Shown: piece by piece, positions 1-45,340 of the stretch | Position numbering within the stretch: position 1 is the first letter of the stretch | Layout of the letters: the number at the start of each line of letters is the position of its first letter | From: Rhodocyclales bacterium | GTDB taxonomy: Bacteria; Pseudomonadota; Gammaproteobacteria; Burkholderiales; Rhodocyclaceae | NCBI GenBank assembly: GCA_016235805.1 | Contig: JACRIY010000042.1 | Coordinates: 1-45,340 of the forward strand | Direction of reading: 5' to 3' | DNA length: 45,340 bases | Translations under genes and position numbers: made by a program | The notes under the pieces: generated by a model | Told to the model about the DNA's origin: nothing | The model's database searches: none | The model's input: the letters and a program-made list of their open reading frames with translations, nothing else

Positions 1-80
1 CGAATCCTTCCCAGTTCCTTCATGGTAATCATCGCCCCATCTACCCTGCTCAAATGTTGAGCAGCGGAGGTTAATTACCC

Positions 81-140
81 TGGTCAATTTTCAACGCGCA
101 CAACGGCGTCTAAATGGTCAATTTTCAGTGCGCGTCAACA
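81..140. mobile_element. Probable terminal repeats of an IS21-family insertion sequence
   Basis: Two imperfect direct copies of a motif beginning TGGTCAATTTTCA start at 81 and 115. The second copy ends in GCGTCAACA at 140, so read from the other strand the end begins TGTTGACGCGCACTG. Multiple internal direct copies and a TGT...ACA terminus are typical of IS21-family ends (family knowledge). The element body, with istA and istB, would lie to the left outside the window. Bases 1-80 would then be the tail of the element; no clear IstB C-terminus could be recognised there. The coding frame of the following ATPase fragment starts immediately after 140, which supports 140 as the junction. The target duplication cannot be checked because the other end is missing. 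Confidence 0.6.
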
Positions 141-1295
141 CTTACAGGCCTTGCCGCGCTGGGTGCGGCCATGGGCATGACCGCGTTCGATCAATTGAAG
201 GGGCTCGTCGAGCGCCACAACAAGCATACGGATAGCTTTGACGCGGAGGTCAACAATGCCCGCGAGGCGTTAGCGAAGGACGAAGTGCTCAAGGCACTGC
301 CGGATTGGCAGGAGAAGTCGGGCAAGGTCTCTACTGCGCGCGAGAATGCGACCGCCGCACGTGAGGAGGCCGAAAAGATAAAGAAGCAAATTGCCGATCT
401 TGAGTTGGAGGTTAGACAGCACCGGCGACCTGCCGAGGAGCTAAATGAAGAAGTGGCTGCCTACCTTGGTCGAGACGAGCTGCGATTTGAGGTTGAGCAA
501 AATGGCTATCGGATCACGCGTGGTAGTCAGCCCGCCACGCATCTCAGCGACGGAGAACGCACGGCGATTGCATTCCTCTATTTTCTCAAGTCGCTCAAAG
601 GCACTGATTTTGATATGGAGACTGGAGTGGTGGTAATTGACGACCCCGTTTCAAGCCTTGATGCCAACTCGTTGTTTAGCGCCTTTGGCTTCATGAAGCA
701 GAGGACTGCGACAGCTGGACAGCTTTTCGTGCTGACCCACAATTTCACTTTCTTTCGTCAGGTTAGAAACTGGTATTACAACCTCCCTGGTCAGAAGAAG
801 GCGGACATTACTCGGCAGCCGGCAAGGTTCTATATGCTAGCCACGGAATTCGTGAACGGGAGCCGGACTGGCAAGCTGGAGCTTCTTGACCCATTCCTGC
901 ACCAGTACGAATCCGAGTACCACTACCTGTTCAAACGAGTTCACGAGGAAGCGCACAAGCCCGCTGGCCAAAGTTTGGAGGCGTACTACGCCATTCCCAA
1001 TATCGCAAGAAGGCTGCTTGAGGCCTTTCTTGCGTTCCGAGTGCCGGATAAACCGGGCGAGCTATTCCAGAAGCTCGAAGTCGTCCAGTTTGACGCGGCC
1101 AAGAAGACTCGCATCCTTCGGTTCCTCCATACCTATTCGCACTTTGACCAGGTAGCGGAGGCCGGTCACGACCCGTCCGTGCTGTCGGAAACCCCGGCAA
1201 TTCTTCAGGACGTTCTTGCGCTTATCAATGGCTGTGATCCTGCACACTTTAAGAGCATGGCTGAACTCGTTTCTCCCCCGGCCGTTGCCCCGTGA
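141..1295 (+). pseudogene. 5'-truncated AAA_13-type ATPase (SMC/RloC-like) interrupted by an IS end
   Basis: The reading frame is open from an ATG at 114, but bases 114-140 belong to the insertion-sequence end, so the native gene piece begins at about 141. What remains is the C-terminal half of an ABC/SMC-like ATPase of the AAA_13 kind: a charged, coiled-coil-like stretch at about 200-480, the signature motif LSDGE at 543-557, a Walker B hhhhDD motif followed by PVSSLD at about 627-660, and an H-loop THNF at about 735-746. The Walker A P-loop and the first half of the coiled coil are absent. Relatives (RloC, AAA_13 proteins beside restriction-modification genes) are mostly phage-defence or nuclease-linked ATPases. 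Without a P-loop the product is probably inactive. It ends 19 bases before the stop of the oppositely oriented FtsZ-like gene. Confidence 0.75.
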
Positions 1296-1314
1296 TTTAG
1301 TGCATTGCCGCAGG

Positions 1315-2070
1315 TCATGTTGATTTCAGTTGGTTTGCCCTATTCATCAAAACATGGATGCTGCCTGTTATGTGGCAGTCAAGGCCGTTGAAGACGTCAA
1401 TCATCGGGGTGTCGGCGCTGTGACGTTTCGCCCAGCCGTCATTCGAGAACTCCATCACCAGATCGGCCTCGCGGCGGAGATTTCTGATCGCGGTGTGTGA
1501 CTTTTGTTGGCGCACCCCCTCGTACTCAAATGGGGTGACGACAGCGGCAAAGGTCAGGGCGCCGGCCTCATGCGCAAACCTAGCCAAGATTGGCGTTACG
1601 GCACTACCAGTGCCGCCACCCAAGCCAGCCACAAGAACGACCATATCTGCGCCGGCTACCAAAGCCTGCAACACTTGGCGCTGCCGCAAGGCCACAGCAC
1701 GCGCACCATTGACCCACCCGCCAGTACCCACTGGCGCTAGCGCTATGGTCTTAACTGGCGCAAGTTCAGGGTGTTTTTCGCTGGCGGCGGCTACATACCG
1801 CAGGGCTTGCTCGCCAAGATCGAGGCAAATGAACTCAGTCTGGTCGGTGCTCTCCAAAACGGCGCTTGACCACGCAGCCCGGACAATATTGCAGCCGGCA
1901 CCACCGATGCCAATAACCTTGCCTGATCCGGCTGTACGGCCATTTAAGCCGGACCAAAGCGACTTTCTCGGTGTTGCCGGCAGCTGCAACCATGCCGGCG
2001 ATGCCGTGGCGGGAAAACTTAGGCCAGCGATGCCCGCGCCAACTCCCTGCAAAAATAGACGTCGATTCAC
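1315..2070 (-). CDS. FtsZ/tubulin-like nucleotide-binding protein with Tat-like signal peptide
   Basis: The 251-residue product has an N-terminus NRRLFLQG followed by a hydrophobic Ala/Gly segment to about residue 25. This matches the twin-arginine (Tat) signal pattern. Residues 51-245 resemble the FtsZ GTP-binding domain: KVIGIGGAGCN at 51-61 (T1), a glycine-rich strand near 115, the tubulin signature GGGTGS at 151-156 (T4), VVTPFEYEG at 177-185, and SND at 209-211 aligning with the FtsZ guanine-contact region. The protein stops where FtsZ would begin its T7 loop, so the catalytic loop and the C-terminal domain are absent. The start is GTG, with GGAG about 10 bases upstream; no in-frame ATG lies nearby. 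It is 32 bases downstream of the AbrB-like gene, probably in one transcript. It could be a non-polymerising GTP-binding protein or a degraded paralogue. Function is unknown. Confidence 0.75.
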   Translation of the reverse strand: MNRRLFLQGVGAGIAGLSFPATASPAWLQLPATPRKSLWSGLNGRTAGSGKVIGIGGAGCNIVRAAWSSAVLESTDQTEFICLDLGEQALRYVAAASEKHPELAPVKTIALAPVGTGGWVNGARAVALRQRQVLQALVAGADMVVLVAGLGGGTGSAVTPILARFAHEAGALTFAAVVTPFEYEGVRQQKSHTAIRNLRREADLVMEFSNDGWAKRHSADTPMIDVFNGLDCHITGSIHVLMNRANQLKST

Positions 2071-2102
2071 TGCTGCTGTTCTCCATCGTTAGCGAGACGC
2101 GA

Positions 2103-2333
2103 CTACCACTTCTCTTCGGCGGCCGGCGCTTTGTTCGTGATCTGTGATTGCGCCCCGTCCGTCGCGTAGCCAGAATGAACTTCGCGTTCATTGACGGGCC
2201 TGATAACAATGTCGCCGGAGTCCAAGAGGCGGACGTACATGTAGTCGCCGGCGTGCAGGGAAGCCCGTTCGGCGATGTGCTGCGGCATGCGTAACCCGAG
2301 GCTATTGCCCCATTTGCATAGCTTTGTTGGCAT
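2103..2333 (-). CDS. AbrB/MazE-like DNA-binding protein (antitoxin-type)
   Basis: This 76-residue protein starts with the swapped-hairpin AbrB/SpoVT/MazE pattern: KWGNSLGLRMP at residues 7-17, then a helix, then GDYMYVRLLDSGDIVIRPV near 29-47. In MazE proteins this part binds the operator DNA and the C-terminal tail wraps the MazF toxin. Here the tail (about residues 50-76, polar, ending AAEEKW) does not look like the usual acidic MazF-binding segment, and no MazF-like gene is adjacent. A GAGG ribosome binding site lies six bases before the ATG. The gene sits between the unrecognised 243-residue gene and the FtsZ-like gene, so it may be an autoregulator of that group rather than an antitoxin. 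The fold call is good; the partner is unknown. Confidence 0.7.
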   Translation of the reverse strand: MPTKLCKWGNSLGLRMPQHIAERASLHAGDYMYVRLLDSGDIVIRPVNEREVHSGYATDGAQSQITNKAPAAEEKW

Positions 2334-2429
2334 GGTGGAACCTCACTGGCGGTTGATCGACTATGGCTATCACAAATTGCCAATCCGGGGCGCGGCACCG
2401 ACCTGCTGTGCTGCCCAGGTCTGACTCGC

Positions 2430-3161
2430 TTACGACCAGTGTTGGTGCAGCCAGTCACCCGCAAGGTAGTCAGGTGAACCGAATGACGCTCCGGTGGGAC
2501 TCCGCTCGTTGATGATCTGCATCAGGCTTTGTCCAGTCGCGAAGTAGCGTAGCTGCTCAAGGACGGCCTGCGTATCGGATTGACCAAGTTGATACGCCCG
2601 CAGCAGTTGCAAGGCTTCCTGCCCGCCAACATTGCCGGCTACCCGGATTACTTCAATCCATTGCGCTGTCCAAAACAACATTCCCCGAGTATTGGCCAGA
2701 ACCGCATCGAGCCATTGGTCCGGTATTGCCTGAATCGTTGGTAGGAGTGCGCCAGTATCTCGGTAGAGGTGGTACAGCGGCAGTGCCATCAGGAAGTCAT
2801 CACGGCCAACGGGGTGGAATTCGCGAAGCCACTCATCGAAGGTTAGTTCGCCTGCGTCAGCGGTATCGACGGCCCGATGATCGTCAATCTCGACGAAATC
2901 CAGAACCGTGCCGAATGCCCCAGCTTGGTCGGTCGCGAGTAACCCGATGACGGCTTCAATGCTACCTGGCCGCGGTTCGCCGGATTGGCTAATCAAGGTC
3001 CGCAACCACGGATTTGGCGTATTGGCGGCGAGAACGGCCCGCAGTCGTTGATAGCGGCTGGCATCCCCTGCGTCGCCGTAGTTCCATCGGAACTGGACCA
3101 CGCGCCCACCGGGTTTAGGTGCCAACTGCCCCCCGAAGTCGGGCATGCGACCGGTTGCCAT
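2430..3161 (-). CDS. Hypothetical protein, unrecognised
   Basis: I do not recognise this 243-residue protein. It has no signal peptide or membrane segment and looks soluble: an N-terminal Gly/Pro-rich lead, an acidic middle (around DFVEIDDHRAVDTADAGE), and a helical C-terminal half with many Trp, Leu and Gln residues. The open frame extends to a TTG at 3191, which would overlap the upstream hydrolase gene by 23 bases. The ATG at 3161 is preferred because AGAGG lies four bases before it and it follows the hydrolase stop by seven bases. Tight spacing suggests co-transcription with the secreted hydrolase. The downstream AbrB-like gene follows after about 96 bases. Confidence 0.6.
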   Translation of the reverse strand: MATGRMPDFGGQLAPKPGGRVVQFRWNYGDAGDASRYQRLRAVLAANTPNPWLRTLISQSGEPRPGSIEAVIGLLATDQAGAFGTVLDFVEIDDHRAVDTADAGELTFDEWLREFHPVGRDDFLMALPLYHLYRDTGALLPTIQAIPDQWLDAVLANTRGMLFWTAQWIEVIRVAGNVGGQEALQLLRAYQLGQSDTQAVLEQLRYFATGQSLMQIINERSPTGASFGSPDYLAGDWLHQHWS

Positions 3162-3168
3162 ACGCCCT

Positions 3169-4071
3169 CTATTTGTTGATGCCTTGTTCAATCTGAGTTA
3201 GCCACAATTGCGGATTCGCGCTTGCGAAGGCGTGACCGTCGCCAGTCGTGGTTTCCAAACTGATGAAGTTGATGCCTGACTTTGTCGCTATGTCCGCATA
3301 GTCACTGAGGTCCCGGTCCGAGAAGTACGAATCCTTGGTGGCGTAGACCCATGCCTGATTCTTGAACTTCGTACCGCTCTCATCAAGCATCCTGTGAGTC
3401 ATGTTGTTCTTCGATTCGCAGGCCGTCGTCCAGCCACCGCTGATATTTACCGCGTAGGCCACCTTCTCGGGATGCCGAGCGCTGTAGTAGCTGGACAGGA
3501 ACCCGCCACGGGAATGGCCCATGACAATTACCTTGTCGACCTTATATTCGGCGCGGACCCAATCGACGAATTGGTCAAGCTGGGGTTCAGCTTCCTCGAC
3601 GCCACGCATCTGGTCACTCCAGGAACACGTGCGCGCATCTTCCTCGGTGAACTTTCCTTCGCTGTTGCCCCGACCTTTTCGCATCACGACAAAGACTCGG
3701 TAGCCTTTAGCTACGAGTGCCGGGGCGACCTTGACGAATCTGACAGGCGTTTTGACACGCTTTTCATCGTAAGCCGTGCCGCCGTGTCCTATCCCCGTAG
3801 AGCCATGGTTGATGACGACAATTTTCCCGTTCCACTTGGTCGGTTCGGTGGCAAGGACTTCAAGCTTGAGGGGCGTGTCGCTGCCAAACGTGGCTTTTTC
3901 CATATAGGTGAACCAGCGCTGCTCTTGACTGATTTTCGGTGGCGTAGGCGTGCGCTGGGCGCTACTGGCTGGTGTGGGGATGTTTGCGTCGGAAGGGTCT
4001 GTCGCATAGGCAGTCGTTACCAGGCTGAGTAGCACTACTACGGCCCCCAGTGCGCCCAATTGCAGTTTCAT
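3169..4071 (-). CDS. Secreted alpha/beta hydrolase (dienelactone hydrolase/BAAT-like fold)
   Basis: This is a 300-residue serine hydrolase of the alpha/beta-hydrolase fold. The start at 4071 gives a standard Sec signal peptide of 23 residues ending TTAYA, with an AGGA ribosome site eight bases upstream; a longer in-frame start at 4119 would bury that signal. Visible catalytic features in the chosen numbering are an oxyanion HGSTG at 89-93, the nucleophile elbow GHSRGG with Ser187, a probable acid Asp247 in TKDSYF, and His280 in GDGHAF. Two cysteines in the mature part could form a disulphide. The substrate cannot be told from sequence; esterase or dienelactone-hydrolase-like activity in the periplasm is the most that can be said. 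It is first in a minus-strand group with the unrecognised protein downstream. Confidence 0.8.
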   Translation of the reverse strand: MKLQLGALGAVVVLLSLVTTAYATDPSDANIPTPASSAQRTPTPPKISQEQRWFTYMEKATFGSDTPLKLEVLATEPTKWNGKIVVINHGSTGIGHGGTAYDEKRVKTPVRFVKVAPALVAKGYRVFVVMRKGRGNSEGKFTEEDARTCSWSDQMRGVEEAEPQLDQFVDWVRAEYKVDKVIVMGHSRGGFLSSYYSARHPEKVAYAVNISGGWTTACESKNNMTHRMLDESGTKFKNQAWVYATKDSYFSDRDLSDYADIATKSGINFISLETTTGDGHAFASANPQLWLTQIEQGINK

Positions 4072-4154
4072 ATGAAATCCTCGTTTAGATTGCCCGCTGC
4101 GTTTCTTATTGCGTTTCATGAGATGGTTGCGTAAGACGCCACAGAAGTGAAGGC

Positions 4155-4183
4155 GTAACCGGCGCTGTCGCTGCGCCGGTTAC
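4155..4183 (-). terminator. Strong hairpin after the 159-residue gene, probable terminator
   Basis: An 11-base perfect stem, GTAACCGGCGC with GCGCCGGTTAC, encloses a 7-base loop. It lies 14 bases beyond the stop of the small minus-strand gene at 4197 and before the hydrolase gene. On the minus strand the following bases are pyrimidine-rich but not a clean U-tract, so it may be a weak intrinsic terminator or a 3'-end stabilising stem. Confidence 0.5.
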
Positions 4184-4196
4184 TTTGCCCGAAGAA

Positions 4197-4676
4197 CTAC
4201 TTGATTGGCTTCATCGGTGTTACGGTCATGAACCAGGTCAAACCAAGATCGGCGAACTCACTCAAAATGCAGCGCGAGGGATCCGACTGAGGGGCCGGGT
4301 CTATCACATAGGCGAAAGTCTGTTTCGGATTGCCAAAGTCCTTCATGCGATGATGAAGAAGAATCCTTCCTTGTTCCATTTCGGGGTCGGTGTCTTGCCA
4401 TACCAGGCATGTATCCGGCAGGTCCTTTAGCGAAGATACTTCGCGCCAGTTGCTCGCAACGTACCCGTAGGCCGCGAAGAGAATTTGAAGGCGGCCTTCC
4501 TCGATAAAGTAAGGCCCGTTGGTCGGCCTCAGTTTGAATTTATCAATTGCAGTTTTTAAGACGTCTGTGATCGGTTTTCCCGAGATCATTGCGATGCAAG
4601 CTAAGCCATCCGTTGTTTCTGTAAGCTGCTCGGTTCGCTTGTAGGCAGGGGTAAATGCGGCGGGTAGAGATGCCAT
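4197..4676 (-). CDS. Hypothetical protein, possible papain/C39-like cysteine peptidase fold
   Basis: The product has 159 residues and no signal peptide. An early segment, DGLACIAMISGKPITDV at residues 23-39, resembles the nucleophile helix of C39-type and related papain-like domains, where a Cys starts a helix and is followed by a small-residue Gly turn. His108/His109 before a strand and Asp126 in YVIDP then fall in the Cys-His-Asp order of that fold. The Gln that normally precedes the nucleophile is not seen, so enzyme activity is uncertain; binding-only homologues exist. An AAGGAG ribosome site lies seven bases before the ATG. The gene is separated from the hydrolase by a strong hairpin. 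The fold is my inference and a structure prediction would settle it. Confidence 0.5.
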   Translation of the reverse strand: MASLPAAFTPAYKRTEQLTETTDGLACIAMISGKPITDVLKTAIDKFKLRPTNGPYFIEEGRLQILFAAYGYVASNWREVSSLKDLPDTCLVWQDTDPEMEQGRILLHHRMKDFGNPKQTFAYVIDPAPQSDPSRCILSEFADLGLTWFMTVTPMKPIK

Positions 4677-4693
4677 GAAGGTTGCTCCTTGAG

Positions 4694-4721
4694 TTGTGGT
4701 TCGAGGATTGTGGTGCGAGGA
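4694..4721. repeat. Tandem 14-base direct repeat upstream of the 159-residue gene
   Basis: Two adjacent copies of TTGTGGTTCGAGGA differ at one position (T or G at base 8). They start 18 bases upstream of the ATG at 4676. Adjacent phased copies close to a start codon suggest a protein-binding site, but chance duplication is possible. Confidence 0.45.
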
Positions 4722-4927
4722 ATACGAGCAGCCGCCCGCGCCCGAGTGGAAATGCCTCGGGGACTCAGGTCAACGAATGAGGGTTTGTAGCTCGACGAAG
4801 ATCCTGTCCCGGTGCAACAACGCCGGGGCGGTCCAATCAAGCGAGGGGTCTGCTACGCAGTGGTCGTGTTCGGAACTGCTAGCCAAAAATCTGGCGCGAG
4901 CGCGACTGAGTGAATTATGCCACGGGA

Positions 4928-5086
4928 CTATTTAACGTGTTTCAGGAAAAAACTTTGCCACACAGCGTCAAAGATATTGTTGATCCGACAGCGCCTTAGA
5001 TCGTATTCCCGTTCCTTGTAGATGTTTGCTTTCCGGGCGTCTATTCGGAAGGTCATGCCAACTGCGAGCACTATTGTCGCTGACAT
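4928..5086 (-). CDS. Possible small hypothetical protein
   Basis: A minus-strand frame of 52 residues starts at ATG 5086, has a second in-frame ATG at 5056, and ends at TAG 4928. It begins with a short hydrophobic part (SATIVLAVGM), then a basic and acidic middle (RIDARKANIYKEREYD), and ends with a Phe/Trp-rich tail. The frame stays open further upstream, so it could be the 3' remnant of a longer lost gene. Only a weak GGAA ribosome site precedes the ATG. The composition looks protein-like, but nothing is recognised. Confidence 0.25.
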   Translation of the reverse strand: MSATIVLAVGMTFRIDARKANIYKEREYDLRRCRINNIFDAVWQSFFLKHVK

Positions 5087-5307
5087 CGACTTGCATTCCG
5101 GAAGCGAAAGCGTGCCCGGATGATGTCTGGTGGTAGCCGGGCAGGGATGTCGGATGATTCTGGAAGAGTAGAATGAAACGGGAAGAGCGGCAGTTTTTAC
5201 CTAAGAATCAATAGCTGCCGAAAATGTGTGTATCAATGTGCGTATTTTTGCCATTAAGCATATCTACTGTTGTTTGTTATCAATAAGTTAGAATAGGAAT
5301 TGCTGTT

Positions 5308-5853
5308 ATGGCACAGGATCAGAACGCGCTCGTCTGGCTGGACATGGAAATGACCGGACTGCTTCCCGACAGCGACCGCATCATCGAAGTGGCGCTGGTG
5401 GTCACCAATTCCAACCTCGACATCGTCGCCGAGGCGCCGGTCTGGGTCGTGCATCAGCCGGACGAGGTGCTGGATCGCATGGACGAGTGGAATCGCGGCA
5501 CCCACGGCAAGTCCGGGCTGACGGCGCGGGTCAAGGCCTCGATCCTGACCGAGGCGCAGGTCGAGGAGCAGGCGCTGGAGTTCCTGCGCCGCCACGTGCC
5601 CAAGTCGACCACGCCGATGTGCGGCAACTCGATCTGCCAGGACCGGCGCTTCCTCGCCAACTACATGCCGAAGCTGGAGGACTGGTTCCACTATCGAAAC
5701 CTCGACGTGTCCACGCTCAAGGAACTGTGCAAGCGCTGGAAACCCGAAATCGCGAAGGGCCTCAAGAAGCACGGCAAGCACGAAGCGCTGGCGGACATCC
5801 TCGAGTCGATCGAGGAGCTGAAGTATTACCGCGAGCATTTCCTGAAGCTGTAG
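5308..5853 (+). CDS. orn: Oligoribonuclease
   Basis: Orn is a cytoplasmic 3'-5' exoribonuclease that finishes RNA decay by degrading very short oligonucleotides, including pGpG from c-di-GMP breakdown. The 181-residue length is normal. DEDDh motifs are visible: WLDMEMTGL at residues 10-18 (first Asp and Glu), [11 protein letters not shown] near 106-116 (second Asp), and the HxAxxD motif HEALADI near 158-164. An AGGA ribosome site lies seven to eight bases before the ATG. It is the first core gene right of the accessory region, and its stop directly abuts the stop of the convergent glycosyltransferase gene. Confidence 0.97.
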
Positions 5854-7461
5854 CTAGTCGGCGCGGCGGTAAAGCCGCAGCCGTTCGCTTTTGTCGCCCG
5901 GGCGCGAAGCATCGCGCAGCAGGATCCAGCCGTCGACGCCCTTGTCGGCACGCGGCGAGGTCTGCACGATCAGGTAGCGGCAGTCCCGGGCGTGGCTGCC
6001 GCCCACGGTGCGAATGCCGTTGAAGTAATCGAGCGAGGCGCGTTGCGCCAGGCCGAGGCCGCGCCGTGCGATGCAGCCGGGGTGCTTGCCCAGCGTCTGG
6101 CGAAAGTCGGCGCTGACGCTACGGTAAGTCTTGCCGTAGTCGATCCACGGCAGCCAGAGCAGCGTCAGCAGCACCCACATCGTGGTCAGGCCCACGCTCC
6201 AGCGGGCGGCGGCGCGCCATGGCGAGCGCGGCGTGCGCAGCATGACGGCGATCCAGGCGACGCTGACGGCGATGGCGAGCAGGATCACCAGCGGCGAGGC
6301 GTCGGCGACGAAGCCGGGCGCGGGCTTGCTGAAGTTCTTGGCTACGCGTTCCGGCTCGCCGGTCAGCATGGCGATGCCGCCCAGCCAGATCAGGCCGGCG
6401 ACCAGGGTGAAGGTCATCATGCCGAACCAGTCGAAGGCGTTCGCCGCGCCGCGCCGCAGGCGTCCGGCGCAGGCGGCGCCGAGCAAGGTCAGCGGCACCA
6501 GGCTGGGCAGCAGCGCGGTTGGCTTGGGCGTGTCGATGGCATAGGTCGCCAGACCCGCCAACATCGCCACCAGCAGCAGGAATGTATGCGCTGCGAAGGG
6601 ACGGCGGCGTTCCAGCCAGAGGCTCCATAGCGCCAGCGGCAGCACCGGCCAGGCGGCCCAGGCCAGCAGTTCGAGGTGGTCGCGGGAGAAGCCGCCGGGC
6701 GGCGTGAAACTCGCCACTTCGGCGGTCCACCAGATATCGAACAGTGCCGGGCTCTGCTGCCACAGCAGCAGCGGCCAGGGCAGGCTCAGCGCAAGGGCGA
6801 CAACCGCCGCCGCCGGCCAGGCCAGAAGGCTGCCGCGCGTGCGCCAGGCCGGATGCAGCAGCAGCAGCAGGCCGGTGACGAGGCCGATCGCCATGCCGTT
6901 GAGTCCGCTGCCGAGGAAGCTCATGGCCAGCCCCAGGCCGAACAGCGCTCCTCCGGTTTGCGCTTGTCGCTGCCAGATTGTCAGTCCCCACACGCTGAGG
7001 GCGAAGCCGGCGATGCCGGCCACCGCCGGCTGTGCTTCGTGCAGGGGCACCAGCAGGCCGAGCGTGCCGATGGCCAAAAGCGGCGCGGCGAGCGCGGCAC
7101 TGCCGCCATGCAGACGCTGCGCGGTGCGCGACAGCGCCAGCAGCAGGAGCGCGCCGAACAGCGCGGACGCCAGGCGCGCCGCGTCATGCCACGGCAACAG
7201 CCATCCCAGCGCCTTGCCACAGGCCGCCGCGACCCAGTGGTAAAGCGGCGGCGTGACCAGCCAGGGATCGCCGGCGATGCGCGGCACCAGCCAGTCGCCG
7301 CCGGACATGCCAAAGGCGACGCCGAGGTGCAGGGCGTCGTCGGTCTTCCAGGGATCGTGGCCGATGGTTCCCGCCAGCAGCCAGATGGCGCACAGCAGCA
7401 GCGCGCCGTAGCGCGCCGCTTTCGGTGCGGAGCCGGGTTGGCGGTCGATCAGGTCAGGCAC
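5854..7461 (-). CDS. PMT/ArnT-like membrane glycosyltransferase
   Basis: This 535-residue polytopic protein starts at a GTG. It has about 11-12 hydrophobic segments and a large polar first loop carrying DPWKTDDALHLGVAF and, further on, TPPLYHW. This is the pattern of GT-C family enzymes (PMT_2/ArnT-like), where an acidic pair in the first periplasmic loop acts with a lipid-phosphate sugar donor. Such enzymes transfer a sugar or aminoarabinose to lipid A, protein or another envelope acceptor. The C-terminal domain of about 90 residues is soluble and probably periplasmic. The acceptor cannot be predicted, and there is no arn operon beside it. The stop is immediately next to that of orn, with no space between the convergent genes. 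Confidence 0.8.
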   Translation of the reverse strand: MPDLIDRQPGSAPKAARYGALLLCAIWLLAGTIGHDPWKTDDALHLGVAFGMSGGDWLVPRIAGDPWLVTPPLYHWVAAACGKALGWLLPWHDAARLASALFGALLLLALSRTAQRLHGGSAALAAPLLAIGTLGLLVPLHEAQPAVAGIAGFALSVWGLTIWQRQAQTGGALFGLGLAMSFLGSGLNGMAIGLVTGLLLLLHPAWRTRGSLLAWPAAAVVALALSLPWPLLLWQQSPALFDIWWTAEVASFTPPGGFSRDHLELLAWAAWPVLPLALWSLWLERRRPFAAHTFLLLVAMLAGLATYAIDTPKPTALLPSLVPLTLLGAACAGRLRRGAANAFDWFGMMTFTLVAGLIWLGGIAMLTGEPERVAKNFSKPAPGFVADASPLVILLAIAVSVAWIAVMLRTPRSPWRAAARWSVGLTTMWVLLTLLWLPWIDYGKTYRSVSADFRQTLGKHPGCIARRGLGLAQRASLDYFNGIRTVGGSHARDCRYLIVQTSPRADKGVDGWILLRDASRPGDKSERLRLYRRAD

Positions 7462-7520
7462 GATGGGAGCTTACCAGCACAAATTACGGGGCGCCGCGCC
7501 CGCGTCCCGTTCGCGGAGAC

Positions 7521-7550
7521 ACAAAAAAGGCAGCCCAACGGGCTGCCTTT
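7521..7550 (-). terminator. Intrinsic terminator of rpmE
   Basis: A perfect 8-base stem, GGCAGCCC with GGGCTGCC, has a 3-base loop and is flanked by six A on the left and five T on the right. It therefore ends in a U-tract in either direction. It lies about 30 bases beyond the rpmE stop and insulates it from the downstream glycosyltransferase gene. Confidence 0.9.
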
Positions 7551-7577
7551 TTGGCACGACGCAGGACTGAGCGGAAC

Positions 7578-7787
7578 TCAGGCTGCCTTCTTGCTGTATT
7601 TCTGGCGGAAGCGCTCGACGCGGCCCGCGGTGTCGACGATCTTCTGCTTGCCGGTATAGAACGGATGGCAGGCGGAGCAGACTTCGATGTGCAGCGGCTT
7701 GACGTTGGTGGAACGGGTGCTGAACTTGTTGCCACAGCTGCAGGTGACTTCAATTTCGGCGTAATTCGGGTGGATGCCGGTTTTCAT
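7578..7787 (-). CDS. rpmE: 50S ribosomal protein L31, zinc-binding type
   Basis: L31 is a 69-residue large-subunit protein at the interface with the 30S subunit. The zinc ligands CSCG at 16-19 and CSAC at 37-40 are present, so this is the zinc-containing (C+) form, not the zinc-independent paralogue induced under zinc starvation. An AAAGGA ribosome site lies seven bases before the ATG. It is a single-gene unit, with a promoter at 7848-7876 and an intrinsic terminator just after the gene. It lies downstream of rho in the same direction, an order common in proteobacteria. Confidence 0.98.
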
Positions 7788-7847
7788 GGAGTTTTCCTTT
7801 CAGGATCAAGCGCGATTCGTGGGTTTGGCGAACCGACAGAGCCGCGC

Positions 7848-7876
7848 ATTATCCGCTAATTTGCCGCGATGCGCAA
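7848..7876 (-). promoter_or_regulatory. Sigma70-type promoter of rpmE
   Basis: On the minus strand TTGCGC (-35) is followed by exactly 17 bases and GATAAT (-10). This puts transcription start near 7841 and leaves a leader of about 54 bases before the rpmE ATG at 7787. The -35 lies just past the rho stop codon. Confidence 0.7.
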
Positions 7877-7889
7877 TCGGCCCGGCGCA

Positions 7890-9149
7890 TCAGCGCTGGC
7901 GCATGGCGTCGAAGAATTCGCCGTTGTTCTTGGTGGCCTTGACCTTGTCCAGCAGGAATTCCATGGCTTCCATGTCGTCCATGTTGTACAGGAGCTTGCG
8001 CAGGACCCACATTTTCTGCAGCACGGCGGGGACCAGCAGCAGTTCCTCGCGGCGGGTGCCGGAGCGATTGACGTTGATCGCCGGATAGACGCGCTTCTCG
8101 GCCATCTTGCGGTCGAGGTGAATTTCCATGTTGCCGGTGCCCTTGAACTCCTCGTAGATCACGTCGTCCATGCGCGATCCGGTTTCGATCAGCGCCGTGG
8201 CGATGATGGTCAGCGAGCCACCTTCCTCGACGTTGCGCGCGGCGCCGAAGAAGCGCTTGGGCTTTTGCAGGGCATTGGCGTCCACGCCGCCGGTGAGCAC
8301 TTTGCCCGAAGCCGGTTGCACGGTGTTGTAGGCGCGGGCGAGGCGGGTGATGGAGTCGAGCAGGATCACCACGTCTCGCTTGTGTTCGACCAGGCGCTTG
8401 GCTTTTTCGATCACCATTTCGGCGACCTGGACGTGGCGCGTGGCCGGTTCGTCGAAGGTCGAGGCGATGACTTCGCCCTTGACGGTGCGGGTCATTTCCG
8501 TGACTTCCTCGGGACGTTCATCGATCAGCAGCACGATCAGCGTGACGTCGGGATGGTTGGTGGTGATGGCATGGGCCACGTGCTGCATCAGCACGGTCTT
8601 GCCGGCCTTGGGTGGCGAGACGATGAGGCCGCGCTGGCCCTTGCCGATCGGTGCGATCATGTCGATCACGCGGCTGGTGATGTTTTCCTCGCTGCGGGTC
8701 TCGCGCTCCAGCAGCATGTGCACCGTCGGATGCAGCGGCGTCAGGTTCTCGAACAGAATCTTGTGCTTGGCCGCCTCGGGCGATTCGCCATTGACGCGAT
8801 CGACCTTGACCAGGGCGAAGTAGCGCTCGCCTTCCTTGGGGGTGCGGATCTCGCCTTCGATGGTGTCGCCCGAATGCAGGTTGAAACGCCGCACCTGGCT
8901 CGGGCTGATGTAGATGTCGTCGGTGCTGGCGAGGTAGGACTCCTCGGGCGCGCGCAGGAAGCCGAAGCCGTCGGGCAGGATCTCCAGCACGCCGTCGCCG
9001 AAGATGGTTTCCCCTTTCTTCGCCTGGTTTTTCAGCAATGCGTAGATCAGTTCCTGCTTGCGCAGCCGGTTGGCGCCCTCGATGTTGTTGGCGGCCGCCA
9101 TCTCCAGCAACTGGCTGACATGATGGGCTTTGAGCTCGGATAGGTGCAT
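7890..9149 (-). CDS. rho: Transcription termination factor Rho
   Basis: Rho is a hexameric RNA-dependent ATPase and helicase that loads on C-rich rut sites and ends transcription. The 419-residue length equals that of the E. coli protein. Visible elements are the N-terminal helical SAP-like part (1-45), the cold-shock-like RNA-binding fold with [16 protein letters not shown] at 51-66, Walker A PPKAGKT at 179-185, Walker B VVILLDS near 260, and the Q- and R-loop regions. The start is ATG 9149 with a weak AGG upstream. It follows trxA on the same strand after a 174-base leader that is strikingly C-rich, consistent with the known autogenous control of rho. No insertion domain is present. Confidence 0.98.
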
Positions 9150-9190
9150 GGATTACCTGCGCAGGGATGCCGGCGGAAAGCGCCGGAACG

Positions 9191-9240
9191 GGGGAATCTG
9201 GGGGGTGAATTCAGGAATGAATTCGGACAGGGGGAGAATC
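9191..9240 (-). promoter_or_regulatory. C-rich, G-poor rut-like segment in the rho leader
   Basis: Read in the direction of rho, these 50 bases contain 22 C and only 5 G. The segment also contains the inverted repeat GAATTCA/TGAATTC (9207-9224). It lies about 40-90 bases before the rho start. C-over-G bubbles of this kind are what Rho binds, and E. coli rho is attenuated by its own product in its leader; applying that here is inference. Confidence 0.5.
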
Positions 9241-9286
9241 GATTCGGCGGTGAAACGGCTTGGGCGCCGGATACAACTGCTGCAGC

Positions 9287-9309
9287 GGCCCGGAATCAGA
9301 CTCCGGGCC
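9287..9309 (-). terminator. GC-rich hairpin between trxA and rho
   Basis: A perfect 8-base stem, GGCCCGGA with TCCGGGCC, has a 7-base loop. It begins about 15 bases after the trxA stop. No U-tract follows, so it is more likely a stabilising or attenuating stem than a full terminator, and trxA-rho read-through is possible. Confidence 0.45.
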
Positions 9310-9323
9310 GAAATGTAACGGGA

Positions 9324-9650
9324 TCAGAGATTGCTGTCAATGAAGGCCGTGAGTTGCGATTTCGACAGGGCGCCGACTTTCTGCGCCTCGACCGCGCCGC
9401 CCTTGAACAGCAGCAGCGTCGGAATGCCGCGAATGCCGAACTCGCCGGGTACCTTGGGGTTGTCGTCGATGTTGAGCTTGGCGACGCGCAGCTTGCCGGA
9501 GTAGTCCTTGGCGACCTCATCGAGAATCGGGGCGATCATCTTGCAGGGGCCGCACCATTCGGCCCAGAAGTCGACCAGGGTCGGCACGGCGGAGTCGAGA
9601 ACCTCGGCCTTGAAGGTACTGTCGGTAACGTGGTGAATGTGTTCGCTCAT
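9324..9650 (-). CDS. trxA: Thioredoxin 1
   Basis: This is a 108-residue cytoplasmic disulphide reductase with the active site WCGPC (Cys33 and Cys36), the cis-Pro in GIPTLL near residue 77, and the buried Asp in VDFWAEW. These are the same features and length as E. coli TrxA. The frame is open much further upstream, but the ATG at 9650 is the family start and has GAGGAAT upstream. It lies upstream of rho on the same strand, a conserved pair in proteobacteria. Divergent fdxA begins 180 bases away. Confidence 0.97.
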
Positions 9651-9830
9651 GAATTCCTCGGGGGGTTGCGCGCCGCGTGGGGCAATGGCTGCCGGATGGC
9701 GCGATGGATTGCAAGGCCTGCTTCGCTTGCGGGTATCAATGCTAGCAAAAAAAACCCGTCGTGGCGAACGCCTCCATGCGCCAAGCGGGCACGGCAATGG
9801 TAAATTGTCCGGCGAATACGGAGCCTGAAC

Positions 9831-10154
9831 ATGACCTACGTCGTCACCGAATCCTGCATCAAATGCAAATACACCGATTGCGTGGATGTTTGCCCCGTGG
9901 ATTGCTTCCACGAGGGGCCGAACTTCCTTGTCATCGATCCTGAGGAATGCATCGACTGCACCCTGTGCGTGGCCGAGTGTCCGGCTGAAGCGATTTTCGC
10001 TGAGGATGACGTGCCCAAGGGGCAGGAGCATTTCACCGCGCTGAATGCCGAGCTATCCAAGCAGTGGCCGGTGATCATCGAGCGCAAGGAGCCGCCGGCC
10101 GATGCCGACGAGTGGCTCAAGAAGGACGGCAAGCTCGCCCTTCTGGAGCGTTGA
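9831..10154 (+). CDS. fdxA: 7Fe ferredoxin (FdxA type)
   Basis: This 107-residue electron carrier holds one [3Fe-4S] and one [4Fe-4S] cluster. Cys9, Cys17 and Cys50 are placed as the 3Fe ligands, and Cys21, Cys40, Cys43 and Cys46 as the 4Fe ligands; Cys12 and Cys25 are extra. The C-terminal extension of about 45 residues, with [17 protein letters not shown], is characteristic of the FdxA/Azotobacter FdI-like family. A CGGAG ribosome site lies seven to eight bases before the ATG. It is divergent from trxA and 44 bases upstream of aroC, which it may share a transcript with. Its redox partner is not encoded nearby. Confidence 0.95.
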
Positions 10155-10198
10155 TCCTTCGCTGATCCGCAGTTCTTTTCGCAGTCTGGATTTATCCC

Positions 10199-11308
10199 AT
10201 GGCCGGCAATACCTTCGGTTCGTTGTTCTGCGTCACCTCCTTTGGCGAATCACACGGACCGGCGATCGGTTGCGTGGTCGACGGCTGCCCGCCTGGCATG
10301 GAACTCACTGCCGCCGACATCCAGCATGAACTCGACCGGCGCAAGCCGGGCACGTCGCGCCACGTTACCCAGCGCCGCGAATCCGACACCGTGGAAATCC
10401 TTTCCGGCGTTTTCGAGGGGCGCACCACCGGGACTCCGATCGCGCTGCTGATCCGCAACGAGGACCAGCGCAGCAAGGATTACGGCGACATCGCGCAGAA
10501 GTTCCGCCCCGGCCATGCCGACTATACCTACTGGCAGAAGTATGGCATCCGCGACCATCGCGGTGGCGGCCGGTCGTCGGCGCGCGAGACCGCCGTGCGC
10601 GTGGCCGCCGGTGCCATCGCCCGCAAGTGGCTGAATGAACGCTACGGGGTCACGGTGCGTGCCTGGATGAGCCGCCTCGGCGAGATCGACATTCCCTTCA
10701 CCGACGAATCAGCGATCGACGGCAACCCCTTCTTCGCGCCGGATGCCGCTGTCGTGGCGGAACTCGAAGCCTACATGGATGCCCTGCGCAAGTCGGGCGA
10801 TTCGGTGGGTGCCGAGGTCACCGTCATCGCGCGCGGCATGCCCGTGGGCTGGGGCGATCCGGTGTACGACCGGCTCGATGCCGACATTGCCTACGCCATG
10901 ATGGGCATCAACGCCGTGAAGGGCGTCGAGATCGGCGCCGGTTTTCGTTCGGTGACGCAGAAGGGCAGTGAACACGGCGATGAACTGACGCCGCAGGGCT
11001 TCCTCGGCAACAATGCCGGCGGCGTGCTGGGCGGGATATCCACCGGGCAGGATGTCGTGGCGCGCATCGCGGTCAAGCCGACGTCCAGCATCCGCCTGTC
11101 GCGCCGGACCATCAATGTCGCGGGCGAGGCGACCGATATTTCGACACTCGGCCGCCACGATCCCTGCGTCGGCATCCGCGCCACGCCGATCGCCGAGGCG
11201 ATGCTGGCGCTGGTGCTGATCGACGCCGCGCTGCGCCATCGCGCCCAGTGCGCCGACGTCGATTGCCCGACGCCGAAAATTGCGGCCGAGGCTCCGAGGC
11301 GCGGCTGA
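10199..11308 (+). CDS. aroC: Chorismate synthase
   Basis: AroC makes chorismate from 5-enolpyruvylshikimate 3-phosphate, the last common step of aromatic amino acid synthesis, and uses reduced FMN. The 369-residue length is normal. The signatures [18 protein letters not shown] near 14-31, the central [20 protein letters not shown] segment near 122-141 and the C-terminal [10 protein letters not shown] near 317-326 are present. It needs a reduced flavin, so the adjacent ferredoxin gene could be relevant, but that link is only suggestive. The DUF465 gene follows after 46 bases. Confidence 0.98.
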
Positions 11309-11354
11309 TAGAATTTTTCAACATTTTTTCAAAGCTATATTCAGGGAAGAAATC

Positions 11355-11618
11355 ATGCGCGTCGATCACCACGATCTCTATACCGAATTTCCCGACATGC
11401 GCGACGCCATCGACGCCTTGAAGGCGCAGGGCGGTTACATCGGCAGCCTGTTCGGGCGTTACAACCGGCTCACCGGAAAGGTCGAAGACCTCGAGGAACA
11501 CGACATGCCGGTCGCCGACTTCACCCTCGAGGACATGAAGAAGGCTCGGGTCAAGCTCAAGGACGAGATCTTCCATTTGCTGGTGGCCTTCCGCGCCGGC
11601 CAGAAACACCCGGCTTGA
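11355..11618 (+). CDS. DUF465 (YdcH-like) family protein
   Basis: This is an 87-residue, highly charged helical protein of the YdcH/DUF465 type, a small family of unknown function. It matches the family pattern of two helices joined by a polar turn, with YTEFPDMRDAIDALKAQGGYI and the late VKLKDEIFHLL. The frame is open from 11280, but the ATG at 11355 has GGAAGA upstream and gives the family-length protein. The preceding gap is A/T-rich, with a TATATT at 11336-11341 that could be a -10 box. Its stop overlaps the TTG start of the MFS gene. Confidence 0.85.
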   Translation: MRVDHHDLYTEFPDMRDAIDALKAQGGYIGSLFGRYNRLTGKVEDLEEHDMPVADFTLEDMKKARVKLKDEIFHLLVAFRAGQKHPA

Positions 11619-12772
11619 TCTTTCCCCCGCACGGCCGGCTGGCCGTCTGGTACTTCTGGTACTTCGCGTTCATCGGCGCCTTCCTGCCGTACTTCGCGCT
11701 GTACCTGCAAGCCATAGGGCTGTCCGCCGGACGCATTGCGGTGCTGATGTCGCTTGGTCAGTTCATGCGGCTGCTGGCGCCCCTGCTCTGGAGCTGGCTG
11801 GCCGACAGCAGCGGGCGGCGGGTGCGGATCGTCGTCGCGTCGACGGTGGCGTCGCTGGTGAGCTTTTCCGCCGTATTCCTGACCCAGGATTTCGTCGGCC
11901 TGCTGCTCGGCCTGGCCCTGCTGCATTTTTTCTGGAGCGCCTCGTTGCCGCTGGTCGAAGCCCTGACCCTGGCGCACCTGGCGCCCAATCCGGAGCGTTA
12001 CGGGCGCATCCGGTTGTGGGGATCGGTCGGCTTCATCGTCACGGTGCTCGGGGTCGGGCTGCTGCTCGACGTTGCGCCGATCAGTGCGCAGCTATGGGTC
12101 AGTTGGGCGCTGCTGCTGGGCACCACGCTAAGCGCGCTGACCCTCACCGAGGTGAAGGGGGCGGCAGGCCAGGTCACCAGCCCGATCATGGACGTGCTGC
12201 GCCAGCGCAAGGTGGCCTACCTGCTGGCGGCCGGGATGTTCATGACGGCGGCGCACGGGGCGCTCTATGTCTTCTATTCGATCCACCTGGTGGCTCAAGG
12301 GTATGGAAAGACCCTGGTCGGCCTGCTGTGGACCCTCGGCGTCGTGGCCGAGATCGCCGTATTCCTCGTAATGCCGCGCATCGCGCGACGGGTTTCACTG
12401 CGGCGGATCCTGATGGTGTGCTTCGCTCTGGCGGTGCTGCGTTTCCTGGTCATCGGCTGGGCCGTCGAATTCGTCGTCCTGCTTTTCATCGCGCAACTGC
12501 TGCACGGTGCCAGTTTCGGCGCGCACCATGCGGCCACCATGGCGGCGCTCAACCACTGGTTCGCGGCCGGCCAGCAGGCAAGGGCCCAGGCGCTCTACGG
12601 CAGCGTGGCCTATGGCGCGGGTGGCCTGGGCGGTGCTCTGCTGGCCGGCGCCTTGTGGGAAAGCGCCGGTCCGGCCATCACTTTCAGCGCCGCGTCCGGG
12701 CTGGCACTGATCGGCCTGATTCTGGTCTGGCGCGGCGTTCCGGCGGATCCGGCGCCAGAGCCTGTGCGATAA
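11615..12772 (+). CDS. MFS transporter, HcaT/PPP family
   Basis: This 385-residue inner-membrane protein has about 12 hydrophobic segments in two halves. The N-terminus WYFWYFAFIGAFLPYFALYL and the A-loop-like LADSSGRRVRI near residue 70 fit the major facilitator superfamily branch that includes E. coli HcaT (3-phenylpropionate:proton symporter). The substrate is unknown; many members are annotated only by similarity. Translation appears to start at TTG 11615, overlapping the DUF465 stop as TTGA. No better start exists before the first membrane segment, so the two genes may be translationally coupled. It ends 30 bases before leuC. Confidence 0.85.
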   Translation: MIFPPHGRLAVWYFWYFAFIGAFLPYFALYLQAIGLSAGRIAVLMSLGQFMRLLAPLLWSWLADSSGRRVRIVVASTVASLVSFSAVFLTQDFVGLLLGLALLHFFWSASLPLVEALTLAHLAPNPERYGRIRLWGSVGFIVTVLGVGLLLDVAPISAQLWVSWALLLGTTLSALTLTEVKGAAGQVTSPIMDVLRQRKVAYLLAAGMFMTAAHGALYVFYSIHLVAQGYGKTLVGLLWTLGVVAEIAVFLVMPRIARRVSLRRILMVCFALAVLRFLVIGWAVEFVVLLFIAQLLHGASFGAHHAATMAALNHWFAAGQQARAQALYGSVAYGAGGLGGALLAGALWESAGPAITFSAASGLALIGLILVWRGVPADPAPEPVR

Positions 12773-12773
12773 T
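12765..12773 (+). promoter_or_regulatory. Candidate extended -10 promoter for leuC
   Basis: TGCGATAAT matches the extended -10 form (TG-N-TATAAT-like). It would start transcription near 12780, about 23 bases before the leuC ATG. No good -35 is seen, and the element overlaps the MFS stop codon. It would let the leu genes be expressed apart from aroC. Confidence 0.35.
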
Positions 12774-12802
12774 TACGGGTCCATTTCGCGTCACCCCACA
12801 TC

Positions 12803-14209
12803 ATGGCAAGAACGCTTTACGAAAAACTCTGGGACAGTCACGTGGTCCACGTCGAGGACGACGGTACGGCGCTGCTCTACATCGATCGCCACCTGGTGCA
12901 TGAAGTGACCAGCCCGCAGGCCTTCGAGGGCCTCAAACTGGCCGGGCGCAAGCCCTGGCGGGTGAGTTCGATCGTCGCTACGGCCGACCACAACACGCCG
13001 ACCTCGCATTGGGAACAGGGCATCACGGATCCGATCTCGCGCCAGCAGGTCGAAACCCTGGACGCCAACATCCGCGAGGTCGGGGCGCTGGCCTACTTCC
13101 CGTTCAAGGACAAGCGTCAGGGCATCGTGCACGTCGTCGGCCCGGAGAACGGTGCCACGCTGCCGGGTATGACGGTGGTCTGTGGTGATTCGCACACCTC
13201 GACGCACGGCGCCTTCGCCTGCCTCGCGCACGGCATCGGCACCTCCGAGGTCGAACATGTCCTGGCGACGCAATGCCTGCTGCAGAAGAAGTCGAAGACC
13301 ATGCTGGTCCGGGTCGATGGAAAAGTCGGCGCTGGCGTTACGGCGAAGGACATCGTGCTCGCGCTGATCGGACGTATCGGCACCGCGGGCGGCAACGGCT
13401 ATGCCATCGAGTTCGGCGGCTCGGCGATCCGCGCGCTGTCGATGGAGGGCCGCATGACGGTATGCAACATGGCGATCGAGGCCGGTGCCCGGGTTGGCTT
13501 CGTTGCCGCCGACGACACCACCATCGCCTATCTCAAGGGCCTCAGCTTCTCGCCCAAGGGTGCAGACTGGGACAAGGCCGTTGCCCATTGGCGCGGCCTG
13601 GTGTCGGACCCCGATGCGCGCTTCGACGCGGTGATCGAGATGGATGCGAGCCGCATCGTGCCGCAGGTGACCTGGGGCACCTCGCCGGAAATGGTCACCG
13701 GCATCGACGGCACCGTGCCGGCGCCCGAAGATTTCAAGGATCCGGTCAAGAGCGAGGGCGTGGCCCGCGCGCTGCAGTACATGGGCCTGACGCCGCGCAT
13801 GCGCATCGACCAGATCGCCATCGACAAGGTCTTCATCGGTTCCTGCACCAATTCCCGCATCGAGGATCTGCGCGCCGCCGCCGCCGTGGCCCGGGGACGC
13901 CATGTCGCCGCCAACGTCAAGCTCGCGTTGGTGGTGCCGGGTTCCGGTTTGATCAAGGCGCAGGCCGAGGCCGAAGGCCTGGACAAGATTTTCACCGCCG
14001 CCGGTTTCGAGTGGCGCCAGCCGGGCTGCTCGATGTGCCTGGCGATGAATGACGATCGCCTCAATCCTGGCGAGCGTTGCGCTTCCACCTCGAACCGCAA
14101 TTTCGAGGGGCGCCAAGGCGCGGGCGGCCGCACCCACCTGGTCAGTCCGGCAATGGCGGCAGCGGCGGCAATCGCCGGCCGCTTTGCCGATGTTCGTCAG
14201 TTGTCGTAA
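12803..14209 (+). CDS. leuC: 3-isopropylmalate dehydratase, large subunit
   Basis: LeuC forms with LeuD the isomerase that converts 2-isopropylmalate to 3-isopropylmalate in leucine synthesis. The 468-residue length is normal. The [4Fe-4S] ligands are Cys348 in SCTNSR and Cys409 and Cys412 in GCSMCLAMN. Other aconitase-family marks are [21 protein letters not shown] near 129-149 and the C-terminal [18 protein letters not shown]. It starts the leuC-lipoprotein-leuD-leuB run. Confidence 0.98.
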
Positions 14210-14219
14210 GGAGATTGTC

Positions 14220-14354
14220 GTGAGCAATACGCCCATGTCCCGCATCCTGGTTGCTTTAGCATTGATGCTTGCCCTGTCCGCCTGCAATACGGTGTCCGGC
14301 ATCGGCAAGGACCTCAAGAAGGGTGGCGAAGCCATCGAGAAGTCGGCCAAGTAA
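14220..14354 (+). CDS. Entericidin-like small lipoprotein
   Basis: This 44-residue protein has a lipobox LSAC near residues 18-22, followed by [22 protein letters not shown], the amphipathic tail of the entericidin A/B (Ecn) family. The mature product would be a lipid-anchored peptide of about 23 residues in the envelope. The start is taken as GTG 14220 because AAGGAG lies six bases upstream; an ATG at 14235 is the alternative. Its stop TAA overlaps the leuD ATG by one base. A small Ecn-like gene between leuC and leuD recurs in betaproteobacteria and has no known link to leucine synthesis. Confidence 0.85.
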
Positions 14355-14992
14355 TGGAAAAGTTCATCAAGCTCGACGGCCTGGTGGCGCCACTCGACCG
14401 CGCCAACGTCGATACCGATGCCATCATTCCCAAGCAGTTCCTCAAGTCGATCAAGCGTTCCGGCTTCGGTCCGAACGCGTTCGACGAGTGGCGCTACATG
14501 GATCATGGCGAACCCGGCCAAGACTGCGCGAAGCGGCCGAAGAACCCCAATTTCGTGCTCAATCAGGAACGCTACCAGGGAGCGTCGATACTGTTGGCGC
14601 GCAGCAATTTCGGTTGCGGCTCGTCGCGCGAGCATGCGCCCTGGGCGCTGCATGACTTCGGCTTTCGCGCCATCATCGGCGAATCCTTCGCCGACATCTT
14701 TTTCAACAATTCCTTCAAGAACGGCCTCCTGCCGGTGGTCCTGCCCAAGGCAGAGATCGACGCCCTGTTCGGCCTGACGGAGCACACGCCGGGCTATCGT
14801 CTGACGGTCGACCTTCCTGCGCAGGTGGTAGTGCGGCCCGACGGACATGCGATCCCGTTCCAGGTCGACGCGTTTCGCAAGGAATGCATGCTCAATGGCT
14901 GGGACGACATCGGCCTGACCCTGCGCCACGCTGAAAAGATTCGCGAATTCGAGGTTCGCCGGCGAATCGAGCAACCCTGGCTTTTTGCCTGA
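14354..14992 (+). CDS. leuD: 3-isopropylmalate dehydratase, small subunit
   Basis: LeuD is the swivelling small subunit that completes the LeuC active site. Its 212 residues match the proteobacterial LeuD length. The family marks are [16 protein letters not shown] near 17-32, [21 protein letters not shown] near 79-99 and [17 protein letters not shown] near 113-129. The ATG overlaps the last base of the lipoprotein stop (TAATG), indicating coupled translation. Confidence 0.97.
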
Positions 14993-15002
14993 AGGATAGT
15001 TG

Positions 15003-16067
15003 ATGAAGATATGTGTTCTCCCCGGCGACGGTATCGGCCCGGAAATCATGGCCGAGGCAGTGCGGGTCCTCAAGGCGCTTGACCTCAAGCTGGAACTGGA
15101 GGAAGCCCTGCTGGGCGGCTGCGCCGTGGATGCGACCGGCAGCCCCTATCCTGATGCAACCCAGAAGCTTGCCCAGGCCGCGGACGCCGTGCTGCTGGGC
15201 GCCGTCGGCGGTCCGCAATGGGACAACAATCCGCGCGAGCAACGACCGGAACGCGGCCTGCTGGGCATTCGCAAGCAACTGGGTTTGTTCGCCAACCTGC
15301 GCCCCGCGATCCTGTATCCGGAACTCGCCAATGCCTCGACACTGAAGCCGGAAATCGTGGCCGGCCTCGACATCCTGATCGTGCGAGAACTCACCGGCGA
15401 CATCTATTTCGGCCAGCCGCGCGGGATCGAGGTGCGCGATGTCGACGGCCAGAAGCAACGCTTCGGCTTCAATACCATGCATTACACCGAGAGCGAGATC
15501 CGCCGCATCGTGCGCGTCGCCTTCGAGGCGGCAAGAAAGCGCAGCAGGAAACTCTGTTCGGTGGACAAGATGAACGTGCTCGAATGCACCCAGCTCTGGC
15601 GCGATGTGGCGACCGAGACGGCGAAGGAATATCCGGACGTCGAACTCACCCACATGCTGGTGGACAACGCCGCCATGCAGTTGGTGAAGAATCCCAAGCA
15701 GTTCGACGTCATGGTCACCGGCAACATGTTCGGCGACATCCTTTCCGACGAAGCCTCGATGCTGACCGGCTCGATCGGCATGCTGCCCTCGGCGTCTCTC
15801 GATGCCAACAACAAGGGCCTTTACGAGCCCTCGCACGGGTCGGCGCCCGACATCGCGGGCAAGGGCGTGGCCAATCCGCTGGCGACCATCCTTTCCGCCG
15901 CCATGATGCTGCGCTACACTTTTGCGAATGAGGCTGCCGCCGGGCGCATCGAGGCCGCCGTGAAGAAGGTCCTTGCCCAGGGCTTCCGCACCGGCGACAT
16001 TTTCGAACCCGGTACCCGAAAGGTCGGCACCCGGGAAATGGGCGACGCCGTGGTCGCGGCGCTGTAA
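15003..16067 (+). CDS. leuB: 3-isopropylmalate dehydrogenase
   Basis: LeuB oxidises and decarboxylates 3-isopropylmalate with NAD, the third step of leucine synthesis. The protein has 354 residues from ATG 15003; a TTG at 15000 is also in frame. Marks are [10 protein letters not shown] at 5-14, the substrate Arg motif [14 protein letters not shown] near 95-108, the catalytic Lys in SVDKMNVLE, and [26 protein letters not shown] with the metal-binding Asp residues near 242-267. An AAGGATA ribosome site lies about six bases upstream. Confidence 0.98.
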
Positions 16068-16088
16068 TCCGATAATGAGAGATTGATC

Positions 16089-17198
16089 ATGAAGCGAGTA
16101 GGTCTGGTGGGTTGGCGTGGCATGGTAGGTTCGGTCCTGATGCAGCGCATGCGGGAGGAGGGCGATTTCGCCCTTATCGAGCCGGTATTTTTTACGACCT
16201 CGAATCCCGGCGGCAAGGCACCGGCGTTTGCCGATGGCGCGCCCCCGCTCAAGGACGCAAAGGACATCGAAGCGCTGCGCCAGCTCGATATCATCATCAG
16301 CTGCCAGGGTGGCGATTACACCACCGAGGTGTTCCCCAAGCTGCGCGCCGCGGGCTGGAACGGCCACTGGATCGACGCCGCGTCGAGCCTGCGCATGAAA
16401 GATGACTGCGTGATCATCCTCGATCCGGTCAACATGGACGTGATCAAGGACGCACTGGCCAGGGGCGGCCGCAACTGGATCGGCGGCAACTGCACGGTCA
16501 GCCTGATGATGATGGCGCTGGGCGGTCTGTTCAAGGCTGGGCTGATCGAATGGATGACCTCGATGACCTATCAGGCGGCATCCGGCGCCGGGGCGCAGAA
16601 CATGCGCGAACTGCTGTCGCAGATGGGCGAGGCGCATCGCGTGGTGAAGGATCTGCTCGACGATCCCGCGTCGGCCATTCTCGACATCGATCGCGAAGTG
16701 GCCGGAATCCTGCGTGATGACGGATTCCCGACCGCCAACTTCGGCGTGCCGTTGGCCGGTTCGCTGATTCCCTGGATCGACAAGGATCTGGGCAATGGCC
16801 AGAGCCGCGAGGAGTGGAAGGGGCAGGCCGAGACCAACAAGATCCTCGGCCGCAGCGCCACGCCGATTCCGGTCGATGGCCTGTGCGTTCGCATCGGCGC
16901 GATGCGCTGCCACTCGCAGGCGATGACGATCAAGCTTGCCCGCGATGTTCCGCTGGACGAGATCAACGGCATGCTTGCGGCGCACAACGACTGGGTCAAG
17001 GTCATTCCCAACCAGCGTGATGTCACCTTGAAGGAACTGACCCCGACAGCGGTGACCGGAACGCTGGGCGTTCCCGTCGGTCGCCTGCGCAAGCTCAGCA
17101 TGGGACCGCAGTACCTGTCGGCATTTACCGTCGGCGATCAGTTATTGTGGGGCGCTGCGGAGCCCTTGCGACGCATGTTGCGCATTCTGTTGCATTGA
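16089..17198 (+). CDS. asd: Aspartate-semialdehyde dehydrogenase
   Basis: Asd reduces beta-aspartyl phosphate to aspartate semialdehyde, the branch point to lysine, diaminopimelate, methionine and threonine. It has 369 residues from ATG 16089. The nucleotide-binding [14 protein letters not shown] lies near 8-21, and the catalytic Cys135 sits in [10 protein letters not shown], the same number as in E. coli. This is the Gram-negative (Asd1) type. It follows leuB by 21 bases and closes this biosynthetic run; a GC-rich stem CCGGGG/CCCCGG follows at 17283-17298. Confidence 0.98.
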
Positions 17199-17242
17199 TG
17201 CCGTGGCTCATGTGTCATTGGTATGTGATGGGAAGGTTGAGC

Positions 17243-17271
17243 TTGCATCGCTAATATCATGATGTTATTTT
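17243..17271 (+). promoter_or_regulatory. Candidate fimV promoter with overlapping inverted repeat
   Basis: TTGCAT, 17 bases and TATTTT form a plausible sigma70 promoter. The spacer and -10 contain the near-palindrome AATATCATGATGTTATT (17253-17269; seven of eight pairs match), placed where a repressor could block polymerase. Transcription would start near 17278, giving a GC-rich leader of about 205 bases before the fimV GTG, with the stems CCGGGG/CCCCGG (17283-17298) and CCGCTAGCGG (17315-17324). No known riboswitch is recognised. Confidence 0.4.
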
Positions 17272-17484
17272 AGTTACGGTTGCCGGGGTTGGCCCCGGGA
17301 GCCGAGGGGTCAAGCCGCTAGCGGGTTATCGGCATTGGCCATCGCGCGAAGCGCCGACAAGGCTGGCGTTAGCCCTCATTGAAGCAGGAGGTTTTGGTTC
17401 CGGCAGATGCGCCCATGAAGCGGGCGGCAGCCTCAATTGAAACTTCGTTTTGATAACATGACAAAAAGCCCGTCGGGAGTCACA

Positions 17485-20196
17485 GTGCCCAATACTGCCA
17501 AGCGAAATCCATTCAAGGCCACCGTCATCGCGGCAGCCATTGCCATCCTGCCGCTGGCGACACATGCAGCCGGTCTGGGAAAGATCACCGTGCTCTCTGC
17601 CTTGGGGCAGCCACTCAAGGCAGAGCTGGAAGTCTCTGCGAGCCGCGATGAAGCCTCGTCCCTGGTCGCCAAGCTGGCGGCAGCCGAGGCTTTTCGGCAG
17701 GCCGGCATCGAGTACTCGCCGATTCTCGCGAACCTGCGTTTTTCGCGCGACCTGAAGGAGCGCGGCGGGCGTCGCTATATTGAGATCAGCACCGACCGTC
17801 CTCTGAACGAGCCGTTCATCGACATGTTGGTCGAGTTGAGCTGGGCGTCGGGCAGGCTGGTTCGCGAATACACCTTCCTGCTCGATCCTCCGGAACTTGC
17901 CGCGAAAGCTGTGCCGGTGCCCGTTGCGGCGCCGGAGGTACGGGCAGTCGCACCTGCAGCCAAACCTGCCGAAAAGGCCGCGGCGGTTCCCGCCGAAGCC
18001 AAGCCGGTGGCTGAGGGTCGCGCACCGGCGCGGTCGGCGGAAGCGCCTGCTGCCAAGCCTGCCGCCGGAGCAACGCGCGCAGTGGTGGCGGGAGATACGC
18101 TGGGCAAGATCGCGGCGCAAACGGTGCCGCAGGGCGTCAGCCTTGATCAGATGCTGGTTGCGCTTTTCCGCAATAATCGGGACGCGTTCATCGGCGACAA
18201 CATGAACCGGCTGAAGGCCGGCAAGATACTTTCTATCCCCGATGCCGAAACAGCCGGCAAGGTATCGCTGGGCGATGCACGCAAGGAAATCGTCGCGCAG
18301 TCGGCCGATTTCAACGCGTATCGTCAGCGGCTCGCCTCGGTAGCTGCGGCGGAACCGGCGCGCGACCAGACGGCCAAGCAATCGGTCAGCGGCAAGATCG
18401 CGCCCAAGGTGGAAGACAAGACTCCCGCGGCTACCGGTAAGGACAAGCTTGAAGTCTCGCGCACCGAGGCAGCCCGCGACGCGAAGGGCAAGCCCTTGCA
18501 GGGGCGCATCGCTGCTCTTGAAGAAGATCTGGTGACGCGTGATCGGGCGCTCAAGGAAGCTGGCAGCCGCATCGCCGAACTGGAGAAGAACCTAACCGAT
18601 CTGAAGAAGCTTGCGGAACTCAAGAGCCAGGCTGGAGCCGATCTGCAGAAATCGGCACAGGCTGCCAAGCCTCCCGCGGCAGAAGCCAAGAAGCCGGAAG
18701 CACCGCCTCCGGCGCCCGCGGCAGCAGTAAAGCCCGCGGAACCACCCAAACCCGTTGAAGCTCCGAAGCCGGCCGAACCGGCAAAGCCGGCGGAAGCGGC
18801 AAAGCCCGCAGACGCCGCCGTCGCGGCCAAGCCGGCCGAGGCGGCGAAGCCTCCCGAGGCACCCAAGCCGGCGCCGAAGAAGGTCGTTCCGCCACCGCCC
18901 CCACCGCCGGAGCCCGACTTCATCGAAGAGAATGGCCCATTGGTGTTTGGCGGAGGTGCCTTGCTTGCCGCCCTTTTCGGTTGGCTCGGATTCTCCGCCT
19001 ATCGGAAAAAGAAGGCGGCGGCGAGCAGTGCCAACGCCTTGGTTGCCGAGGCCGATCTTTCTGCGCATTCCGTATTCAGCACCACCACCGTTGCGCCGCC
19101 CCCGAGCGAGCAGGAGGCGAGCCAGTTCAGCACTACCGGCGTCGGCATGGTTGCCAGCAACGAAACCGTCGATCCGGTAGTCGAAGCGGATACTTTCCTC
19201 GCCTTTGGTCGGGAAGCCCAGGCTGAGGAAATCCTGCTTGAAGCGCTGAAGACGGAGCCGAATCGCCAGGCGATCCACCTCAAGTTGCTGGATATCTATT
19301 CCGGGCAAAAGAACGCCGGCCGGTTCGGCGAAGTCGCGCAGGACATGCACGCACTGACCGGTGGCAGCGGCGATGTCTGGGACAAGGTCGCTGCGATGGG
19401 CGTCGCGATCGATCCGGAGAATTCGCTGTATTCGTCCGCCAGGGCGGTCGATCACGATGCCACGGTGGTGCGTGAGCCGGACATGGAGTCGACCACGATT
19501 CTGCGCGGGCCGCTTCCAGGAAGCGAGCCGGCTGCGGAGCAGGCTCCCGCTGCCGCGGAAGTTGCCGATGCCCCCGTGGTCGATTTCGACCTCGATATCG
19601 GTACCGCCCCCACCCCCGAAGTTGCCGCAGCACCCGCTGCAGCGGATCTCGGCGCCGGCCTGGATTTCGACCTTGATCTTGGCGCGCCGGAGACCGCCCC
19701 GGCGGCGGCCGAGGCTGCAGCGAAGAGCGACGATGTGGTGCTCGATATCGATTTCGACATGCCGACGCCTGTGGCGGCGCCTGCCACGATCGATTTCCCG
19801 CTCGAAACTCCCGCCGCCGCCGCAGTACCGGAAACACCCGCGGTCGCCGCCGATTCCGGCAGCATTGATTTCGAGTTCGACCTCGGAGCCGGTGGCGGGG
19901 CGATAACGACCCCTGCGCCGGAATTGGCGCTTGATGTTCCGGTAGCTCCGGCCGTGGCTGCGCCAAAGCCGCTTGATCTTGGCGACATCAGTCTCGACCT
20001 GGACGCACCGGCGGCTGCATCTGTCGACGCGGACATTGCGGACAATCCCGAAGTCGCCACCAAGTTGGAACTGGCGGCGGCGTATGCCGAGATGGGCGAC
20101 CGGGACGGCGCTCGCGAATTGTTCCAGGAAGCCATTGCGGAAGGCAGTCCGGCGCAGCAGCAGGTGGCACGCGCCAAACTTGACAGTCTCGGCTGA
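17485..20196 (+). CDS. fimV: FimV/HubP-like polar landmark protein
   Basis: This large inner-membrane protein of about 903 residues belongs to the FimV/HubP/TspA family, which organises cell poles, type IV pili and twitching. From the N-terminus there is a signal peptide (GTG start with GGGAG six bases upstream; earlier in-frame TTG 17437 and ATG 17458 lack a ribosome site), the FimV N-terminal domain (GLGKITVLSALGQPLKAELE), and a LysM-like peptidoglycan-binding domain near 195-250. A coiled coil near 340-390 and a long Pro/Ala/Lys linker follow, then one membrane segment (LVFGGGALLAALFGWLGF). The cytoplasmic part has several short acidic repeats of the DFDLD type and a C-terminal TPR-like FimV motif. 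It lies between asd and truA, as in many betaproteobacteria. Confidence 0.92.
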   Translation: MPNTAKRNPFKATVIAAAIAILPLATHAAGLGKITVLSALGQPLKAELEVSASRDEASSLVAKLAAAEAFRQAGIEYSPILANLRFSRDLKERGGRRYIEISTDRPLNEPFIDMLVELSWASGRLVREYTFLLDPPELAAKAVPVPVAAPEVRAVAPAAKPAEKAAAVPAEAKPVAEGRAPARSAEAPAAKPAAGATRAVVAGDTLGKIAAQTVPQGVSLDQMLVALFRNNRDAFIGDNMNRLKAGKILSIPDAETAGKVSLGDARKEIVAQSADFNAYRQRLASVAAAEPARDQTAKQSVSGKIAPKVEDKTPAATGKDKLEVSRTEAARDAKGKPLQGRIAALEEDLVTRDRALKEAGSRIAELEKNLTDLKKLAELKSQAGADLQKSAQAAKPPAAEAKKPEAPPPAPAAAVKPAEPPKPVEAPKPAEPAKPAEAAKPADAAVAAKPAEAAKPPEAPKPAPKKVVPPPPPPPEPDFIEENGPLVFGGGALLAALFGWLGFSAYRKKKAAASSANALVAEADLSAHSVFSTTTVAPPPSEQEASQFSTTGVGMVASNETVDPVVEADTFLAFGREAQAEEILLEALKTEPNRQAIHLKLLDIYSGQKNAGRFGEVAQDMHALTGGSGDVWDKVAAMGVAIDPENSLYSSARAVDHDATVVREPDMESTTILRGPLPGSEPAAEQAPAAAEVADAPVVDFDLDIGTAPTPEVAAAPAAADLGAGLDFDLDLGAPETAPAAAEAAAKSDDVVLDIDFDMPTPVAAPATIDFPLETPAAAAVPETPAVAADSGSIDFEFDLGAGGGAITTPAPELALDVPVAPAVAAPKPLDLGDISLDLDAPAAASVDADIADNPEVATKLELAAAYAEMGDRDGARELFQEAIAEGSPAQQQVARAKLDSLG

Positions 20197-20239
20197 CCGA
20201 CATCCTCCCGGCACGAGTGTGCCGGGAGAAAATGTCTCC

Positions 20240-20869
20240 GTGAAATCCGGATCTCAGGGACAGCCGCCATCGGCGATGCCCTCTGCGGCGAACTGGACAC
20301 CTCACCCCGCGAGCCTGATCCTCCTTTGTACCGCGCTGCTTGTGGCGGCCTCGTCGCGTGAAGGCGGGCAACTCGCCATTGCATGTTCGATCCTGATGGC
20401 GCTGGCGCTGGTTTCAGCTCGGGCCCACTTCCTCAAATTGGTCCGGCGCAGCCGCTGGCTGCTGCTGACCATCCTGCTCCTGTTTGGTTGGCTGACGCCC
20501 GGTACGCCCTTCGCGCCGCTGCCCGGGGCCACCCAGGAGGGCGTCCAACTCGCGGTAAAGAACCTGGCCTACCTGCTGGTTGCAATTTCCGTGGTGGCGG
20601 GCCTGCTGACCTTGCTCTCGCCTCCGCAACTTGTTGCCGGCCTGCGTTCCTTGCTTGCGCCGTTTGGTCGCTTCAAGCTGTCGCCGGACCGGATAGCGGT
20701 TCGCCTCGCGCTGACCCTGGAGCAGGTTGAGGCGTCACGGCGGGGCCCAGGCAGTGCCGCCGACGTTGCAGTATCCACGCTCTCCCTTCCGGCGGCTTCC
20801 TGGGGGCCGGGCGATGCAGTGCTGGGGTGTATGACCGGGGCCTTGTTCGTGCTCGCGTGGTTTGCATGA
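20240..20869 (+). CDS. Membrane protein resembling an ECF transporter T component (CbiQ-like)
   Basis: This protein of about 209 residues has four or five hydrophobic segments followed by a C-terminal part, LLTLLSPPQLVAGLRSLLAP...LSPDRIAVRLALTLEQVEASRR. That part resembles the coupling-helix region of EcfT/CbiQ proteins, where an Ala-Arg or Ser-Arg element contacts the ATPases. No EcfA ATPase or S component is nearby, so it would be an orphan. The start is uncertain: GTG 20240 has GGGAG 11 bases upstream, while ATG 20276 has no clear ribosome site. The stop overlaps the truA start as ATGA, implying coupled translation. The transporter assignment is inferred from pattern only. Confidence 0.6.
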   Translation: MKSGSQGQPPSAMPSAANWTPHPASLILLCTALLVAASSREGGQLAIACSILMALALVSARAHFLKLVRRSRWLLLTILLLFGWLTPGTPFAPLPGATQEGVQLAVKNLAYLLVAISVVAGLLTLLSPPQLVAGLRSLLAPFGRFKLSPDRIAVRLALTLEQVEASRRGPGSAADVAVSTLSLPAASWGPGDAVLGCMTGALFVLAWFA

Positions 20870-21651
20870 GGATCGCGCTCGGCCTTGAATACGAGGGTTC
20901 CCGCTTTTGCGGCTGGCAGTCGCAGGCGGGCGGTGGCGCGGTGCAGGACGCCGTGGAAGCGGCCATTTCGCTGGTTGCTGATGCCGCAACCCGCGTGGTC
21001 TGCGCCGGACGAACCGATGCCGGCGTGCATGCGCTGGCCCAGGTGATTCATTTCGACACGCAGGCCGTTCGCCCTGACAGCGCCTGGGTACGCGGAGTCA
21101 ATGCCCATTTGCCGGCCGGCGTCGCGGTACGCTGGGCGCAGCCGGTCGCAGATGAATTTCACGCGCGATTTTCAGCGCGCGGCCGGCGCTATCGTTATCT
21201 CCTGCTCAATCGTCCAGAGCGACCGGGCCTGATGTCTGGGCGCGTCGGCTGGTTTCACCGTCCACTCGCGGCGGATGTCATGTGCGAAGCGGCGGCATTG
21301 CTGCTTGGCGAGCATGACTTTTCTGCATTTCGTGCCGTCGAATGCCAGGCCAAGTCGCCGATCAAGACGCTGCGCCGCGCCGCGGTGGTCCGCCATGGCG
21401 AGTTGCTGGTGTTCGAATTCGAAGCCAGTGCCTTCTTGCACCACATGGTGCGCAACATGGTCGGGGCGCTGGTCTATGTAGGCAAGGGCGCTCATCCACC
21501 GGCCTGGATAGGCGAACTGCTGGACGGACGCGACCGGGCCCGCGCGGCGCCGACCTTTGAGGCTTGCGGTTTGTATTTCGCCGGAGTCGACTATGATCCG
21601 GTCTGGCAGTTGAAAGTCGGCGCTGGCGACACGGCGCTGGTTCTGCCCTGA
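20866..21651 (+). CDS. truA: tRNA pseudouridine(38-40) synthase
   Basis: TruA converts uridines 38-40 in the anticodon arm of many tRNAs to pseudouridine. It has 261 residues, starting at ATG 20866, which overlaps the stop of the preceding membrane protein. The catalytic Asp51 lies in CAGRTDAGVHA. GLEYEGSRFCGWQSQ at the N-terminus and FLHHMVRNMVGALVYVGKG near 189-207 are the other family blocks. It is followed by trpF after 11 bases. Confidence 0.97.
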   Translation: MRIALGLEYEGSRFCGWQSQAGGGAVQDAVEAAISLVADAATRVVCAGRTDAGVHALAQVIHFDTQAVRPDSAWVRGVNAHLPAGVAVRWAQPVADEFHARFSARGRRYRYLLLNRPERPGLMSGRVGWFHRPLAADVMCEAAALLLGEHDFSAFRAVECQAKSPIKTLRRAAVVRHGELLVFEFEASAFLHHMVRNMVGALVYVGKGAHPPAWIGELLDGRDRARAAPTFEACGLYFAGVDYDPVWQLKVGAGDTALVLP

Positions 21652-21662
21652 AGCAGGTTCCC

Positions 21663-22307
21663 ATGACGCGTACCCGAATCAAGATTTGCGGCATCACCCG
21701 CGAGGAAGACCTTGCCGTCGCCGTTGCCGCAGGCGCCGACGCACTCGGGTTCGTTTTCTATGCCCCCAGTCCGCGCCATGTCACGGCGCTGCGCGCGGCA
21801 CGACTGACGGCACTGGTGCCGGCTTTCGTGACCCGGGTCGGTCTTTTCGTCAATGAAACGGAGCAGGTGGTGCGTGATGTCCTCGCCACGGTCCCGCTTG
21901 ACCTGCTGCAGTTCCATGGCGATGAGGATGCGCGTTATTGCGCCCAGTTTGGCAGGCCCTGGATCAAGGCGGCGCGGGTCAGGGCAGGGTTCGATTTGTT
22001 AGAATACGCGGCCGCGTTCGCCGGAGCCGAAGGCAACGCTGGACTGCTGCTGGATGCCCATGTCGAAGGCTATGGTGGGGGTGGCAAGACCTTCGACTGG
22101 TCGCTGATTCCGCGGTCCCTGCCGCTGCCGGTGATCCTGTCGGGAGGCCTGCATCCGGGCAACGTTGCCGAGGCGGTACGTGCCGTGAAGCCGTGGGCGG
22201 TCGATGTCAGCAGTGGCGTCGAGTCCGCCCGAGGCATCAAGGACACGCAGAAGATCACCGATTTTGTTGCCGGAGTGCGAAATGCAGATGCAGGACCTTC
22301 CCTATAG
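21663..22307 (+). CDS. trpF: Phosphoribosylanthranilate isomerase
   Basis: TrpF performs the Amadori rearrangement of phosphoribosylanthranilate in tryptophan synthesis. It is a 214-residue TIM barrel with the general base Cys9 in [17 protein letters not shown] near 25-34, LQFHGDED near 81-88, the phosphate-binding [11 protein letters not shown] near 159-169 and the general acid Asp in AVDVSSGVE. Its end overlaps the trpB start by 26 bases. It precedes trpB and trpA directly; trpE, trpD and trpC are not in this window. Confidence 0.97.
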
Positions 22308-23493
22308 CATGCCCGACGCCGGGGGCCACTTCGGTCCCTATGGCGGCATCTTCGTCGCCGAGACGCTGATGCCGGCGCTGGCCGAACTGCGCAACGCGTA
22401 TGCCGCGGCGCAGGCCGATCCGGAATTTCGCGCCGAGTACGAATATGACCTGAAGCACTATGTCGGCCGGCCGAGCCCGATCTACCACGCCAAGCGCTGG
22501 TCGGGGCTGCTCGGCGGCGCACAGATCTACCTCAAGCGCGAAGACCTCAACCACACCGGCGCGCACAAGATCAACAACTGCATCGGCCAGGCGCTGCTGG
22601 CGCGGCGCATGGGTAAGCCGCGCGTAATCGCGGAAACCGGAGCCGGCCAGCACGGCGTCGCGACGGCCACCGTGGCCGCGCGCTACGGCATGGAGTGCGT
22701 GGTTTACATGGGCTCCGAAGACGTCAGGCGCCAGGCCGCCAACGTCTATCGTATGAAGCTGCTGGGCGCCACCGTGGTGCCGGTGGACTCGGGCTCGAAG
22801 ACGCTCAAGGACGCCCTGAACGAGGCCATGCGCGACTGGGTGACCAACATCGGCAACACCTTCTACATCATCGGCACCGTCGCCGGACCGCATCCGTACC
22901 CGATGATGGTGCGTGATTTCCAGGCGGTGATCGGCGAGGAGTGCAAGACCCAGATGCCGGAGCTTGCCGGGCGCCAGCCCGACGCGGTGATCGCATGCGT
23001 CGGCGGTGGCTCCAATGCAATGGGGATCTTCCATCCCTACATTCCGGTGCCCGGCGTCAGGCTGATCGGCGTCGAGGCGGCGGGTCACGGGCTCGACACC
23101 GGCAAGCACTCGGCATCGCTGACGGCAGGCCGCTCGGGCGTGCTGCACGGCAATCGCACTTACCTGCTGCAGGACGCGGATGGGCAGGTGATCGAGACGC
23201 ACTCGATTTCAGCCGGCCTCGATTATCCCGGGGTCGGTCCGGAACACGCCTGGCTCAAGGATTCCGGTCGCGCCGAATACGCCACCATCACCGATGCCGA
23301 GGCCCTGCAGGCCTTTCATGACCTGTGCCATTTCGAAGGCATCATCCCCGCGCTCGAATCCAGCCACGCGCTGGCTCATGCCGCGAAGCTTGCGCCGACG
23401 CTGTCGTCCGACAAGATCCTGCTGGTCAACCTTTCCGGACGCGGCGACAAGGACATGCACACCGTCGCCGAAGCATCCGGCATCCAGTTCTGA
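22282..23493 (+). CDS. trpB: Tryptophan synthase beta chain
   Basis: TrpB joins indole and serine to give tryptophan, using pyridoxal phosphate. It has 403 residues from ATG 22282, which has GGAG six bases upstream and lies inside the end of trpF; an ATG six bases later is also possible. The cofactor Lys96 lies in [24 protein letters not shown] follows near 117-128, and the phosphate loop [10 protein letters not shown] lies near 239-248. This is the TrpB1 type, which pairs with TrpA. The stop is one base before the trpA ATG. Confidence 0.98.
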
Positions 23494-23494
23494 C

Positions 23495-24316
23495 ATGTCG
23501 CGCATCCCCAACACGTTTGCAGCGCTTGCCGCGCAAGGCCGCAAGGCGCTGATTCCCTTCATCACCGCCGGTGATCCGCACCCCGACCAGACCTTGCCGC
23601 TGATGCGTGCTCTGGTGGCCGGCGGCGCAGACATCATCGAGCTCGGCGTGCCGTTTTCGGATCCGATGGCCGATGGCCCCACCATCCAGCGCGCCTCGGA
23701 ACGCGCGCTGGCGCATGGTATGAGCCTGCGCCGGGTGCTGGGTCTGGTGCGGGATTTCCGCCGCGAAAACGCCGCGACGCCGATCGTGCTGATGGGCTAC
23801 GCCAATCCGGTGGAAGCCTACGGTGTCGATGCCTTCGCACGCGACGCGCACGAGGCCGGCGTCGATGGCGTACTGGTGGTCGACTATCCGCCGGAGGAAT
23901 GCGCCGCATTTGCCGCGACTATGAAACGCGTGCAGATAGATCCGATCTTTCTGCTGGCGCCGACATCCACCGCGAAGCGCTTCGGCGAGGTGGCACAGTT
24001 CGGCGCCGGCTACATCTATTACGTGTCGCTCAAGGGAGTGACGGGTTCCGCCACGCTCGACCTCGACGAGGTGGCGACGCGCATTCCGCTGATCCGCGCT
24101 CAGGTCGGCATGCCGGTCGGCGTCGGCTTCGGCATCCGCGACGGCGCCACGGCGGCACGCATCGCGACGGTGGCCGACGCCGTGGTGATCGGCAGCCGCA
24201 TCATCGAAGAGATCGAGAATTCCCCGGCAGGCGAGGCTGCGGCGCGCGTGCAGGGTTTCCTTTCCGGCATCCGCGCGGCGATGGATGCCGCCACCAAACA
24301 GGGAGTTGCAGTATGA
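23495..24316 (+). CDS. trpA: Tryptophan synthase alpha chain
   Basis: TrpA cleaves indole-3-glycerol phosphate to indole, which is channelled to TrpB. It is a 273-residue TIM barrel with catalytic Glu49 ([11 protein letters not shown]) and Asp60 (MADGPTIQ), numbered as in Salmonella, and the phosphate site VGFGIRDG near 209-216. The ATG at 23495 is one base after the trpB stop. A 103-base gap with two possible stems separates it from accD. Confidence 0.98.
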
Positions 24317-24388
24317 CGACCTTCCCCCCTTCCCCCTTCCCATGGCAGGGGGTGACACGGGTTCGCTGCGCTCCATATCTATTGGCTG

Positions 24389-24417
24389 TCCCTCCTTGGG
24401 GCGGCCCTGCGGAGGGA
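24389..24417 (+). promoter_or_regulatory. Stem that could mask the accD ribosome binding site
   Basis: TCCCTCC at 24389-24395 is exactly complementary to GGAGGGA at 24411-24417, the Shine-Dalgarno sequence two bases before the accD ATG. The 15-base loop contains a further GGGGC/GGCCC pairing possibility. Just upstream (about 24325-24350) C-runs and G-runs could pair as a second stem. This suggests translational control, or simply the 3'-end stem of trpA. Confidence 0.45.
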
Positions 24418-24419
24418 CC

Positions 24420-25280
24420 ATGAGCTGGCTCCAGAAACTATTGCCGCCGAAGATCAAGCGTTCGGAAGGCGTACGCAAATCCATCCCCGAGGGACTGTGG
24501 GCCAAGTGCCCGGCCTGCGAGGCGGTGCTTTACAGTTCCGACCTGGAAAACAACCAGAACGTCTGCCCCAAGTGCTCGCATCACTTGCGCTTGCGGGCCA
24601 GGGTCCGGCTCGATGCGCTGCTCGATCCCGAGGGTCGCTTCGAAATCGGGGCCGAAGTGCTGCCGATGGATCCGCTCAAGTTCAAGGACAGCCGGCGCTA
24701 TGTCGATCGCCTGGCGGCGGCGAACGAAGATACGGACGAAGCCGATGCGATGGTGGTCATGCAGGGCGCGATCAAGACCGTGCCGGTGGTGATCGCCTGT
24801 TTCGAATTCGAGTTCCTCGGCGGCTCGATGGGCGCGGTGGTCGGCGAACGCTTCGTGCGCGGGGTCAAGGCGGCGATCGAATTGCAGTCGCCCTTCATCT
24901 GCATCACCGCCTCGGGCGGCGCGCGCATGCAGGAAGGCCTGTTCTCGCTGATGCAGATGGCCAAGACGACGGCGGCGGTCACGCAACTGGCTCGCCACCA
25001 GTTGCCTTTCATCACGCTGCTGACGGATCCGACCATGGGCGGCGTTTCCGCCTCCTTCGCCTTCGTCGGTGACGTCGTCATCGCCGAGCCGGGTGCCCTG
25101 ATCGGCTTCGCCGGCCCGCGCGTGATCGAACAGACGGTCCGCGAGACCCTGCCCGAGGGTTTCCAACGCGCGGAGTTCTTGCTGGAAAAGGGCGCCATCG
25201 ACATGATCGTCGATCGCCGCGAACTGCGGGATCGACTGGCCTCGCTGCTGACCCTGCTGCAACGCGTTCCCGCCGTCTGA
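24420..25280 (+). CDS. accD: Acetyl-CoA carboxylase carboxyltransferase subunit beta
   Basis: AccD with AccA transfers the carboxyl group from biotin to acetyl-CoA, the first step of fatty acid synthesis. It has 286 residues. The N-terminal zinc finger is Cys30, Cys33, Cys49 and Cys52 (CPAC and CPKC), followed by the crotonase-like core with [10 protein letters not shown] near 161-170 and [12 protein letters not shown] near 202-213. The chosen ATG has GGAGGGA directly upstream; an open frame upstream from 24285 lies in trpA and is not used. The stop overlaps the folC start (TGATG). Confidence 0.98.
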
Positions 25281-26569
25281 TGCCATTGGGGCTCGACGGC
25301 TGGCTGGCGCGGATCGAAGCGCTTCATCCGCGCGGCAGCGCGGGCATTGAACTGGGTCTGGAGCGTGTCGCCGCCGTCAAGGCGCGGTTGGGTCAGCGCG
25401 AATTTTGCCCGGTCATCCTGGTCGGCGGTACTAACGGCAAGGGCTCGACCTGTGCCATGCTGGAGCGAATCCTGCTCGCCGCCGGTTACCGAGTCGGGCT
25501 CTATACCTCGCCCCACCTGCTGGATTACAACGAACGCGTTTGCATCGACGGCGTCGCGGCGTCCGACGCCAGTCTGTGCGCCGCCTTCGACAGGGTCGAG
25601 CGTGCGCGCGGCGATGCCGCGCTGACCTACTTCGAATTCGGCACCCTGGCCGCATGGGAAGTCTTTGCCGCGGCCGCAACCGATGTCGCAATCCTCGAAG
25701 TGGGCCTCGGCGGACGACTGGACGCTACCAACATCTACGAACCTGCCTGTACCGTCATCACCGGCATCGATCTCGATCACATGGAATTCCTCGGCGCGAA
25801 CCGCGAGGCCATCGGTAGGGAAAAGGCCGGGATTTTCCGCAGGGGCATTGCGGCGATCTGCGGCGACGCGCGGCCGCCGCAATCGCTGCTGGATCATGCG
25901 GCGGCCATCGGCACAGGCCTGCAGGTCATGGGGCGGGATTTCGGCTATCAGCGGCAGGAGCAGCAGTGGTTGTACTGGGGCCCGGAGGCTGGCGGCGACG
26001 GAGTCGCGCGCCGCGGCGGGCTGGCTTTTCCGGCGCTGCGCGGCGAACGTCAATTGGCGAACGCGGCCTGCGCGCTCGCCGCGCTGGATGCGCTGCACCA
26101 GGTCCTGCCAGTGGCGATGAAGGACATTCGCCAGGGGCTGGGCGAAGTCGAACTGGCGGGGCGTTTCCAGGTCCTGCCGGGCCGTCCGCTGGTCGTCCTC
26201 GATGTCGCTCATAACCCGCAGGCAGCGCGCGTGCTGGCGGCGAATCTTGGCGACCAGGGCTTTCACCGCAATACCTGGGCGGTGTTCGGCATGCTCGCCG
26301 ACAAGGACATCGGCGGTGTGATCGACGCGCTGGCCGACCGGGTAACGCATTGGCTGCCATGTACGCTGGATGGACCCCGTGCCGCCAGCGCCGACTTTCT
26401 GAAGGCACGTCTGGAGTCCCGTCGCCTGAAGGTTGCCGCCAGCTTCGCGATGCCCTCGGCGGCACTGGCTTACGCGCAAGAGAACGCAGGCGAAGATGAT
26501 AGAATTCTCGCCTTCGGATCCTTCCTCACTGTTGCTGCGGCCCTGCAATCACTTGGCCGTTCAGCGTAA
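25280..26569 (+). CDS. folC: Dihydrofolate/folylpolyglutamate synthase
   Basis: FolC adds glutamate to dihydropteroate and to folates, an ATP-dependent Mur-ligase-like reaction. It has 429 residues. The P-loop GGTNGKGST lies near 49-57, YTSPHLLDYNERV near 75-87, the omega-loop region near 115-160 includes FEFGTLAAWE and VGLGGRLDATN, and DVAHNPQAAR is in the C-terminal domain near 311. It begins on the last base of accD, an accD-folC pairing that is widespread in proteobacteria. It is followed by the SPOR-domain gene after five bases. Confidence 0.97.
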   Translation: MPLGLDGWLARIEALHPRGSAGIELGLERVAAVKARLGQREFCPVILVGGTNGKGSTCAMLERILLAAGYRVGLYTSPHLLDYNERVCIDGVAASDASLCAAFDRVERARGDAALTYFEFGTLAAWEVFAAAATDVAILEVGLGGRLDATNIYEPACTVITGIDLDHMEFLGANREAIGREKAGIFRRGIAAICGDARPPQSLLDHAAAIGTGLQVMGRDFGYQRQEQQWLYWGPEAGGDGVARRGGLAFPALRGERQLANAACALAALDALHQVLPVAMKDIRQGLGEVELAGRFQVLPGRPLVVLDVAHNPQAARVLAANLGDQGFHRNTWAVFGMLADKDIGGVIDALADRVTHWLPCTLDGPRAASADFLKARLESRRLKVAASFAMPSAALAYAQENAGEDDRILAFGSFLTVAAALQSLGRSA

Positions 26570-26574
26570 CCACG

Positions 26575-27267
26575 ATGGCGGAACACGACACATCGCCTGA
26601 CGCAGACCTGCAGTTGAAGAAGCGTGCCCGCCGCCGGCTGGTCGGCGCCGTCGCGCTGGCGTTGCTGGCCGTCATCGTGTTGCCGATGGTCATGGATCGC
26701 GAGCCGCGTCCCGCGAGCCAGGACATACAAGTGCGCATTCCGAGCCAGGACGCCACCGGCCTCGCTTCCAAGGTATTGCCCGGCAAGCCCGCAGCCACGC
26801 CGATGCCGGCACCGGAACCCCGCGCCGCTGCCGAACCGGCTACAAAGACCGATGCTCCAGCTCCTGCTTCAGCCCCTGCTGCTGCCGCAGTGGTGCCCCC
26901 GGCAAAGTCATCCTCCGCGCCCGCCTCACCACCGGCCAAGACTTCCGAAGCATCTGCGCCGCCAGCCAAGACTCCCGAGCCGACCCCCAAGCCCGCGCCC
27001 CGGGCTGCCGCTGACGCGAAGCCTGTTGCGGATGCCTCCGGACAGTGGATCGTGCAACTCGGTGCCTACAAGGAAGCCGGCAACGTCAAGCTTCTGCTGG
27101 GCAAGCTGAAGGGGATCGGCGTTCCGGCATATTCCGAAAAGTTCGAATCGCCGCAGGGACAGCGCACTCGCGTTCGTGCCGGCCCCTTCCCCAGCCAGGA
27201 AGCGGCTGAGAAGGCCCGCACGAGGATCAAGATCATCGGCGTCGACGGGCCGGTAGCTCAAAAGTAG
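26575..27267 (+). CDS. SPOR-domain membrane protein (DedD-like)
   Basis: This 230-residue protein has a short basic cytoplasmic start, one membrane segment near residues 22-40 (LVGAVALALLAVIVLPMVM), a long Pro/Ala/Lys periplasmic linker, and a C-terminal SPOR domain near 155-228 (WIVQLGAYKEAGNVKLLLGKL ... RVRAGPFPSQEAAEKARTRIK, given here in parts). SPOR domains bind denuded glycan strands at the septum, so a role in division is likely. The position between folC and cvpA is that of E. coli dedD. Confidence 0.88.
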   Translation: MAEHDTSPDADLQLKKRARRRLVGAVALALLAVIVLPMVMDREPRPASQDIQVRIPSQDATGLASKVLPGKPAATPMPAPEPRAAAEPATKTDAPAPASAPAAAAVVPPAKSSSAPASPPAKTSEASAPPAKTPEPTPKPAPRAAADAKPVADASGQWIVQLGAYKEAGNVKLLLGKLKGIGVPAYSEKFESPQGQRTRVRAGPFPSQEAAEKARTRIKIIGVDGPVAQK

Positions 27268-27271
27268 GGCA

Positions 27272-27763
27272 ATGACTGCGTTCGATTACGCCGTGCTGGC
27301 GCTTGTTGTTGCGTCGGCGCTGCTCGGATTGTGGCGTGGCGTGGTGAGCGAAATGCTGGCCCTGGTGGCTTGGGTGGTGGCCTTCCTGGTGGCGCGTGCA
27401 GAAGCGCCGCAGGTATCGGACTGGCTGGCGGCGCAAGTGGTCGAACCGGGTATGCGTCTGGCGGCGGCCTATGTGCTGGTGTTTCTCGGCGTGTTGCTGG
27501 CCTTCGCCGTTGCGCGCCTGGTGATCTCGCTGATGGTCAAGGCGGTGGGCCTCGGATTGCTGGATCGTTTGCTCGGTCTCGCGTTTGGTGTTTTGCGCGG
27601 CGTAGTGGTGGTATTGTTGGCAGTTCTGGTTGCGGGCATGACGCCGTTGCCAAAAGCGGACTGGTGGCGCAATGCAATGCTGGCGCAACCGCTGGAGACG
27701 GCGGTGATCGCGGCAAAGCCCTGGTTGCCGCCGGAAGCGGCAAAACGGATTCGGTTTCGATAG
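27272..27763 (+). CDS. cvpA: CvpA family membrane protein
   Basis: This 163-residue inner-membrane protein has four hydrophobic segments and the CvpA N-terminus FDYAVLALVVASALLGLWRG. CvpA homologues are linked to colicin V export, envelope stress and biofilm in enterobacteria; the molecular role is unclear. It sits just before purF, as in E. coli, and a 9-base gap leads into purF, so polar or shared expression is expected. Confidence 0.92.
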   Translation: MTAFDYAVLALVVASALLGLWRGVVSEMLALVAWVVAFLVARAEAPQVSDWLAAQVVEPGMRLAAAYVLVFLGVLLAFAVARLVISLMVKAVGLGLLDRLLGLAFGVLRGVVVVLLAVLVAGMTPLPKADWWRNAMLAQPLETAVIAAKPWLPPEAAKRIRFR

Positions 27764-27772
27764 AGGACGACC

Positions 27773-29310
<1,538 letters not shown>

Positions 29311-29314
<4 letters not shown>

Positions 29315-30501
29315 GCCTGGCCGACGAACACCCGGACGCTGCCTGGTCCTTCGATACCCTTGCAGTGCGCGCCGGCCATGAGCGCAGCCAGTTCAACGAA
29401 CACTCCGAGGCGCTTTACCTCACATCGAGCTTCGTCTTCGAAAATGCGGCACAGGCCGCCGCGCGCTTTTCGGGAACCGAGCCGGGCAACGTCTACGCCC
29501 GCTTCTCCAATCCCACGGTAAGCACCATGCAGGACCGGTTGGCGGCACTGGAGGGCGCCGAAGCCTGCATCGCCACCGCGACCGGCATGGCGGCGATCCT
29601 GTCGACCGTGATGGCGCTGATGAAGTCCGGCGAGCACATCGTATCTTCGCGCAGCATCTTCGGCGCCACGCAGCAACTGTTCGGTACCATCCTGCCGCGC
29701 TTCGGCGTCGACACCAGATTCGTGGACCAGGGCACGGTGGAGGCCTTCCGCGCGGCAATGACGCCGACGACGCGACTGGTTTTCATCGAGACGCCGTCGA
29801 ACCCGCTCACCGAGGTTTTCGACATCGCGGCGCTGGCCGAGGTCGCGCACGAGGGCGGGGCGCTGCTGGTGGTGGACAACTGCTTCTGCTCACCGGCCCT
29901 GCAGCGGCCGCTGACCATGGGTGCCGACCTCGTGATCCATTCCGCCACCAAATACCTTGACGGACAGGGACGAGTGCTCGGCGGTGCCGTCTGCGGCGCG
30001 AAGGCGCTCACCGAGGAGGTCTTCAAGTTCCTGCGCACGGCCGGACCGACGTTGTCGCCTTTCAATGCCTGGGTGATCCTCAAGGGCCTGGAAACCCTGT
30101 CGGTGCGCATGAAGGCGCAGTCGGCCAATGCGCTCGAATTGGCGCAGTGGCTCGAAGCGCAGCCGGGCGTGACGCGCGTGTTCTATCCTGGCCTGGCCTC
30201 GCATCCGCAACACGCGCTGGCGATGCGCCAGCAGGCCAGCGGCGGCGCCATCGTTTCCTTCGAAGTCAGGGGAGGGCGCGAGGCGGCGTGGCGCGTGGTG
30301 GATAACTGCCGCCTCCTGTCGATCACCGCCAACCTGGGCGACACCAAGACCACCATTACCCACCCGGCATCGACCACGCACGGCCGCATCAGTGCCGAGG
30401 CCCGGACCGCATCGGGAATCGGCGAAGGCCTGCTGCGCATTGCGGTGGGACTGGAAGCGCCGGCCGACCTGAAAGCCGACCTGGCGCGGGGCTTGGGCTA
30501 G
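29311..30501 (+). CDS. metZ: O-succinylhomoserine sulfhydrylase
   Basis: MetZ makes homocysteine directly from O-succinylhomoserine and sulfide, using pyridoxal phosphate, and so bypasses cystathionine. It has 396 residues of the Cys/Met-metabolism fold. The cofactor Lys214 lies in [11 protein letters not shown]. Other blocks are [21 protein letters not shown] near 61-81 and the C-terminal SLGDTKTT-like [17 protein letters not shown]. The close relative MetB has similar sequence, but the purF-metZ order supports MetZ. Its stop TAG overlaps that of the convergent lpxH gene by two bases. Confidence 0.92.
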
Positions 30502-31244
30502 CGCGACAGGTCGAGTCGGCGTACGCCGGCCGGTCCGATTTCCAGCGCGTCACCGCGCCCCGTATCCCAGTCGGACAGCACCCAGCGCTCGGCGCTGCCG
30601 GAGTCGAGCGCGATGTCTTCGCGGCCCGGCCGATGGGTGTGGCCGTGAATCAGCCGGGTGCAGCCGTGCGTCGTCAGCGCGGCCTTGATGGCGTCGGTGT
30701 TGGCATCCATGATTTCAGCCGATTTGCCCTGCATCGCCTCGGCGCTGCGGCGGCGCAGGCTGGCGACTTCGGCACGGCGTTCGGGCAGCGGTCGCGCGAG
30801 GAACTGCCGCTGCCATTGCGGCGAGCGCACCATGCGGCGAAACTCCTGGTAGGGCAGGTCGTCGGTGCAGATCGTGTCGCCGTGCATCAACAGGGTTGCC
30901 GTGCCGCCAGCGCCGACTTTTTCGACTTCGTCGAGCAGCGTGATGCCTGCCGCGGCGGCGAAGCCTGCTCCGATCAGGAAATCGCGATTGCCGGCGATGA
31001 AGCACAGGCGCGGTCCCATGTCGGCCGCGCTGCGCAGCAAGCTGCAGACCTCCGCGTTGAACTCATCCTGCAGGTCGTCGTCGCCGATCCAGTATTCGAA
31101 CAGGTCGCCGAGGATGTAAAGCACCTCGACATTGGATGCGGCGGTATCAGCGAGGAACGCGGCGAAGCGCTGCGTCAGGTCGGGTCGTTCCGACCGCAAG
31201 TGCAAGTCGGAGACGAAGCGCGCGGTTCCAGTGATGGTCAGCAT
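30498..31244 (-). CDS. lpxH: UDP-2,3-diacylglucosamine diphosphatase
   Basis: LpxH cleaves UDP-2,3-diacylglucosamine to lipid X in lipid A synthesis at the inner membrane. It is a 248-residue metallophosphatase with DLHL near 13-16, GDLFEYWIGDD near 45-55, GNRDF near 83-87, HGDT near 118-121 and the late HGHTH near 196-200. The ATG at 31244 gives the family start (FVSDLHL soon after); an open frame continues upstream into ppiB and is not used. It is the last gene of the envelope group and ends on top of the metZ stop. Confidence 0.96.
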   Translation of the reverse strand: MLTITGTARFVSDLHLRSERPDLTQRFAAFLADTAASNVEVLYILGDLFEYWIGDDDLQDEFNAEVCSLLRSAADMGPRLCFIAGNRDFLIGAGFAAAAGITLLDEVEKVGAGGTATLLMHGDTICTDDLPYQEFRRMVRSPQWQRQFLARPLPERRAEVASLRRRSAEAMQGKSAEIMDANTDAIKAALTTHGCTRLIHGHTHRPGREDIALDSGSAERWVLSDWDTGRGDALEIGPAGVRRLDLSR

Positions 31245-31258
31245 GGAACCGCGGGTGG

Positions 31259-31747
31259 TTACACGACTTCGGCGCGCTCGATGATCACATCTTCCTTCGG
31301 CACGTTCTGGTGGAAGCCCTTGTTGCCGGTCTTGACGGCCTTGATCTTGTCCACCACGTCCTGGCCTTCGACGACGCGGCCGAAGACGCAGTAGCCCCAG
31401 CCGTCCTGGCACTTGTCGTTGTCGAGGAAATCGTTGTCACCGACGTTGATGAAGAACTGCGCGGTGGCGGAATGCGGGTCGCTGGTGCGCGCCATGGCAA
31501 CCGTGTAGCAGGCGTTCTTGAGCCCGTTCTTGGCCTCGTTTTCGATCGGATCGCGAACCGGCTTCTGGTCCATGCCCGGTGCGAAGCCGCCGCCCTGGAT
31601 CATGAATCCGTCGATCACGCGATGGAAGACGGTGTTGTCGTAATGGCCGGACTCGACGTAGGCGAGGAAGTTGGCGGCGCTGATCGGTGCCTTTTCCGCG
31701 TCGAGTTCGATGGTTATGGCGCCGTGGTTGGTGGTGAGCTTGATCAT
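31259..31747 (-). CDS. ppiB: Peptidyl-prolyl cis-trans isomerase B (cytoplasmic cyclophilin)
   Basis: This is a 162-residue cyclophilin without signal peptide, so cytoplasmic. The catalytic stretch [15 protein letters not shown] lies near 40-54, followed by [29 protein letters not shown] and [12 protein letters not shown]. It catalyses proline isomerisation in protein folding. It sits 17 bases downstream of its periplasmic paralogue, and the two share most core motifs, suggesting an old duplication. Confidence 0.95.
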
Positions 31748-31764
31748 TGGATTTTCCTTCGGAT

Positions 31765-32328
31765 TTACTTTTTGGCCGGTAGCAGCTTGACGGATTCGAT
31801 GAGGACCGGGGTGGTCGGCACGTTCTGGTGCGGGCCGGCATTGCCGGTGGGCACGGCGGCGATCTTCTGGACCACGTCCATGCCTTGCACCACCTTGCCG
31901 AACACGGCGTAGCCCCAGCCGTCGCGGCTCGGGTAGTCGAGGAATCCGTTGTCCTTCAGGTTGATGAAGAACTGTGCGCTCGCCGAGTGCGGATCGCCGG
32001 TGCGCGCCATGGCCAGAGTTCCGGTTTCATTCTTCAGGCCGTTCTTGGCCTCGTTCTGGATCGGCGCGCGGGTTTCCTTTTGCTTGAGGTCGGGCGTGAA
32101 GCCGCCGCCCTGGATCATGAAACCGGGGATCACGCGGTGGAACACCGTGCCGTTGAAGAAGTTGTCCTTGGCGTACTGCAGGAAGTTCTCCACCGTCTTC
32201 GGAGCCTTGTCCTGGTAGAGCTCGATCACCAGCATGCCCTGCGAGGTCTTGACTTCGAGCTGCGGGTTTGCGGCGTGCGCGGCCAGGCTGAAAAGGAATG
32301 CGAATGCGACAAGAATCAGGCGATGCAT
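31765..32328 (-). CDS. ppiA: Peptidyl-prolyl cis-trans isomerase A (periplasmic cyclophilin)
   Basis: This 187-residue cyclophilin has a clear signal peptide ([16 protein letters not shown], cleavage near residue 19), so it acts in the periplasm. The core has [15 protein letters not shown] near 60-74, [20 protein letters not shown] and [14 protein letters not shown]. It is probably translated in series with ppiB downstream and lies 46 bases downstream of the L,D-transpeptidase gene. Confidence 0.95.
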
Positions 32329-32374
32329 GTGACCTCCGAAACAGGGGAAAAAGGGGTGTGCGAAGAGCGAGGTA

Positions 32375-33619
32375 CTACACGGCGCCTTCGAACACGATCT
32401 TCCAGCGGCCGCCTTCCTTGATCCAGTACTGGCGTTTCTTCATCTGGTTGGAAAGGTTGCTGGAGCGGTAGTCCTGTTCGAAGGTGACGACGACATATTC
32501 TTCCTTGCCGGGATTGCGGAACATGCTGATGTCGCCGGTTCCGACCTTGATCCAGCTCTTGCCGGCATTGACCTTGCGCTTGTGTTCCACCCACTCGCGG
32601 TAGCCCTGGCCATCGGCATTGAATTTGTGCGAATAGTGCCGCGCGTACTGGTCGATGTTGCGGCTTTCCCAGTCCTGCCGCCATTCCTCGATCATCTGCA
32701 GCAGGGAACTGCGCTCGGTCTGCCAGTCGTCGAGCGAGAGCCATTCGATGCTGTTGCTGATGATCACCGGGGTCAGGCCGACCTGCAGGCTTTTCGACAG
32801 CGAGTCGAGGTCCTGATTGGCCAGCACGACGCAGCCATCGGAGGCCTTGGGAGGCCGCGAGAATGTGTCGGACGGGGTACCGTGCAGCCAGATGCCGTGG
32901 CCGTTGCGTCCCTGGCGCTTGTCCCATTCGTTCGGGTAATTGATGGGAAAGGCGCCACTGCCGTAGAAATCGGTCAGCTTCTGCCGGGGCAGGCTGGAGG
33001 TGACGTGATAGACCCCGATCGGGGTTTTCTTGTCGCCTTCGCGGAACTTCTCGGCGCCGAGCTTGCCTTGCGAGATGTAGTAGTCGGCCACGAACCGCGG
33101 CGTGCCCTTGTCGTTCTGGTACAGGTAGAGCCGGGATTTCTGGGTGTCGACGACCACCGCGTGCTTCTGCTCGGGATGCATCTGCAGCAGATAGCGCGGC
33201 ACGTAGTCCGCCGGCGGTTTGCTGCGATAGCCCTTGAGGCGGACGATGGCTTCGTCGCGCAGGTCGGCCACCTTTTCACCGGCAGCAGGTCCGCCGCCTT
33301 CGCCGAAGGCCATCAGCGGTCGTGCGCGCGCCAGCAGCAGGTCGCCCTTGACGAGGTGCGCCAGGCGGAAATTGGGATAGGCCTTGGCCAGCATTTCGGC
33401 CTGCTGCATGGCCACGTCGAGCTGGTTGGCTTCGATGGCATCGAACACCTTGGCCAGCAGGGGCTCCGGACCGGAGTCCGTATAGCGGGGCTCGACCGTC
33501 GAGCTGGCAGGGTTCTTCTTGATGTGGCTGGGCGCCTTGCCGGCCGCGAAGGCCAGGCCAGCCGCCAGCAGCAGGCTGCATCCAGCGACGACGGTGCGGG
33601 ATCGCAGCATGCGCTTCAT
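32375..33619 (-). CDS. L,D-transpeptidase family protein with C-terminal NTF2-like domain
   Basis: This 414-residue exported protein has a signal peptide (residues 1-26), a helical N-terminal part, and a YkuD/ErfK-type catalytic domain near 150-290: WLHGT with His246, then SDGCVVL with the nucleophile Cys263. After it, residues of about 304-414 form an NTF2/SnoaL-like domain ending [17 protein letters not shown]. Such enzymes make 3-3 crosslinks in peptidoglycan or attach lipoproteins to it. The catalytic domain is of the YafK/DpaA-like kind with a C-terminal extension. The ATG at 33619 overlaps the stop of the TPR gene by one base (TGATG), and that protein ends in a similar domain, implying a functional pair. 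Confidence 0.88.
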
Positions 33620-34719
33620 CAAGTGCCGACCCGCTCCTGCAGGATCTGCCACTTGCCGTCGCGCTTGCCCAATTGCAGCACCTTGTTGCTCGATGTCTTC
33701 AGCGTTGCCGACTTGTAGTGCTGGCGGAATTTCGCGGTCGCCGTGTCACCATCAACGCTGATGCGCAGGTTCTCGTAGCTGACCTGGATGGCGCCCGGCT
33801 TCTCAATGCGCTTCTGCCGTTCGGCATCCCACGCTGTGCGCGATTCCCCGGCCGGTGTCTTGAAGTCGCGCGCATAGGCGCCGAGGTAGGTCTTGATGTC
33901 CTTGCGCGACCAGGCGGCGGCCCACAGGTCGATCGCACGCGTGACTTCCGCTGTCACGTCCCCGGCGGGCTTTGCCGCGGCGGGTTTGGCGGGTTCGGCC
34001 TTGGCGACCTCGACGGGTTTGGCCGGCGCGGCGACCACGGGGGGGGCAGCGGGTACAACGGCCGGTGCGGCCGCTACCGGAGCGGCGGGTGTTGCTGCCA
34101 CAGGAGCGACAGGGGCTTTCGGTGCTTCGGCGACCTTGATCGGTTCCGTCGGCCGCGCATCACCGATCGGCTTGATGGTCTTGCCCGGACGGTTGCCGGT
34201 GCCCATCAAGTCACGTATCAGCGCCAGCTTTTTTTGTGCGGTGGGATTGGAGGAGTCGATCTGTAGTGCCTTGTCGTAGGCCTGGCTGGCAAGGCGGGCG
34301 TAGATGTCGCCGAGGTTTTCGTGGGCGGTGGCGTAGGACGGGTGGGTGCGGATGGCCATTTCCAGCGCCTGCTTGGCCTTGTCGAACTGCTTTTGCTGGG
34401 CGTAGATCACCGCCAGGTTGTTGTAAGGCTCGGGCAGCTCCGGGAAGTCTTCGGTCAGCTTGGAGAAAACGGCGATCGCGTCATTGGGCTTGTTCATCTC
34501 GGTGAGCACGATGCCCTTGAGGAAGCGGCCCTGGGCGTCCTTGGGTTTGCCGGCGAGGTATTTGTCGACCTGCTCCAGTGCCTGGGCATGCTGTCCCTGC
34601 TTGATCAGCTTGCTGATGTCCTGCAGGGTGTCGGCTTGCGCCGCCGGCGCCAGCGCCAGGAGGACGACGGAAGCGGCGGATGCCAGTAAGCGTGCGGCAT
34701 TGAGGCGGATTTGGGTCAT
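33619..34719 (-). CDS. Periplasmic TPR protein with C-terminal NTF2-like domain
   Basis: The protein has 366 residues. A signal peptide ends near residue 29 (LLALAPAAQA), followed by about four TPR-like helical repeats (35-170), a Pro/Ala/Lys linker (about 190-255), and an NTF2/SnoaL-like domain near 260-366 ending VLQLGKRDGKWQILQERVGT. TPRs bind partner proteins; the linker could span peptidoglycan. It overlaps the L,D-transpeptidase gene and heads the minus-strand run TPR-LDT-ppiA-ppiB-lpxH. A role as recruitment or activation partner of the transpeptidase is likely but inferred. Confidence 0.8.
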   Translation of the reverse strand: MTQIRLNAARLLASAASVVLLALAPAAQADTLQDISKLIKQGQHAQALEQVDKYLAGKPKDAQGRFLKGIVLTEMNKPNDAIAVFSKLTEDFPELPEPYNNLAVIYAQQKQFDKAKQALEMAIRTHPSYATAHENLGDIYARLASQAYDKALQIDSSNPTAQKKLALIRDLMGTGNRPGKTIKPIGDARPTEPIKVAEAPKAPVAPVAATPAAPVAAAPAVVPAAPPVVAAPAKPVEVAKAEPAKPAAAKPAGDVTAEVTRAIDLWAAAWSRKDIKTYLGAYARDFKTPAGESRTAWDAERQKRIEKPGAIQVSYENLRISVDGDTATAKFRQHYKSATLKTSSNKVLQLGKRDGKWQILQERVGT

Positions 34720-34972
34720 GGTATATACTTCTCGTTGGCGGTTGCCCGAAATTGAATTGAGTGACGGCCGCTGCGCTCGACTCCGGTGGGACTGGTGTCA
34801 GCCTGCTCTGAAACTGCGTTTTCGCCGGACAAACCATGCGGGATTCAGCGTTGGATTCTAACAAGAAGCCTGCCCTCCCCACAACCTGAGCCTGTTTGAT
34901 CGATGGCCCGATAATGCCGGCCTTTGGCGCCCATTTTCCTGCTTAACCCGTCGTCTGGTGCTAGCCCTTTCC

Positions 34973-36343
34973 ATGCTGAAGATATACAACACCCTCGCCC
35001 GCGAAACGCAGACATTCGTTCCGATCCGATCGGGTCACGTCGACATGTACGTGTGCGGCATGACCGTATATGACTTTTGCCATCTGGGCCATGCCCGCGT
35101 GATGGTGGTGTTCGACATGGTCGCGCGCTGGTTGCGTACCAGCGGCTATGACTTGAACTACGTGCGCAATATCACCGACATCGACGACAAGATCATCCGC
35201 CGCGCGCAGGAGAACGGCGAGACGATCCGCCAGCTTACCGACCGCTTCATCGCCGCGATGAACGAAGATGCCGGCGCACTGGGCGTGCTGCGGCCGGACG
35301 CCGAGCCGCGCGCCACGGAGTACGTGCCGCAGATGCTGGACATGATCGGCACGCTGGAACGGAACGGCTACGCCTATGTCGCCGGCGGCAACGACGTCTG
35401 CTACTCGGTGCGCAAGTTCGACGGCTACGGCAAGCTGTCCGGCAAGTCGCTGGAAGACCTGCGCGCCGGCGAGCGCGTCGACGTCATGGCCGGCAAACAG
35501 GATCCGCTCGACTTTGTGCTGTGGAAACACGCCCGTGACGACGAACCTGCGGAAGTGAAGTGGGAATCGCCCTGGGGGCCGGGCCGTCCGGGCTGGCACA
35601 TCGAGTGTTCGGCGATGGGCTCGCAACTGCTCGGCAAGCACTTTGATATCCACGGTGGCGGCCAGGATCTGCAGTTTCCGCACCACGAAAACGAGATCGC
35701 CCAGTCGGAAGGCGCGCACCAGTGCCAGTTCGTCAACTACTGGATGCACAACGGCTTCGTCCGCGTCGATGACGAGAAGATGTCGAAGTCGCTGGGCAAC
35801 TTCTTCACCATTCGCGAAGTGCTGAAGAAATACGACGCCGAAGTGGTGCGTTTCTTCATCCTGCGCGCCCACTACCGCAGTCCGCTCAACTATTCGGACG
35901 TCCATCTCGATGATGCCCGGCAGGCACTCACGCGGCTCTACACGGCGCTGAAGGGGGTCGATGGCGACGTCGCGGTCGATTGGAACGAGGCGCATGCCCA
36001 GCGCTTCAAGGCGGCGTTGGACGAGGATTTCGGCACGCCGGAAGCCATGGCCGTGCTGTTCGACCTGGCAACCGCCGCCAATCGCGGCGACGCTGCCCTG
36101 GCCGCGCAACTGAAGGCACTGGGCGGCATTCTCGGCATGCTGCAGCGTGATCCGCAGGCCTTCCTGCAGGCGGCACCGGCCGGCGGGCTCAGCAACGACG
36201 AGATCGATGCAAAAGTCGGCGCCCGCGCTACGGCGAAGAAGGCCAGGAACTTCGCCGAATCCGATCGAATTCGCGACGAACTCAAGGCTGCCGGGGTCGT
36301 TCTTGAGGACGGGCCGCAAGGGACGACCTGGCGCCGGGCGTGA
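34973..36343 (+). CDS. cysS: Cysteinyl-tRNA synthetase
   Basis: CysRS charges tRNA-Cys. It has 456 residues from ATG 34973; an upstream in-frame start at 34958 would add five residues. The class I signatures are HLGH near residues 37-40 and KMSKSLGN near 263-270. Zinc ligands are the Cys of CGMTVYDFC and the Cys and His residues of ECSAMG and [10 protein letters not shown]. Length and motifs are normal. It is divergent from the TPR gene, with 253 bases between them; a GATAAT at 34910-34915 might be its -10 box. Confidence 0.98.
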
Positions 36344-36414
36344 TGTACGCGTATTGAAAGGGTGCAGGCTACCGGTGGGTAAGGGCGGTGGCCAGCCTGC
36401 GGTACCGCAGTGCA

Positions 36415-36455
36415 TTGACATGTGTCAATCCGCCCCGTGATTTGCGGCGGATAAT
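36415..36455 (+). promoter_or_regulatory. FNR/Dnr-type site and -10 element before the hybrid kinase gene
   Basis: TTGAC-ATGT-GTCAA (36415-36428) is a perfect 5-4-5 dyad matching the FNR/Anr/Dnr recognition pattern. GATAAT (36450-36455) would be the -10. The implied start near 36462-36463 puts the site centre (36421.5) at about -41.5, the class II activator position. A perfect 12-base palindrome TGCGGTACCGCA (36398-36409) lies just upstream. The kinase ATG is about 71 bases further on. Confidence 0.6.
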
Positions 36456-36533
36456 CGCTGTGGACTGCAGCGCGACCCGAACCTTGGTCGCAAGCCAGTT
36501 AAGGTTCCACTCCATGCTCCGGTGTTATCAGCA

Positions 36534-39521
36534 ATGAGCGCGCAGCTCGAAACCGATCAACCGACTGCCGATGCCAGGAATTCGTCCGGGTCCATGACGC
36601 CGTCCGGCGATTTCCTGAAGTTCGCCATATGGGTGATGCTGGCCAGCGCGCTCGGGGCGATGCTGATGCTTGTCATCATGGCACCGGACCAGACCGCGAG
36701 GGTCGCGCGGCCCGGGTTGCTGGCCCTGGTGGCCCTGCTCGGCTGGCATTTCCTGCGTTGCGGGCAGCGGCGGGCCACCCTGAAGGTGCTGGTGTTCGGT
36801 TCGTGGATTGCAGTGACGGTGGTTGCTGCGACCACCGGCGGCACCCACGCGCCGATCGTCGTCGTCTATCCGGCGATCATCGTCCTCGCCGGCTGGACCA
36901 TGGGATGGCGATCGACATTGACCCTCCTGGTACTCACCACCATCGTGACCCTGTGCCTTGCGATTGGCGAATCCCGTGGCCTGCTGCCGCCGGAACCCGC
37001 GACGCCGCCCTTGCTCCATGGTTCGCTGCAACTCATCGTCCTGATCCTTTGCGCGGTGCTGATCACCTACCTGGCGCGGTCCTACCGCGATCGCGTCGCC
37101 GAGTTGAGCCAGGCCGGCCGCGAACTCGCCCGGCGTACCGCAGATCTCGAAGTGAGCAAGCAAGAGCTGGATCGGGCGCAGGCGGTCGCCCGGGTGGGCA
37201 GTTGGACGCTGGATCCGGTGACCGGCAAGATCGAGGCATCGGTCGAGGCCTGCCGCATCTTCGGCCTGCCGGAGGGAACCGTGGCACCCTACGAGGCCTT
37301 CCTTGCCTGTGTCGATCCGCGGGATCGGGCGGCGGCGGACGATGTATGGCGCAAGGGTCTGAGGGGTGGTGCAAGCGCCCACGAATACCGTGTCGTGGTC
37401 GGGAGCGAAACGCGCTGGGTGCGCCAGAAGGCCGAGAGCCGCTCCGGTGGAGACGGTCGAGCGCCCAATGTGGTCGGCATTGTTCAGGATATCTCCGAGA
37501 AACGCATCGCCGATCAGAGTCTCAAGGCAAGCGAAGCGCGATTCCGCAACATGTTGCAGGAAATCCCCTCGGTCGCGATTCAGGGCTATGGACCCGACGG
37601 CACGACCATCTACTGGAACCGGGCTTCGACCCGGATCTACGGCTACGCCGAGGAGGAGGCGCTGGGGCGCAACCTGTTCGAGCTGATCATTCCGCCGGAG
37701 ATGCGCGACTACGTGAAACCGGCCGTAGATGAGATGTTCGCCAGCGGCCAGCCGATTCCGTCGGGCGAACTCTCTTTGCAGCGAAAGGACGGTACCCGGG
37801 TGGATGTCTACTCGAGCCATGCCCTGGTCCAGGTGGACGGGCGGGCGCCGGAGATGTTCTGTGTCGACATCGATCTCACCGAACGCAAGCAGGCCGAGGC
37901 AGCAACACGGGAACTGAATCGGGACTTCGTGTCCTTCCTCGAAAACACAAGCGACTTCGTCTATTTCAAGGATGAAAACAGCCGCTTCCGCTTCTGCAGC
38001 CAGACGCTCGCCGACATCACCGGCCACGCCAGCTGGCGCGACATGATCGGCAAGCACGACCTGGAAGTCTTTCCGCCCGAAATCGCCCGGATCTACTACG
38101 AGGAGGAGTTTCAGATCTTCCGTGAAGGCAAGCCGCTGCTGAACAAGATCGATCCCTACATTGATACCGCCGGACGACGAGGCTGGGTCAGCACCAACAA
38201 GTGGCCGTTGCTGGATGCCGGCAAAAGCGGCAAGGTAGTCGGCCTGTTCGGCATCAGCCGGGACATCACCGAGCGCAGGCTGGCGGAAGCCGAGCTCGAA
38301 CAGCATCGGCATCATCTGGAGGAACTGGTCTTCTCGCGTACCGCAGAGCTTGCCGCTGCGAAGGATGCCGCGGAGGCGGCCAGCCGGGCCAAGAGCGTGT
38401 TCCTGGCCAACATGAGCCACGAGCTGCGAACGCCGATGAACGGCATCATGGGCATGACCGAACTGGCGCTGCGCCGCGCGACCGATCCCAGGCAGATCGA
38501 CCACCTGACGAAGAGCATGGGTGCCGCAAGGCACCTGCTGGCCGTGATCAACGACGTCCTCGACATTTCGCGCATCGAAGCCGATCGGCTGGTGCTGGAA
38601 GAAAAGGAATTTTCCCTGGCACAGGTCATCGGCGACGCCCTGGCCATGCAGGAGGAGCTTGCCCGTGTCAAGGGATTGTCGCTGGTCGCCGAGATCGCTC
38701 CGGCGCTCCCCGATCAATTCAGCGGCGACGCCCTGCACCTGCGGCAGATCCTGCTCAACTTCATTGGCAACGCCATCAAGTTTTCCGACCGGGGACAGAT
38801 CTCCGTTCGCGCCCGCGCCGAGGAGGAAGACCTCCAGAGCCTGCTGTTGCGCATCGAAGTCATCGACCAGGGAATCGGTTTGGGCAAGGAACAGCAGTCA
38901 AGGCTGTTTCATGCATTTACCCAGGTGGACGATTCTTCGACACGAAAACACGGCGGCAGCGGCCTTGGCCTGGTGATATCCAAACGCATCGCCCGCTTGA
39001 TGGGTGGGGACGTCGGCGTCGTCAGCGAAGAAGGGCAGGGCAGCACGTTCTGGGTCACGGTCCGACTGCGGCGTTGCGCCGTTGCGCGGCATGCGGGCGT
39101 CGCGCCCGACGCCGGTTCCTGGCGTGAGGCGCTGGCGCGGGAGTTCTCCGGGAACCGGGTCCTGGTGGTCGAAGACGAGCCCGTGAATCTCGATGTCGCC
39201 ATGTTCCTGCTGGAAGACGCAGGACTCGTGCCGGAAGCAGCGCGCAATGGGGCGGAAGCGGTCGATCGCGCGCGCACCGAAAACTATGCCCTGATCCTGA
39301 TGGACGTGCAGATGCCGGTTCTGAACGGGCTCGACGCGACGCGAGAGATCCGGCGCCTGCCCGGAATGGCGACGGTGCCGATCCTGGCGATGACTGCCAA
39401 TGCCTTCGACGGCGATCGCGAGCGCTGCCTGGACGCCGGCATGAGCGATCACATCGGCAAGCCGGTGGCGCCGGATGTCTTGTTCGCGACGGTGCTGACC
39501 TGGTTGCGAAAGGCGGCCTGA
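36534..39521 (+). CDS. Hybrid sensor histidine kinase (membrane sensor, three PAS, HisKA, HATPase, REC)
   Basis: The protein has 995 residues from ATG 36534 (a GTG at 36522 is the alternative; neither has a strong ribosome site). Order: about five to six membrane segments at 28-180, PAS-like domains near 210-325, 335-450 and 460-585, and a coiled coil. Then come HisKA with His629 in [10 protein letters not shown], HATPase with [14 protein letters not shown] and GSGLGL, and a receiver domain with Asp924 in LILMDVQMP. The phosphate would pass from His to its own receiver and then to an Hpt protein that is not encoded nearby. The signal is unknown; PAS domains could bind haem, flavin or small molecules. 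It is followed by a periplasmic binding protein and a second hybrid kinase sharing its last 400 residues in pattern. Confidence 0.92.
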   Translation: MSAQLETDQPTADARNSSGSMTPSGDFLKFAIWVMLASALGAMLMLVIMAPDQTARVARPGLLALVALLGWHFLRCGQRRATLKVLVFGSWIAVTVVAATTGGTHAPIVVVYPAIIVLAGWTMGWRSTLTLLVLTTIVTLCLAIGESRGLLPPEPATPPLLHGSLQLIVLILCAVLITYLARSYRDRVAELSQAGRELARRTADLEVSKQELDRAQAVARVGSWTLDPVTGKIEASVEACRIFGLPEGTVAPYEAFLACVDPRDRAAADDVWRKGLRGGASAHEYRVVVGSETRWVRQKAESRSGGDGRAPNVVGIVQDISEKRIADQSLKASEARFRNMLQEIPSVAIQGYGPDGTTIYWNRASTRIYGYAEEEALGRNLFELIIPPEMRDYVKPAVDEMFASGQPIPSGELSLQRKDGTRVDVYSSHALVQVDGRAPEMFCVDIDLTERKQAEAATRELNRDFVSFLENTSDFVYFKDENSRFRFCSQTLADITGHASWRDMIGKHDLEVFPPEIARIYYEEEFQIFREGKPLLNKIDPYIDTAGRRGWVSTNKWPLLDAGKSGKVVGLFGISRDITERRLAEAELEQHRHHLEELVFSRTAELAAAKDAAEAASRAKSVFLANMSHELRTPMNGIMGMTELALRRATDPRQIDHLTKSMGAARHLLAVINDVLDISRIEADRLVLEEKEFSLAQVIGDALAMQEELARVKGLSLVAEIAPALPDQFSGDALHLRQILLNFIGNAIKFSDRGQISVRARAEEEDLQSLLLRIEVIDQGIGLGKEQQSRLFHAFTQVDDSSTRKHGGSGLGLVISKRIARLMGGDVGVVSEEGQGSTFWVTVRLRRCAVARHAGVAPDAGSWREALAREFSGNRVLVVEDEPVNLDVAMFLLEDAGLVPEAARNGAEAVDRARTENYALILMDVQMPVLNGLDATREIRRLPGMATVPILAMTANAFDGDRERCLDAGMSDHIGKPVAPDVLFATVLTWLRKAA

Positions 39522-39571
39522 TCGATGCCATTGGTTCCGGATGCAACTTTGCGCGTTCCAAGGAGAAAGTA

Positions 39572-40618
39572 ATGAAATCGCTTGCTGCATGGCCCCGCCG
39601 GCTGCGGGTACTGGCGCTGATCGCGTTCGGCTTCTCGCCGATGGCACAGGCGGATTCCCCGCCTATCGAAAAGAGGGAGTTCCGCATCCTGCACATAATG
39701 AGCTACCACTCGCCATGGCGCTGGACCGACAGGCAACTGGAGGGCTTTCAGGAGGAAATGAAGGGCCTGCCGGCGACCTACAAGGTTTTCCAGATGGATA
39801 CCAAGCGCATGAGTTCGGCGGAAAGCAAGGAGCGAAAAGGACTGGAGGCCCGCGCGCTGATCGAGAGCTGGAAGCCTGATCTGGTGTACAGCACCGATGA
39901 CGACGCGCAGGAATACGTGGCGCGGCACTATGTCAATGCAAAGCTTCCCTTCGTCTTCAGCGGAGTCAACAACCAGCCGGCCGTCTACGGATTCGCGGGC
40001 AGCTCGAACGTGACGGGGGTGCTCGAACAGGAACACTTCGTCCAGTCGGTGATGCTGGCCAGGAAGATCGTCCCCGATGCCAGGCGCATCGCGCTGATCT
40101 TCGACGACGCCAAGATGTGGGAGCCGGTGCGGGCGCGCATAGAAAGTGCCATGCCGCAGCTTGCGGGCATGAAGATCGTGGCCGCCGATACCGTTCTCAG
40201 CTTTGGTGACTACAAGCGCAAGATCGCGGAATATCAGAGTCGGGCCGACATCATCGGCACCATCGGCATCTTCAACCTGAAGGATGCGGAGGGCAAGAAC
40301 GTGCCCTACCAGGAAGTGCAGCGCTGGACGGTGGAGAACAGCAAGCTCCCGGATTTCGCCTTCTGGATCGATCGCGTTTATTACGGCACTCTTTGCGCGG
40401 TGACGGTTTCCGAGCGTGAGCAGGGCAGGGCCGCGGGCCGCATGGCGCGCACCATACTGGCCGCGGGAAAGAGCCCTTCCAGCTTCGCGATGGTTCCGAC
40501 CACCAAGGGCGTGCCGGTGATCAGCCTGGCCCGGGCCAGGAAGCTCGGCCTGCGCCTCAATTCCGACCTGCTGTTGGGCGCCGAGATCATCCAGCGCTTC
40601 GAGTGGGACCAGCCATGA
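39572..40618 (+). CDS. ABC-type periplasmic substrate-binding protein (PF04392-like), sensory partner
   Basis: This 348-residue protein has a signal peptide ending near residue 27 (FGFSPMAQA) and a two-lobe binding fold. The pattern [36 protein letters not shown] and [11 protein letters not shown] resembles the ABC_sub_bind (PF04392) family. No permease or ATPase gene is next to it; instead it lies between two sensor kinases. A TGA/ATG overlap couples it to the second kinase, so it probably presents a ligand to that kinase rather than feeding a transporter. AAGGAGA lies about seven bases before the ATG. The ligand is unknown. Confidence 0.85.
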
Positions 40619-43008
40619 AGCACCGCCTGCTGGCAAAGATCCTTCTGATCGCCGCCAGCATTACCTTGATTGGCATGGTCGCGATCTACTTGGCCAGCAG
40701 CATCCTGTTTACGCAAACCTATGTTGCTGCGCTGCAATCGAGGTCGCTGGCAATCGCCCAAGGCCTGCAGATCCAGCTCGACCGGATCCAGTCGCTCGGA
40801 ATCCGCCTCGACGATCTGGCGGGCTTCGACAAGCAGTGCCGGGACGTCGTGGATTCCTTCGATGGCGTCGAGTTCGCGATGGTGGTGGGCAGCGACGATG
40901 TCGTGCGTTTCCACAGCGAGCCTGGCCGGCATGGAACGCGGATCGTGGATCCGGCGCTGCTCGCCGCTTTGGCGGCGACAAAAGCGGTGACCGTCGGCTA
41001 TTCCTTCGACGGCATGGACGGCTATGCAGCGGTGGTTCCGCTGGTCTCGCTGGACGGCGCCCGCCTGGGCAACGTCGTGGTTGGCGTATCGGCCAAGGTG
41101 ATCGACGAAAAGCTGCGCCAGATGCAGATCGGCAGGGCCGGCGTCGGCTTGCTCGCTGTATTGGCGGGCTTTGCGGCGTTCGTGTTCGTGCTTTCCCGCT
41201 TCGTCAATCGCCCGCTTGCCGTGCTGATCGAGTCCATCGAACAGCTTCGCGCCGATACGACGGACCTCAGCCGGCGCGTTCCGCTCAACTCCAACGACGA
41301 GATCGGCACCCTGGCCAGGGCCTTCAACGGCTTGATGCAGAGCCTGCAGGAGACCACCGTGACGAAGTCGCAGCTCGCCACGGCCTACGAGGCGCTGAAG
41401 GAAAGCGAGGCCAAGTATCGCGAGCTGGTCAGCCATGCCAACGTGATCATCCTGCGTATGGACATCGAAGGCAAGGTCACCTACTTCAACGAGTTCGCCG
41501 AGCGCTTCTTCGGGTACTCGGCCGGCGACATTCTGGGGCGCAATGTCCTCGGTACCATCGTACCGCTGCGCGAAGGCGATACCGGCCGCGACCTCAGGGC
41601 GATGATCCAGGCGATCGCGGCCGAGCCTGAAAAGTTCGCCGAGAACGAAAATGAGAACATGACGCGCGATGGGCGGCGCGTCTACGTGCGCTGGGCCAAT
41701 CGCGCCGTCCTCGACGCGCACGACCGCCCCACCGGTGTTCTCTGCATCGGTCACGACATCACCGAGAAGAAGCTGGCCGACCGGGAACTCGACCAGCACC
41801 GGCACCACCTCGAGGAACTCGTGCATTCGCGCACTACCGAGCTGGCGCAGGCGCGCGATGCCGCCGAATCCGCCAATCGCGCCAAGAGCGTCTTTCTGGC
41901 CAACATGAGCCACGAGCTGCGTACGCCGATGAACGCGATCATCGGCATGACCAATCTTGCCTTGCGCTGTACCACCGATCCCATGCAGACCGACTACCTG
42001 CGCAAGAGCCTGGCCGGGGCCCAGCACCTGCTCGCCGTGATCAACAACATCCTGGACATCTCGCGCATCGAGGCTGACCGCATGACGCTGGAAGAACGCG
42101 ACTTTTCCCTGGCGCAAGTGGTGGATGATGCCTTTAGCATGCATTGGGAGCAGGCGCAAGCCAAGGGGCTGCGCCTTTCATGCGAGCTGGCGCCGGACCT
42201 GCCCGGGCAGTTTTGCGGCGATGCCCTGCGCTTGCGGCAGATACTGATCAACTTCGTGAACAACGCGATCAAGTTTTCCGACGATGGCGAGATCCGCGTC
42301 AGCGGTCGGCTATTGGGTCAGGACAGCCATGACGTGCTGTTGCGGCTGGAAGTCGCCGACCAGGGCATCGGCATCAGCCCCGAGCAACAGGGTCGGCTGT
42401 TCCAGGCCTTCACCCAGGGCGACGATTCGATGACGCGCAAATACGGCGGCACCGGCCTCGGCCTGATCATCTCGAGGCGCATTGCAAGATTGATGGGGGG
42501 CGATGTCGGCGTGGTCAGCGCGGAGGGAAGCGGCAGTACCTTCTGGGTGACCGTGCGCTTGCGGCATGCATCGGGAGATGCGACGGAAGGTCGGGCCTCG
42601 ACGGGCATGTCGGCGCGGGAGGAACTGGTCCAGGAACATTCCGGAACGCGTGTCCTGGTTGCGGAAGACGAACCGGTGAACCGGGAAACCGCGATCCTGT
42701 TGCTGCAGGACGTCGGCCTTGTGCCCGAGGTCGCGATGGATGGCGGTCAAGCTCTGCAAATGGCGCAGAGTGGAAACTATGCCCTGATCCTCATGGATGT
42801 GCAGATGCCCGTAATGAACGGACTCGACGCCACGCGCGCCATCCGGCGCCTGCCGGGGATGGCCGAGATCCCGATCCTGGCCATGACGGCCAATGCCTTC
42901 GACGAAGATCGCGCGGCGTGCATCTCGGCCGGCATGAACGCCCACATCGGCAAGCCGGTAATGCCGGAGGATCTCTACGCGTGCCTGTTGCGCTGGTTGC
43001 GGAAATGA
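40615..43008 (+). CDS. Hybrid sensor histidine kinase (Cache-like, HAMP, PAS, HisKA, HATPase, REC)
   Basis: The protein has 797 residues from ATG 40615, overlapping the binding-protein stop (ATGA). Order: membrane segment at 8-30, a periplasmic Cache-like domain near 35-175, a second membrane segment near 180-200, HAMP ([15 protein letters not shown]...) near 200-255 and a PAS domain near 270-385. It continues with a coiled coil, HisKA with His433 in [10 protein letters not shown], HATPase with [14 protein letters not shown] and GTGLGL, and a receiver with Asp728 in LILMDVQMP. The kinase core and receiver closely resemble those of the upstream kinase, so they are probably duplicates with different sensors. 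No Hpt or output regulator is next to it. It ends at a stem at 43016-43036. Confidence 0.93.
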
Positions 43009-43015
43009 TGCCAGA

Positions 43016-43036
43016 GGAGCCGGATCAGCCGGCTCC
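43016..43036 (+). terminator. Hairpin after the second kinase gene
   Basis: An 8-base perfect stem, GGAGCCGG with CCGGCTCC, has a 5-base loop and starts 8 bases after the stop codon. Only two T follow, so it is a weak intrinsic terminator. It separates the kinase gene from convergent dnaJ. Confidence 0.5.
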
Positions 43037-43155
43037 TTGCACATCAGGACACGAGGCTTCCTGCCGGAGTACCCCGCGATGCCATATCGCCGGCGCCACC
43101 CGCAAGGAATACCGCCCCCGGCTCCGCCGGAGGCATAACTCTTGCGCAGGCGGCA

Positions 43156-44289
43156 TCAGCTGCCGAAGAAATCCCTGACCTTGTCGAGCCAGCTTTGCGC
43201 ACGCGGGCTGTGGCGCTGGGCGTTGCCCTGGCTGATTTCCTCGAATTCGCGCAAGAGTTCCTTCTGGCGGTCGGTGAGGCTGACCGGGGTTTCCAGCACC
43301 ACGTGGCACAGCAGGTCGCCGTGGCTGGATGAGCGCACGCCCTTGATGCCCTTGCCGCGCAGGCGGAAGACTTTGCCGGTCTGGGTTTCGGCCGGCACCT
43401 TGAGCTTGGCGACGCCATCCAGGGTCGGAATCTCGATCTCTCCGCCGAGCGCCGCGGTGGAAAAGCTGACCGGCATTTCGCAATGCAGGTCGTCGTGGTC
43501 GCGCTGGAACACGGCGTGGGCCTTGAGGTGGATCTGCACGTAAAGATCGCCCGGCGGGCCGCCATTGACGCCGTGTTCTCCTTCGCCGGTGAGCCGGATC
43601 CGGTCGCCCTCGTCGATCCCGGCCGGAATCTTGACCGACAGCGTCTTGTGCTGCTTGACACGGCCTGCACCGTGGCAGCTGCCGCAGGGATCGGCAATGT
43701 AACGCCCGGTGCCGTGGCACTTGGGACAGGTCTGCTGGATCGAGAAGAAGCCCTGCTGCATGCGCACCTGGCCGTGGCCGCCGCAGGTGGGGCAGGTCTT
43801 GGGTTCGCTGCCCTTCTTGGCGCCGCTGCCGTCGCAGGTTTCGCACTCGGCCATGGTCGGAATGCGGATGCGGGTTTCCGTTCCGCGTGCCGCGTCTTCC
43901 AGGCTGACTTCGAGGTTGTAACGCAGGTCGGCGCCGCGATAGACGTTGGCACGGCCGCCGCCACGTTGCCCGCCGCCGCCAAAGATGTCGCCGAAAATGT
44001 CGGAGAAGGCATCGGCGAAGCCGCCCATGCCAGCGCCGCCGGCGCCCATTCCGGCTTGCGGGTCGACGCCGGCATGGCCGTACTGGTCGTAGGCGGGTCG
44101 CTTCTGCGCGTCGGAGAGGATCTCGTAGGCTTCTTTGGCTTCCTTGAACTGCTCTTCCGCCTTGGGGTTGTCCGGATTGCGGTCCGGATGGAACTTCATG
44201 GCCAGCTTGCGGTAGGCCTTCTTGATGTCATCGTCCGAGGCGTCGCGATTGACGCCGAGAACTTCGTAGTAGTCGCGCTTTTTTGCCAT
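43156..44289 (-). CDS. dnaJ: Chaperone protein DnaJ
   Basis: DnaJ delivers unfolded proteins to DnaK and stimulates its ATPase. It has 377 residues from ATG 44289, the family start ([12 protein letters not shown]). The J-domain has HPDRN near 33-37, then a Gly-rich region at about 75-110. Four zinc repeats follow ([32 protein letters not shown]) near 145-210, and then the substrate-binding C-terminal domains. It lies 109 bases downstream of dnaK on the same strand with a long stem between them. Confidence 0.98.
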
Positions 44290-44317
44290 GTCGTTGGTCC
44301 CGTGAATCTTGTGCAAA

Positions 44318-44372
44318 GGCCGAGTCAAGCGGCGACGCGCATTTTGAACACGCGGTCCGCTTCAACTCGGCC
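44318..44372 (-). promoter_or_regulatory. Long stem between dnaK and dnaJ
   Basis: GGCCGAGT-C-AAGCGG pairs with CCGCTT-CA-ACTCGGCC: 8 and 6 base pairs around a small bulge, with a GC-rich inner part. It starts after the dnaK stop and lies in the dnaK-dnaJ spacer. It may protect the dnaK message or reduce read-through into dnaJ, a common arrangement. A smaller stem GGCGC/GCGCC follows the dnaK stop directly. Confidence 0.5.
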
Positions 44373-44398
44373 AGTTAAACAGGCGCGTGGCGCCGTGC

Positions 44399-45340
<942 letters not shown>

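Follow-up and report, generated by a model that had tools for sequence, protein, structure and literature searches.

A stand-alone FtsZ GTPase domain with a twin-arginine-type N-terminus, possibly exported, from a Rhodocyclales bacterium

The gene at 1315..2070 (minus strand, GTG start) of the window, which is the whole 45,340-nucleotide stretch of Rhodocyclales DNA analysed here, encodes a 251 aa protein consisting of a stand-alone FtsZ GTPase domain with a twin-arginine-type N-terminus. Taken as a whole, the protein is on balance predicted to be an exported, non-polymerising FtsZ domain that reaches the periplasmic face of the inner membrane through the Tat pathway; the components of this reading that sequence supports are the domain, the missing T7 loop and C-terminal domain, the RR start, purifying selection, a separate phylogenetic group and linkage to a MazE/AbrB-like gene and a small partner gene.

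The product comprises the FtsZ GTPase domain and helix H7, and the chain ends ahead of T7. The FtsZ GTPase fold is identified by profile match, structural alignment and sequence alignment; the T1 nucleotide loop GIGGAGCN lies at residues 54-61 (1888..1911, minus strand) and the T4 loop GGGTGS at residues 151-156 (1603..1620, minus strand), both placed by alignment with canonical FtsZ. These loops had been named in a preliminary description of this DNA, which also claimed that the protein stops before T7; fold and alignment confirm the loops, and helix H7 (residues 223-249; 1324..1404, minus strand) is the final element of the protein in the AlphaFold2 model and in the structural and sequence alignments. 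By fold the protein is a member of the FtsZ/tubulin superfamily, with 33-38% identity to FtsZ of the same genus; it is not filed as FtsZ, since T7 and the C-terminal domain are missing and its score against the curated ftsZ equivalog (110.9 bits) is below the 295.2 cut-off. A canonical ftsZ is also encoded in the window's genome. Matches to Pfam Tubulin_2 (E 0.0059) and NAD_synthase (E 0.17) were both under cut-off and were set aside, and a PADLOC match to BrxHI (E 0.00045, 16.6 bits) is regarded as chance.

In this family, here called RR-FtsZ, a twin-arginine start precedes just the nucleotide-binding half of FtsZ, from T1 to T6 plus H7. Four intact copies are available: the window gene, L053 (= L041) and L054 (= L047), both from genome G589, and L055 (= L042). 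They were aligned with 36 canonical FtsZ of the order, a column being conserved when it is the same in 90% of the canonical sequences, and each region was scored by the conserved canonical columns that are identical in all four copies. This applies to 5/8 columns in the T1 region, 7/14 in the T4 region, 6/10 in T5, 2/8 in T6, 2/10 in T2, 1/9 in T3 and 0/13 in H7; T1 and T4 are largely retained in the intact copies, and T2, T3 and H7 are altered. In the T7 block (NxDxxD) 9/11 conserved columns are missing from every copy and 0/11 are identical in all four, and past T7 the C-terminal domain lacks 58/64 conserved columns in every copy, with none identical in all. The T6 Asn is found in all four copies, as is an H7 Asp that aligns to the guanine-contact position; the H7 Phe is retained in three copies and replaced by Trp in L055. 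In FtsZ, T2 and T3 touch Mg and the gamma-phosphate, and T7 of one subunit completes the GTPase site of the next; because T2 and T3 are altered in all four intact copies, binding of GTP as such is in doubt, even should the protein bind a guanine nucleotide.

The window protein starts with MNRRLFLQ, followed by a Gly/Ala-rich hydrophobic stretch, and residues 1-23 (MNRRLFLQGVGAGIAGLSFPATA; 2002..2070, minus strand) form a signal-peptide-like segment with A-T-A at 21-23. All seven loci that retain an N-terminus (window, L053, L054, L055, L056, L057 and L079) start with [ND]RRxFL, the RR and FL being invariant and x being L, M, K, L, E, R and E, respectively; a free residue at this position is as in Tat signals. 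With the RR numbered 3-4, all seven also carry the Gly/Ala-rich hydrophobic stretch and A/V-x-A/G at residues 21-23. The h-region is uncharged and moderately hydrophobic, with an A-x-A-type site, in all four intact copies; charges inside the stretch occur in L057 (Arg) and in the frameshifted L056 (Glu and His). A loose RR rule was passed by 3/246 other ORFs across 18 loci. No Tat signal model matched the protein in scans against Pfam and NCBIfam; short models of this kind often miss. The window's genome encodes TatC (E 6.3e-70). The protein resembles Tat substrates in its RRxFL motif, Gly/Ala-rich h-region, A-x-A-like site and genomic tatC; from the motif, the A-x-A pattern, the conservation and tatC we infer that it would be a Tat substrate. 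To our knowledge no Tat substrate with an FtsZ/tubulin fold is known.

The RR-FtsZ family totals 11 loci in ten genomes (G000, G589 with two loci, G747, G758, G720, G739, G698, G639, G623 and G1442), all from one bacterial family, that of Rhodocyclales bacterium GT-UBC 1_3. The latter supplied the one relative found in a pattern scan of a species-genome collection, for which the patterns were limited to six peptides from the window protein; its best segment, over query residues 1-244, is 46% identical. L003, L042 and L055 are the same gene as this relative. A search of 395 genomes of the family, in which at most six candidates per genome were scored and copies may be missed, found seven genomes that match at E 1e-28 or below, one of them the window's own. 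Searches at this threshold overlook fragments: G639 and G623 went unmatched despite carrying remnants, which were located beside the partner gene described below, and another remnant is found in G1442. Genus-level searches found RR-FtsZ in 4/28, 1/28 and 2/45 genomes. In a sample of the order (399 genomes, own included) nothing beyond the window's own gene exceeded 90.5 bits, the level of canonical FtsZ, and samples of the class (369) and phylum (299), queried with the L041 protein at E 1e-28, returned the window's own gene only. No relative was found by tblastn (E 1e-5) among 72,556 plasmid and 50,697 phage records, nor in two scans of IMG/VR with family alignments, the latter being a weak negative because each scan used only two short peptide patterns; a mobile or viral origin of the gene was rejected for want of a relative in these three collections, with that same limit on the IMG/VR scans. 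Three IMG/VR contigs (L060, L061 and L062) encode an FtsZ 45-49% identical to the canonical FtsZ of the window's genome.

Identity among the four intact copies is 48-78%, and all four end after H7. The preliminary description had proposed that homologues be checked for the RR motif and for the missing C-terminal domain: the motif is conserved in all seven loci with an N-terminus, so that the twin-arginine pattern and hydrophobic segment it claimed are present in the window copy and kept in relatives, and the C-terminal domain is missing from all four intact copies. Homologues without RR and with a full C-terminal domain were not encountered, and since the RR is conserved and the C-terminal part missing in relatives, the window gene is not an isolated, decayed paralogue whose N-terminus arose by chance. 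Seven of the 11 loci are damaged or remnant. Two of these, L083 and L104, are reduced to C-terminal remnants, and another two, L058 and L059, no longer have the N-terminal half; L056 carries a frameshift, L057 stops short after the VVTPF motif, and L079 is missing an in-frame section spanning T3 to T5. The C-terminal tail is alike between loci (e.g. GFTFAPDCQSV and GSTFASGHLSV); it was rejected as proof of a selected end point, since in the loci with this tail its DNA adjoins a Phd gene and stays alike past the stop, just before that gene, and may be kept as a promoter. Better evidence for a selected end is that the window copy and L054, with no Phd gene downstream, still end after H7. In two genomes, at 1444-1932 of L045 and at the same place in L046, the remaining C-terminal FtsZ-like half is in frame with what by eye looks like an AbrB/SpoVT start (MAKTLTSEGQVSIP), as though two adjacent genes had been joined by a deletion.

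In a maximum-likelihood tree the four intact copies split from the 36 canonical FtsZ with a branch support of 100/100; as the tree is unrooted, its stem very long and the residue make-up of L042 unusual, it separates the groups without fixing the origin of RR-FtsZ within FtsZ. All six intact pairs have a dN/dS of 0.18-0.35 (NG86), values that are rough for the window pairs because their dS is near 2. In the L053/L055 pair the FtsZ-like gene has a dN/dS of 0.33 and a dS of 0.53, the latter within the range of its neighbours; the dN/dS of five neighbours (AbrB-like, Phd, ParE, SNF2-like and DUF2130) is 0.05-0.11, so the constraint on the FtsZ-like gene is modest. RR-FtsZ is thus under purifying selection of modest constraint and evolves faster than its neighbours, and the sequences define a distinct, rare, accessory family; the accessory role follows from the seven damaged loci together with the faster evolution.

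Directly upstream of all four intact FtsZ-like genes, at a gap of 27-37 bp, is a MazE/AbrB-like gene; in the window this is found 32 bp upstream at 2103..2333 (minus strand) and encodes a 76 aa MazE/AbrB-type small DNA-binding protein (PF04014, E 1.9e-8), which also has a below-cut-off match to 'putative addiction module antidote'. A partner gene of 159-193 aa precedes the MazE/AbrB-like gene in all four intact loci; in the window it is a 159 aa recurrent cassette partner at 4197..4676 (minus strand) that is at best weakly C39-peptidase-like, as Pfam C39 matches one member only (E 0.16), the structure model is poor, and a DC motif is found in L053 and L054 and is absent from the window and L055 copies. 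In the window, two further genes stand between the partner and the MazE/AbrB-like gene: an alpha/beta hydrolase with a hydrophobic N-terminal stretch at 3169..4119 (minus strand; PF00561, E 4.8e-14) and a 253 aa protein at 2430..3191 (minus strand), the latter unmatched in Pfam, NCBIfam, PADLOC and PHROGs at the limits used; neither has a tblastn match in 17 related loci. Of the 11 loci, six have the AbrB-like gene, seven have the small partner, whole or partial, and eight have a Phd-type antitoxin gene directly downstream (not the window, L054 or L056).

The partner gene itself matched 13 of 390 family genomes at E 1e-6, and FtsZ-like sequence adjoins six of the nine partner loci above 100 bits. 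In G421 the AbrB-like gene runs for about 19 codons and then gives way to an apparent insertion sequence, shortly before the contig ends, and the stretches read from G562 and G520 hold no FtsZ-like sequence. At 3042-5185 of L080 (G520) an unrelated 258 aa gene comes after the partner gene, with Phd-like and ParE-like genes next, an arrangement that looks as though different genes could occupy the FtsZ-like slot. A Massilia plasmid carries relatives of the partner and AbrB-like genes some 2 kb from each other, one on each side of an integrase gene, and the stretch listed contains no FtsZ-like ORF. Between L053 and L055 the partner gene is 36% identical, too diverged for dN/dS, and five nearby genes are 81-95% identical; the difference is due either to very fast divergence or to allele exchange.

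It is hypothesized that the FtsZ domain reaches its folded state in the cytoplasm, probably with a guanine nucleotide bound by T1, T4, the T6 Asn and H7, and that Tat would then deliver it to the periplasmic side of the inner membrane. There it may be released after cleavage at the A-x-A site or left tethered. Lacking T7, the C-terminal domain and T2/T3 of the FtsZ type, it should neither polymerise nor hydrolyse GTP in the manner of FtsZ; it may instead serve as a nucleotide-loaded or ligand-binding protein whose operon is likely regulated by the AbrB-like protein. That the nucleotide travels through Tat with the domain, giving a non-polymerising, nucleotide-loaded protein outside the cytoplasm, is put forward more tentatively than export as a whole. 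The weakest step, held with much less confidence than export, is a cellular role in conflict or another occasional stress, which is suggested by the defence and toxin-antitoxin neighbours, the patchy presence, the frequent decay and the fast protein evolution. It argues against export that a cytoplasmic nucleotide makes little sense as a periplasmic ligand, and a cytoplasmic toxin-antitoxin pair would likewise be compatible with the MazE-like neighbour.

Among the alternatives, the one that survives best, though unlikely, is a decoy or modulator in which the Tat-like N-terminus tethers the domain at the cytoplasmic side of the inner membrane, so that it can bind canonical FtsZ or sequester phage inhibitors or toxins that target FtsZ. 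By the positive-inside rule, RR ahead of a hydrophobic stretch predicts an N-in/C-out topology with the domain outside, and the alteration of most FtsZ-conserved T2, T3 and H7 residues argues against a fit under an FtsZ subunit; the window copy also has no Phd gene downstream. The decoy would nevertheless be consistent with the retained FtsZ fold, the Phd-type genes just downstream in eight of the 11 loci, the defence-like genes near the window copy and L055, and the existence of FtsZ-targeting toxins such as CbtA (PMC5624674). A toxin-antitoxin pair, in which an FtsZ-like toxin that, for example, poisons division is countered by the MazE/AbrB-like protein as antitoxin, is quite improbable: the small antitoxin-like gene lies directly beside all four intact copies, as in type II systems, and the tight spacing, the PF04014 match and the antidote match point the same way, but an exported toxin would be out of reach of a cytoplasmic antitoxin, and the Massilia relatives lie apart with no FtsZ-like ORF listed. 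Proteins of the MazE/AbrB-like type are, moreover, often plain regulators. Slightly less probable still is a Sec-exported or lipid-anchored protein whose RR is incidental charge; a short hydrophobic segment with an A-x-A-like site is also compatible with Sec, but Sec signals require no RRxFL-like pattern, and here both Arg and the F-L pair are invariant in seven of seven loci as the residue between them varies among Leu, Met, Lys, Arg and Glu. The lipoprotein reading was rejected, as the lipobox Cys is not conserved and is absent from the window copy. A decaying ftsZ paralogue, truncated and with an N-terminus arisen by chance, is the least probable reading: it would account for the frameshift, truncation, internal loss, N-terminal-half losses and remnants of the seven damaged loci, but not for four intact copies that share the RR start, end point and partner genes, group apart from canonical FtsZ, and retain their identity and dN/dS in the ranges given above.

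RR-FtsZ shares with bacterial FtsZ (TIGR00065/PF00091) the GTPase domain and H7 fold, T1, T4 and the T6 Asn, and differs in its lack of T7 and the C-terminal domain, its changed T2, T3 and H7, its twin-arginine N-terminus, its accessory nature and its separate place in the tree. Phage tubulin PhuZ (phrog_4733), which forms filaments, gave a weak profile match to the GTPase domain (E 3.1e-6) covering positions 8-127 of 323 only. FtsZl1 and FtsZl2 are FtsZ-superfamily proteins that, like RR-FtsZ, coexist with canonical FtsZ, and they are thought to have non-division roles (Makarova and Koonin 2010, PMC2875224). FtsZl1 in most cases carries a coiled coil and a helical C-terminal domain after its FtsZ-like domain, whereas RR-FtsZ ends at H7 and has neither; FtsZl2 keeps T7 and has a C-terminal region of about 300 aa, both of which RR-FtsZ lacks (PMC2875224). 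A reviewer of that paper remarked that a cytoplasmic FtsZl1 would be unable to complex with periplasmic partners, and in the excerpts of the paper covering these proteins a Tat signal or an end point at H7 is ascribed to neither (PMC2875224). Sulfolobus SSO1376, an archaeal, transposon-disrupted protein, is likewise FtsZ-like with a membrane-type N-terminus, in this case transmembrane helices; the excerpt describing it mentions no twin-arginine signal (PMC2875224). No description of FtsZ, or of a protein resembling it, that carries a Tat or twin-arginine signal was found in the open-licence literature. We know of no exported member of the FtsZ/tubulin superfamily, and if the export reading is true RR-FtsZ would be the first, in a surprising location for the fold; FtsZ and tubulin are known for cytoplasmic polymerisation and GTP hydrolysis, and RR-FtsZ would be a case of the fold at work without either. 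A clean test of whether Tat can export a guanine-nucleotide-binding protein together with its ligand would also become possible, and the intact genes, being small, would be simple test objects.

The FtsZ-like gene is located in an accessory segment that is seen from 1, where the contig itself starts, to 5305 (no strand). In three genomes of the genus, blastn found no match to the segment across the 18-19 kb read around the corresponding site, and all three match the window from 5306 onward (G618 at 91.6-93.1%); the segment's G+C content is 55.4%, compared to 64.2% for the rest of the window, and G618 has no RR-FtsZ member at E 1e-28. No tRNA that could indicate tRNA-linked integration was found in the window, and a promoter and terminator scan gave a signal no higher than shuffles. 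The contig begins just before an AAA_13-type gene at 114-1295, which is without its first half (profile positions 376-737 of 740) and belongs to the candidate defence family PDC-S06; a DrmD-like helicase and another PDC-S06-like gene are found in the vicinity of L055. On the 5' side of the AAA_13 gene, at 81-133, a 19-nt sequence occurs twice as near-identical direct repeats (89% alike, with starts 34 nt apart) that by eye look like an insertion-sequence end.
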